Source: Papaver somniferum
Taxonomy: Eukaryota > Streptophyta > Magnoliopsida > Ranunculales > Papaveraceae
Reading direction: 5' to 3'
NCBI RefSeq assembly: GCF_003573695.1
Contig: NC_039367.1
Span: forward strand, 162,332,542 to 162,396,541
Length of the DNA: 64,000 nucleotides
Part shown: positions 1 through 64,000 of the stretch, piece by piece
Position numbering within the stretch: position 1 is the stretch's first letter
Layout: each line of letters begins with the position of its first letter
Position numbers and translations under genes: made by a program
The notes under the pieces: generated by a model
The model's database searches: none
What the model saw: the letters and a program-made list of their open reading frames with translations, nothing else
What the model was told of the DNA's origin: nothing

Positions 1-345
1 AGACTAGTTGTGTGATTGAGAGGCGGTGTTGAGAGAAAAGCCAATAACCGGAGTTTTCTGCTGAGAAGAGTTTGCCGTCACCACAAACAAATGGGGTGTT
101 ATGATTGTAGTTTTGATTTACAAATAGCTTCCAGATCAAAGAGAAGAAAGACACAGATCTTTGAAATTATCAGTCATTATATCCCCTTTGAGAAAATCTC
201 AAAGGGGATATAATGGTAAGATATGTAAAATAATGTTTTTTTGGTATTTTTTTCATGTTTTGTCTTAGCCCCCATAAAATTAAAATTCATGTTAATTTTT
301 CAATTGCAGGGATGTTAATTTTTTTTCATGTTTTGCCTGCATATC
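1..345 (+). repeat. Gene-like non-coding repeat, copy A, left part
   Basis: This segment matches, with many differences, the starts of two other segments in the window (about 8810 and 19375). All share a GAGGCGGTGTTGAG block followed by an 'acagatctttga'-type block. A polypyrimidine stretch and 'attgcag' at 300-309 could be a splice acceptor. The copy is cut at 345 by an LTR array and resumes at 7186. I recognise no protein. It may be the 5' leader and introns of a duplicated gene, or an unclassified repeat. Confidence 0.5.
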
Positions 346-762
346 TGATGCATAATGGTATTTCATATATACCATTTATGCCCTCTTATTTTGTATTTAC
401 TCTTTTACCCCCTTCTTTCCCTTATTTCCTACCTTTGTCCTTTTTTGTTTACTATTTATTGTTTAAACCCTAGCTCTTCTAGTTTTGAAGTTGGTTTGTT
501 TAGAAAAGTGGTGTAAGAACCCTAAAATCCTTCCTAGAGAAGACCCTCCAAGTTTTCAATTTGTAAGAGATGCATCTATTATCTTCAAGTTTTCAATCTT
601 AGAATTGGGTAGAAATTTGAACATTATTAAATAAGAACCTCAAATCTTTGTATCTCCTTGTTCCAAGGGTAAAAGAAGCATCATTTGAAGATTGGTTACT
701 TTTACTTCATGGTGTTATGTTATTTAACATCCAATTTCAATTATAAGTATTACTTTACATTA
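346..762 (+). repeat. LTR 1 of tandem array
   Basis: It begins TGATGCATAATGG and ends TTACATTA. At 417 bp it is about 36 bp shorter than the other three LTRs, because a block around the 'caacactttgttatttcc' segment is missing. It is preceded by ATATC rather than a purine tract, so it is the outer 5' LTR. Confidence 0.9.
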
Positions 763-764
763 GT

Positions 765-776
765 TGGTATCAGAGC
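765..776 (+). promoter_or_regulatory. Primer binding site, internal region 1
   Basis: TGGTATCAGAGC is the usual complement of the 3' end of plant initiator-Met tRNA. It lies two bases after the LTR. Identical sites follow LTR 2 (2905-2916) and LTR 3 (5045-5056). LTR 4 lacks one. Confidence 0.9.
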
Positions 777-1053
777 TTTGGTTTGATTTTTTGGGGGAAG
801 GTTTGGTAAAGATACTAATATCATTATCAAGTATTTTAGGTTGTGTTTCTTTTTCTTGGTAGTTTTCTTAAATTGGGTATTTCAATCTTATGGTGTTTTA
901 TTATGATATCAAAAAGAAGAATGAAAATGGATGGGGAAGTAAAAGTAAGTAATGTTCAAGTGAAGGGATTATTGATAAAATGAAATGATAAAAGAATGGT
1001 TAGATAGAATAAGACACAAGATGTTTAATGAAATTTGTAAGTAAAAGTAAGTA

Positions 1054-1905
1054 ATGGATGGGCATGTAATACTAAGTAAAGTTCAAGTAAAAGAATGGTT
1101 AGATAGAATAAGACACAAGATGTTTGATGAAATGTGTCAACTGGTAGAAGAGAAAATTAAGAAGTTGGAAGGTATTTATATGGACTCATTTGAACTCTCT
1201 AATGATTATGAAGATGAAATGGAGTTAAAGAATTCAATTTCTATTGGTGGGTATGAGAATAAAGAAGTTTCCTATAAGGTGTTTGATAAAATATCTCTAC
1301 CAAAATTTGATATTTTTTCAAGTTGTGAGGAAGGCGAGATTGGTGATAATATTTACTTCGATCCTACGTGGCCACCCATATTTGATGAAGAACCTAATAA
1401 GAAAATGGAAGAAGAGTTTACCAAGGGTTATCAAATACAAATATTGGGTGTCATAAACAAATACCCCATGCTTGAACTTGACGACGGTAATAGAGACACA
1501 AGGCATGACACATTCCAAACTACTTGTACCATGAGAAGAAAGGTAAGCAAGCTTGTTAATGATTCCAATAGTTATGTTTATGTCATATCCAAAAATGTCA
1601 TTCAAGAGATGAAATTTGAGAGAAAAATTCACCCAACAACAAGCTCTTTATCAAGTATTAGCAAAGAAAATGAAAAAATAACTTATGTTGATCCAACTTG
1701 GGCTTCCTTTGAAGACAAGTATAATAACGATAGTCACCATCCAAAGTTGGAAAAACTACTTGGTGTTTCTTTGCTTCTTAAGTGTGCACTTGAGTATCAC
1801 CATAAGAGGTTAGACTTGGTGAGTAATTATAAAGGAAGAAATCGTGGTCGAGTAGTTTTAAGAAGGGAAGTAGTTCAAGCACTAGGGAGTTTATTTTATT
1901 TTTAG
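1054..1905 (+). pseudogene. Gypsy-type polyprotein remnant, protease-like part, copy 1
   Basis: This 283-residue frame has an unrecognised charged N-terminal part (residues 1-130), which could be Gag-derived. A segment around residues 145-195 resembles the retropepsin region of plant Ty3/gypsy polyproteins (DTFQTTCTM...KLVNDSNSYVYVISKNV). The usual D-S/G-G active-site triplet reads D-S-N here, so proteolytic activity is unlikely. The frame stops at 1905. Compared with copies 2 and 3 it has lost one base near 1859, which breaks fusion to the integrase tail starting at 1911. About 100 bp upstream there is a diverged partial duplication of the start (about 926-1050). Confidence 0.7.
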
Positions 1906-1910
1906 AGAGT

Positions 1911-2438
1911 TTGAGGACATGTGACCAAGTTTTATGCAAGACGGAATTTGCTTACAACCATGCGGTGAACCGGAGTAGTGGTTATTCACCATTCATGGTG
2001 GTGTACGGGTTCAATCCAAGAGTACCACTTGACTTGTGTTTAGTACCGGATTTGAAAAGGCTAAATGCTAAGGCGAAAGACTTTTCTTTTCAACTCCACC
2101 TTATACATGAAAGAACTCGAAAGCATCTAGAAGCTTCATCAAGGAAATACAAGAACAAGGTCGATCAACGACGACGCGTGGTTGAGTTTGAAGTAGGAGA
2201 TCTTGTTTATACGGTTCTAACTAAAGAACGTTTTCCCATGGGTGAGCAAAACAAGCTTATGGCAAGGAATATAGGCCCTTTTGCAATTGGAGAAAAGATA
2301 AATGATAGTGCTTATCGACTCAACTTACCGACCTCAATTAGTACGCCCGACGTCTTTAATGTTAAGCACTTGGATCCATATTGGGGTGACAATGCTATGG
2401 ATGAAGAGATGGACAATTCGAGGGAGAATTTCACTTAA
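1911..2438 (+). pseudogene. Ty3/gypsy integrase C-terminal part, copy 1
   Basis: The 175 residues match the part of plant gypsy integrase that follows the catalytic glutamate. They run from an EFAYNHAVNRSSGYSPF segment, through the basic KYKNKVDQRRR stretch, to the DVFNVKHLDPYWG end motif. The D,D-35-E catalytic residues lie upstream in intact elements and are absent. The stop is directly before the polypurine tract at 2437-2449, the normal arrangement for a pol 3' end. The product would be inactive as an integrase. Confidence 0.85.
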
Positions 2439-2449
2439 GGAGGGAAGGA
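2437..2449 (+). promoter_or_regulatory. Polypurine tract before LTR 2
   Basis: AAGGAGGGAAGGA touches the first base of LTR 2. The same tract precedes LTR 3 (4577-4589), and a variant precedes LTR 4 (to 6730). This fits the plus-strand primer of LTR retrotransposons. Confidence 0.85.
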
Positions 2450-2902
2450 TGATGCATAATGGTATTTCATATATACCACTTATGACCTCTTATTTTTATT
2501 TACTCTTTTACCCCCTTTTTTCCCTTATTTCCAACCTTTGTCCTTTTTTGTTTACTATTTATTGTTTAAACCCTAGCTCTTCTAGTTTTGAAGTTGGTTT
2601 GTTTAGAAAAGTGGTGTAAGTACCCTAAAATCCTTCCTAGAGAAGATCCACCAACACTTTGTTATTTCCAATTTGTAATTGGGCAGAAATTTCAATTTGT
2701 AAGAGATGCATCTATTATATTCTAGTTTCCAATCTTAGAATTGGGTAGAAATTTGAAGATTATTAGATAAGAACCTCAAATCTTTGTATCTTCCTTGTTC
2801 CAAGGGTAGAATAAGCATCACTTGAAGGTTGGTTACTTTTATTTCATGGTGTTTTGTTATAATTTAACATCCAATTTCAATTATAAGTATTACTTTACAT
2901 TA
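2450..2902 (+). repeat. LTR 2 of tandem array
   Basis: At 453 bp it serves both as 3' LTR of unit 1 and 5' LTR of unit 2. It has a polypurine tract on its left and a primer site on its right. Confidence 0.9.
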
Positions 2903-3209
2903 GTTGGTATCAGAGCTTTGGTTTGATTTTTTGGGGGAAGGTTTGGTAAAGATACTAATATCATCATCAAGTATTTTGGGTTGTGTTTCTTTTTCTTGGT
3001 AGTTTTCTTAAATTGGGTATTTCAATCTTATGGTGTTTTATTATGATATCAAAAAGAAGAATGAAAATGGATGGGGAAGTAAAAGTAAGTAATGTTCAAG
3101 TGATGGGATTATTGATAAAATGAAATGATAAAAGAATGGTTAGATAGAATAAGACACAAGATGTTTGATGAAATGTGTAAGTAAAAGTAAGTAATGGATG
3201 GGCATGTAA

Positions 3210-4578
3210 TACTAAGTAAAGCTCAAGTAAAAGAATGGTTAGATAGAATAAGACACAAGATGTTTGATGAAATGTGTAAACTAGTAGAAGAGAAAATTAA
3301 GAAGTTGGAAGGTATTTATATGGACTCATTTGAACTCTCTAATGATTATGAAGATTAAATGGAGTTAGAGAATTCAATTTCTATTGGTGGGTATGAGAAT
3401 CAAGAAGTTTCCTATAAGGTGTTTGATAAAATATCTCTACCAAAATTTGATATTTTTTCAAGTTATGAGGAAGGCGAGATTGGTGATAATGTTTACTTTG
3501 ATCCTACTCGCCACCCATATTTGATGAAGAACCTAATAAAAAAATGGAAGAAGAGTTTACCAAGGGTTATCAAATACAAATATTGGGTATCATAAACAAA
3601 TACCCCATGCTTGAAATTGACGACGGTGATCGAGACACAAGGCATGACACATTCCAAACTACTTGTACCATGAGAAGAAAGGTATGAAAGATTGTTAATG
3701 ATTCCAATAGTTATGTTTATGTCATATCCAAAAATGTCATTCAATAGATGAAATTTGAGAGAAAAATTCACCCAACAACAAGCTCTTTATCAAGTATTAG
3801 CAAAGAAAATGAAAAAATAACTTATGTTGATCCAACTTGGGCTTCCTTTGAAGACAAGTATAATAACGCTAGTCACTATTCAAAGTTGGAAAAAGTACTT
3901 GGTGTTTCTTTGCTTCTTAAGTGTGCACTTGACTATCACCAAAAGAGGTTAGACTTGGTGAGTAATTATAAAGGAAGAAATCGTGGTCGAGTAGTTTTCA
4001 AGAAGGGAAGTATTTCAAGCACTAGGGAGTTCATTTTATTTTTAGAGAGTTTGAGGACATGTGACCAAGTTTTATGCAAGACGGAATTTGCTTACAACCA
4101 TGCGGTGAACCGGAGTAGTGGTTATTCACCATTCATGGTGGTGTACGGGTTCAATCCAAGAGTACCACTTGACTTGTGTTTAGTACCGGATTTGAAAACG
4201 CTAAATGCTAATGCGGAAGGCTTTTCTTTTCAACTCCACCTTATACATGAAAGCACCCCAAAGCATCTAGAAGTTTCATTAAGGAAATACAAGAACAAGG
4301 TCGATCAACGACGACGCGTGGTTGAGTTTGAAGTAAGAGATCTTGTTTATGCGGTTCTAACTAAGGAACGCTTTCCCAATTGTGAGCACAACAAGCTTAA
4401 GGCAAGGAAGATAGGACCATTTCCAATTGGAGAAAGGATAAATGATAGTGCTTATCGACTCAACTTACCGAACTCAATTCGTACGCCCGACGTCTTTAAT
4501 GTTAAGCACTTGGATCCATATTGGGGTGACAATGTTATGGATGAAGAGATGGACAATTCGAGGAATAATTTCACTTAA
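3210..4578 (+). pseudogene. Gypsy-type polyprotein remnant, copy 2 (protease-like part fused to integrase tail)
   Basis: This is the same chimeric region as copy 1. The first part is broken by stops near 3357, by a frameshift near 3510 and by further stops near 3686 and 3746. From 3748 to 4578 there is one 276-residue open frame, running from the tail of the protease-like region straight into the integrase C-terminal part. That shows the ancestral internal deletion joined the two regions in frame. The end motif HLDPYWG and the adjoining purine tract are kept. Confidence 0.75.
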
Positions 4579-4589
4579 GGAGGGAAGGA

Positions 4590-5042
4590 TGATGCATAAT
4601 GGTATTTCATATATACCACTTATGCCCTCTTATTTTGTATTTACTCTTTTACCCCCTTTTTTCCCTTATTTCCTACCTTTGTCCTTTTTTGTTTACTATT
4701 TATTGTTTAAACCCTAGCTCTTCTAGTTTTGAAGTTGGTTTGTTTAGAAAAGTGGTGTAAGAACCCTAAAATCCTTCCTAGAGAAGCTCCTCCAACACTT
4801 TGTTATTTCCAATTTGTAATTGGGTAGAAATTTCAATTTGTAAGAGATGCATCTATTATATTCTAGTTTCCAATCTTAGAATTGGGTAGAAATTTGAATA
4901 TTATTAGATAAGAACCTCAAATCTTTGTATCTTCCTTGTTCCAAGGGTAGAAGAAGCACACTTGAAGGTTGGTTACTTTAATTTCATGGTGTTTTGTTAT
5001 AATTTAACATCCAATTTCAATTATAAGTATTACTTTACATTA
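4590..5042 (+). repeat. LTR 3 of tandem array
   Basis: 453 bp, with a polypurine tract at 4577-4589 on the left and a primer site at 5045-5056 on the right. It is shared between units 2 and 3. Confidence 0.9.
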
Positions 5043-5333
5043 GTTGGTATCAGAGCTTTGGTTTGATTTTTTGGGGCAAGGTTTGGGAAAGATACTAATA
5101 TCATCATCAAGTATTTTGGGTTGTGTTTCTTTTTCTTGGTAGTTTTCTTAAATTGGGTATTTCAATCTTATGGTGTTTTATTTTGATATCAAAAAGAAGA
5201 ATGAAAATGGATGGGGAAGTAAAACTAAGTAATGTTCAAGTGATGGGATTATTGATAAAATGAAATGATAAAAGAATGGTTAGATAGAATAAGACACAAG
5301 ATGTTGGATGAAATGTGTAAGTAAAAGTAAGTA

Positions 5334-6719
5334 ATGGATGGGCATGTAATACTAAGTAAAGATCAAGTAAAAGAATGGTTAGATAGAATAAGACACAAGA
5401 TGTTTGATGAAATGTGTCAACTAGTAGAAGAGAAAATTAAGAAGTTGGAAGGTATTTATATGGACTCATTTGAACTCTCTAATGATTATGAAGATGAAAT
5501 GGAGTTAGAGAATTCAATTTCTATTGGTGGGTATGAGAATCAAGAAGTTGCCTATAAGGTGTTTGATAAAATATCTCTACCAAAATTTGATATTTTTTCA
5601 AGTTGTGAGGAAGGCGAGATTGGTGATAATGTTTACTTCGATCCTACGTCGCCACCCATATTTGATGAAGAACTTAATAACAAAAATGGAAGAAGAGTTT
5701 ACCAAGGGTTATCAAATACAAATATTGGGTGTCATAAACAAATACCCCATGCTTGAACTTGACGACGGTGATCGAGAGACAAGGCATGAGACATTCCAAA
5801 CAACTTGTACCATGAGAATAAAGGTAAGCAAGCTTGTTAATGATTCCAATAGTTATGTTTATGTCATATCCAAAAATGTCATTCAAGAGATGAAATTTGA
5901 GGGAAAAATTCACCCAACAACAAGCTCTTTATCAAGTACTAGCAAAGAAAATGAGAAATTAACTTATGTTGATCCAACTTGGGCTTCCTTTGAAGACAAG
6001 TATAATAACAATAGTCACCGTTCAAAGTTGGAAAAATTACTTGGTGTTTCTTTGCTTCTTAAGTGTGCACTTGACTATCATCAGAAGAGGTTAGACTTGG
6101 TGAGTAATTATAAAGGAACAAATCGTGGTCGAGTAGTTTTCGAGAAGAGAAGTAGTTCAAGCACTAGGGAGTTCATTTTATTTTTAGAGAGTTTGAAGAC
6201 ATGTGACCAAGTTTTATGCAAGCGGAATTCGCTTACAACCATGCGGTGAACCGGAGTAGTGGTTATTCACCATTCATGGTGGTGTACAGGTTCAATCCAA
6301 GAGTACCACTTGACTTGTCTTTAGTACCGGATTTAAAAAGGCTAAATGCTAAGGCGGAAGACTTTGTTTTTCAACTCCACCTTATACATGAAAGCACCTG
6401 AAAGCATCTAGAAGCTTCATCAAGGAAATACAAGAACAAGGTCGATCAACGACGACGCGTGCTTGAGTTTGAGGTAGGAGATCTTGTTTATGCGGTTCTT
6501 ACTAAAGAACGCTTTCCCGTGGGTGAGCACAACAAGCTTAAGTCAAGGAAGATTGGACCATTTCCAATTGGAGAAAAGATAAATGATAATGCTTATTGAC
6601 TCAACTTACCGACCTCAATTCGTACGCCAGACGTCTTTAATGTTAAGCACTTGGATCCATATTGGGGTGACAATGCTATGGATGAAGAGATGGACAATTC
6701 GAGGGCGAATTTCACTTAA
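5334..6719 (+). pseudogene. Gypsy-type polyprotein remnant, copy 3
   Basis: This is the third copy of the protease-like/integrase-tail chimera. A one-base shift near 5683 splits the first part into two overlapping frames (to 5756 and from 5524). Another shift near 6222 separates the integrase tail, which has stops near 6399 and 6598. The three copies share deletion endpoints, so they descend from one deleted parent rather than three independent losses. Confidence 0.75.
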
Positions 6720-6730
6720 TGAAGGAAGGA

Positions 6731-7185
6731 TGATGCATAATGGTACTTCATATATACCATTTATGCCCTCTTATTGTGTATTTACTCTTTTACCCCCCTT
6801 CTTTCCCTTATTTCCTACCTTTGTCCTTTTTTGTTTACTATTTATTGTTTAAACCCTAGCTCTTCTAGTTTTGAAGTTGGTTTGTTTAGAAAAGTGGTGT
6901 AAGAACCCTCAAATCCGTCCTAGAGAATAGCCTCCAACACTTTGTTATTTCCAATTTGTAATTGGGTAGAAATTTCAATTTGTAAAAGATGCATCTTTTA
7001 TCTTCTAGTTTCCAATCATAGAATTGGGTAGAAATTTGAAGATTATTAGATAAGAACCTCAAATCTTTGTATTTTTCTTGTTCCAAGGGTAGAAGAAGCA
7101 TCATTTGAAGGTTGGTTACTTTTATTTCATGGTGTTTTGTTATAATTTAACATCCAATTTCAATTATAAGTATTACTTTACATTA
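6731..7185 (+). repeat. LTR 4 of tandem array (outer 3' LTR)
   Basis: This 455-bp copy is preceded by a purine-rich GAAGGAAGGA tract. It is followed by ATATC (7186-7190), which repeats 341-345, instead of a primer site. It closes the array. Confidence 0.9.
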
Positions 7186-7970
7186 ATATCTGACATTACC
7201 AGCAACATTGGGTATCATGTTGGAGTGCTGAAATGTAAGAGCAGCAAAAACTTGAAGATCTGTATAATAACAAGCTTCTCACTCGCTACCTCAAAAACAT
7301 GGTTTTTCTAGTTAGCTATACGATTGGGACAAAGTATGTAACTGGATTTAGTTTTATAAAATTTCAGCGTGTATTCACATCTGACTCAGGTGGTATTGTA
7401 CTTATAACTTTCTCTTATTAGAATATAAAAGCATCAATTTGTAGCTTACATTTCATCTGTTAGGGAAAATTTTCTTTATGGGTGGACCTTATTAATTACA
7501 GGTTATTAGTTTAGTTTTTCTTCATCTGTAAATGTAGTTAGTGATAGTTACATTGCACATATTGAATTGCCTGTAAGGAAGATTTTTTAATTACATTGGT
7601 GAGGAATGTGTTTCATGTTGCAAGTCATCTAAATCTCGAAGCTATTTGCGTTACATTGAAATCGTGATTTGATGTGTTAGCTCTATTTGTGAAGTTATTT
7701 TTCAATACATAGAAAATCGGACTCCATTTGTCATTTCTCTGGACTTGGTAAAACATTGTTGTAAAATCATTTTTAATTTGTCAATATACTTATCATGCTG
7801 TATTTATCAACCAAACCCCAAGAATTTCAATTTATTCTTTTGCTTAATTTATAGGTGTAAATTGTTGAAGAAATCTTTGCTAGATAAAAATGTTAGTGAA
7901 AATGGAACAGAAATTTTTGGTACAAAATATTTCTTGGAAAAGGCTTTATGACACAACAAATGAAACTGCT
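7186..7970 (+). repeat. Gene-like non-coding repeat, copy A, right part
   Basis: This continues copy A after the LTR array. It aligns with 9095-10010 (copy B), sharing an 'attgggtatcat' block, an 'acaaagtatgtaa' block and a terminal block with 'acaaaatat...ggaaaaggct'. A stretch from about 7854 after a possible 'ttatag' acceptor reads openly to 7951 and may be a degraded exon. I do not recognise its product. Confidence 0.45.
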
Positions 7971-8759
7971 TTTATATAAAGATTATAACCTGTAAATTTT
8001 AACTAAATCACACGTTTAATTGAATACTGGCATATCGGTTCAGTGGTTATTTACTACTAGAAACAGTCACACCACGTTGGATATTACGCCTACCATGCTA
8101 TTTTAAGTGTAATCTCCTATGCACAATTTTAGTTGCAATTTTTCCTGAGATTAGATGCACGATTCCTCTGCCTTTGATACCGCGAGTTGAATTGTGTAGG
8201 GCAGTTTGTGATGTTACTTTTAGTCATTCTCGCATTGTTGTAAAAAATCAATTTTTCCTCGATTCTGATCAGCATCTGTAGAAGCGGGAATCCTCTTAAA
8301 CTCTGATGTGAAGCCTTTGTATTTCAGGGTATAGAGTAGTAGGGGAATACCATGTCGCATTGGAAGTAATTAGACAAGCCAATACTCCACCAGACCCTAT
8401 AAAATTGTGGCACCCCTACCATTTTATGCTAATAGTTACATACTTGCATCTTTTTGGAATTATAGATTTTATTCTACTATTTTGTTGTCTCTCCGAAACA
8501 GCTAATTTCAGAGCCTAATGTCTCGGTGAACTCAATGCATATTGAACACGAACATGAGGTTGATCCATGTAACTTCTAATCCAGCTAATCAAAATTTTGA
8601 ATAAGTTTCGGACCAAGTTCATAGTGTATTTGTATGTATTTCTACAATTTCTTACTTTTTTTTCTTTCTAGTATAAGAGCGCTTGCTCACTGAGGTGTAA
8701 TTAAAATATCCAGGGATCAGTTTAGGGGTGTTTTAGTAAATTACATAAATTTCCCTGAA
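7971..8759. other. Intergenic, no gene seen
   Basis: AT-rich sequence without a convincing frame, inverted repeat or recognised element. Confidence 0.5.
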
Positions 8760-10020
8760 TAAACCCTAAGGTCTCGGTAGATATGTTAGACAGAGAGAGA
8801 GAGAGCGGAGTAGACAACAAGTGTGAGTGAGGAGGCGGTGTTGAGGGTAAAACCAGTGGAGAGACTCAGATCTTTGATATCATCATAATGATTTCTCCTC
8901 TCAAATTTAAGTTTTTTTTATCTCCGAACTATATGGATATAAGAAACCCATCTCAAATCAATGCTTCTAGTAAGATCTCTAAATTAATGGTGTTATTCGA
9001 CGTTCATTGGTATTTCTATGCAGGGGTGTGCTCATAGATCTGGTGCAACTACAGCATCTTAAGCTGGAAAAATAAAACTGAGCTTCCTGTCACAACAAAA
9101 ATTGGGTATCATTTGAGTTTGCGCCATTGACGTGCTACAAATGTTGAAATGGAAGATCTAAATCATTTAGAAGCTAGCTTCATAATTCACTACCGCGAAA
9201 CTCATTTTTTAGCAATAGGATTGACAAAGTATCTAATTTATGTTTTAGTTTGAAAAATTTGAGGGGAGTCCTCGTATCAGATATGATTTAGGTAGTGTGA
9301 TTGTACTTGTAATTTTGAAATTTCAGGGTTCACAAAGAAAGTTTTGTTTAACAATTGAAAGGTAATCTTGCACCTGGTTCCTAAGATCTTTGAATTATTT
9401 ACAAAAGTTTAATTTAGATTTACTTTGATCTACAAATGTTCTTAGTGTATGATGATGATAGTTGCATTAGAAACATATTTTGGTGATGTTCCATAGTGGT
9501 TGTCCATAGTGTTTGATGCTGTAAATCTTCTACATCTCAGAGCTATTTATGCTTGAATTGAACTGATTCATTTTTATATTGAACTGATCCATTGTTATTG
9601 TTGAATCAGTTCTGTTTCAAAGTCTTACATTTGTGACTTGTCCAAATCAGTTTTGCCCATATCTTCCTATTACTTTGTCGTTAAATTAATCTCATTTCCA
9701 TTGTCAATCCTGTTTGCATAGCACATTAGTATGATCAGCCAAATGTTATTAGCTGGGGTTATAGATAATATAATTTTCTTTTTTGTTCTGATACATTGCT
9801 AGCTCTATTTTGTTGTCGATTCTGATCTGTAGAAGGGATGTAATACATATTGGTGCAGCTCTTCTCAAAGTTCCCATGCTTTTTGAAATGAAACAGTATA
9901 GCCAACCTTAGGTTGGATGGAAAGTTGGACGGCTGGTACAAATTTTCCACAGTATAGCGAACAAGTTTTAAGGACGGAGATGTTCTGTACAAAATAAATC
10001 TCTGGAGAAGGCTCCATGCC
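8760..10020 (+). repeat. Gene-like non-coding repeat, copy B
   Basis: This aligns closely with copy C (19330-20345) and more distantly with copy A. It starts near an (AG)n run at 8789-8806. It includes the GAGGCGGTGTTGAG block (8831), a 'tgcaggggtgtgctc' acceptor-like block (9020) and an 'agagctatttatgcttgaattga' block (9539). The last part (about 9960-10010) resembles the terminal block of copy A with shifts. The pattern fits a repeatedly duplicated leader/intron region of a decayed gene. The product is unknown. Confidence 0.5.
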
Positions 10021-10400
10021 TATGGTACTACAAATAAAAACTGTATATTTAAAGACTTAAAGGCCTAGACAAATAAAGCTCTCACGTTGAATGGTGAGTA
10101 AATCCTCGCTTCTTATTGGTCGAGACAAGCCTTTTTTTGAGTTTTTACCCAAATTTTTCTTCTAAACAATCTTTATAATTCTGAAAATTATCTTAATCAC
10201 TAAATAAAAGTTTTAATCCACTAATCCAAATTACTAACACTAATACGTAAAGGGTAAATTAGCCATTAAAAAACAATTTGGTTAAGGGGATATCTGATTT
10301 TGTTATTTCGCATCCCTTTTTGTCTTTATTCAGTATGCCTAGAAAGATATTGGTATGCCCAAAATCAGGGTTCATTAGAATTTAGTGATTCTTACATACT
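10021..10400. other. Intergenic, no gene seen
   Basis: AT-rich sequence between copy B and the inverted-repeat element. I see no coding or structural signal. Confidence 0.4.
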
Positions 10401-11881
10401 AAAAAAAGAACGATTTTTTGGGGACCATGATTTTTTTGGGGGACCATGGTTTTATTTTGGGTAAAGACATTAGAAGTAAATCTAGGTCACCCCTTATCTA
10501 GATATTTATATTAATACCTAAATTACCCTCCTGATTAATTTTGGACGATGATTAGTTAGTGTTAATAATAGTTAGTGTAATGATTAGTGAGATGATTAAG
10601 TTAAAGATAATTAGTAAGATTAAAAAATCAGATGTTTTTTTTTTTAAAGAAGTAGAATTATTGAGAGAGTAAAGTTAGAGAAGATGAAGAAGGAAAAAAT
10701 GAAAAACGATGGATTTTACTAACCACAACCGGAGGAAGGGTATTTGGGTACCCAGGTAGGCTTCAAACTAAGATAATGTTGGTTGAATTGCTCCAAACTT
10801 TCAAAAAAAAATGAAATTTTTTATGTAGATTTGGGCAAGTTCGGTTACCATATGTCAAGAACATGTAACCGAACACACCTGAAAGTGTAGTTCGGCTACG
10901 TTTTCCAAACACGCAGGTTACCAAACTCGCTCGTTAATAGAGGTTTTGGTCGTACAGTGTAATGTTCGGTTACCTAGGATAAAATGGTAGGTAACCGAAC
11001 TTTGAACTTAACAATTTATTTGGGTACATCTTGTGTGTTCGGTTAGTTCGCAAACTTCAACGCAACCAAGTTCCCAACTGAACTACAGGTTAAAAGTAAC
11101 CTAGTGTTAGAAGTTCGGTTGGTACGCAAACTTCAACATATTTTGCGAATCAACCGAACTGGTCTTATATATGCATATATGCAATTAGGCAAACGTTCGG
11201 TTGCTACGAAATTTATTTCTTGGCGAATTAGGTAGAGTTCGGTTACGAAGTTTCAAAGGTAGAGTTCGGTTACAAAGAAAACTTAACATTTTTGCGAACG
11301 AACCGAACTTGTGGACTTCTCATTATTTTCGTAAACTAAAGTTCGGTGATATCCTTATTTTGCGAAGAAACCGAACTTATGGACTTGTGTTGTTCTAATA
11401 CAAGGAGTTCGGTTAAAAGTATTTTTTTGCGAATCAACCGAACTCTGAGTTCGGTTAAGAAAAAATTAATTCTTGATAGCTGAACTTTTATCTGAAAAAA
11501 ACCCTCCATTAAACCTCTATGCAACTTCCATTTTCAACTAATTTTAATGATTACTTCTCATTTATTCAACCAAAAACGAATGACAAGTAATAGGTTTGTG
11601 AGAATATCTTTGTTAATGTTTTAAATTAAGCTATATATATATATATATATATTGGTGGTGGTTGGTGGTGGTGGTAATCGGAGGTGGTGGTGGTAATCGG
11701 AGATGGTGGGAGGTGGTGGTGGGAGGAGGTGGTGGTTATATATATAGGTGGTTATTGGGTTAGTTTTAAATTAAATCAGGTTAAGGTTAGGTTAGTCATT
11801 TCAATGCTTTAGGACACCCCTTATAACTATTGGGTAGGTGGCCTAATAGGACCATGGTCCCCAAAAAATCGTTCTTTTTTT
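10401..11881. mobile_element. Non-autonomous element with 29-bp terminal inverted repeats and a hairpin-array core
   Basis: The ends are perfect 29-bp inverted repeats: left 10401-10429, a run of A followed by GAACGATTTTTTGGGGACCATG-type sequence, and right 11853-11881. Both shoulders carry a CACCCCTTAT motif in the same orientation (near 10489 and 11815) and AT-rich TTAGT-type sequence. The core (10835-11450) is an array of hairpins built on GTTCGGTT/AACCGAAC. A (TA)n run (11631-11652) and a GGT-rich stretch follow. There is no coding frame and I found no clear target duplication. Related shoulders occur at 34800 and at 60890-61985. Mutator-like affinity is possible but unproven. Confidence 0.7.
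10834..11450. repeat. Array of GTTCGGTT...AACCGAAC palindromes
   Basis: At least six hairpins are readable: 10839-10874 (10-bp perfect arms), 10964-11000 (13-bp perfect arms), 11112-11160, about 11262-11310, about 11338-11380 and 11406-11446. Loops are about 10-30 bases and often contain a second, shorter inverted block (CGCAAA/TTTGCG). Extra single copies of GTTCGGTT lie between them. Arms are better conserved than loops. Confidence 0.8.
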
Positions 11882-12548
11882 TGTAATCCTTTGGTTTGCT
11901 TTGGTAATAAAAAATTTATGATTAAGCAAGAAAAAAAAAACACGTCATTATGATGAGATATATTTAAGCCCAAAATACAAGATTTACGGTTAAGATTAAT
12001 AGTTTAAGTCTTTAAGATTAGATTTATAATTCTACATTTTCAGATGGACTAATTTATCCTTAACTAATTATATATTATTAACAAAATAAAAATATGTTGA
12101 TGATGATCAATTAGTTATCGGCGTATAAGTAGGATCAGATTAATTTGTTACCATAAATTACGGCTAGTGATATTATTCTTTCTTCTAAAAATTAATCACC
12201 AAGATCCAGAGACATTATGGCTATGTTCTCTTTCTTCTCCGGTAGCACCATCCTTCATCACCACTGTAAGCTTCCAACAATGGTAATGCTATGAAAAATG
12301 TTTTTAGTTTCACTTGTAACCAAACTAGGTACTTCCTTTTATTTTATCGTATCATGATCAAACAGAACGAGGTTTTGCAAGCTTTTCTTTTTTGTAAAAC
12401 TGAATGAGCATCACGTATGCTTGATCCATAGAACTAAGATAAAACTTGTCTAGAGAAAAGCAATTGGATCAAGGTGTATGGATCCATAAATCAGGGTGTT
12501 AATATGGAGCGAGAGATTACTTAAATTGTTATGCAACTTTCATAGCAA
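11882..12548. other. Intergenic, no gene seen
   Basis: AT-rich sequence without a recognised feature. Confidence 0.4.
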
Positions 12549-12620
12549 CTAGTACGTAACCCGTGCTACGCACCGGGATGACGGGACCAGCCAATTTACT
12601 GTCCCGTGGTCAAATGCATT
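12549..12620 (-). mobile_element. Helitron-type 3' terminus
   Basis: Read on the minus strand, this ends with a GC-rich hairpin (CCCGGTGC-GTA-GCACGGG), a short spacer and CTAG, followed by T (the base 5' to 12549 on the plus strand is A). A hairpin plus CTRR inserted between A and T is the Helitron end signature. The element body would extend to the right, but I could not place its TC start. The plastid fragment at 12800 may lie inside it. Confidence 0.5.
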
Positions 12621-12799
12621 GATTTCTTTCTAATTAATCTTTGATTAGACTGATTTTTTTAGAGAAATAATAAACTATGATACTCTTTAGGTATCTAATG
12701 ATTTGACGATTGAAATTTGGTATGATAAACCTAAATTCACGTATTTGTTTCACCGGCATATATTAAGATAAACTAATGAAACGGTTCATTACTGGAAAA

Positions 12800-13050
12800 G
12801 CTAAAAGGTCAACTGGTCAAGTTTTACTACAATATATTATTTGAAATGTGTTTGGATAATATACTTTTTGAATTGACCACGGCTTCGACCACTCTTGAAG
12901 CTCGGCAATTAGTTAACCATAAAGATATTTTAGTTAATGATCATATGGTAGACATACCAAGTTATCATTGCCAACCCCGAAATATGCACCATGTAACTCA
13001 ATTCATGAGAAATACAAAACATCTAATTTACATGTCCAATTTTGCCTATG
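12800..13050 (+). pseudogene. rps4: Nuclear copy of plastid rps4 fragment
   Basis: This segment reads as the middle of chloroplast ribosomal protein S4. It starts with a TGQVLL-like segment and continues from 12846 as [20 protein letters not shown] and [18 protein letters not shown], the RNA-binding S4 domain. About half the codons after residue 50 have drifted, and alignment to rps4 is lost by about 13050. The surroundings are nuclear repeats, so this is a plastid-to-nucleus transfer (NUPT), not a working gene. A mitochondrial route is possible but the sequence is plastid-type. Confidence 0.8.
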
Positions 13051-14248
13051 ATTTATATAAGCATTATGAATTGTCAATGATTTGTCCAAGCGTTATGAAT
13101 TATTTTAATTGGCATGACATATACTGATTAGTATTTAATCTCATTTTATTGATTAGTTTAGCTGTGTGATTTTCTAACAACACAGTCTAAAAACATTCTA
13201 AACTCCTTTGATGAAGCGATTCAGAAAACTAATGTTACTCAAAAGTGGGTTAGATCTAAACATATCAACTGAACATGAATGATTCTTTGTTGCCATTTTA
13301 AGATTAAATTACTGAAAAGTTTAGTTTCTTATGCAGTTCTCCGTATGCCTTTTTTCATCCCGCCGGTCAAATCGCTAAGTATGCTTTGTAAATTGCTAAA
13401 TTATCTTCGTAAATCAGAAAATGAGGAGTTCTTATAGTGATGTTCCGTAAATTCCTAACATTCATGTAGGCTATGTAGCTTCAAATGAGTTACATGCTAG
13501 CCCTTATGGTCTCTCCTAGTGCATATTTGAATTGTCTTTCAGTCCTTTTTAGTCTTTCTTATTTTCTGATTTTTTTTTTCCGCTTTGAGTAATTTCTTTA
13601 AATTTTGAATGTTGTAGGGGTTGTTGAAATTTTTATTAAAGTTAACCAGGCATTATAATCTATTCCTTATCACGTCATTTTAAAATTTATATAATTTTCT
13701 TATCAATCCGTGATTTTGTTTTCTATTTCGAATAGTTGCACCCTTTGGATGTTTTTTTTCCTCATTGTTTTTTTTGGGTGAATTGCAGATTCTACAAACC
13801 TAGAAGCATTCAATTCTTGGCAGGACATTTGTTGTGCATGCTGACATATTAATGATCTCGGCAGTGGTATGCATTATATTCTCTCACAGAACTCTTTGAA
13901 TAAATGAATTGATGAGAATTTTAAAGCCGAAACCTTGAGTCTCTTGATTGAAAGAAGAAAATAACAATCATTAAATTGATTATGTAAACAAATCAATGCT
14001 TTTATGTAAACAAATCAATGATTACAAACCCTACTTGCATCGGCAAATATCAATGCTTACTCCAGCACCGACCTTAAACAACATGTTTCAACTCCAGCAC
14101 TAAATTGGCTACAAAATACGGCTATTCGTTGTTCTTTCTATCATGAAATAATAAGCACTTCCCCATTACCTCTCTCAAGGTACACAGTCTCATGGGTTGT
14201 CAACATGCGAGGAGTAATGCTCACTCTCAAAAGTGAGGGGTGGTAGTC
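13051..14248. other. Intergenic, no gene seen
   Basis: AT-rich sequence. A small direct repeat 'atgtaaacaaatcaatg' lies near 13985. I see no coding frame of substance. Confidence 0.4.
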
Positions 14249-14677
14249 ACTACACCAAATCAGACATTTTGTTACACTAATATGTGCGACATTTTATCTA
14301 TTATCACACTTATTAGTGTAATAAATATGGTGTTATTCTTTTGTTACACATTATTAGTCACACTAATAAGTGTGACTTTAATTAATTTAAATCACACTAA
14401 TAAGTATTGTCAAATCTCTTACATATATTAGCGTAACAAATTAGGCGGTAATTAAGAAAAAAAATATTTATTTTCCCCGCCCTGTTCTGGATTCATACAC
14501 CCGCTTTCCCCAAACCACCACATTGTGCATAATTTTAAAAAATAGTACCCAAAAAATTTAATAGAAATTAAATTAGTAAAAAAATTGTTCAAACATCAAC
14601 TAATATCCTCAACACTCTTAAAAGAATTGTTTAAACAATGAAAACTAACAAAAAACCATAAACTAAAACACTAAACT

Positions 14678-15164
14678 CTATCTAATAGTACTACTATGTA
14701 ACAAGGTAAACAAAGTTAAATTTTTAAATTGCAAATGCTTTTTATGCCATACTATCCAACCACCAGCAACAGAAGGAGATAGCTTATAGTAGTCATCCCC
14801 TTGAGGAGGGTCCCAAATTAGTGCAAAATCATCGTACACGCATTCTATGTTAACTTTTCTCTCGTTCTTTTGGACAATTATGTGGTGGTAGACTTCACCT
14901 TCCAAACCGGTCACCACATATCCAGCTGCAACTATTTTTTCCATTCCTGTCCAACAAATACACATTTTGATTTGAAGACTCTTCATAACCGGAATTGTCG
15001 AAAGGTTGTGGCTCTGACATGGTATTCAAATTCCCGGAAAAAGAATGATAGTCTGAAGTGAAGTCAGAATTAGGGGTACACGAATTATTCAAGATTGTCT
15101 CTTTGTTTGTCCGATGATCACTGGATATTTTTTGTTCCATGACCTGTAATGCAGTAGTACACAA
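14678..15164 (-). pseudogene. CACTA accessory-protein-like remnant
   Basis: The minus-strand frame 14986-14678 encodes a segment (VTGLEGEVYHHIIVQKNERK and on to GGWIVWHKKHL). It resembles the C-terminal domain found in proteins of plant CACTA elements (TNP1/Ptta/En/Spm type). A second overlapping frame (15164-14895) carries the upstream polar part, so a frameshift separates them near 14960. The assignment rests on overall pattern and location inside the element. No catalytic motif is visible. Confidence 0.45.
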
Positions 15165-15705
15165 TCAACATAAAGTCATAAATGCTTCAATATAAAGTTG
15201 CCATATATAATGTGTATTATCATTTCTTAGAATCTTAAAAGTTAACCTAATAACAAATACTGAGAAAAGGATAACCATGTAAGTTAACTTTTAGGATATT
15301 ACAGATCAGATCAAAACAAATAAAACAGAAAAGATGCATGAATTGAAACGTGGTGTGTGAAATATTAATGAAAAAATAAGAAAGGATTTTTAGTCAAAGT
15401 AGCCAAGATCTTACATGGGAGAGACTACCACCCTATAACAATTGTATGCCATTCAACATACATCTCATTTGAACTTTCAGTTTAACACGCACCGACATCA
15501 CAATTTTCACTGATAGTACTAAAGCAAGCCCTATGGGAGTGTTATAAGGTTGCAATTATTGAAGTACAAATTTGATGCGGGAGTTATAAGGTTGCAATCA
15601 TTGAAGTACAAGTCTGACTAACAAGTTGATCTTAGACAGTGATACAAAAGATAAGGCAACAATGAAACAAAAGGAACATGGTTATTATCATCAATTGCAA
15701 GTGTT

Positions 15706-15840
15706 GGGTTTACCTCTTTTAGTCCGATGACGGGAGAGTTGCATTTGTTAACTGTAGGATCGCAAAGAGCAGCAGTGAGGAATACTGTATTCAAAGCATG
15801 TTTAATGGCTTCAACTTTGGGCAAATGTTGCTCTCAAGCA
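15706..15840 (-). pseudogene. Possible CACTA gene exon
   Basis: A minus-strand open stretch (MPKVEAIKHALNTVFLTAAL and beyond) ends with 'aaaagag' followed by GTAAAC, a plausible splice donor. It may be an upstream exon of the accessory gene at 14678-15164. I do not recognise the sequence. Confidence 0.3.
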
Positions 15841-16461
15841 AATATTTGGTATCCACGCTCGAAACGTTCTGTACAAAATTAACTTATATATACAGATCAT
15901 ATTCATGACAGACACCATATCCGCATTCACATCTTGATAGATCTTCACAAGAGCAAATTCAAGTACTTGTGAATTTGACCTCTAATGCTCGAAAATTAAC
16001 CAGATAACATAATCCAATTCAAGGAAATATTAATATTATTCTAGATTGCAGAGCGATTATAAAAAAAGAACATACAAGTTAAGAGTGAAAAAACCAGGAA
16101 AATGCAAAAATAAGAAAACCAAAATAGAATATATATGTCTTAGAAGTTAGAACCCACACTTTTAAAGTAAGAAAATGTCCACTTTTTAATCTCTATAGAA
16201 TTGATGTCTGTCAACCGCTTAGTTAGGTTACTAAATTCAGTATTTGTCCACCTTAATGTTAGATGGCTGAACTTTCGATAACATCCGGTATTCAATGTGC
16301 CTGTAGACCTTTACATTCATTGTGTTTATAATTTCTGAATAGAGTTTTAAATGATACCTAGTGAACTGTATAGAGTATGTAGTACTTGTTGACAACCAGA
16401 AAGACACTGGGCATCTAGTAAATATTGTGTATGACATCCTAACAAGTACATTTTGCTGCAG

Positions 16462-17156
16462 AATGCAATGGTCTTTCAAGATTATGCTATCTTGTCACAA
16501 GCTTTCAACAAATCACCCAACAACAATGATCCCCCTTCCTATAGAAGTGTTGCAATATGAGGTTTCGGAACAAGTTCCTTACGGAGCTTCTTGCTCAGCC
16601 AAGTCGAACTTGTAAAAATTCGCCTCCAATTACAATCAAACAAACCCAAAACAAATATCACAGAGAATCATGAAGGACCAAGACGCATCATTAAAAGCAT
16701 CCTAAAGAAGGAAGGACTAAAGGTATTATACTGAGGCCTAACCATCACAGTGCTAAGAGATGCACCTGGTCATGGTGTATACTTTTGAAGCTACAAATAC
16801 ACCAGAGAGAAGCTACACCCGAGTTGCAGGAAAACAGGACAAGAAACACTAAAAACAATGTTAGTTGCAGGAGGTCTGGCAGGAGTAGTTAGATTGCTTG
16901 TTATCCCCTGGATGTGGTGAAATCTAGACTCCAAGCACAAACACAAACTAGGTTGGACAAATGCCCACCTAAATATCTAGGTATTGTTGATTGTTTTCTC
17001 AAAAGTGTATGAGAAGAAGGTTATAGCGTTCTTTGGAGAGGACTAGGTGATGCAATTGCAAGGGCTTTCGTGGTTAACAGTGCCATCTTCACTGCCTATG
17101 GGGTTAGCCTGCGAATATTTTTCAGTAACAACCAAACAGAGGAGAACGGATTATAG
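16462..17156 (+). pseudogene. Captured mitochondrial basic amino-acid carrier (BAC-type) gene fragment
   Basis: After a good splice acceptor (ttttgctgcag, ending 16461) the plus strand reads as the C-terminal two thirds of a plant mitochondrial carrier. It shows two mitochondrial-carrier repeats. One has VELVKIRLQLQ and the other has the signature YPLDVVKSRLQ, followed by EEGYSVLWRGLG and AIARAFVVNSAIFTAY. The pattern matches plant BAC2-like arginine/ornithine carriers of the inner membrane. It is dead: stops replace codons near 16559, 16732 and 16798, a frameshift lies near 16895, and another stop near 17010. Intron sequence is kept upstream, so it was captured as DNA, not from mRNA. It is opposite in strand to the CACTA remnants. 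Confidence 0.85.
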
Positions 17157-18500
17157 GGTAAGATGATGTTCTACCTCCTAGTATGGGAAAGTTACGAAGC
17201 GGATTCTGCAAGATAGTTCTGCCGTGCTCATTTGGAAATCAACCATTAAGCCCCATTCATATTGGGGAACACGCTATAGATGAAGGTTAGTGTTGCTGTC
17301 ACAACGACTGGAATTTACAGAATTTTACACCTATGTAAAACATCCATATTAACACAATTCATGCAACAACACATTATGTGCGATCGAATGCAATTTAAGA
17401 TCAAAATGAAACAAATTGATGTTCTATCATATTTGTTATAGATTCACAGAAATGCTCAACTGCATCCATCTGTGAATCAACCTTTCATTATTTTGTTGCT
17501 TTATGAAGTTGCTTAGAACAACAGTGCAATTACTAAACCCGCATCAGCATTCAAGTAAATATAGGTCTGCAAGTTTTCCTTTAGATTGAATCTGACTTAT
17601 GATAGTTTCTGTTTCATATACATATAAATATATTTCTTTCATGCAATTTATCAAGCAACTTGAGCATCAACAAGTTAAATTAGTCTGTATCTTATAAATC
17701 AACACCAAAAAGTGTATGAAACTAACAGGAAACTAAGTTGTATGACTCGTATTACTATCTGAAACTCACCAGATCGATGTGATAGCAAAATCCTTGAGGC
17801 TGTACCAAATTTCATTAAGCTGAAATGAAAAATTACTGAAATTAGGGTATGAATAAGTAAAATTACAAAGGCAAAGAATAATAAAGGATCTCAATCATAC
17901 GATAGGGAAGAAAAATAATTAAAATTAGACAATCAATCTATAGAAAACCTAATTAACAATAATTTTCATCTGTAATTAAACGAAAACCCAATCGTCTTGA
18001 CAACTTATCTGATTAATTAGTATCAGCGAAGAAATAAGGATGGTACAAATCTCTATTTTTGAAGGACATTTTTTTTACTGAATCATAAGCTTTTAGATGC
18101 AGACGGCGAAGAATTTCTTTTTCTTTTGTTTTGAAAATGACGGAGATTACGAAGAGAACAAGCTAATATGATAACTGAAATAATATTATTTTATTACTTT
18201 CTGAGTTTTTTAACTTTCTGAGTCTTTTTCTGGTTTCGACCTGGAGGCTTCTTCTGATTTTTATAATACATACAATAATATGATAACTGAAGTTAAAACG
18301 TGGCTTACTGGTGATCTAAAATTGTATACGAGAGGGAAAATTTGAGATTCCTCTAATATTTTGGGGTATTTATTTGGCTAGTGCGGGAAAATAAATTTTA
18401 CTTATTTATTTTCCATTTATATATTTTTCTTTTATTTCTTTTATTGGGGCGTATAGTTGTCACACTATTTTGTGTGATAAAATTAATTTACAAAAAATAT
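17157..18500. other. CACTA right interior, no gene seen
   Basis: AT-rich element sequence between the captured gene and the right subterminal repeats. The part near 18000-18240 could be the element's own promoter/leader if it is read leftwards. No frame of note. Confidence 0.4.
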
Positions 18501-18695
18501 ATAATTAGGTAGAGATTTACTGTTACACTTTTTAATGATGTCACACGTATTTAAGTAACAAATTTTGTCACATCAATAAGTGTAACAATTCAGTGTTCCA
18601 AATTACTCCATTTGGTGTAGTGAGTGTTGCATGCCGTATATGTAATATACCGGTGCTGAAAAATATTACTGTGCCATCTGATTGGAGTCGAGCAT

Positions 18696-18767
18696 TGTGT
18701 CTGTGGGAGTCGAACCCATATCTACATGGATAAAAATCATGTGCTCTACCAGTTGAGCTAAGACAAC
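18696..18767 (-). tRNA. tRNA-Lys(UUU)-like sequence, probably degenerate
   Basis: The minus strand folds as a 72-nt cloverleaf. The D arm is GCTC/GAGC, the anticodon loop TTTTTAT has anticodon TTT, and the T loop TTCGACT has a CCC/GGG stem. Both internal promoter boxes are present (A box TAGCTCAACTGG, B box GGTTCGACTCC). There are mismatches at two outer acceptor pairs and one each in the anticodon and T stems. It could be a tRNA pseudogene or the head of a tRNA-derived SINE. It lies 73 bp outside the CACTA end. Confidence 0.45.
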
Positions 18768-19329
18768 AATTAGATTCCGTAATCATCGAAGAATTACTAA
18801 TAAAATAATAAATTAAATCGAAATATGAAAAGTCATACTTCTGCATCATTAAAACCCGAAGTATAAACCGAAATATGAAAAGTCATACTTTTGCATCATT
18901 AAAACCCCAAGTATGAAGCAAATGAGGATTTTTACCAATTCATCCATCTTCGAAGAACTTATGCCTATTCCTATGCGTATGCCAAAAAAAATGCAGTTTG
19001 GCATGCCATGTGGCATGGCAAATAAGTTTGCCCACTATAATAGATATGGCAAATTTGATTAAAAGTATATATTTAATTATGTTGAGTGGGACCCCAATGA
19101 ATAAAATATATACTTGTATTTGTGTGTGGGGTATTTATAAAAAATTTAGTATTACAATATATTAACGCCTAAGGATGATTTAGTTAACGCAAATTAAGGC
19201 TATGGTTCGTAATCATGTGTTGATGGTAACCACCACCATCCTGATCATATCCAATAGTTTGGACTTCTTTTCCTCATGTGAGTCTTCAACAGTTGCTCTA
19301 TTATGTGCTCCTTATATTATATTCCTTGG
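18768..19329. repeat. Short tandem duplication near 18807-18917; rest featureless
   Basis: A unit of about 54 bp ('cgaaatatgaaaagtcatac' and following) occurs twice in a row around 18818-18915. The remainder to 19329 is AT-rich with no gene. Confidence 0.6.
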
Positions 19330-20345
19330 AATAAAACAACGTATAAGACAGAGAGAGAGAGTGAGTGGAGAAGACAACTAGTGTGAGTGAGGAGGCGGTG
19401 TTGAGGGTAAAACCAGTAACCGGAATTGTCTGTTTAGTGGAAGAATCAGATGGGTTTTTGTTATGTGTGGGAACCATACCACATACCTTGGAGATCCACG
19501 AGAGAGACTCTGATCTTTGATAATAGAAGAATCCGTTTCTTCTAGTAAGATCTTTGAATTAATGGTGTTGTTCGACGATCATTGGTATTTCATACAGGGA
19601 TGTGCTCATAGATCTGGTGCAACTACAGCATCTTAAGCTGGAAAAATAAAACTGAGCTTCCTGTCACAACCAAAATTGGGTATCATATGAGTTTGCGCGA
19701 TTGGCGTGCTACAAATGTTGAAATGGAAGATCCAAATCATTTAGAAGCTATCTTCATAATTCACTACCACAAAAACTCATTTTTAGCAACAGGATTGAGA
19801 CGAAGTATGTAAATTTTGTTATACTTTGAAAAATTTGAGACGAAGTATGATTTGGGTAGTGTTGTTGTACTTCGTACTTTTGGAATTTCAGGGTTTACGA
19901 AGAAAGTTTTGTCTAACAATTGAAATGTAATCTTGCACCTGATCATCTTTCTAATATCTTTGAATTATTTACAAAAGTTTAATTTAGATTTAATTATTTC
20001 ATCTACCAATGTTCTTAGTGCATGATGATGATGGTTGCATTAGTAACATATTTTGGTGATGTTCAATAATGGTTTTCAATTACATGTAAAGAAGACTTAA
20101 TTGCATCTGTGAGGATAGTCTTTAATGATGAAAATTTTCTACATCTCAGAGCTGTTTATGCTTGAATTGAATAGATTTATTTCTATTGTTGTATCCGTTC
20201 TGGTTCAAAGTATCAGTTTTGCCTATATCTTCCTATTATTTTGTCGTTAACTTAGTCTCATTTCCATTGCCAATTCCTGTTTGCATAGCAGAAAGACATT
20301 AGTCTGATGAGCCAATTCATGGAGCTGGACTCGGATATTTGATAC
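19330..20345 (+). repeat. Gene-like non-coding repeat, copy C
   Basis: This aligns along its length with copy B (8760-10020): the (AG)n run, the GAGGCGGTGTTGAG block, the 'gggatgtgctcatagatctgg' block near 19600, and the 'agagctgtttatgcttgaattga' block near 20150. It ends before copy B's terminal block. Its start (agactagt-like, then ccagtaaccgg) is closer to copy A at 1-55 than to copy B. That suggests A and C kept a segment that B lost. Confidence 0.5.
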
Positions 20346-20544
20346 TATCACAATGATTTCTCATCTCAAATGGAAGTTGTTCTCCCCCAATTCATCCAAT
20401 CTCAAATCAATCCTTCCCGGTAAGATGTAATTGTAGATGTAATACGTCTGAAAGAAGAAAAATAGAAAAATTTGCTTGAGAAAACACGAGTGAATTAGGA
20501 GATGTACATCCACTTTGAACCGGAACGGATTCAACAATAAATAA

Positions 20545-21209
20545 GGGTTAAAGGACAAAATGCCCCAAAATCGACCCCCTAGGTTTGAAAATGCCCCAAA
20601 CGTTAGGCAAGAAATCAAAATGCCCCAAAATCGTATCAAAATGCCCCATTCTGTTATGTTTTCCGTTTCAGAGCGTTAAGTGGTCAAATGTGTAAGCATG
20701 TGGCCCGCACGTGGAAATCGATTGACATTTATACCCTTCTGTCCACCAAGATGAAAATCTAGGGTCGTATTTTCGTCATTTACTGAGATTGCGACACGTG
20801 TCGATTACAAAAATGGACGGCGAGAGATTTTGGGTTTTACATTTACCGATTTTTTTTTAAATGACCACGGTGTCCTATTAGCTAGGATCGCGACACGTGG
20901 AACATCCTAGCTAATCAACGGCTAGATTTTCCGACCGTTGTAAAACCCAACAGACATTTTTTTTGTCTTCCCTGACTTATAAATTGTGAAGATGATCCAA
21001 CCAAAAATCAGTAAAAAAGGAAATACCCCATTCTGAGCATCTAAACCAATTTTTCTCAATTCTTTTAACATCATAAACCAATTTTCTTCAGTTTCACTCA
21101 TACAAATCATCATACATAAAGGAAATACCCCATTCTGAGCATCCATACCTGTTGCTGAAAGCATCACACCACCAAACTTACCAGTTAGGTGAGATCCATC
21201 TACGTAGGT
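20545..21209 (-). mobile_element. Mutator-like element remnant
   Basis: The left part (20545-20660) repeats an AAAATGCCCCAAAATCG-type block, which resembles the termini of some plant MULEs. The minus strand 21209-20990 reads YVDGSHLTGKFGGVMLSATG followed by a SETEENW segment. This is the start of the MULE transposase domain, with the first catalytic aspartate in the DGSHL motif. A 'DAQNGVFPF' block is duplicated near 21030 and 21130, so the copy is also internally rearranged. The rest of the transposase and the second terminus were not found. Confidence 0.65.
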
Positions 21210-21986
21210 GTAGTAGGGTGTTGAACACGTGACTCACTCTGTTTTTCCAAAGTTTTGCCTTGTTGATGTTGCGGAGATCTGGAGAGCTCGTTCGTTTCAT
21301 CAAATCGATTACTTCCATTAAAAAGGAGCTAAGTATCAATAATTTTTGCTTATTTAATTTTTCCTTATTTTTGATTATTGCACCCAACAATTAACTTGGA
21401 AAAGAGTACTTGTTGAGCATGATGTTTATGTGTGGCATGCTTTAGAAATATAGTGGTTGTTTGTTGAGTATTATTCTGTTAAGATAGGTAGGTTTGGTGT
21501 AAGTAAGGTTAGAAAACCAATTTAAGCTACTGATTAACTCTAGAAAGTGATAACTTTAGAATATCAGCAGTTGCCTTCTAATTTATTAATACACTCATCA
21601 TTGCTGGAAACGATGGGTCTGGTTTATGTATATCATGGAATATGTGATGAATATTGGCTATACGGGAACTACAACTGCGATAAGTTTTCTTAGCTGTTGA
21701 CTGAAGAAAAGAGGTACATTACTTCTAATATGCCCTCTTCATCCAAAATTTTCCTTGTGGCAAAAAAGCCATAAGAATCTGCATTGATGACAATGCAATA
21801 CATTAAGCCAGAATCTGCCTCGGTAAATTTTTTTCTCTGTGGATATGAAAATGATTCTCCTTAATAATCAGAATATTAAGTATGTTATTTCCATAAAAAC
21901 ATACTTAAGTTAATTAAAAGCCAGTCTTGGTTGAGCTCAAAGAAAGAAACAATGAAAAGAAATTGAAGAACCCTGTATGGATTCTA
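21210..21986. other. Intergenic, no gene seen
   Basis: AT-rich sequence with no recognised feature. Confidence 0.35.
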
Positions 21987-22360
21987 TCTATATTATAAAA
22001 AGAAGTGGTGTTTGTGTAGACTGACAAATCCGACCATCGATTTCGTCATCTTGCGGCGCAGATCAAAAGTTGGGAGAGGGATATTTTCGAGCTCGGATTG
22101 GAAGACTAAATAAAAACAAGTTTCCTAATACAACTCCAATTCGTTACTATGGTGTTAAATTGTTTCCTAAGACAGACCGAACATCCAGTTTCCGATTATT
22201 GAACAAACACCAAAATTAACTGGGTTTCCTAATCCGTGTTTTGGTTTTGTTAGGGTCCCTAATAATAACTTTTCCCACTGCCGTAAGGTTTCTTACTATA
22301 GAACTTTTTCCGGAAACAGATAGGTTCCGTAATTCTGAAGCGAAAAAAAACCTATATAAG
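21987..22360 (+). mobile_element. Helitron-like 5' end and promoter region
   Basis: TCTATATTATAAAAAGAAG preceded by A matches the 5' terminus typical of plant Helitrons (TC start, AT-rich 'TATATTAT' block). A TATA-like 'cctatataag' lies at 22350-22359, about 210 bp before the ATG at 22567. The matching 3' hairpin with CTRR was not found, so the element limits are unknown. Confidence 0.45.
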
Positions 22361-22542
22361 AGTCTAATCATCTATTTGGTATTGGATAACAGTTCTTTGA
22401 TTCAGTTATTTGGTATAGACAAATAATTACACATGTAGATAGGCAAGGATTCTTTGATTTATCAGCATATTGATAGGCAGGGATTCTTTGATTTACCAGC
22501 ATGTAATTTTTGATATATCTAAAACAAATTTGTGTTACACAG

Positions 22543-23723
22543 TTCGCTGAAGGGTCATGCAACGATATGGAAGCTAATCAATTCACCATCGAAAAAGAGC
22601 GTAAAGAAAAGGAAATTTCAAAAGCAAGATCCTTGGCGCAACAAGCACGAAGAGTAAGAGAAAAACAAGAAAAAGAGCAACAGGAAAGACACAAACAAGA
22701 ATTGCAAAACAGTCAGATTCCCCAAACAGCATCGGTCACTGATTCTGTGATTCATAAAGGTTTACTTGAACCTGATCAAAAGAAGGAAACTTCAATATTA
22801 AGATCCTTGGCACAACAAGCACGAAGAGAAAAAGAAAAACAAGAAAAAGACAACAGGAAAGACATAAACAAGGATTGCCAAACAGCCAGGTTCCAGAGAT
22901 AGCATCGGTTACTGATTCTATTGCTCAGAAATGTGTCCTTGGACCTGATCATGTAAGTATAATTAGTTATCATACTTAAAAACAATGTTCAAAGGTAATT
23001 GAATTAAAAATTTGTCTTTTTCAAATTACTGAAGAAGCATGAAGTCGTGTGCAATCTAAACAATCCACACCTGAAAGTGAGAGGCAAAAAAATAAATAAA
23101 TCAAAACTACAATCTCTGGCACAACAAGCAACTCGAGCAAGAGAGAAACAAGAAAAGGAAAATCGGGAAATGGAAATTCAAGAATTGCAGAATATGCAAC
23201 CTAAACAAAAAGTATTAAATTGCAATCAATTCGCCATTCAGAGAGCTAAGGTGTTATTTCATTCAAAAACTACTTAATCTTGCGTTTAAAAATATGATTA
23301 CTTTCTAACGTTTAATCACTCACTTAATTAACTTGACAGGAAAGGATGCGAAGGTCCCAACGGGAACGTCGCGCCAAATCGGAAAATAAAGAATCAATGG
23401 TAAAGCCTGGGTTCATAACCATAGTAATATTTCGTAAACAAAGACACTGATATTAAACAATATTGATTTTTATGATTATAATTTACAGGCATTCTGCTTG
23501 GCGCAACAAGCACGTCAACGAAGAGAAAGAGAAAAAAAAGTTATCCGACCATCAAAAGAACCGTCGATGGTACCATTCTAATTAACTGTAGTATCTAATA
23601 TTTTGTTTAAAAAAATATACTAATTACGATACCGGTCGTTATTTAAATTGACAGGCAAAATGCTTGGCACAAAAAGCACGTAGACAAAGAGAAAAACAAG
23701 AAAAAAACGGGAAGGCTCCATAA
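22543..23723 (+). pseudogene. Gene of repeated small exons (LAQQAR motif), slightly broken
   Basis: Five exons can be read: about 22543-22952 (ATG 22567), about 23037-23250, 23340-23399, 23489-23569 and 23655-23723 (stop TAA). Introns are short and AT-rich. The last three junctions have GT..AG ends and all are phase 0. Exons 1 (twice, 174-bp spacing), 2, 4 and 5 each carry a basic, coiled-coil-like module, [SC]LAQ[QK]AR..REKQEKE. The protein would be highly charged with no catalytic domain. One base is lost near 22840 in the second module, and exon 2 has a shift near 23090. I do not know this protein. Its position after a Helitron-like 5' end suggests it is carried by or belongs to a Helitron. 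Confidence 0.55.
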
Positions 23724-24775
23724 TAAAAGAAGGTGGGCAATCCGTTATCAAAATTCATGGAAATCAGTAGCATTTATATGGAGGTATGAATACAAATCTA
23801 AAAGTATATTATAAATAGCTTACACATTAAATTCATTCACAGGAACAAATAAGAATACATTCAATGTTTGGATTTGTATGTATTGCAGATATCCCTCAAA
23901 TTTAACACCATCAGAGTACACATAAAAATACATTGCAGGTAGCCGAAATATGGAATACATTGGCAATGTCGTTCATTTTCTAAATTAAGGTTTGTCCAGT
24001 GATACCTATAGGTTACAAGACCAACATATTACTTATTTTTTTGATTCAAAGCCTAATAAATTTATCGTATTAGGCTACACCATCATTTTTGGGTCGTGTA
24101 AGTATGGATTGGGTAATGTATAGGTCAAGGCATGCTTACCTGTTGTGAAGAAGCATGTATGAAATTTGTGAACTCAAAACTATGTTGCAGTAATTGCCTA
24201 ATAAATTATGTTTGTCAAGTAATTGACTCAAAGGAACTAGATACTATTAGAAGAGAAGTAAATTCAGGTGGTAGCTCACAACAAACTAACGTTCAAATGA
24301 AAAACAATAATTAATCCACAACAAAGTATGAGCTGAATAACAATAAAGGAAAAGGAAAAATCGATCAAAAAAAAAGGCAAATGAAAACCAAGCGCAGATT
24401 CCTTGAAAAGGAATAAATATTGATCAAGCTTTAGGAAATAATGAAGAGACTCTGACATATTAGGTACGATCCAAGTGCAGTTATTCAACCAAATGCTAGG
24501 AGAGTGATACGTTCTTGCTAATACATTGCTATTTTATCTGTCCAAAACATATATCCCATAAATTATGAACTGGAAACTATTGAACCAGCCTTTGGTGTCA
24601 TTTAAATGCTAGGGGAGTGATACCTTCTTGCTAATACATTGCTATTTTTATCTGTCCAAAACATATATCCCATAAATTGTGAACTGGAAACCAAATACAA
24701 ACTCGGGCAAATACAACAGGTATCAACATTCTGTTCCACAATCAGATGCAGTAACAATGTTTAAATTTAACTGCA
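23724..24775. repeat. Non-coding with a tandem duplication of about 110 bp
   Basis: A block beginning 'tgctagg.gagtgatac' and ending 'gaactggaaac' occurs at about 24491-24580 and again at 24605-24692 with few differences. A frame of 60 codons at 24132 has no recognisable features. The rest shows nothing. Confidence 0.6.
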
Positions 24776-24917
24776 GGGGAGTGCAACCAACCAAGGGGCA
24801 CAAAAGCAAAATGCAGATGGAGATGAAGACTTAGCATAGAGTAATCATCAACATGATGAGGATGTAGATATTCTACTTGGTGATGAACATATAATGCAGC
24901 CACCAAAGAAGGATTAG
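24776..24917 (+). pseudogene. Possible acidic terminal exon
   Basis: After an 'aactgcag' acceptor the sequence reads as a short acidic tail (ATNQGAQKQNADGDEDLA, then DEDVDILLGDEHIMQPPKKD and a stop) with one internal stop. It could be the last exon of the LAQQAR gene or of another Helitron gene. Confidence 0.3.
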
Positions 24918-26750
24918 TATTCATTTCTTACTATTTATTTTAAGTGGAATTTGACATTTTATCAGTCAACATTTGGTTTATTGAATTTTAGCATTCAATT
25001 TAGTGTGCTTAATTTGTCTCATAGAGTCATAACCTACTTTTGTCACCATGTTACAGAAATTATGGATACCAGTACTCCTATTAGTTATGTAACATGCACA
25101 ATCATAAAAGATAGCAGGACAAGTTCTTTTCTATTTTCAAATAATTTCGATTTCACAAAATCAAATTATAATTTCAAGAGAATAGAATATTGAAATGGCT
25201 ACCTGATACATCAGAGATTGTAGATTGAATCAGAGAATGGAATTGGGTTTTGATTCAAAAAGAGTGAGATATTGAAATGGCTACCTGGAATTTCATCGAT
25301 GAAATTTTAATTAGACATTCAATATCACAGCTCAGAAACGAGAGTGTCGACGCACTTAAGATCCGAACCAAATTGACTTTCGACAGGTTTTAGATTTTCA
25401 TAATCTAAACAAACGTATTTGTAGGTTTCATTTGCATCGCCTTCATATGATTTCAGCAAATGAAATATCAATTCTCTGAAATCTGCACTTAAATGAATTT
25501 GAAGAATTAACCCTTTTTTTTTTTTTTTGAGAAACTTATTGTCGGAAAAAGAATGAGAGGTCGTCAAATTCCTGAAATTGCTTGGTGAACTGTTCTTACG
25601 GCAAAAAAAATGATTGAGTTCATCTTTGGTACCGAGAAATCAAGCTCACCCCTGTGTATAGAGACGGTTTGGGTTTCTAGGACAAACGTGTAAAAAAGCT
25701 ACAGAAGAAAGAGAGAAAGTGGTTCTACCTTCTAACTCGGCGGAGATGCTCTAGCCTCTACAAAATGTTAGCCTTGCGTGACTGGATGTCTAGGTCCCTG
25801 GTATGTGCACCACGTTCTTAGATGTAGTGTTTAACTCATCTCTGAATTTAGATGTAACACTGTGTAACTCATCCTTCGGATAGCATTTTGTAATATTTAA
25901 TGATCGAGAAAAATACACATATGTTCGTAAGATAACGCAATATGCAAACACTTTCAACGAGATAAATATGCACCTCCATAAGATTAAATTCAATTTCGAT
26001 ACAAATTATACAATGCCTGTACAGCTACATAATTATGCCTTATATATGCCGAGTTATTGCTGTAAGTCTCGGCTAATTTGACCCGAACAATTAAATAATA
26101 AGACATTCTTAGGAGGTAACGGTCGGGATTGTAGGCCCTGACTAATTTGACATGACCAATAAAACCCCAGGTCGCAAATCCCCACTAACTTATAGGCTCG
26201 ATGTCACATGACTTCAATCTAATCAGTTTTGTTATTGACTAACTTTTGTGAGAGAATACTGACCCGTCGACCAAATAACAAAAAAAAATCGAAAAAGATT
26301 GAGTAAGGCCGGGGTGATACCCCGTTAATAGTATAAAATACGGTTGCCTTTGTCTTATGATAAGCCAAAGGACGGAAGAGATTCAACGGTAGAGTCGAAG
26401 GATGGACGACATTGTCTGGTGGCTTATGATAGGCCAAAGGACGGATGAGATTACTTTAGATTATGCCTCGGCCCAGTTTCCTTTGGCTATGACCGGGACT
26501 AACCCCTGATCCTCTCTGTGGACCGACTAAAGCCAACCATAAGTCGTCTCTCTTACCCGTCTCTTTTTCTTGCCATAAATAGTCATAATCTGTACTTAAT
26601 CAAATACTTTCCTTTTTCCCTAAATATAATACGGAGTATACTGTTAGCTGATTAGCTCCACGCCTTTACATAACGTCGCCTCTCTTTTTTTTTTTTTTTT
26701 TTTTGCTGTTGATGGATGAAGGGTTAAGGGGGACCTGTAACTAATATGTG
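24918..26750. other. Intergenic with one unassigned minus-strand frame
   Basis: A minus-strand frame of 80 codons (25325-25567) has balanced composition and ends VDTLVSEL, but I recognise no family. A poly-T run lies at 25507-25528. A block 'cttatgataggccaaaggacgga' is repeated near 26356 and 26426. A longer poly-T run is at 26687-26704. No other feature. Confidence 0.35.
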
Positions 26751-26956
26751 AGACAGAACTACTAGATATTATGATAAAAGAGAATTGTATTATTGAATGA
26801 GATGATTTACATTGAGAACCCATAAGGTATACATAGCGATACTATAACTTGGTATTCAAGATTAATACTTGTAAATCAATTCATACTAAATATATCAAAT
26901 ACTAAATATAACTCTAAATACTAAAACTTTCCATATAATATTTGTATACTCTAACA
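26751..26956 (-). repeat. 3' LTR of the small element
   Basis: In element orientation this is the downstream LTR, entered by the polypurine tract at about 26957-26975. Confidence 0.88.
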
Positions 26957-28632
26957 CCCTCCCTCAATCTCATGGGGATTGGAAAAACCGCATGAGATTG
27001 GCCATGAAAATTGTTGATGAAGTGCGGTGCCAATAAACGCCCGAGAATTATAAGAAGAAACGCGTCACTATTAAAAAGAATACCGATTCGGAGAACCATA
27101 ACTTGCGCGTCACCATAACTTGTTTAGCACGACAGAACTAAGTGAGAAAATGACAACGATGAAGAAAAGGAGTTGTTGCGACTATGGAGTTCGGTGATTG
27201 TGACGTTGTTGGCTGATCATCAGTGACCAAGACTGGCCGTGATGGAGAAATTAGGCTGAGAAGAGATGAAAGAATCAAGACAGTGATTGGTGGAAAGAGA
27301 GTGGAATGATCCCTGCTGCCAATGATGGTGGTGACTGGAACAGATGATGATCATAAATAATGGGCCATAATGGAGAGAAGCGGAAATAGACAGACGTGTA
27401 TGCTAGGCTTGGACTAATGGCCATAGGAATGACTTACGTTTCGGGAACTGGTGGGCTTGGGTTAATGGATGGGCTTAGAGGATTTGGTGGGCTTGGTTCG
27501 GTAGTTGGGAACAAAGAACAGTAAGACGTTTATGGTGGTGGAAGAGGGAACAAATGGGATTAATTAAAGATGTTGGGTATTTTAGAGGAAACAGAAGGAG
27601 TGCAGTGGTGGCAGAATAAAGAGATGCGGTCGATTGATGGGAGTTGAACTGTGACTGATGGATAAAAGAATGTAGTTTTTTTTTTTTTACTGCTATGATC
27701 GAGTAGGCTACTGCCAACATGATGAATTGTCGATGAGCAAATCTCTAGAGAAGAAAGGAGAAGATTGTTGTTTTGGCCATCGGCAGTGAAGATAAAAAGT
27801 GATGGCGCTGCTGTTGGTGTGGTGATCATGGTGATCCGGAGAAGCTCGTGATGCTGTTGTTGATAGAACGGAGAAGAAACACATATGGAACTCGAGCAAA
27901 TGGAGGACAATGGGTTGTGGGAGTTGATAACAGACTCGGGGTATGTTCGAATGGTGACCGGTGGTGTTTTAGTACACGAGAAATTTGTTGTCGTTGATCG
28001 GTGATAAGGAAGTCCAGATGTGTTAGGAAACAAAGATGAGAATAGATGGGTATGTTTAGACGAAAAAACATTAGCCAAAGGAGACGGATTTTTTAGGTTG
28101 CATTGCGGCGACAGAGATGAACTTGGAAACTAAAGAGAACAGGGAAGGAGTTTGGATGGAAGAAGAAGAAAGTTTGCTGTGATATCCACTGCTCGCACGG
28201 AGGAGCTCATGGTGATGCTTACAAGCAAGAGCAGGAGATGGACAGCGAGGATATGGCTATTGAGAACAAGAGAAAGGGTTGGACTTGGTTGCCTAAATTT
28301 ATGCCTGGAAAGGAAACAACGAGAGGAAAGAAAGAACTGTGCTGTCTCGTTTGGAATGTAAACTGAAGTACAAGGAAAGAGGAGTTGTAGTTGTAATTAG
28401 ATGAGAATGGAAGTAAAACGGAGATGATGGTGGTCTGTGAGGAGAAATTTGAGAGAACACAAGAAAGAAAGGTTTTGTAGATAATAAACCTAAAAAATAA
28501 AAGCCTAATAAGAAAACTGATCATATTTCAGCGGAGGGAAGATCCGACGGACGGTAGAATTGGAGACCACCGCCGCCGGTTGGAAAAGAAAACGAGGTGG
28601 ACAACAGGTCCTGATCGAACCTTCTGATACCA

Positions 28633-28838
28633 AGACAAAACTACTAGATATTATGATAAAAGAGAATTGTATTATTGAATGAGATGATTTACATTGAGAA
28701 CCCATAAGGTATATATACCGATACTATAACTTGGTATGCAAGATTAATACTTGTAAATCAATTCATACTAAATATATCAAATACTAAATATAATTCTAAA
28801 CACTAAAACTTTTCATATAATATTTGTATACTCTAACA
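28633..28838 (-). repeat. 5' LTR of the small element
   Basis: In element orientation this is the upstream LTR. The primer site lies just left of 28633 on the plus strand ('ctgatacca'). Confidence 0.88.
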
Positions 28839-28843
28839 ATGTG

Positions 28844-31800
28844 CATCTACATCCGGGGGAGGAGGAGTAGAAATTGCATCTACATCTACATGAAGACTAA
28901 CTAGACGCGTAAATATGAACGTAATGTTTATGCAATCAACTTAGGGTTGTTGTCCCTTCGTAAGTATGCACTAACAGCCAATAAATCTATGGAAGAATCA
29001 GAAATAACAACTATTCTTTCAAGGAATCGTTTTCATAGTCACTCTCATCCATGTAGTTCTTATTCTTAAATTCTAAACTGTTCAAGGAGAATAAATGGAA
29101 CAAATAAAAATATCGGGAAATCCTTATTTAGAGCAATGTGCCAAGAAAGTAAAGAGAAAACTCTCTTACAAAGTTTCGTCTAACGACTTTAAATGCAACT
29201 ATCATTTCTGCTGTCTATTCGCCAGTAATTGTTTAATTTTGATACCAGACAAAATTTGATCAGTTATAGTAGCTACTCAAAGGGATGCATCTCTTACGCA
29301 GCTGATATTCTCTATGACCTTGGCAGTGTTGCCAGTGGCTTGGAAGTTCTATGTACTGTATGTCCACATTAATTATGCCTAACCTAACTGTTGCCTAATG
29401 TGAATATGATTCTTAAGTTAATCCATCTATCAATGTTTCCTAATGTGCATTAGATTCCTAACCAAACAATATTTATATACAATGCGTTCTTTTTTCTCAA
29501 ATCAACAGTTTTGGATTTGAGCAATGTCAAATTCTCTGTCATAAAACTATAGATCATCTTGGTTCATGAACATAACTATGCTTCAGTTTTATAGAAGTTA
29601 CAACACTGTCCCTATTCATGAACATAACCATGCTTCAATTTCATATAAGTGATATAACACGTTCCCATTGTACGTCCATGAGATGAAAGGGTGAAAGAAA
29701 GAAGAAGACAGAAGTACAACCACATGACCATTCTGGATTTCTTTTCTTCGACTAAAATGTAGCCACACGAAGTTCATCCCTGGCTGTTAATAACAAACTC
29801 AAAACAATGCGTGGAACAGGAAAAATCATTGTATGAATAAGTGTATGACCAGCTAAATGACAGCTGAGTAACAGCAAAAGCTGACATGGAATCTGACATA
29901 GGGGAGAGAACCATTTTTCTTTGTCCAGTCACCGTTAAAGAAAAACCAAAACTAAATTGTGTGAATAAGTATATCAGTTCAGATTTGTAATAACTAACAG
30001 GAACTTCATAGCCAGAAGAACAAAAATGATGACTTTATTTTGATATCGGATGAACACTATGAACGAATATAGTGATGAAGATGTTGTTTTTGATGGGTTT
30101 GGAGATCTGTCTGTACTGTTACTGAAATTGAATAATTGTTTGTCTAAAAAAATTAGTGAAATTGAAGACTGCGTCTAACAAGCCTTAGATAGTGATCTAT
30201 TCTCAAAGAACAAACCAAACTCTCTAGAAGTTAGGCAAACTCTTTTAATTAGCCCAATCAATTAAAGGATTATAATTCTAAAACATAGATCTGGAGATTT
30301 AAATCTAAAATTCCATGATTATCACAATGAATAATAAAACGAATTGGACATCCAATTAGGTTATACAGAAGAAAAAGAGGTGCATAGTTGAAGAAAATTA
30401 ATAAATATCACGATCTTCATAGTTGAGCCAATATAAACAGGAAAAAGAAAAGGAAAAAAAAAAGAAGAGACAGTCGTCTTCTATCAGTTTCGACATTTCC
30501 GCTGCAACAGCAATAAAAGAAACGGATTTACCAGTTTTGTTTTAGCTTTTTTCAGATTATTAATGATGACGTGACTAAACATGAAAAATTTACTCCAGCG
30601 TGTCAAATTCCACATCAGCTTTGCGGTCATTCGGCTGTCAAGCAGCTGTTCATGTAGCACGGTTGGGCTGTTAATAACAAACTCAAAACAATGCGTGGAA
30701 CAGGAAAAATCATTATATTAAACAACACATAGGTTTCACACATAATTTGTAAGACATGTACTCAAAATTGGCTTGAATTGTGTGTTACACATAAGTTTAT
30801 ATACTCCACGTATACAATTCGCTTAGAATTTGTCAGGCCCTACATGATTGGTCAGGATTGTAATGTATCGACATAGTATATGACTAATATATAGACCTTC
30901 GTATTTAAAAAGAAAAAATAGACCTTCGTATTTAAAAAGAAGAAAAAAGGTTATTAGACGGTCTTGGCGTTCATGAAGTCATCGAGGTATCAAGGGCCAA
31001 GGCAATTGGCACTTATTTGCGAGTGGCTTAGTGTTGTGCAATTAGGATTAGTTAAGGTTTCTGTCTCGAGAATTTGGTTGAGAAATGGTTTAATGTGTGC
31101 ACTGTGGATTATGAATGATAGATGTGATGATAATTGGTGTGCATGATTGACTTGGTTTCGAGTAATTTTCGTTTCCTTACAGTAAATGGCTAACAATTTT
31201 TGGACGAGCATGGTAAGTGTTTTGGTGATATGCTCTAATTTAACTGCTACATGAAAAGCATGCTACTGCCACTTTAAGAACAATTAATCATTACAAACGA
31301 CTTAGATTACTGCATTTGTAGACATTGTGTGGCTGACCAATCCAACATCTTCATTGTGGTGACTTGGGTTCTCATGGAACTCTTGCAGATAAGATAAGCT
31401 GCATACGAACAATGCTGATTCGGAAAATGGTAGCAACTCAGCAGTGTCCAAAGCATTCAACTTCCCAAATAAGATAAAAACTGAGGTATTTTGAATTGTG
31501 TAACACTAACTAAACTGAGAGTACATAGTATCTGACAAGTTTTCTCATTTGGAAGTTGCACGTCACTGTTCAACGAAGATAGGGGTGGGAAAGACTAAGG
31601 AACTACTGGTACCATTCAACCTAGTAGATATATATCAAAATTCTTATACAAGTTATTATCTAGAAACCGACTACTACTGCCTTGATGGGCGGTGGCCTGG
31701 ATTCGAATGGCGTATTGGTTTCATGGTTACTACTGGTACGAGTCATTTTATCATGTCATATCACATCTGATGGTACACCACAAAGTCACGAGCAATACAC

Positions 31801-31990
31801 ACCTACTTATTGTTGCGAACTTGGCACGCTTAATAGTTATCTTTAATTTTCCCTACACATTGTGCAATCTCAAGGGTCTGTCCGGACCGTCCATGCAGTT
31901 AAATTCTTTCAGTGTCAATTACTAGTACAGCACCACAATCGATAACCAGGCCTGCACGCTGGGCTGAAAAATTGAGTTGAAGGGCGTTAA
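28844..31990. other. Intergenic, no gene seen
   Basis: A block of about 50 bp ('ctgttaataacaaactcaaa' and following) occurs near 29785 and again near 30667. A 'tagaccttcgtatttaaaaa' unit is doubled at 30893-30940. I find no convincing coding sequence. Confidence 0.4.
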
Positions 31991-32329
31991 AGGAAGGGGA
32001 AATTACGCTAAGGCCCAAGAAAAATAATATTCTTGTTGTCAAGCCCACGACTAATTTTAATTTCCGTCACACCCAAAATTATCCGAAATTATTAAGAATC
32101 GCTACATAACTCGTTATGCATACTATTTTTTCAGGGTATAATTATAAAGCAAACTTGGATATAACATATCTAAAAAATCGCGTCTTGGAATTTTACAAAT
32201 TTTATATCGTTGGAAATCTTTTAAAAAGAGCTACGCAACGAGTACAAACAGGAATATGAAATTTTTATTTTTCACGAAAAAATCGGAGGTGATCATCATT
32301 TTAGACAAAATTTTCGAAAACTTGATACA

Positions 32330-32850
32330 TAACCATTATGCAGACGCATAATTATGCAACCCTTTTCTCCACTGCATAACAAATTATGCATCTGCATAAC
32401 AAAGTTATGCATTTATTACAAGTTATGTACCCATTGTATTAGTGCATATATAAAAAATTGATGCATAATGAATGATGCATCTATCACAAGTTATGTACCC
32501 ATTGTATTAGTGCGTAAATAAAAAATTGATGCATAATGAATTATGCATCTATTTTCGTGATGCATAAAAGATTGTGCAACAATTTTCTCGATGCATAATG
32601 CATTATGCAGCCATATTTTCGGATGCATAACAAGTTACGCATCCATTTTCGCGACTGCATAACATGTTATGCAAATATTATTGTAGGTGCGTGACAAGTT
32701 ATGCAGTATTTGTTTTTGTTGGTTTTAATAGTGACAAAAAAGTTGCTGCATAACGTATTATGCAACCATATTTGGACCGCATAACAAGTTATACAACAAA
32801 TTTTGTAGATGCATAATATGTTATGCATCCATTTTCACGGCTTCATAACA
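32330..32850. repeat. Array of TGCATAAC/GTTATGCA palindromes
   Basis: About fifteen imperfect palindromes of the form GATGCATAA(C/T)N1-3(G/A)TTATGCATC occur at spacings of 25-60 bp, with C/T-rich 'catttt(c)g' linkers. Single diverged copies extend to about 32100 on the left. A segment 'caagttatgtacccattgta' is also duplicated (32422 and 32489). The arms are self-complementary, so transcripts or single strands could form a row of hairpins. Confidence 0.75.
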
Positions 32851-34330
32851 ACATCATCGTTATCTTTCCTGTTTCAATATCTCCCGTACAAACCAAAACA
32901 ACATAAACACCCAATTTCAGTTCATTGTTGTTGAAATTCCGACAACAATCCGTACGAAACCTGCCAAAATAAATCTTTCCCCAACTCCTTTGTGGTTTTT
33001 TGAGTTTTAGCCCCTTCTCTTAGCACTAAACCTCCAACCAGGTTCATCTACAACTAAGTCTCATGCCAAGCATATGAGATGAAAACTCTTATCCGAACTC
33101 AATCCATGTGGCAGTGTGATACTTTTCATGAGTGTGAAATTGTGGCACTTCATTTTCGGGCATGTGCTCCGCACCTCATGCAATGATGATGATGCTACAG
33201 TTAGAGCAAGTCTTATGATGAAAAGACGCGTCCAGATTCATGGTTGTTCTTGTTACAGCATCTGCCTAGGAATACTCCTTAGAAAAAAATACCACCAACA
33301 CCATCTAGACAAACACCCAAAATCCACTCACGGCCATACAACCAATCTGCAGACGAACCATCATTTTTTTTTCGCAATCTCAAGACTCGTGGATCACTAT
33401 TCGTACTTCTGGGCTCGATGTTATCTCAGCCAACTACCAATCTTTCCATCTCTGAACCAAGCTCCTTAACACATCCAGACATACGACAGCCATGAATCAA
33501 TGGCAACAACACCAGGTCCATTTACTGATGAGTCTGGCAACGTAAACACCAGCGAGACAATCAACCATTTTCACTTCCTTTAAAATACGGCCAGAACTGA
33601 CAACTTCACTCGCCTATTCAGACCCCATGAAGGATTCTTCTTCATTCACTTCTCTGCTTGTACCTGCATCCATCTCCAATTACGGCCATGGCAATAATTT
33701 CTCTTTTCTGCCCCTCTAAATCTCGCCTCCGAACGAGCCAACAGTCCATCCACTTCTCAATCAACTGAATCTCACTTCATGCCTAGAACCCATACACGAT
33801 TTCGAGCAGAACCCATGTAATCATAGCTGCATAACGAGGAGAACGAAGACTATGCTTTCTGGACTGTCTGCAACAGACCTTGTAATCGAGAACCACTTCA
33901 TACCCATTCTATATAGATGCATCTCGACTTCAATCACGTGAACTGGTTCACCTTTGTGTATGTAACCGTGTCTACCAACACCCCATTTAATCAAGACGCA
34001 TATCCATCCCCCAAGTCTCTTCTTTCTCCACTGAATTTGACGCCGGGTCCAATTTCCTTCATAAAATCACCATCTGCTTCATAAGGAATATAAGACTCTC
34101 TTTTGCTTCAATAAGAAACATGATTGATGAAAACGGTGAGAATATAGATCTTTGTGTATCTGTGCTGGGAGAGAAGATCGAAGAACAATGGGTTAGTTTG
34201 GAAACAAGGAAAACGAAATCACAGTTTCACAAAATTATGGGCCCGTGCATAATTTTGTCACTGAGAATGGACGCGACTGTTTGTCGTGGGTTTCACAGTG
34301 AAAAATCTAGAAACCTGTTTTGAGGCATAC
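32851..34330. other. Intergenic, no gene seen
   Basis: C/A-rich sequence with short frames only (for example 33116-33469). No family is recognised. Confidence 0.35.
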
Positions 34331-34333
34331 TTA

Positions 34334-34767
34334 GGGCCTGTTTGGTACGGTTTTGAAAAACAGTTTTCAAAAATAGTTTTCCACTGTTTTAAAAACATAC
34401 CCTTTTTTCCTTGTTTTCATTTTCTAAAAATTGTTTGGTAAACTGTTTTTGAAAACAAGGAAAACCAACTAAATTGGATCAAATGTAAAGATTCGTCTAA
34501 GAGATAGTGATATTAGCGATGACTCACTTGCAGTCATTCCCCCATCTCTTACTTTGTTCTGAAAAGAAGAAAAGAAAAAAGAAAAGAAAAAAAGAGAAAA
34601 CACAGAAAACAATAATTTGTTGTTTTCATTTTTTTGTTTTTAAAAACAGAAAACAGATAGAAAACATTTTCTGAAAATGTCCCTGCCAAACGCGTTTTCT
34701 CCTGTTTTCTGTTTTCTCTGTTTTTAAAAACAGAAAACTGTTTTTGAAAACTATACCAAACAGGACC
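34334..34767. mobile_element. Tourist-like (PIF/Harbinger) MITE
   Basis: The ends are imperfect inverted repeats, GGGCCTGTTTGGTA on the left and TACCAAACAGGACC on the right. They are flanked by the 3-bp duplication TTA (34331-34333, 34768-34770). The interior is rich in self-complementary 'aaaacagttttcaaaa' blocks and has no coding capacity. GGGCCTGTTTGG ends with a TTA duplication are typical of Tourist MITEs. Confidence 0.85.
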
Positions 34768-34799
34768 TTAGTTTTTTTTAGGCATACTAAATGATCATA

Positions 34800-35815
34800 A
34801 CATCTAGGGTACCCTTATAAGGGGTGTCTAAACTATACCAAAATTACCAAGTTACCCTTTAATTGGATTAGATTACTTAAATGCCCTCCAATTTAATATA
34901 AAATTTAAACTAAAACTTATTAGATTACTTAAATACCCTTTGACTAAATTAAAACATAAAATAAAACTATTGAAAACAAACAACCAACATTCTTTCTTCT
35001 CTAATTCTTCTTCTTCCTTCTTCTTCTCCCTTTGAGCAGCAGCCGATTAATCGTTCGATGAAATTTTTTTGATCGTCGATTAAAATTATAACGACAAATC
35101 AATGCTAAAACGAAGCGTTGTGTTAGAGATCTACTTCCAGACCCGCATGTTGGAGTCAATTACAACCAAGCAAGTAATCAAGCAAAGGAAGCCCTAATTG
35201 ATGTAAGCACCGGTGAAGAGCAAAATCCAAACCCCGGCGGCATTCAGATGTATATTAGAAGGTATTTATAACAAACCATCTTTTTATGATTGATTCGAGC
35301 ATGTTTAATCGATTGAATATGATTTAGAAATTGAAATTAGGGTTACCGATGTATGTTCGGCCCAAAATTTTCGGACGAACCTAGGCTTTAGAAGAACAGT
35401 TCGTCTAATTTTGTAAACATACTCTTCAGCCGAACATACTACTGTCCTAGGTACGACTTATACGACGTTGATGGTTTTAGGGTCGAACCTTGATCTTTCT
35501 TAGGTGCGGCTTATTTGAATTTGGTCGATTTTCGGCTGAACATTAGTCTGTCTTAGGTACGGCTTATTCGGCGTTTTTTCTTTTTCGGTCGAACCTTGAT
35601 CTGTTTAGGTACGACTTATTCGCACTTGGTCGATTTTCGGCCGAACATTATCTGGCTTAGGTACGACTTATTCATCGTTTCTTGATTTTCGGCCGAACCT
35701 TGATCTGTTATAGGTACGACTTATTTGGATGTGGTCGATTTGAGCCGAACATGTTATATTTTTAGGCGAACCTAGTATTTTTGGCCGAACCTTGTGTGGT
35801 TGTTGTACTTATTTT
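34800..35815. mobile_element. Element shoulder with GGTTCGGC/CCGAAC repeat array
   Basis: The start (ATAAGGGGTGTCTAAA near 34831) matches, in reverse, the right shoulder of the element at 10401-11881 and the left shoulder at about 60893. From 35350 to 35790 there is an array of units of about 60 bp, built on 'tttcggccgaaccttgatct' and 'aggtacgacttatt' blocks, about seven copies with drift. The array directly precedes the PMD coding remnant, so it may be the 5' part of a PMD-carrying element. The right end is not defined. Confidence 0.5.
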
Positions 35816-37417
35816 TTTTTTCTTTCTTTATGTTAGGGGACAAAAAGTCAGTGGTACTGGTAGAGTTATACTCCGTCCGTACCACATATATAGGCGGAGG
35901 GACCAAATCTCTTAGATTAAGAATTCTTTTTTGATTTCATAAATATACATGGTTTTTCCTGTTTTACCCCTTATTATATTCCCTATGTTAGAAACATAAA
36001 CTTAAATGTGAGGATAACCAAGCAACATAGATAGGGGTAAAATGGATAAAAACCATCTAGAAATTGTCACTCCGTCTATCTAATGGTACAAAGAAAATGT
36101 CATATTCCGCCTATATAATAGGTACGGAGGGAGTAATTAATAATAAGAGTAAAAAGAAGAGGTCTACTAAAGTAACTCATTCTAATGCTAAAACTCCCCA
36201 ACCTCGAGTAGGCAACAAAAATTTGGGTGCAGAAAAAAGGGGCTCTACAACCTCCGATACAGAGAACCGAGAGACAGAGAAACAAATAGAAGGAGAAGTT
36301 GAAGGAAGTGAAGCTGAAAAGGGAAATACTTATGCAAGTAATGAGACTGAAAGCGAAGGAGGAGTACTAGGTAACCTAAATGGAGATGGAGATGAAGATG
36401 AAGAAGAAGATGAGCAACGACGACAAAAAAGCAAAGGAAAGAAAGTCATTGAAGATGAAGATGAAGAACAAGAAGATCCACCACAACCAGAAAAACAAGT
36501 CAAGGAGATGAAACTTGTTGTACCTCGGAAGACAAAGCATCATATTCCTCATGATATAATACCTCCCAAAAGGAACGAACCAATACCTGGTCTTCCTACA
36601 GATGGAGGAAATATGTCGATAGGTTACGAGGAGTCGTGGGAAAAGAAAATCTATGAGACTCCGGAACTTAGGACTACAATCAGAAATTTGAGGCACCAAA
36701 GGACAGCAACTTGGGATTTGAATAATGAGGTTGTTGAGGTTCAAGCTATAGTTCAGAAGTCTGGTTTTTGGAAAGCAATTAAGTATGATCAGAAGGACTG
36801 TGATTCAGTGACCGCCTCTGCCTTTGATGAGAGATTCTGTACAGAGACTTATACATTTCATCTTCCATTTGGCGAGATGACAATCACACCTCATGATGCG
36901 AAAAAGATTTATTATAGGTCTTAGAGCATGTGGGAGGAATGTAGATGCTGAATATTCTGAGTTGGATTGGGACCATCTATATAAGTTGGCTGAAGATGTT
37001 CTTGGTTGGGATCATACTACTGCACTGTCGCAGTTTTGTAACGCAGCTAAAGATGTGGACAATGTTCTCATTGGCGGAGACAACAAACCAAATATGTTAA
37101 AGTCGTTTAAGATGAAACGCTTGAAAGAAAAATTTGAGAATACTCAGGCGAGAGTTTCGGCTGGGACCTTGGTGATGGATGAGGCCAAAATAAATCAGAC
37201 CGCTGCTGCTTATTTGTTGTACACTCTTGGACGGATTGTATTTCCTGATCATAGTGGCAACAAGGTGAGTGCTCAGTACCTCCAATTCTTGAAAGATCTC
37301 TCAAAGGTAAGCGAGTACGCTTGGGGATCCGCTTGTGTTGCATACCTTCTCCACTCACTTGCGACAGCCTCGAGGTGTGACCCTAGGAACATTGGTGGAA
37401 ATTTTAGTCTCCTTCAG
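35816..37417 (+). pseudogene. Plant mobile domain (PMD, MAIN/aminotransferase-like) gene, first part
   Basis: After a low-complexity, acidic/basic N-terminal half, residues from about 36700 match the plant mobile domain. Landmarks are FDERFCTETYTFHLPFGEMT, then GLRACGRNVD, then AAAYLLYTLGRIVFPDHSGNK, and YAWGSACVAYLL to the IGGNFSLLQ end. PMD proteins occur as host MAIN/MAIL genes and in Mutator-like and gypsy elements. A one-base shift near 36912 breaks the frame and a Stowaway MITE sits in the N-terminal region. The frame ends at CTTCAG with a GT donor at 37418. The expected continuation (VWIYDHF) is at 50726 in the same phase. Confidence 0.75.
35871..36133. mobile_element. Stowaway (Tc1/mariner) MITE
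   Basis: The 263-bp element has inverted ends, CTCCGTCCGTACC on the left and GGTACGGAGGGAG on the right. The inverted similarity extends inward (TATATAGGCGGA), and the element is flanked by TA duplications. It interrupts the N-terminal coding region of the PMD pseudogene. The ATG at 36064 of the downstream open frame is MITE sequence. Confidence 0.88.
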
Positions 37418-38003
37418 GTACTTCTCTATAAATTTTAGTCTTCTTGTGTTGCATACCTTCTCCTTCAGGAAATTTTTTAGTTTTCATTTGTTTTTAGGTC
37501 CTCACACTATTAGAAGTATTTCTTTTGGCCACGGTTGAGGTGGTATAGGTTAATGGACTAAATTATGCATTGGTCCCGGTGGTGCTTAAAATGTCGTTGC
37601 TACATTTGCAGTGGGTCTACGAATAACTGTTTATGTTTTCATGGGACACGGTGTTTCGATCGACGCGTGTCCAAAAATCTAAAATTATTATCGCCCGCTA
37701 GGATAATTCGACTCGAGCATTACTTGCTCCGTGTCTGATAGCATTGGGTGCCATTATGTCTAACTCCGGCTTTTTCTTATTTTTGGATCGATCACTACTC
37801 CACTTCTTTCAGTTCTTCGCACTTTCTTTTCTTCTCAACTTCTCCATATTCTTTACCTTCCTGTTGATGGTGGTTTTTAGCTTAGGGTTAAAATCGTAAA
37901 ATCGTACATTTGACATGACTTCACTATGACCACTAGCGCATTCATTGAATCAATCACCATGCCTTTGTAAGAATTACCAGGGTACCTTTTTTTTATATAC
38001 ATG
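37418..38003. other. Start of putative PMD intron
   Basis: A GT donor lies at 37418. A closer alternative acceptor (tttgcag, ending 37611) is followed by TGGGTCTACGAA then a stop. This is a weaker match to the PMD continuation than the exon at 50726, because the leading V codon is missing. No other feature. Confidence 0.4.
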
Positions 38004-38080
38004 TGTCATGTTCCACGACAGAACCCTTAGTACTGACATCATCTTGGTACATACCAAACCCTAATTCTCACAACATGTGC

Positions 38081-38655
38081 CAATGGCATGCCGTGCCAGC
38101 CACATCTCCGCGCCATGAATCCATGCCAACCATGCCAGGCGCACCACCGTGCCAATGGCAAACCATGCCAGCCACGTCTGTGCCAAGGCATGCCAACCAT
38201 GCCAGCCGCACCACCGTGCCAATGGCAAACCATGCCAGCCACGTCTCTGCACCAAGGCATGCCAACCATGCCAGCCGCACCACCGTGCCTATGGAAAACC
38301 ATGCCAGCCACGTCTCCACGCCAAGGTATGCCAACCATGCTAGCCGCACCACCATGCCAATGGAAAACCATGTCAGCCATGTCTTCGCGCCAAGGCATGC
38401 CAACCATGCTAGCCGCACTACCGTGCCAATGGCAAACCATACCAGCCACGTCTCCGTGCCAAGGCATGCCAACCATGCCAGCCGCACCACCGTGCCAATG
38501 ACAAACCATGCCAGCCACGTGTCCGTGCCAAGGCATGCCAACCATGCCAGCCGCACCACCGTGTCAATGACAAACAATGCCAGCCACGTCTGTTCACCAA
38601 GGCATGCCAACCATGCCAGCCACACCACCGTGCCAATGGCAAACCATGCCAGCTG
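38081..38655. repeat. 69-bp minisatellite, array 1
   Basis: About eight copies of a 69-bp unit containing 'atgccaaccatgccagccgc' and 'ccaatggcaaaccatgccag'. Because 69 is a multiple of three and the unit lacks stops in most frames, long false reading frames appear on both strands. The same unit recurs at 42105-42615. Confidence 0.92.
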
Positions 38656-39584
38656 TTACAGTACTGCAAGTGACACACAATGATTACGCATTACAGAGTT
38701 GCAGGCCAAGTCAGTACTCCGCCATAATGGTGCAATGCGAAGCCATAATAATGCAACGTAAGCTATAATGGCGCCACGCGAGCCATAATAGCGGTATTAC
38801 TGTATAGACTGTCAAGTGTCGAGAATGGCATAAACCCACAGGGCCAATATAGTGCAAGTGCAGCACTACATTGTAAATACATTTGGCTAAGTGATAAAGC
38901 TTATTGACCGACACAATGAAGCTTCATTTAAGGATTGGCAAGACATGGCCAAAGTTGACAGATGCAACATGCGATGTTGGCATCGATGCATATCCATGGA
39001 ATTGAGTTGGCCCAAGCTCAAGGATGACGCAAGAGTGAAGTACATATAAAGAGTTGGTCTCTGGAATTATTTCAAGGATGACCAAAGCTTGAACAATGCA
39101 AAAAAGTTTGGCAATGCGAGAGTTGCATTGCTATTGTCAAGCTAATTGGCGAAGTGAAGCATATATGACGCATAAGTAACTATAGTGAGATTAAGGAGCT
39201 TGCCTTGATGTTTGAATCATAAGGATTGTTCGTGCATTAGATTACAGTGATAAGCATGCAAGGCCAAGATGGCTGGGCGTTGGAGCGAGGCAGAATTCAG
39301 TAAAGCACAACAGTTGTGCAATACGGCTCAAGTGACGGTTGCAAGTTAGTTACGAGCTTCACAAGAGTGCCAATGATGTGTGATGATGTAGAACGGTTAT
39401 AAAGGAGTTTATAAGCGCGGGAGAAGTGTTCATAACCACCAAGAACAGGTGTGGAATTTTTTGGCTTGACAACACAAATGGTGGCAGTTGGAAAAGCAAG
39501 ATGGCGGTTATGGAAACTACCTGATGGGACAGATGGATGTTCCATGCGTGTGCAAGTGTTGTGAACGGTTTTGGATAGTGAGTT

Positions 39585-40040
39585 TTCTGTATAAATAGTC
39601 CTAAGGAGTGGGAAAAATTAGTAGGCTTACATAGGAGAGTTAGTCTCATGTTTGAGAGAGTTAGGCATTCACCAAGAGGGTGAATGGCCTGTTTTTGGTC
39701 CATGTGATGGACGAGTTTTGTAATCTTCCTTTAGTCCAATAAAATGGGTTTTTTGAAGTATATCTTTGTGTTCATTATGTTGTTGGTTTGTGTGAGAATT
39801 GGTCAAGTACATGGCAGAACCTCTTATGCTTATGGGGGCATGAAGAGTTAGAGAGAAAGAAGAAAATACTTCCGTTGTGCAAAGCCTTATGAGTGAAGGA
39901 GGATGCGTACTTTGATGCAAATATGCAAGGCTGAATGATTTTGGGTGATGTTGAGTCACTGAACCACAATCATTGCCGGTCATGTCCCATGAAAATTTTA
40001 GGAGATTAAATGGGCATGTGACAGCCGATATCAGAGCTGT
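39585..40040 (+). mobile_element. LTR-like promoter, poly(A) signal and primer-site region
   Basis: A TATA box (gtataaatag, about 39590), a poly(A)-type signal (aataaa, about 39739) and an initiator-Met-like primer site (gatatcagagct, 40027-40038, TGG changed to CGA) follow in the order expected of U3-R-U5-primer site. A TGTCATG start precedes the minisatellite at 38004. It could be the 5' LTR of a decayed element, with array 1 in its U3. Confidence 0.45.
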
Positions 40041-42060
40041 ATTAGGGGACACAGTTTGCTGATTTTTCTCTCTTTTACTCAAGTTGGTGTCATTTGTTTG
40101 TCAAATTCAGTGAAGAATTGTTTGGGTTTCACTAGTATGGAGACTAGAAGAAGTCGGTCTTGTATGGAAAGATCAATTGGAATGAACTTTGAAGCTTGAT
40201 GTAGAAGCAGTCCATGAAAGTTTATGACAAAGGTGTCAAAATTCCAGCCCAAAGTGTTAGACGAACGTGCAAGGATCATTGAAAACCGGGTTTTCAAGTG
40301 ATGGCATGACAAAACTAAGGAGTATGTTGACTTCTATGGTGAAAGTCAGGTGTTAAAGTCCATGTTTCTCACAAGTATGTGAAGATTATGCATTTGGAAT
40401 ACATTCTTTCGTAGTGTTATCAGTAACGAGTACATTACATGTGGTAATGGGAATTTTAGGGGAAATTCCTAAATACAAAGAAGTTGATGGCCTTTGCAGT
40501 GGCAAGGAATACGAAGAACATGTCTATGCGATAGATTGAAGGTGTTTTCATCATAGCCAGTTGGATGGAAGATTAATGTTATCTCTCTTGAATGCATGTA
40601 CCTTGGTGGTAATGCAAAGTCTAGTTGCGAACCAGCAATGTTTGTGGCAATGTGATGCCATAAAAGGAGAATTGGAAGGCCAATTCTTATCTAGAATAAA
40701 GCTTAGTGAAAGGCTGAAGAAATAAGCGCAAGATAGGGGAAAACCGATACACCACGGTCTCGTGTTTGCAAAGAGTTCTTCGTTGATGCTAGATGAGCAC
40801 AAGGAGTGTGCTTGCACCTGGTTCATGAGTGGGATCAATGTGCTTGGACAAGGGTGTCTAAATACCTGCAATTGATCATAACCACAAGCGGATGTTCTTG
40901 TCAACTGCAAATCAACAATTGTTGTTACTGAAGTTGATTTTTGAGAAGGGGAAATACAAGAGTAACCAGATGTGCATGGGCAGTAAAAGTGAGTTCCAAG
41001 TTTGAAGAAGAATGCGGCATTCTTGCTTCATGGAACGTAGGCAGTGTCGCCTCATTTACAAGGATTATGTCCTTGTTAATATTGTCCAAGGGATTTGTCC
41101 GCGGAAGTCATTGAGTAATATGACTTTGCTGAGCTCTATGATGATGCTCAGGATCACCAAGTTAAGTTCGTTCGAGTTGTACAGAGGTGCACAAGTTTGT
41201 GTCAAGTTTTGAGTGCTAATTGGCATAGCATGTATGCAACAATAGCATGCACTTAATGGGATTTTGGCATGGCCAGAGTGCATAATGCGTGAAGAAATGC
41301 AAGTTAGGAAAATTGTGTATGCTGAAAAGAAGGACAAAGTAGTGGTGATGCATAAACATGGCATGTGGCCATTGTTGAAGAAATCTTCATGAAAGCTAAA
41401 GCAACATGATAACATCAGTTGGAAGAGTGGATGTGGCAAAGTTAATTGCTACATTGGGGGACAGTAGGTGCTGTCTCACTTCCTTTGTTGTTTAGAAGCG
41501 AAGATGAAGTCAGTATTGCAAGGCTTGTTAGGTCTTACAAGTTGCAATCAGTTGGCGCGAGTATTTGCTCAAGTTTGAGTATACTTTCAGTTTGGGTCGA
41601 TTGAACCTTGGTGTTGGAAATGAAGTCTCTCTATGTAAGGTAGTAGTGAATGAGGGTATTTGAAGTGAAAGATCATGCCTCTTTCGTTCAAAGTAAAGCT
41701 AGTTCGCGTGGAAGATGCTACATAGCATATTAAGCCAAAATATGCAATAGAAGACGCTGAAAGTGAAAGAAGAAAATAGAAGAGTTGGTGGCATAGTCGA
41801 GTTTGTTGTTGAGAGTTATGTGGAAGTGCGAAGGCATTTGGCAGCGAAGGCATGGAGTAACGCAGCAAGAATGAAGATGTAAGTCCATCAAGCAAATGAG
41901 TTAAGATTGACTCATATTTAGGAAGAACATGATGTTGTTTTTCCGCCACATTAAAGCATAGCAGTTTGAAAGAGCAAGTGATGCTTAAATTGCTGGTTTC
42001 AAAGGCACGTGAAGAGGATGCCTGGTCTAAAAAGACGGTCTGATGTCAGGGGGTATCCTA
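40041..42060. other. Possible retroelement interior, no coding recognised
   Basis: Two kilobases of G/A-rich sequence with only antisense fragments open. It ends in a 'gtcagggggtatccta' stretch before a TGTCATG at 42061, which could be a polypurine tract and LTR start. No retroviral domain is detectable. Confidence 0.35.
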
Positions 42061-42104
42061 TGTCATGACTATACCAGAGTCATGCATTTCAATCATGATT
42101 TTTC

Positions 42105-42615
42105 CAAGGCATGCCAACCATGCCAGCCGCACCACCGTGCCAATAGCAAACCATGCCAGCCACATCTCTGCGCCAAGGCATGCCAACCATTCCAGTCGCA
42201 CCGCCGTGCCAATGGCAAACCATGCCATCCACGTCTCTGCGCCAAGGCATTCCAACCATGCTACCCGCACCACCATGCCAATGAAAAACCATGCCAGCCA
42301 CGTCTCCGCGCCAAGGCATGCCAACCATGCCAGCCGCACCACCGTGCCAACGACCAACCATGCCAGCCACGTCTCCGCGCCAAGGCATGCCAACCATGAT
42401 AGCCGCACCATCGTGCCAATGGCAAACCATGCCAACCACGTCTCTGCGCCAAGGCATGCCAACCATGCCAGCCGCACCACCGTGCCAATGGCAAACCATG
42501 TCAGCCACGTCTCCTCGCCAAGGCATGCCAACCATGCCATCTGCACCACCGTGCCAATGGCAAACTATGCCAGCCACGTCTCCGCGCCAAGGCATGCCAA
42601 CCATGCAAGCCGCAC
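42105..42615. repeat. 69-bp minisatellite, array 2
   Basis: About seven copies of the same unit as array 1, about 3.45 kb downstream and in the same orientation. Flanks of the two arrays differ except for TGTCATG at their left. Confidence 0.92.
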
Positions 42616-42689
42616 CTACATCGTGCCCTAAGCTTGCCGCCCCCCACTTTCATTGACCAATCAGGTTGCTCCAAACCTTCCACGGTCTC

Positions 42690-42930
42690 AAAAGAGGTCG
42701 TTATACATGCTAGCTTCCCAGAACACGCTAGTATCCCAAAACTTTCTAGCGTCCCAAAAACCTGGTAGCTTCTTAAAAATTGCTAGCTTCCCAAAACCTG
42801 CTAGCTTCTTAAAACATGCTAGCTTCCCAAAACATGCTAGCTTCTCAAAACATGTTAGCTTCCCAAATCACACTAGCTTCCTAACACATGCTAGCTTCTC
42901 AAAACATAGTAGCTTCCCCAAAAACACGCC
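42690..42930. repeat. Short tandem repeat, 'gctagcttcccaaaacat' units
   Basis: About twelve imperfect copies of an 18-20-bp unit containing GCTAGCTTC. Confidence 0.8.
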
Positions 42931-43264
42931 AACGGGCCAAGCATGCCACATGCGCAAAATACATGCTCTAATTGGGGTTTCAACTCGCCAAACCCTAATT
43001 TGGGAAAGTTGCTACCAACATCCCTCATGAATTCTTCCTTAGTTTTACGTTCGGGCTGTTTTCACCTTCCGAACGAGCTCAAAACCTAGATATTCCCGCG
43101 TAGGGAGATAGGAAATTCGTTTTCGTGCATAATGGAGGGGCGTACCATCAAAATCCGAGTCCGTACTAAAATTCTACAGCGAGTCTAGTAAAGGGCACTG
43201 ATTAGGGTTTTAGCATACCAAACCCTAATTTAGACACAGCCGCAAGCGCTTCCCTTCCAAGCCG

Positions 43265-43880
43265 CACACTTCCCAACGGCTCCACTTCATGCCAAAGCCA
43301 CGCCGGCCATGTCTCCATGCCGCTGGCTACCAAATGGAAGGTTGCAACAATCAACGGCCGCCCTTCCTCCTGAGATGCAAATGTCAGCCGTACAAGTTTT
43401 CTACCGAACTTGTGGCAACTTGCAGCCCAAAGCCAAACAACCATGGTTTATGCCTAAACCCCTAATTTGGCTGCGCCTATACCATGCCAGCCTTTCCTTC
43501 ATGTCACTGGCTTCCAAAACGAAGGGTTGCAACGATCAACGGCCATCCTTCCATCTAAGATGCATATCTTAACCATCCAAGGTCACCAGCTAACGCGTGG
43601 AAACTAGTGGCCCAACGCCAAGCCTTAACTGTGGTCGCGCACAAACTACGCCAAGACCCTAGCCTCTGGCCTCGCCTAACTACACCAAAATACTAGCTTT
43701 CCAGCCATACTTTCACGATGGCTGCTAAAACGGAGGGTTGCAATAATCAACGGCTATCCTTCCCTCTGAGATGCGGATCTCGACCGTTCAAGTTCTCCAC
43801 CTAACTTGCGACCCAAAGCCAAAACATCACGATTTGCACCCAAAACCTAATTTTGGCCGCGCCTATTCTATGGCAAAGCC
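43265..43880. repeat. Three diverged copies of a unit of about 220 bp
   Basis: Each copy holds a 'ggttgcaacaatcaacggc' block followed by 'gagatgc' and a 'cccaaagccaaa' block, near 43337, 43520 and 43733. The copies are clearly related but diverged. This could be the inner part of a long LTR. Confidence 0.65.
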
Positions 43881-43897
43881 ATCCCGACTCTACTATG

Positions 43898-45162
43898 CAC
43901 TAGTAAAAAAATGATGTTCGGCAACAGTTAAAAACTATTACTGTATTATTTCTGTAAGAGTTTTAGTTTTTTCTGCGGTGTTACTAAAGCCCCTGTTACG
44001 GAAAGTTTACAAAACTTGTTACAGAATGACTATGGAAAAATGACTCATAAATTCTAAAACTGTCACTGTTAGTAGTTTTTGGTAACAGTTTATTCAATAT
44101 GTGTTACTGAATAATTGTTGCGGTAGCTGTTTTTCATAAAACTGTTGTTATTGTTTGAGTAACTGTAACAGTTTTTATGAAAACTGTCATAAAAAACAGC
44201 ATAAAGGTAAAAATTTATAGTGAAACTACCACCACCTCCACCACTAGCGACGCCACCACCTCCAACACCAGCACTACTGCAACCATCACCACCATGCCCG
44301 CCACCATCGGGCCACCATTCCACAACCATAAGTTGGGCTTCTTGAGATTGAAATATAAATTTTATAAAATTACTCTTCACAGGATTCGACCTTGAGACCT
44401 ATTATACCTGACTATAACTCTTGAACCACTATTCCATGCTTTATTTTTGGTTAATGTTATCCATATAAAAATATTTATCCTCATTAAACAATAAACTATC
44501 GACCTCGACCACAACCTTCGTTACCACCACCTTCGTTGTCACCACCCACCTACAACACATTATATTGTAGTATTTCTACATATCATACCACTTGTTTATT
44601 ATTTTTATTAGATTTGAGTTTCTATTAAACCTGAGATAACCATCCATGGTCTAGTGCACGAGATTGAATCAACAAGTAACTTGTGTTGGTCTAGAGGTAG
44701 GTAATCCTTTTGAAATGGATTCCAGATAACTAGTTATGTGGAAACATAGTAACAGTTGTTTTATAGAAATGTCATGATAAGGTCAACTATAGTGACATAC
44801 TAAATCTGTTACAGTAACATTGGTATAGAGTAACGGTTGGTATAAAAAATGTTACGATAATTTCAACTACGGTGACATATTAAATGTGTTACTGTATCAT
44901 GGGTATATAGCAACAGTTTGTCTAAATGAATGTCACGATAATGTCAACTATGGTAACATATTAAATCTGTTACAATATCATGGGTATATAGTAACACTTA
45001 TTATAAAAACTGTTATAATATAAAACCTAGAAAAAATTATGTAACAGTTCTTACAAAAACTGTTACCATTATTTAACAACGTAATATTTAGTAACATGTA
45101 ATTTACGAACTGTTACCTTATGAAAGCTAGAACTGTTACTAAATGTCACTTTTCTACTAGTG
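43898..45162. mobile_element. Non-autonomous CACTA element
   Basis: The ends are CACTAGTAAAAAA and the inverse TTTTCTACTAGTG, flanked by the 3-bp duplication ATG (43895-43897, 45163-45165). Subterminal zones repeat 'gtaacagtt' and 'aactgttac' many times in both orientations. Length is 1265 bp with no transposase. It differs in end and subterminal motif from the CACTA at 14249, so a different transposase family would be needed. It is nested in minisatellite/LTR-like sequence. Confidence 0.88.
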
Positions 45163-45165
45163 ATG

Positions 45166-46467
45166 GCCACTGGCATGCCACCATGCCACACGTAACACCA
45201 TGCTACACGTTTTCCCACGAAAACACTCAAGACATCTATCACATGTCACAAACTGGGGGATGCTCATAAAGGGTATTGGTTTGGCGGTTTACAGCGCGCG
45301 GCGTACACTACGCCCGTTACATGAAAGTGTCATAAGAATGAGTCGGTTAGTAAATACAAGGAATAATGGTGAAACAATCCTTTCATTATGGAAGATCAAT
45401 TCCAAACGTTACCCATCACCACCTCCTTCCACTTTACTCAGCCGTTTCCATTTCTTACGAGACCAGAGTACGTTATGTTACAACTTGTATAAATTGGTCC
45501 TACCTATTTCCATCAAAGAATAAGTTTTGGTCAGGAGCATACAACACTCAGAAATCACTTGCTAGCTATCCGATCTGTTAGCTTTCACTTTCTGATACAA
45601 GTCAATCAACCTCTCTTGCAGAATCAACTATTCTGGTCTCAACACTCTCTTTGCTTCCCTCCCCAAAACCAACCCTTCTCCTTCACTTTGTGACCGAAGC
45701 AAGTCTGGAACGGCCATTTCTTGGTTTAGGCCGGATTTGTACAGATTAATCTCTCGAATCTTAAGTACTCCCTTGCAGTACATTGTTTAGGGTTTAGACT
45801 CGTTTCTCACCCACAACACACGAAATTACCGAAACCAGCAGGAACTGTTTTCACCCTCAAAAACTTCCATAAAACCGCCGAGAATAAAAACCTTAATAAA
45901 TCGCTCATCTATCTAATTCCCAAACTCTTATTTTGTTGAAAAAGATGGTTTATATTTTGGATTGACCAATTTTGATAAGGATTAAGTAGGGTTTGTTAGG
46001 TGTGCTGTAGTGTTTAAATTTTGATGTAGCTCCTTGATGGAATCAGATCATTGATTGTCGTCGCTATCATAATTCAACAACTGTAAGTAAGATGATCTAT
46101 TTCCTTATTATAGGTTCTCAATTTTGTCTTTTGTTTGCTTTTTCTGACTTATTTCATTTTGATTTCTCTTGAAGGTTGAATTCATTGCATACTGGTAGAT
46201 AATATTTTGGGATTTGAGTTGTTCTCAAATCTATTCAATTTTTTTTTTTTTTGTTGTCTAAATCTAATAGTTGTTCTCAAATCTATTCAGTTGTATGAAA
46301 GTTCAGTCAAAGTCAATTTGTGAATTTCGTGGATGGTCTCTAAAATCGGAAGAAATAGAAGGCTTGTTTAATTAATTAGGTTATGGTAATTAGGTAAATT
46401 TAGGTTATGGTAATTGATTGTGTTTTATCATTTTATTGTATAATTTGGATTTTTTTAGTTACCTTCG
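45166..46467. other. LTR-like sequence, no gene seen
   Basis: This contains 'ctgggggatgctcataaagg' (45254) and a TATA-like 'tgtataaattgg' (45488), which read like the inner part and promoter of a long retroelement LTR. The rest, to 46467, is AT-rich without coding sequence. Confidence 0.35.
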
Positions 46468-46773
46468 GTTTCCGAGATACCACTCTCAAGGAAAACACTA
46501 CTTTTTTAATTCAGTCAAGATTGTTTAACATTAAAACAAAGAGCTCTTTATATAAATAACTCTTCTCATATTTCCTAAACTATCAAAATACTGATTACCT
46601 AAAATAAAAGATATTCCTAAACTAATAAATCCCTACATAAATAATTATACTACTAAAATATTCTTCATAAATGAAAATAACTTAATTAATTATAATATTA
46701 TTTTCCAAATAATAATAATAAATAAGAGAATAATACCAATAAAAAAATATATTTCCTTTCCCTAAATACACCA
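46468..46773 (-). repeat. Gypsy-type LTR, left copy (truncated)
   Basis: This matches 47456-47747 closely but lacks the last ~60 bp of the LTR (in minus orientation). A purine-rich tract (GAAAAGGGGAGAA-type) lies at its inner side, marking it as the 3' LTR of a minus-strand element. Confidence 0.8.
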
Positions 46774-47398
46774 CCATTCTCCCCTTTTACAGAAAAAAAT
46801 CGTCCTCGAATTTTTACGGTATAGTTGCTCGCATTTATAATCTGTTGAGGAAACTTCATATAATCCTTCTGCAAATCCAAACTTTGCAAAGTTATTTTTG
46901 GACACAATAACACTTGTACTGAACTAATCGTACAAACTGCTTCATGAGAATGATCAACATATTTGGCACATATTAAAAAATTATCGTCAGGGTAAACATC
47001 ATAGATTGGAGGTGAATTCCAATCCACGATAACTTGATATTTTTCAATTTCAGAAAAAGAAAAAATATCATCAAACCTTTGGATTTCAAGATTTAAACCG
47101 GACTCTAATGAATCTCGCGGGTTATGTGAAACTCCTTGAAATTCTTCCTCCTTGTCTCCAACGAGGTTTGTTTGTTCATCACTAGTCTCCTCCTCCAATC
47201 GCTGTAGGCTAGGACCATGATGGGGCTCTTGCTGAGGTTGCATTTCATCCAATAAGAGGGTGAGCGCCTTAACCATCTGTTTCAGATTATCTATTACCAC
47301 TTGCTATTTCTCATCGTTGAGAGCGGCTCTTCGAACAACACCATAATTTCTTCCTCGAAACATGATGAAGGAGCGTTCCCTATCTCTGAACCAACTGA
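46774..47398 (-). pseudogene. Internal region of deleted gypsy element, minus strand
   Basis: A minus-strand frame (47300-46698) encodes a polar protein, with a coiled-coil-like start (MVIDNLKQMVKALTLLLDEM) and an acidic middle. In another frame the end resembles the short tail of plant gypsy polyproteins next to the polypurine tract. No protease, polymerase or integrase remains. The plus-strand copy at 47748 encodes a shorter relative of the same protein. Confidence 0.6.
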
Positions 47399-47747
47399 TG
47401 CAGGGCGGAAGCGTTGAATAGTATTAAAATCTAAAACTCATGTTTCCGAGATACCACTCTCACGGAAAACGCTACTTTTTCAATTCATCCAAGACTGTTT
47501 AACATTAAAACAAAGAGCTCTTTATATAGATAACTCTTCTCATATTTCCTAAACTATCAAAATACTGATTACCTAAAATAAGAGATATTCCTAAACTAAT
47601 AAATCCCTACATAAATAATTATACTACTAAAATATTCTTCATAAATGAAAATAACTTAATTAATTATAATATTATTTTCCAAATAATAATAATAAATAAG
47701 AGAATAATACCAATAAACAAATATATTTCCTTTCCCTAAATACTCCA
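47399..47747 (-). repeat. Gypsy-type LTR, middle copy (complete, 349 bp)
   Basis: On the minus strand it runs TGGAGTATTTA ... CCCTGCA and is followed by 'tcagttggttcagag', the start of the minus-strand internal region. On its other side the plus-strand internal region begins with the related 'tcagatgattcagag'. One LTR therefore sits between two internal regions pointing away from each other. Confidence 0.8.
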
Positions 47748-48147
47748 TCAGATGATTCAGAGATAGGCAACGCTCCTGCAACATGTTTCGAGGAAGAGAT
47801 TATGGTGTTGTTCGAAGAGCCGCTCTCAACGATGAGAAAAGAGCAAGCGGTAATAGATGATCTAGAACGGAAGGTTAAGGCGCTCACCATCCAATTAGCT
47901 GAAATGCATCATCAACAAGAGACCCATCATGGTCCTAGCCTACAGCGAGTGGAGGAAGTGACCGATGATGAAAACAAAAACCTCGTTGGCGACAACGAGG
48001 AAGGATTTCAGGGAGTTGCACATAATCTGTGAGATTCGTGGGAGTCCGGATTAAAGCATGAAATCCAAATTTTATCACAAAACCATTGATGCAACCAGTT
48101 ATACCGGCAAAATTCGAGGACAAATTTTTCTGAGAAGGGGAGAATGG
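47748..48147 (+). pseudogene. Internal region of deleted gypsy element, plus strand
   Basis: The plus-strand frame 47802-48032 encodes VIDDLERKVKALTIQLAEMH and the HHGPSLQR motif, as in the minus-strand copy. It then decays through stops and an internal deletion relative to that copy. It ends in a KFEDKFF-like tail and a purine-rich tract before the right LTR. Confidence 0.65.
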
Positions 48148-48500
48148 TGGAGTATTTATGGAAACAAAATATGCTTGGATATTTTTATTATTCGTTTATT
48201 TATTTTTAATTATCTAGCAATATATTATATCATTAGTTAAGTTATTTTCAGTCATTAAGAATATTTTTTAGAAATAAATTATTTATTTAGGGATTTTATT
48301 AGTTTAGAAATATCTGTTATTTTAGGTAATAAGTATTTACATAGTTTAGGAAATATTTAAGGTATAGTTATTTATATAAGGAGCTCTTTGTTCTAATATT
48401 AAACAGTCTTGGATGAATTAAAAAGTAGTGATTCCTTGAAACTGGTATCTCGGAAACATGAGTTTTAGATATTTGTTATATTCAACGCTTCCACCCTGCA
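48148..48500 (+). repeat. Gypsy-type LTR, right copy (inverted relative to the other two)
   Basis: 353 bp, TGGAGTATTTA to CCCTGCA on the plus strand. It is noticeably more diverged from the left and middle LTRs than they are from each other. Confidence 0.8.
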
Positions 48501-50490
48501 TCAGTTTGCAAGGTAGGTAAGTTGATCGTTTGGGTGAATTAAGTTTTATCGGAAGTTTTGGTCCAGTAATTTCCTTCTTATGTGCCAAGCTTAATCTTGA
48601 GTCTCGGCAATCAGCCTTGACTCTTGATGTATTTTAAGGTACACCCAGACCATTTACTGGTGTTATACTTCATCTGCATGATTGTAAGGGCTACTAGTAA
48701 TAAATGGATTTTATCTGCTGATAAAGCTTAGGCATACCGATGAAGTATGCCATGAGTCTTCCATATGTGAAGACGGTGATGTAAGAGTTTGAGAATCATG
48801 TAGCTGTCTATTGGTTTTGAGATTAGTACTCAGAGTTGCTGTTTTTGGAAATTTCCGATCGTGTTTTTTCGCTAACTTTATTTTTTGTATTCTCATTGGA
48901 TGCTAAAATGGTTTGTTGGTGGGAGTAACCTAGGTTGAGTGTTTGTTAATTACAGTGAGACAACTTAGGATAGTACAAATTCATCCTCAGTAGTTTGCTA
49001 GATATGATTTATCATTTTTGGTATTAGTAGGATACTTACATGTTTGGTGACATTAATTATCTATTGAGTTTCTTTCAGTTTAAAATGCGGAAATATCCTC
49101 TCATTTTTCTCGGTATTCACATCTTCACTTATATGAATTTCTTTTTGGGTCGCTAGCCATTCGTGCCTTATGGCTGGCACCGGAAATACACAACTTACAA
49201 AAGAATTGGTCATCATACTGAGTTTACCTTCACTAAAGTTGCAGTCATTCAGATACTAATTGTACCTTCTTTCTTTTCTTTTCTTTGACCAATAGAAGTT
49301 GACTAGTAAAACCAATCTTGTAATAATTTACTATTTCAGCTGCATTATGTATAAAAATTAGTAGTTTTTGGTTTCGGTTTATATTATGTACTTGTTTAAC
49401 AGGTGAATTTTTATTTTTACAAGGAGCAAGCACCTTCAGTCATTTTCATGAATGACGTTCACAATATTGGTTCTGCTTGTATGGAATCTGGAACTGGTAA
49501 TGGTTATAATGAAGTGCAGAAAACCAAGGTAGCGGGCCTGTGTTTTTCATATTAAATTGTATTGGAGTTTGGTTTTCCTACTTCTTGAAGTTTTGATAGA
49601 CGTTTTAGTGTTGCCTAATATAAAAATATATGGCTTTGCATGGGCATAACTCTTGCCATAATAATTTTGCACAGCTTGCTCCCATTAGTGTACGAACTAC
49701 GAAGAAAGTAATCTTTTACTTACAGAACCTTGTGAACAAGTTGAAGGGATGAAATCCCAGTAGATGCTTTCTCCTGTCAATTTGATGCAGCCACACACAT
49801 ATTTACATTCTATAAATCATGCAAGTTAGAGATGCCAATGCATTTAATTTGATCTGTTATTTATTCTGTTGTAAGGAGCAGCTTCTTAGGAGTTATTTGT
49901 TGGCAGTCATTTCAAATTTCTTTCAACAACTTTGGTTGCTTTCTTTTAACATTTTTGTATAGACTTCAATCGTGGTTTAGTCATATATTTTTATAGTTTA
50001 GAGGAGCCATGGAGAAATAAAAACTTCAATTTATCACTTTATCCTGCCTCCTTTTAAGCTTGTGTGTGTCTATGTCTCTTTTTTTTCTCTGCATTTCATC
50101 AATTAATTCTACCGTGTTCGACTTCTGATGTAATGTCAATCACTTTCTATGATTAATGTTTTCTATGATTAATATTTAGTTTTGTGGTGTTCGCATCTCA
50201 TTTCACAATATAATTGAAGCTTCCGTAATAATATGTTATGGGTCGGATGAGATATATATACCTTGGCCTTCGTGCTCAATAAGGAAATGCTAAGTTACAT
50301 TTCACGTTTTTCAACATTTTTTTTTATACTTGTATCCAATTCCTATTACTGATGTTTATTTCGGATTTGGGTGCTGGTAGCTTTGAGTGAATTGTGTCTG
50401 GGAAGGTGGTGATTAGTGATGACTGATATATGAGTAAGCTTCATGTGTGCATTGAGTATTGCACAATCTCGGTGTAACTATTTTGAGACG
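48501..50490. other. Intergenic or intron sequence; possible exon debris
   Basis: A frame near 49449-49528 (MNDVHNIGSACMESGTGNGY then EVQKTK) ends at AAG with a GT. A later stretch near 49675-49752 (PISVRTTKKVIFYLQNLVNK) is open before a stop. They might be exons of a dead gene, but I do not recognise them. Nothing else is seen. Confidence 0.25.
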
Positions 50491-50640
50491 AACCTGACAA
50501 AAGTAAATTTGGTTCTGTCAGGTTCGGCCCTATATACTTTAACTATTTTGAGCCGAACCTGACAATAGTAAATTTGGTTCTGTCAGGTTCGGCCCTATAT
50601 ACTTTAACTATTTTGAGCCGAACCTGACAATAGTTAATTT
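50485..50640. repeat. Tandem hairpin repeat, GCCGAACCTGACA/TGTCAGGTTCGGC
   Basis: Two full copies and one partial copy of a unit of about 65 bp. Each full copy contains a perfect inverted repeat of 13 bp, GCCGAACCTGACA and TGTCAGGTTCGGC, separated by about 18 bases (first left arm GACGAACC-like). It lies about 90 bp before the PMD exon at 50726, in the putative intron. Confidence 0.8.
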
Positions 50641-50725
50641 TGTTCATACTAATTTGTTCATTCAGTTTTGTTTCTTAGGTTTGTGTTATTGTTTTAATGA
50701 CTTATTTTCATATGCTTTAATATAG

Positions 50726-51345
50726 GTGTGGATATATGATCACTTCCGGAAGTTGGGATTAAGCTAACCTATTGAGGTAGTGAATCAAACACTTCCAACT
50801 TCGGCCAAATATGAGTTCAAGGACCATAAGAAGAGCGATAATCCTGAAAAGTTAATCAAATTAAGAGAAAGTCTAGGCTCTTTAGATGAGAACGATGTTG
50901 TATTTGAGTCGTATAACAAAGAAGAAGAAAATTCGTTGAAGATGAAGATATGCCTTTGGGAAAGTACTACGGACCTTTGTTCTATCCAGGCGGGTTTGTA
51001 AGTTTCGATCCTCGTCGAGTGCTCCGCCAATTTGGATGTGTCCAAACTCTACCGTTGGGAGATCCCGCAAAATTCAAATTGTTACCTAAGGGAAGTAAAG
51101 GAACAAAGAGCACCTCTAGTTCATGGGAACCCAAATATGACCCCGAACCGTCAAGTGATTAATGGAAACACTTGGAAGACAACATGTTGAGTTGGGATGG
51201 GTTACAAACTTTGCATCAAGATCCTCGTGAAGTTTCTAAAGGCTACATGGATTGGTATAATCAAATTTCCCATCCTTTAATTATTAATAGAGAAAGTCTA
51301 GCTCAAGTGGAAGCTGAAATTGTGAAAGAAAAGGAGATTAGATGT
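50726..51345 (+). pseudogene. Plant mobile domain gene, continuation exon
   Basis: After a 'tttaatatag' acceptor the frame opens with VWIYDHFRKLG, the segment that follows the ...SLLQ end of the upstream PMD exon (37417), in the same phase 0. A stop near 50764, a frameshift near 50930 and a stop near 51160 break it. Downstream it reads MPLGKYYGPLFYPGGFVSFD, then PRRVLRQFG and a YMDWYNQISHP segment, all typical of the second half of PMD proteins. The exon may belong to the same gene with a 13.3-kb intron full of repeats, or to a separate PMD fragment. Confidence 0.7.
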
Positions 51346-52052
51346 CTTATAAGAGAATACTTGTGTATTATTAGAAGAAGGTTCTTCATCAATGTATTCG
51401 TCCTCTGGATTTGGCTCATAAAAACCATCATCTTGAGTTTTAGGTTGAGGTTGAGTTAATGGTGGAGCAAAATCATTCTCATAATCCAAAAAATTAGCCA
51501 ATATGGATCATTGTTGAAGTTGATGTGTATTATATTGTATCTAAAAAAATGGGTTTAACTGTAGTTTCAACTTCCAAGAAAGATTGAACTTTTAATTAGT
51601 AAGGCCCACAATTTAAATCTAAACTTGTCTTTGGGAAACTTTAAGCCGAGTGAAGAGGGAGTTGCGGAGCTATGTAGGATCTCATGCACGACCACCGGCT
51701 ACAACCGTCAATTGGTAAACCTTATTCAGTGTGAAACGAAACAAACAAGATGTTTATGCACTTCAGGTGCTATTCGGCAACTTTAGCATCTATTGAAGCC
51801 AGATTTACAAAATATGATCGGTATAATTGTGCGAGTGAGATTAAAACAACCATATTAACACACCAACCTATGTATCTCTGCCTTCTTTGATTGCTACATT
51901 CTTCTCAATTCTAATATATTCTCTCTTCCTATAAAAAAGAAAAAATCTCTGCCTTCATTTGCCACATTATCAGAAATAGAATTACTAAACCTAATAAATA
52001 CAACTTATACAAGACATATCTAAGGGAATATGCACCACAATTCTTAGTTTAG
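51346..52052. other. Intergenic with short acidic minus-strand frame
   Basis: Minus strand 51501-51360 reads as an acidic, proline-rich segment (MANFLDYENDFAPPLTQPQP and then DEYIDEEP). The family is not recognised; it may be part of the PMD-carrying element. The rest is AT-rich and featureless. Confidence 0.3.
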
Positions 52053-53149
52053 TTATGTGCAGCTTCTATATTGCTCATCCTTCAAACTTTTCCTTAAAGG
52101 AAAAATTCGTGAAAGCAAAATACCTATTACTGAGGTTATGATAATCATGCACACTAAAAATAGGCCGCTGTTATCATTTTCTTGGGTATCCCATAAAAGA
52201 ATTGATTTTCCATCTTGACTTCCCGTAATTCTTTCCTTGTACAGTCGGAAAATCCCATCAGAAGTAATTGTCCCTCGGTAAATAATTGTATCATGCTCAT
52301 ATTTATTCTCATCACCTTGAGTAATGTTTTGCAGAACCACATTCTTCCCGTCCAAGAGATAAAGTCGACCACTTGTAGCATCTAAATTCAGGGCCACAGG
52401 GTCAGTAACAGTTGAATCCCACAGGAATTCTGATGACGTATATATACATACGCCATTATGTCCACCACATATACTTAAACGTCCATATCTGGTTTTATGG
52501 ATAACTCGAATCCCTAAATTGTAAGAAACATACCGGCCATTATGTTCCCAATCGCCATTCCACCAAAACCTATCTGAAACCAGGGCTTGCCCGGCACTCA
52601 ATTGTTGGCCACCGAGAATCGTATTGGTTGGGTTGTCAAAACTCTGCCATATGATTTCGGAATCATGATTATAAAAGACAAAGTTTCCATTATCATGTAG
52701 TTTCCCATAATCCGCCGATACGAAAGCTTCAGGTAGTAAATGTTTTTGTTGAACAACTATTTGATTGTCGTGTTTCCTAGTTCTTGTTTCAAGAATTAGG
52801 TTTCCGTCAAAAAAGATAGACGACAGATTATTCAGTGGAGGATGATTACGATTAGCAGACCAAACTAGGGTTTTATTTTCGGTTTTGGCAAGCCATATAC
52901 CAACAACATAACTTGGATCATCACAATCAGTACATAATGGGTAGAACCCAAAAAGCGAAGTTACCTGATGGTGATAGCCAATATGTATGATCCTTCTTTG
53001 CTGAATTAGGGCTACAAAGTGATGAACCTTTTTTTTCTTTGCCCTTTGAATCTTTAATGTGGTGGTTTGCGTGAAATAATAGTAACGTGAAGAAAAAAAA
53101 TATAAAGGATCGTTATGAGGGGTACAACTAATGTTGATTTTGATTTCAT
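52053..53149 (-). pseudogene. G-type (bulb) lectin receptor-like kinase, truncated, no kinase
   Basis: From an ATG at 53149 there is a hydrophobic signal peptide (MKSKSTLVVPLITILYIFF). The frame then shifts twice (near 53060 and 52965) and continues as a mannose-binding bulb-lectin domain. Motifs are YWLSPSGNFAF, then GIWLAKTENKTLVWSANRN, GNFVFYNHDSEIIWQSFDNP and SAGQALVSDRFWW. After 'SDGIFRLYKE' the sequence jumps to a transmembrane segment (LFLVCMIIITSVIGILL) and stops. The usual EGF-like/stalk region and the cytoplasmic kinase domain of plasma-membrane LECRK/RLK1-type receptors are absent. Whether the lectin-TM part is expressed is unknown; the frameshifts argue for a pseudogene. Confidence 0.75.
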
Positions 53150-53524
53150 ATTGAGAAGAAGATTTAGAAAACTATATTAATGGCTGCTTTGATTTGTCTT
53201 TCTAGCTAAACTAAGATGCTATATATACACACGCAATATAGTTGGACTCCTCAACTCAAAAACACGTTCTATTAGGGTTGGGAACTCAAAAACACATTCT
53301 GTATTAGGTTTAGGAATTCTATTTGTCTACGTATTTTGAATCCCATCATAAACTATATATCCTAATTGGTGTTGGATTCCCAAGGCATCACATTAGATTG
53401 GTCCAATCAAACTGTATTATGAGCGGCCAAACAAAAACTTTGTGTTTTTACTTCAGCATTTGGACGCAATATAGGTTTAACCCCCGCAAGAAGGTTTAAC
53501 TCAATACCGAGATTATTGAATAGA

Positions 53525-53845
53525 ACAAAACCTATAAGGCGCCGTCTGGCTGCCTCTCCATGAATTTGATGTGTAGACGTCGATTATATAACTTCCCATG
53601 AACATCCCTCACGATACTTATTACCTTGTAATCATCAGTCTTAAGATCATAACCAAAACCTAAACCATGCACGCATAAATAGGTATTCCCACAAGTTTAT
53701 AAGCTAAGGTTGTTATATCCTTGTACTCCTTGGTGGTTGGGTTCCAAATGCAAAAGAAATTACTTTCAGGTTCTTTAGTCATAGATGCTAAACTTTTGGG
53801 GCCATTCTCCAAAATTACACTCGAATTTGGAGCATTGTTCCAATT
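53525..53845 (-). pseudogene. F-box protein fragment (F-box-associated domain)
   Basis: The minus strand reads FFCIWNPTTKEYKDI, then with a shift FGFGYDLKTDDYKVISIVRD, then with another shift VYTSNSWRGSQTAP. This order (WNP..KEYK, GFGYD..TDDYKV, VY...SWR) is the F-box-associated interaction domain of plant SCF ubiquitin-ligase F-box proteins. The N-terminal F-box and the C-terminal half are missing. Confidence 0.7.
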
Positions 53846-54711
53846 TTCTCACTTAGAAAGCAGCCACATTATAAACGAGTAGTTAGGGTTCATCAGGTTT
53901 TAAGGAATCAGATAATTTTGTTGGGAATCCAACACCAATCAGGATATATAGTTTATGTTTTCAGTATTTAGGTATGACTAGGAGGAGGTTTCCTTATTCG
54001 CATATAACTCTAATTTTATTGATTCACTGTAAATACATATGGTCATATGGTATCAATATTTCTAATCAACTTCGTGTGCTCACCAATTTTCCAGTGAACG
54101 AATCAAAAAAGAATTTTCCTTATACTCAGTAAGATCTGGTCTCGGTCTCTTTGTTGGTTCTGATCTATAAATTGTTTTCTTTGTTGCGAATTTTAATGTT
54201 CTGGTGATGAGATTAATTATGCTAAATTTTTTATTTATTGTTTATTGATTATCGTGGTTGTAGGTAGCTCGATTTTTATTGCATATTTGATTTGTTCTGT
54301 TTTTATGAATTTGATTGATTTAATCTAAGGTCTTACGGGTGGTTTTGGATTTTGAGGAAAGAATCTTCACAAGAAATCATCTTTTCTTGGTAAAACAACA
54401 CCACACCAGTATTTATTCGGCTTTGAAGAAAGCACTTTTATCTATTGGCTGAATAGTCGGTATCCTTGCATTGTAAGAATGTATTCTGATTTGGATTGAT
54501 GGTTGCCACCATGTGGAGATCAGTTTGCGAATTTTGACCAAACGGATAGTTGGCCCAAACAAAACCCTCTTATTCTTTGTTGTGTGAAACTCTAAATTTG
54601 CTTGTCCTTTAGCCTATCTATCTGCAAAGACGACATGTTTTTATTAATATTTGTCGACTGCGGTTGGGTTTGTTGTTAACCCGCGCCAGTGATGTTACAT
54701 TTGATACCGAT
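53846..54711. other. Upstream region of ferredoxin gene
   Basis: AT-rich. It may hold the promoter and a 5'-UTR intron of the ferredoxin gene; a 'gcttcag' acceptor-like site lies at 55003-55009. No specific element can be supported. Confidence 0.3.
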
Positions 54712-54925
54712 GTCTATGTTGTAAAAGGCGCTAGGCAAGGCGCCAAGCCCAGCGCCTAGCGCCTTTGGCGCCTAACGCGAGCGCCTAGAACTCCCGAGAT
54801 TTAGAAAACAACAGGTGAGGTTATACTTTGATGCCTTGGCCCCTTTTTTGGCTAGGCGTTAGACCTGCGCTTAGTGCGCCTTTGGCGCTTAAGCGCCAAA
54901 GACGCTCGCCTTTTAGAACATAGAC
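54712..54925. mobile_element. GGCGCC-rich MITE-like inverted-repeat element
   Basis: The ends are inverted (GTCTATGTTGTAAAAGGCG on the left; the right end read in reverse is GTCTATGTTCTAAAAGGCG). The interior is dense in GGCGCC, GCGCCTAGCGCC and CGCTTAAGCGCC blocks that can fold on themselves. CGAT on both sides may be a 4-bp duplication. It lies 67 bp upstream of the ferredoxin open frame. Confidence 0.6.
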
Positions 54926-54992
54926 CGATGTTGTCAAATGCTTCATCAAGATGTCTTTTCCGTTTGCTTGATAGTAAAGGGTTAACCTTAAA

Positions 54993-55547
<555 letters not shown>

Positions 55548-57284
55548 TTACTTGTTCAGAGAGAGAATTGTGGGCAATGACTTCCCTCTTCCATAGATTG
55601 CTCTTTGTTTAGTTTGCTTTATACTTCATTTCAGAATATTAAGATGATTTTTAAGAATCACTGGAGATACCTCCATGATATATTTACCTCTTTTTCAGAA
55701 AGGCATTTACAGACAACTAAAGAAACTATAATGTGTTTGTAGAACATCTACTATTCATTAAACAGTCCAGTGCATAATTAATAGCTAGTCAAATCCCTAA
55801 CAACATTACAGTGGAATTCAAAGACAATTTTTCCATGGAAAAGATGTGCGCCCTCTTGATCAACCTTTTAGCTTGCCAAAGGCGTTTTCCTGGTGAAGTG
55901 TTGGTTGCCATTTATGAAAACTGTCCTAGCAAGTTATGGCCAATTGAATCTCATCCAACTGACTATGGTATTGCCGCTGCCCGCTGTAGTTTTCCAAATC
56001 AAACCAAGCTTAAGAAATTATACCTGTCTGTTATCAATCTTAATCTTCTTCTTCAAAAAAAAAAAAATTTATACCTGAGGATCCAAATAGAAAACTTATA
56101 GACTAAGGTAGTGGCGTGTTTGAAATCGCGGCAGCAACTACATTCACCAATGCGAGCTGGGGCAGGAGATTTTGGAACATGCCACCAAATAAGTTGGTCT
56201 TGTGCAGTAAATTACTTGTTTTTTCCTGATTTTTTTTTATCATATTAAAAAAAAAGATTAGTTAAGTAGGCAAACCAAGTCAAAATTGCTTCAAAAAAAA
56301 AACTGTCTATGCTTAAAAAAAAAGGTCAAATTGTTTTTATCATATCCAAAATAAAGGCATTCACATAAGATTGAAATCAAAAGCTTTCTTAGATAAAAAC
56401 TATTCCGATTCTTCCACTAGATAGCGGGCAGATGTGTTCCGGAATTTTACACAATACGTGATAAAGAAGATAGTGAACTTACCACCAATCTAATGAGTTC
56501 TTATTAAGTGACATTTTGCATGCATCATAGTACTCTCGAGCCTGCTTCCCGTAACTTTATACACTTTTTTGTCTGACGGGTGAGTGCACAAATCGCTTTA
56601 CCTTAGATTAGCAAACATTAGATATAGCAGCAGGTTTGCTGTGTTGATAACTCAGGCTTGACTTGATTTATTTTATAGATTCACCCCACGGATATATGGG
56701 AAGGATAGTTATAAGTTATTAAGCTTACAGCGTAAGCTCATCAGTATCCGGAAGAAATGAAACAGTTACAAAAGTTTATTTCGACGTGAAGAAAGAGTAG
56801 GCAGCTAGCTGTTGCTATAGCTCAGGGTTGGCGGCATGGTCGCTGAGATGACGAAAAATTGGAAACTATACACAGTACATGCTTACTTTCTATAAGCATT
56901 TTTATGAATACATTTATCTGATTATATTTTATCTGAATACATTTTTCTGGTTTTCAAGTATTATTGTTGATTTTTATACTTGAGTATATATTGAATTCAG
57001 GTTGTCGGATAAACTAAATTCGATCAGTATGTTGTGAACTAATTATAGATTTTTAATTGAATGTTGATGTAGTTTCTTCTCAGAATCAGGCAACCTTGGC
57101 AATAATAATAAACAGTGGAAACACAAAGACAGATAAAAACTTTCACAAACTGATTATATTTTATTTTCTGGTTTAAGTCTCTATAGCACAATAACTTTAT
57201 AAATGAACAAAAAATAATTCAGTAGTAACACTTATTATCTTTATAAGGTATACTAGTATTGAACAACAACTTAGCTAGCATGTT
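55548..57284. other. Intergenic, no gene seen
   Basis: The first ~100 bp are probably ferredoxin 3'-UTR. A 96-codon plus-strand frame (55811-56101) has a plausible composition but no recognised family and runs into a poly-A tract. The rest is AT-rich. Confidence 0.35.
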
Positions 57285-58991
57285 TCAGTTCTTGAAAGGA
57301 GGAGAATCAGTTGATGGTGGTGGATCATCCAGTGGACTATCATCAGATGGAGGTAAGAAAGGAAGAGATGGTGCACTAGGCTCTGTTATGGGTTGTGGTT
57401 GATCACCAAAAACAGGATTATCCGGTACTAGAGGTGTTGGATTCGTATCTGGAACTGGAATGTTGGGAGTTACTGTTGAAGGTGGGTCTAAGTTAGGTGA
57501 TTCTGGAAGAGGAAAAGACGGTGGCAAAGTGGGTTGGTAATCCACAACAGGATTATCTGGTACCAATGGTGATGGATTAGTGTCTGGAATGTTAGGATAA
57601 ACTGAAGGTGGGTCTAAGTTAGGTGGTTGTGGAAGTGGAAAAGGTGGTGGCAAAGTTGGTTGATCATCGACAACTGGGGTATTTGGTACTAATGGTGTAG
57701 GATTACTATCTGGAATGTTAGGATCAAATGAAGGTGGGTCTAGATTCGGAGGTTGTGGAAAAGGAAAATCAGGTGTTGGTGGTGTAGTAAAAAATGGGGA
57801 AACTGGCTCAGCTGGAGGAATGTAATCTTCATCAGATGGTGGTGGAGAAAACAGTAATGGCTCTGGTGGAATATCAGCAGCAGCACCACCATCCTCTATT
57901 GGTGGTGGTAAAGAAAAGGAGGGCGGTGGTGAAAATACTAATGGCTCCGGTGGAATATCCATGCCACCACTATCATCAGATGGCGGTGGTAAAGAAAAAG
58001 ATGGTGGTGGTGAAAATACTAATGGCTCAGGTGGAATATCATCGCCACCACTATCATCAGATGGTGGTGGTAAAGAAAAAGACGGTGGTGGTGAAAATAC
58101 TAATGGCTCAGGTGGCATATCGTCGCCGCCGCCACTATCAGATGGTGGTGGTGAAAACACTAACGGTCCTGGTTGATTATTGTCACCACCACCACCACCA
58201 TCCGATGGTGGGGATAACCATGGGGGCAGAAGTGATATAGGTGGTAATGGTGGAGGAATTATAACACCGGGTGGTATTGCTGGTGGTGAAGGTGTTGGTG
58301 GGGGTGGTGAGGGTACTAACGGTGGTGGAGGTGAAGGTGTTGGTGGTGGAGGTGAAGGAACTAACGGGGGAGGCGAAGCAACTTGAGCTGGTGGAGGTGA
58401 AGCAGCGACGGTAGGTGGAGGTGAAGCAACGATAGTTGGTGGTGGTGAAGCAACTAGCGGTGGTGGGGATGCAACTAAAGGTGGTGGTTGAGGAACCAAA
58501 GGAGGAGGAGAGGGTAAAATTGGAACAAGCGGAGGTGGAGAAGGGACTAATGGAGGAGGAAGAGGTGATGAAGGTGGTGGCACTACAGGGCGACGGCGCG
58601 GTGGCCTAGATGGGGGGGTTGTAAGAAAAGGATTATTAGGCGAAGGAGATGAAGGGAATGGCCACGAACCACAATCTCCAAACAGATACTGATACAAAGG
58701 ATCACAACTTTGTTGTCTTCTTGGTGCTCCTCCTCTTGACCCGCTACCACCTCTTCTTGAACCACCACCACCACCTCTTCTTCTATTAGTATTACCACCA
58801 CCACCACTTCTTCTTCTGTTACTAGTTACTGCTCTTTTCTCATCATGTTCAACATCTTGTTTTCTTATTTGAATTCTGTGATCAGGATGAGTTCTTCCTG
58901 CTTCAGTGATTGTTAAGATTAGACTGATCAAAAGAAGTAAAATCAGAAAACCAAATCTCACAATATTTGAAGGGTTTTTACTAGTATTCAT
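57285..58991 (-). CDS. Secreted proline-rich (extensin-like) cell-wall protein
   Basis: A single uninterrupted frame of 568 residues. Residues 1-31 form a signal peptide ending ...LILTITEAG. Residues 32-95 are basic and Gly/Arg-rich (RRRSGGGG, RRGGGGGSRRGG). A short motif with two cysteines follows (SCDPLYQYLFGDCGSWPF), then a long proline-rich domain. The domain contains SPPPLV units (about 140-250), four copies of a ~30-residue IPPEPLVFSPPPSFSLPPP-type repeat with acidic spacers (about 290-390), and three copies of a PQPPNLDPPS...NPxPLVPxxPV repeat to the C-terminus. Ser-Pro2-3 stretches suggest hydroxylation and arabinosylation in the secretory pathway and a wall location. It has no kinase, transmembrane segment or leucine-rich repeats. 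This is the best intact gene in the window, although its exact family is uncertain. Confidence 0.88.
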   Translation of the reverse strand: MNTSKNPSNIVRFGFLILLLLISLILTITEAGRTHPDHRIQIRKQDVEHDEKRAVTSNRRRSGGGGNTNRRRGGGGGSRRGGSGSRGGAPRRQQSCDPLYQYLFGDCGSWPFPSSPSPNNPFLTTPPSRPPRRRPVVPPPSSPLPPPLVPSPPPLVPILPSPPPLVPQPPPLVASPPPLVASPPPTIVASPPPTVAASPPPAQVASPPPLVPSPPPPTPSPPPPLVPSPPPPTPSPPAIPPGVIIPPPLPPISLLPPWLSPPSDGGGGGDNNQPGPLVFSPPPSDSGGGDDMPPEPLVFSPPPSFSLPPPSDDSGGDDIPPEPLVFSPPPSFSLPPPSDDSGGMDIPPEPLVFSPPPSFSLPPPIEDGGAAADIPPEPLLFSPPPSDEDYIPPAEPVSPFFTTPPTPDFPFPQPPNLDPPSFDPNIPDSNPTPLVPNTPVVDDQPTLPPPFPLPQPPNLDPPSVYPNIPDTNPSPLVPDNPVVDYQPTLPPSFPLPESPNLDPPSTVTPNIPVPDTNPTPLVPDNPVFGDQPQPITEPSAPSLPFLPPSDDSPLDDPPPSTDSPPFKN

Positions 58992-59052
58992 CTCCCCGGT
59001 GAAGAATGGTTCTTTTATGGTGTTTCATACAAAAATGTAAGAGAGACATGTG

Positions 59053-59062
59053 TGTATATATA
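59053..59062 (-). promoter_or_regulatory. TATA box of the proline-rich protein gene
   Basis: Minus-strand CTATATATAC lies about 65 bp upstream of the ATG at 58991. That is a usual distance for a short 5' leader. Confidence 0.6.
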
Positions 59063-59099
59063 GTCTTTATGAGTTGTGAAATGGGGAGTAAATGTAGGA

Positions 59100-59818
59100 G
59101 AATTGAATAAGAACGTTAACCCCTTATCCCCTTTCTCCTTTGGCTGAAGTTGTTGCACTGGTAGTCTAATACAGCTATCATAAACAAAGATTTTTTTTTT
59201 TTAAATGTCGTATTATCATTAATTTGTAAACAAAGTCCATGCATAAATTTACAGCTAGCCAGAGAGTAGTGAAGCATTTCGAGGCAGGCAGCAGATAAGC
59301 ATGCTACTGACTTCATTAAGAGAGTGGAGAATGGAGATGATTCAAGGGGAAGAATGGGAGAGAATTGAATGCGTAAAATTTGTCTTGTTAAATGTGCCAC
59401 ATTTACTTATCAAACGACAGATATTGTCATTGTAGTAAATGGTGTTATTTCCTCACATTTTCTTATACTCCACATTTACTTCTGGTCTGAATTCTGAAAC
59501 ATGCACTACACCATCTCCTCTCATGACTGGTGTAGGTAACCGCTAAGAATGTGTTGTCACCAGTGAATTCAAATTGGTTTGTTTTTTTTGTTTTTCTTTG
59601 CAATTTCAAGGACTTCTTAAATTAGAGTACGCTACCTTTTAGAGGCAAAGATGTGTTCATCATAATTTAAAGAAAACTTGTCCAAGGATAGAGGGGGATA
59701 CTTCACAGTGCACATTAAGACATTGTTTCTGAATTAGAGTTAAACAAAAGACCACTTTTCGACTTCCTTTTTCCTAGGGGAGACTAGGATGGGAGGACCA
59801 CAAAAATGCATAATCTTA
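59100..59818. other. Intergenic, possible retroposon tail
   Basis: A poly-T run at 59191-59203 followed by AT-rich sequence could be the reverse-strand poly(A) tail of a non-LTR element; no coding sequence supports it. Nothing else is seen. Confidence 0.3.
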
Positions 59819-59826
59819 AAAATGCT

Positions 59827-60701
59827 TAAGGGTGCACAAGAACCGAGCCGGATCGACGGACCGTCTCGGAACCGGTGGAACCGTACCGTTTTTGTACCGA
59901 ATCGAGGAAGGAGTACAGGTACCGGTCCAAAAAATAGAAACCGGGGCTAAGCAGGTACAGGTACACGGTTCTGCCCTAATTCCGTACCATCCCGAACCGA
60001 ATGTACCGAAACCTTAGGGATGCGTTGATGTTATGGGAGTTTGAAACTTGAGTTGCAGAGAGGAGATGCTGAACAAAAGTTAAAAGAAAAATCAATCTAT
60101 CAATCTATCAGGAAGACGTCGAGTTTGGATCCAGAAGTTAACAAATCCCCTCATCAGCATGGAAAATACTTATCAACTTAATGAACTGATCATTACTCAT
60201 TCACACATTCTAAAAACGTTTTAGAACAACTCAAAAGCGAAAACACTCCTGTCAACTTGGCAGACAAGTAACAAAATGGAAATATGTATTAGATTCTGTT
60301 AAGAGTGTTACAACATAGTTATTAGTCATACATTTACTCATTCAAACCCTAAATTTTGTTCCCAACAAATGGGTAACCTTCACTGGACATTAGGAGCAAC
60401 AACATCATAACAATTCCGAGCTAACTTAACACAGTCTAACCAGTGTAGAATCTCCACATTTGGATCTCTCGATTACAATATCTGTTACAATAATCTTTAT
60501 TTTTCCTCTATAATGGGATTTTTTTTTGGTTGGAACCGAGACTAGTATCGGAATCGTACCTGGTACTGCACGTGTACCGAATGGTACCGGAACCGAGATA
60601 CAGGGTACAGGTACCGGTCCAAAATTTTGGAACCGAGGTTAGGAGGTACAGGTAATTGGCCTCGGCAAGAACCGAGCCGAACCGTACCGTGTGCACCCTT
60701 A
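59827..60701. mobile_element. Non-autonomous hAT element
   Basis: The ends are inverted, TAAGGGTGCAC on the left and GTGCACCCTTA on the right. They are flanked by the 8-bp duplication AAAATGCT (59819-59826 and 60702-60709), the hAT hallmark. Both sides carry dense ACCGAACCG and GGTACCGG motifs, plus a shared block 'gtacaggtaccggtccaaaa' in the same orientation. There is no transposase in its 875 bp. Confidence 0.9.
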
Positions 60702-60720
60702 AAAATGCTAGTAGTTCTCG

Positions 60721-60800
60721 TGATCACCTTGAGTAATATTTTGGAAAACTAAATTATTCTGGCCACCGAGGTAAAAACTCGACCACCTATAGCATCTGTA
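60721..60800 (-). pseudogene. Second lectin-receptor fragment
   Basis: About 80 bp match 52312-52390 of the lectin-receptor pseudogene on the same strand (minus-strand reading 'FQNITQGD', preceded by a diverged 'DA..GR' segment). The hAT element inserted just beside it. It may be the remnant of a tandem duplicate of the lectin gene. Confidence 0.6.
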
Positions 60801-60889
60801 AATACGATGAACGCGAAATTGGGGATAAAAAAAACTAACTGTGGATATAGATAACTTCCACCAACCCATTTCTCAAAATAACTGGTGTG

Positions 60890-61985
60890 TGCTAAGGGGT
60901 GATTTTTTGGTATGAAAATACTAAAATACCCTTTGCTCAAAATAAAAATCAAAAAACTTAAAATCAAAAAACAAAATCATATCTCCCGTTTATCCCACTC
61001 CCTTTCAAATTAGAGTTTTCCACACTCCCTTTCAAACTCTAAATTTTGCCCACTCCCTTTCAAATTCTCTTCCCTTTTAAGTTTTCCCCATTTCCCCACT
61101 CCCTTGAAAACGATTTTTTTTTTATTATTCGGAAGCGATGAGGACCATACCTGTAGTGATGAATACCATGCTGGTAGTGATGAATATCATGCCGGAAGTG
61201 ATGAAGATCATGCCGGAAGTGATGAAGACATGCTGGAAGTGATGAAGACCAATGTCGACATATATGAAGACCATGCCAGTAGTGATGAAGACCATGCCGA
61301 CATATATGAAGAGCATGTCGGTAGTGATGAAGACCATGTCGGAAATAAAAAAACATTACATTGCCGGAAGTGATGAATATCATGCCGGAATTGATGAAGA
61401 CCATGCCGGAAAATGGTGCGGCATACTTGGTAACTGACATTCAATGCCGGAACTGAGTATCAGCATGCTCGATAGAAATCTATCAATGCCGGAACTGAGT
61501 ATCGGAATGCTCGATAGAAATCTATCAATGCCGGTATAGAAATTTAAACAACATACTATGCCGGCATAGATACCGGCATGCTCGAGAATTAACTTACTAC
61601 GCCCCTCCAGACCCCCCCGGATGGTGGCAAACATTTATGAAAATTTCCGACAAACACCGGCATGGTTTTTTTCGGTTGAATACAATGCCAACACCGAGCT
61701 ATTTCAGCTGCAACAATGGTGGATTCAAAGAAAAAAAAAATTAAATTTTCAACCTCTTAGCAGCAATTCTCTCTTCACAATCGTCCTCCACTTTCACCAA
61801 AAAAAGTTCCCTCTCAATTTTTTTTCCATCTTTCTACTCTCATCTCATTCACCCAAATACAAATACAAATACACACTAATCATTTAACAAATACTTAAGA
61901 TTTTTACTAATTATTATTAACCACGAAACCTGATTAGTGAGGGGTAGATTAGGATTTAAAAAAATACTTAGATAAGGGGTGACCC
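60890..61985. mobile_element. Element sharing shoulders with the hairpin-array family; ATGCCGG repeat core
   Basis: The left shoulder (CTAAGGGGTGATTTTTTGGTAT) and right shoulder (AGATAAGGGGTGACC with TTATTATTAACCACG-type sequence inside) match, in reverse orientation, those of the element at 10401-11881. The core is an array of ATGCCGG-containing repeats. No coding sequence. Exact ends and a target duplication were not found. Confidence 0.5.
61133..61600. repeat. Tandem repeat with ATGCCGGAAGTGATGAAGA units
   Basis: About twelve imperfect units of 21-27 bp run to 61415. A doubled ~57-bp unit ('caatgccggaactgagtatc' and following) then runs to about 61540, followed by inverted 'atgccggcat' and 'accggcatgctcgag' blocks. 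Confidence 0.8.
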
Positions 61986-64000
61986 TGATTTGAAATTTGG
62001 ATCCGGTTTTTGTCTTTTTCCTCTATCCCCAATTAATTTTTTTATCCCCCAATTTTGCGTACAATACGATACTAACACCCCTTATACCCCAATACGACGA
62101 AGTCGTTTTTATTTTTTAAAGGTTCAATCAAACTTAAAAAAAGACCATTCTCTACTAGTATTTCCACGAGCCTATGCAGCAGATCTCAGAAAATACATTG
62201 CATTTTAGCAAGATAAATAGTGATAACGTCCTCCTAACACACAAAAAAATGATCATGACCCTGAAAAATAAACGAATTGCTAATTCTGATTCCTTACTAG
62301 CCATCCCCATAAAATCACCCCCAAAACCTAAAGCATTTTTTTTTGAGTAGAAAGGTTAATATATTGATAAAAGAAAAGGAACAAGCACAACAGTGTGATA
62401 GACACATTTTTGTGTTTAATTTGATCTCAATACTATATATTGTTGGCACTCGAGTTTGTACTAATTTTGGTGTTTTATGTGTTTGTAGGCACCTTTGGAA
62501 AATAAACATTTTTTGGAAAATTCGGCTCGAAAAGTTGGTAAAAGCCCCGGAGGACACGTGTTATTCGGACTCTCACCGTTGGATAAGGGGCACATCAATT
62601 ACTAAGGAGCACCACAGGTCACCCCAAAGGCAGCTGATATTCGCACCCCAGTTCTGGTTAGGGGGAGGACATCTTCTTCCCAAATTCAAAAACCAAAAAT
62701 TGGCGGGAAAAAATACTATCAACTGGCAGATGTTTTGTTGGAATTTTTGAACGTGTTCTAGGGCGATTCAATGGCTGATTTTTGGTAGGAAGTTGTGATA
62801 TGTCCTAGAAAACACGTTTTGGGCTTTTGGTTCGATCAAATTTGGCCAGAATTAGCTGGATAATTCACGGAATGCAAAACAGGGAAACACGGGTTGGACA
62901 CGGGATTGGAGAAGATTTGAGCGTGTTCTGCTCATGCATGAGGGCTCTAGCAACATTGTGGGTCGTGTGTAAACATTTCTAGAGTGACCAGGATGGAAAT
63001 CTACACGTGAGAAGCTAAATCAGGGAAGAAAATATTCCCAGAATATTTTTTCATCAAACCGAGTTAAGAGAGAATTATCTCGAGTTATAGCTAGACTTCT
63101 TGATCCTGTGGAGTATATATAGAGTGCTGGGGACTCATAGAAGAGGTGTCGAGAGTTTGGGGTCGAGAGAAGGTCCAGAGAAGCAGAAATCAAGAGTTGA
63201 TGAAACTCTGTTTATGTTGCTGCTGCTGATGAAGAACACCAAGAACACGAAGCACAGACACGCAAGGACAGTGGTTTATCAACAGTGTCTAAGTCGCACA
63301 GCCGTGGGTCGCATTGCAGTCTAAACATCAGCATCACTTGTGTTTTATCGTTCATTCTGTGACGCTTTTTGTGCGTCGCAGATTACAGTTTTACACCATT
63401 TTCTCCTTTTCCCTCCATTGTAAACACCATTTGAGCTATAAAAATATATTTTGACCGTGTTTTTATCATGATGAGCTAAACCCAACACTGGGACGACGGA
63501 GGAGGATGAATTTCATACACGGATAAATTTATTTTATTCTTTTTTTATGACTTTTGCATTAATTTAAAATTGAAATATGATTTGAATTAATTGGTTGTTA
63601 TTTAATTTGATGATGTATGCTTAGCTTAGGTGTTTTGATACATCATGCTTAGGACTTACAATCGATGTTTTGAGAATCTATCTTGGCAAAATCAGAGTCC
63701 ATGTTAATTTTATTGAGTTTTAAATTGTCAAAGAATATATGAATGAACCTCGTGTAGTGAATTCGGCCAAATCCTTAGTCCCAGTACCTCTCGCACATTG
63801 TTAATATTTTTGTATATATATTTTTATTAAATCTAAAAATTCCATTTCCTTCACAAGTCTGAAACGAATCCTATTTACTACAACCCCATCAAAAACTTTA
63901 ATCACAGTGCAAACAAGAGCTCAGGCTACAGCCAAACTCAGATCAAAATAGAAGACCACCCTAGCATCAAGCTAAGCCAAATAAACAAAATCAATTGGCT
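61986..64000. other. LTR-like non-coding sequence, no gene recognised
   Basis: TATA-like boxes at 63114 (gtatatatag) and 63439 (ctataaaaat) and the 'gctaaacccaacactgggac' stretch (63476) look like retroelement LTR or leader sequence. No second copy lies inside the window, so this cannot be confirmed. The reading frames here (such as 62343-62750) are not convincing. The sequence runs off the window end. Confidence 0.35.

What the first reader, a model, noticed from the sequence alone, without database searches (positions are those of the whole stretch)
341..7190. Four LTRs and three internal regions inside one target-site duplication
The array LTR-int-LTR-int-LTR-int-LTR has a single ATATC duplication at its outer edges, with intact primer sites and polypurine tracts at every internal junction. 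This shows one insertion site and later expansion by unequal LTR-LTR recombination, or insertion of a preformed concatemer. The three internal regions share the same large deletion. Tandem LTR arrays are known, but a clean 3.5-unit array with its duplication preserved is uncommon and gives a dated recombination series.
Basis: seen in the sequence. Interest (0 to 1): 0.75.

Follow-up and report, generated by a model that had tools for sequence, protein, structure and literature searches.

The report
Tandem retrotransposon array from one insertion
One defective Ty3/gypsy-type retrotransposon landed once in a plant chromosome and later grew, step by step, into three head-to-tail copies sharing their end repeats; the architecture is already known in plants, but here the order of growth can be read from mutations.

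Summary
Window 341-7190 is LTR-int-LTR-int-LTR-int-LTR (L4I3) inside one ATATC target-site duplication, with primer sites after LTR1, 2 and 3. The polypurine tracts before LTR2 and LTR3 are alike; the one before LTR4 has two substitutions. The element is a gag/pol-deleted Ty3/gypsy relative in an unnamed 2.7-Gb genome that looks like a plant's. Its internal deletion is not special to the array: dispersed two-LTR copies share it. A private junction lies in all three units, and a genome-wide pattern search at up to 3 mismatches lists no other match, so the units descend from one founder. Polarised mutations order the growth: internals 1 and 2 share 14 derived sites, 1 and 3 share 2, 2 and 3 none; LTR2 and LTR3 are the closest LTRs (9/452). 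This rejects an unaltered ready-made trimer and supports in-place growth at least from two units to three. Gene conversion could mimic it, and an inserted dimer is not excluded. Such arrays with one duplication, four-LTR ones included, are documented in maize and rice. New member of a known kind; modest interest.

The parts
341..345 (.). left target-site duplication ATATC
346..762 (+). LTR1 (417 bp; private deletion of about 36 bp)
763..2449 (+). internal region 1 (gag-like piece joined to integrase C-terminal piece)
764..776 (+). primer-binding site of unit 1
1031..1066 (+). array-private junction, copy 1 (1 mismatch to the searched pattern)
2437..2449 (+). polypurine tract of unit 1
2450..2902 (+). 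LTR2
2903..4589 (+). internal region 2
2904..2916 (+). primer-binding site of unit 2
3171..3206 (+). array-private junction, copy 2
4577..4589 (+). polypurine tract of unit 2
4590..5042 (+). LTR3
5043..6730 (+). internal region 3
5044..5056 (+). primer-binding site of unit 3
5311..5346 (+). array-private junction, copy 3
6184..6187 (+). family deletion junction (gag-like / integrase C-terminal) in unit 3; the same point lies near 1904 in unit 1 and 4044 in unit 2 (by offset)
   Evidence: alignment of internal 3 to L025, L014 and L027
6718..6730 (+). polypurine tract of unit 3, two substitutions relative to the other two
6731..7185 (+). LTR4
7186..7190 (.). right target-site duplication ATATC

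Best explanation
A single gag/pol-deleted Ty3/gypsy-type element with a private internal junction integrated once and made the ATATC duplication. At or soon after insertion it became a two-unit array sharing a middle LTR. Later a crossover (or an equivalent duplicative exchange) between misaligned units on sister chromatids or homologues duplicated the block internal 1 + LTR2, giving three units and four LTRs. Shown: one duplication, one founder, unit 3 splitting before units 1 and 2, LTR2 and LTR3 being the youngest LTR pair. Inferred: that the exchange was unequal crossing-over, and whether the first doubling happened in the chromosome or in the cDNA.
For: A single ATATC pair at family-typical LTR boundaries. 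The private junction is found in all three units and at no other listed place at up to 3 mismatches; only the 3 array units cover the whole 398-bp 5' internal query, 40 of 152 candidates being scored. Polarised on 12 other copies over the 3' 1.4 kb, internals 1+2 share 14 derived sites (11 where at least 83% of the outgroup rows agree), internals 1+3 share 2, and the 2 sites labelled 2+3 carry different bases in the two units. Ultrafast bootstrap 100 for (u1,u2) and 100 for the three units together. LTR2-LTR3 differ at 9/452 sites against 21/417 for LTR1-LTR4 (Fisher p 0.016). LTR2+3 share 4 derived sites, and at a fifth (site 200) they share a T found in 3 of 35 outgroup LTRs while LTR1 has another base; bootstrap 99. 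The paralogous locus 7 kb upstream has both flanks in order and no match to the family.
Against: Raw internal distances alone do not separate 1-2 from 1-3 (60 versus 72 of 1686, p 0.33); the case rests on polarised sites. LTR2-LTR3 (2.0%) looks younger than internals 1-2 (3.6%), p 0.10, where one event predicts equal ages. Raw LTR distances do not set the array apart from a foreign LTR: L010b is 3.8-4.6% from the four array LTRs, about as near as they are to each other except for LTR2-LTR3; array LTR monophyly has bootstrap 94 on a short branch. In the first 290 bases of the internal, 10 columns vary among the units and none gives a clear shared-derived pair. A mosaic internal 2, the direct signature of a crossover inside the internal region, is not significant (p 0.31). 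Gene conversion between units would give much the same pattern. No reads or other accessions were available.
Confidence: 0.78

Rival explanations
1. A preformed dimer (from template switching, a read-through or circle-derived transcript, or cDNA recombination) inserted; only the step to three units happened in the chromosome. This is a variant of the best explanation, not its opposite.
For: No derived base is shared by the middle LTRs with LTR1 alone or with LTR4 alone, so the first doubling is not separable in time from insertion. LTR1-LTR4 (5.0%, 95% range 3.1-7.7) and internal 1-3 (4.3%, 3.3-5.4) overlap. Both routes are held open in the literature.
Against: Nothing positive points to it; an early crossover fits equally well.
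Confidence: 0.3
2. A preformed trimer inserted whole and was later partly homogenised by gene conversion (internal 1 with 2, LTR2 with LTR3).
For: Conversion among repeats produces pairwise similarity; the LTR and internal ages are mildly discordant (p 0.10).
Against: It needs conversion over an internal and an LTR, which is less simple than one duplication; an unconverted trimer would give a star tree.
Confidence: 0.1
3. Two or more separate elements inserted near each other and recombined, losing the DNA between them. The maize Wukong paper favours this for multi-LTR elements.
For: The family has many dispersed copies; L010b is as near to the array LTRs as most of these are to each other.
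Against: One duplication with matching outer halves, and a junction seen only in the array and in all three units.
Confidence: 0.04
4. Segmental tandem duplication of a flank-plus-element block, as at C10:97.41M.
For: It happens in the same family: at C10:97.41M five LTRs are each preceded by the same ~660-bp segment with no match to the other fetched loci, ending in GTTTA.
Against: In the window the inner LTRs are bordered by polypurine tract and primer site, and the repeats found in 1-9000 lie inside the array.
Confidence: 0.01

Closest known systems
Tandem LTR-retrotransposon structures of rice (TLI1, TLI2; Morales-Diaz et al. 2025, PMC11899658)
   Same: Alternating LTRs and internals sharing inner LTRs inside one short target-site duplication; mostly gypsy; 28 clear tandems in Nipponbare, 10 of them with perfect 5-nt duplications
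   Different: The two rice loci worked through have two units; [quoted passage not shown] Here unit mutations order at least the second step.
Tandemly arrayed TRIMs of maize (Zma-SMART, PMC4717578) and Wukong (PMC4528315)
   Same: L3I2 and L5I4 arrays with single 5-bp duplications; Wukong elements with three, four, six and seven LTRs, the majority with duplications
   Different: TRIMs are under 1 kb without retrotransposon proteins; this unit is 2.14 kb and keeps gag-like and integrase pieces.
Cassandra long tandem arrays (PMC7215508)
   Same: Shared-LTR arrays; recombination and template switching both proposed
   Different: Cassandra LTRs hold a 5S rRNA-like sequence and the authors observe no differences among the units of its arrays; here units differ by about 4%.
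Non-autonomous deletion derivatives (LARD-like) of Ty3/gypsy
   Same: LTR, primer site and polypurine tract kept with most of pol missing, dispersed in several copies
   Different: The units are short (2.1 kb) and keep coding remnants; the label LARD is recalled and was not tested.

Membership tests
Tandem (shared-LTR) LTR-retrotransposon array | alternating LTRs and internals, starting and ending with an LTR | tested here: met
Tandem (shared-LTR) LTR-retrotransposon array | one target-site duplication at the outer edges only | tested here: met
   inner LTRs are bordered by polypurine tract and primer site
Tandem (shared-LTR) LTR-retrotransposon array | not an assembly artefact (spanning long reads) | not testable with these tools
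   no reads; 60-73 substitutions between internals argue against an artefactual duplication
Ty3/gypsy LTR retrotransposon | gag, RT, RNase H, integrase in that order in longer relatives | tested here: met
   one longer relative, L027, scanned frame by frame: Retrotrans_gag, RVT_1, RNase H, H2C2 and rve in order; its integrase frame matches the Ty3 Gag-Pol chain 7q5b best
Ty3/gypsy LTR retrotransposon | array units homologous to such a relative | tested here: met
   82-85% aa identity over 73 residues to the L027 integrase frame (units 1, 2) and 42-43% to the L027 gag frame (units 1, 3); SH3_Tf2-1 in units 1 and 2
Ty3/gypsy LTR retrotransposon | named plant lineage (Tekay, Athila, Retand and so on) | not tested
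   no lineage tree was made
TRIM | element under about 1 kb, no coding sequence | tested here: not met
   2.14-kb unit with coding remnants
Canonical LTR ends TG...CA | LTR starts TG and ends CA | tested here: not met
   the four LTRs run TGATG...CATTA, as do most other copies listed

The most novel reading that the evidence does not exclude
The array is a single-locus record of three successive recombination modes: a reverse-transcription template switch that made a chimeric founder, insertion possibly already as a dimer, and then a crossover inside the internal region that left internal 2 as a mosaic (5' part like unit 3, 3' part like unit 1). It belongs to a family prone to tandem growth in this genome.
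Probability: 0.15. Interest if true: 0.45.

Novelty: new member of a known kind. Interest (0 to 1): 0.3.

Why it matters
Plant tandem LTR-retrotransposons are reported to be common, but whether they insert as concatemers or grow in place was left open in the 2025 rice study. An older array with about 4% unit divergence and several outgroup copies lets unit mutations order the growth; here they indicate that the last unit was added after an earlier split. The same test could be run on other such arrays in a genome.

Tried and rejected
Assembly duplication: rejected, internals differ by 60-73 substitutions. Collapse of further units: not testable. Mosaic internal 2: with a cut at column 735, which I picked by eye, the left part puts units 2 and 3 closest (14 differences, against 20 and 21) and the right part puts 1 and 2 closest (40, against 51 and 59); but the breakpoint search chose another place (between columns 273 and 376) and its permutation p is 0.31, so it is not claimed. 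Deletion as an array-specific event: rejected, shared by dispersed copies. Eight-base duplication (ATATCTGA): the next three bases of the right flank equal the LTR start; family boundaries and polypurine tracts support five bases. Clean empty site: not found; the paralogous locus L030 keeps both flanks in order without the array but differs too much to show the exact site. Host gene: not identified; a Pfam scan of 6 ORFs elsewhere in the window and the ORF list for 7186-16000 (not scanned) gave no gene at the insertion. Pfam D12 methyltransferase hit on a unit-3 ORF (E 0.0034, below cut-off): taken as chance.
Full report
What is there. The window is bases 162332542-162396541 of contig C10 in an unnamed 2.7-Gb genome. 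A mannose-binding lectin ORF and a weak, below-cut-off plant mobile domain suggest a plant. Window 341-7190 holds four direct LTRs (346-762, 2450-2902, 4590-5042, 6731-7185) and three internals of 1687, 1687 and 1688 bp. ATATC borders both ends. The primer site occurs three times, exactly, in a search that allowed one mismatch. The polypurine tract is the same before LTR2 and LTR3 and has two substitutions before LTR4.

The boundary is real. Of 16 other loci of the family tabulated by script, 12 have an exact 5-bp duplication at the same TGATG...CATTA ends. L017 is exact with its LTR end shifted by five bases, L013 and L018 have one mismatch, and L022 has none (its 5' neighbour is a polypurine tract). 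L029 and the three-LTR locus at C7:66.18M (CCCGC), read apart, are exact too. Chance for one such match is about 0.0017. L009 and L025 show only one LTR in the fetched stretch and were not tabulated.

What the element is. Relatives with LTRs about 4.9 kb apart exist (L020, L023, L027). L027, the one scanned, carries gag, reverse transcriptase, RNase H and integrase domains in Ty3/gypsy order in separate open frames. The array units keep a gag-like piece (42-43% aa to the L027 gag frame) joined to the integrase C-terminal piece (82-85% aa over 73 residues). The same join is seen in dispersed two-LTR copies: L010, L012, L013, L016-L019, L021, L022, L024, L028 and L029. The deletion therefore predates the array.

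One founder. The 5' internal part of the array units matches type-A copies (such as L010, L013, L017) over about 224 bp and then type-B copies (such as L029), with a short repeated stretch at the join. The array LTRs are closest outside the array to L010, L013, L012 and L011, whereas the 3' internal part is closest to L029, whose LTRs match at 91-92%. So the founder looks like an A/B chimera, as template switching would give (inference). A 36-base pattern over the private join is listed three times in the genome at up to 3 mismatches, all in the array. In one search only the three units cover the full 398-bp query; 40 of 152 candidates were scored, and the next longest match covers 276 bases at 84%.

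Order of growth. Distances (K2P): LTR1-4 0.052, LTR1-2 0.050, LTR2-4 0.048, LTR1-3 0.042, LTR3-4 0.041, LTR2-3 0.020; internals 1-2 0.0365, 1-3 0.0440, 2-3 0.0446. With 12 other copies as outgroups over the 3' 1.4 kb of the internal, 96 columns vary among the units: 27 derived in unit 2 alone, 24 in unit 1, 24 in unit 3, 14 in units 1+2, 2 in 1+3, 2 labelled 2+3 (different bases, so not shared) and 3 in all three (of these, one has units 1 and 2 alike and one has units 1 and 3 alike). Three of the 14 rest on split outgroups. In the first 290 bases 10 columns vary; none gives a clear shared-derived pair, some because the outgroups are split or absent. Copies fetched by then but left out of the alignment: L022 (internal duplication), L011 (solo LTR) and the longer types L014, L015, L020, L023, L025, L026 and L027. 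With 35 outgroup LTRs, LTR2+3 share 4 derived sites; at site 200 they share a T that 3 of 35 outgroups also have while LTR1 has C; the single sites labelled 1+2 and 1+3 carry different states, and none groups the middle LTRs with LTR1 alone or LTR4 alone (L024 and the interrupted 3' LTR of L026 were left out). ML trees (HKY+G) give ultrafast bootstrap 100 for (u1,u2), 100 for the three units, 99 for LTR2+3 and 94 for the four array LTRs together. Treating sites as independent, the binomial probabilities are 1e-5 for 14 of 16 and 2e-4 for 11 of 13 clean sites.

Reading. The simplest history is insertion, an early two-unit state, then duplication of internal 1 + LTR2. A duplicated block predicts that internals 1/2 and LTR2/3 are the young pairs, which is seen. 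At a rate of 1.3e-8 per site per year (recalled, from grasses) the insertion is about 1.9 My old (1.2-3.0), the first split about 1.65 My and the second 0.8-1.4 My. The host's rate is unknown, so only the order counts. Results against: raw internal distances alone do not separate the pairs (p 0.33); LTR2-3 looks younger than internal 1-2 (p 0.10); the LTR L010b is as near to the array LTRs (3.8-4.6%) as most of these are to each other; and the mosaic expected from a crossover in the internal is not significant (p 0.31). Conversion can mimic the pattern.

Other arrays. A whole-genome exact pattern for inner LTRs gives 6 hits at 4 loci: two here, two at C7:162.65M, one at C1:184.33M and one at C5533:4.378M. 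The looser LTR-primer pattern gives 36 hits, these 6 included. Exact patterns miss diverged copies, so these are lower bounds. The C7:162.65M locus is a five-LTR, four-internal array of a shorter sister with one split LTR and a truncated last LTR, so its duplication cannot be read. C7:66.18M has three LTRs in one CCCGC duplication. C10:97.41M is different: in the stretch read, one LTR is cut by the edge, five LTRs are each preceded by the same non-element segment and GTTTA, and the last has a polypurine tract, so it is a segmental duplication.

Known or new. PMC11899658 (parts 1-4 of 6 read) reports such tandems as common in plants and leaves the mechanism open. PMC4717578 (passages) reports L3I2 and L5I4 TRIM arrays with duplications. 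PMC4528315 (passages) reports maize elements with three, four, six and seven LTRs, the majority with duplications, and favours recombination between adjacent elements. PMC7215508 (passages) discusses recombination and template switching. Three literature searches were made, of which I opened these four papers; I do not claim that an ordered growth series has never been published. The architecture is known; the added value is an ordered growth series at one locus.

Noticed in passing
L033 + L026 (G000:C10:97401400-97420999): A tandem array of about 2.26-kb period in which each unit carries ~660 bp of non-element DNA, an LTR and a partial internal, with GTTTA before each of five LTRs: segmental duplication around one insertion; units 0.3-3.5% apart, with two sets of identical LTRs.
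   Followed up: partly
L032 + L034 (G000:C7:162650500-162666400): Five LTRs and four internals of a further-deleted sister element (about 1.7-kb unit) with polypurine tract and primer site at inner junctions; one LTR is split and the last is truncated.
   Followed up: partly
L014 + L015 (G000:C7:66180000-66197900): Three LTRs inside one CCCGC duplication with unequal internals (about 6.5 and 2.5 kb); the first LTR is not followed by a primer site.
   Followed up: partly
L022: 5764-6758 and 6755-7749: A 995-bp internal duplication that is 100% identical, either very recent or an assembly artefact; the element's 5' LTR directly follows a polypurine tract.
   Followed up: no
window 12780-13127 (+): An open frame that looks like a plastid rps4 C-terminal fragment by eye (recalled motif), possibly plastid DNA in the nucleus.
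   Followed up: no
window 179-215: An inverted repeat in the left flank, seen by eye; the left flank also matches its own reverse strand at 93% over 175-215.
   Followed up: no
window 1-345 and 7186-7600: Both flanks match a low-identity family with clustered copies (such as C22163 and a copy 7 kb upstream at C10:162325454); the gene was not identified.
   Followed up: partly
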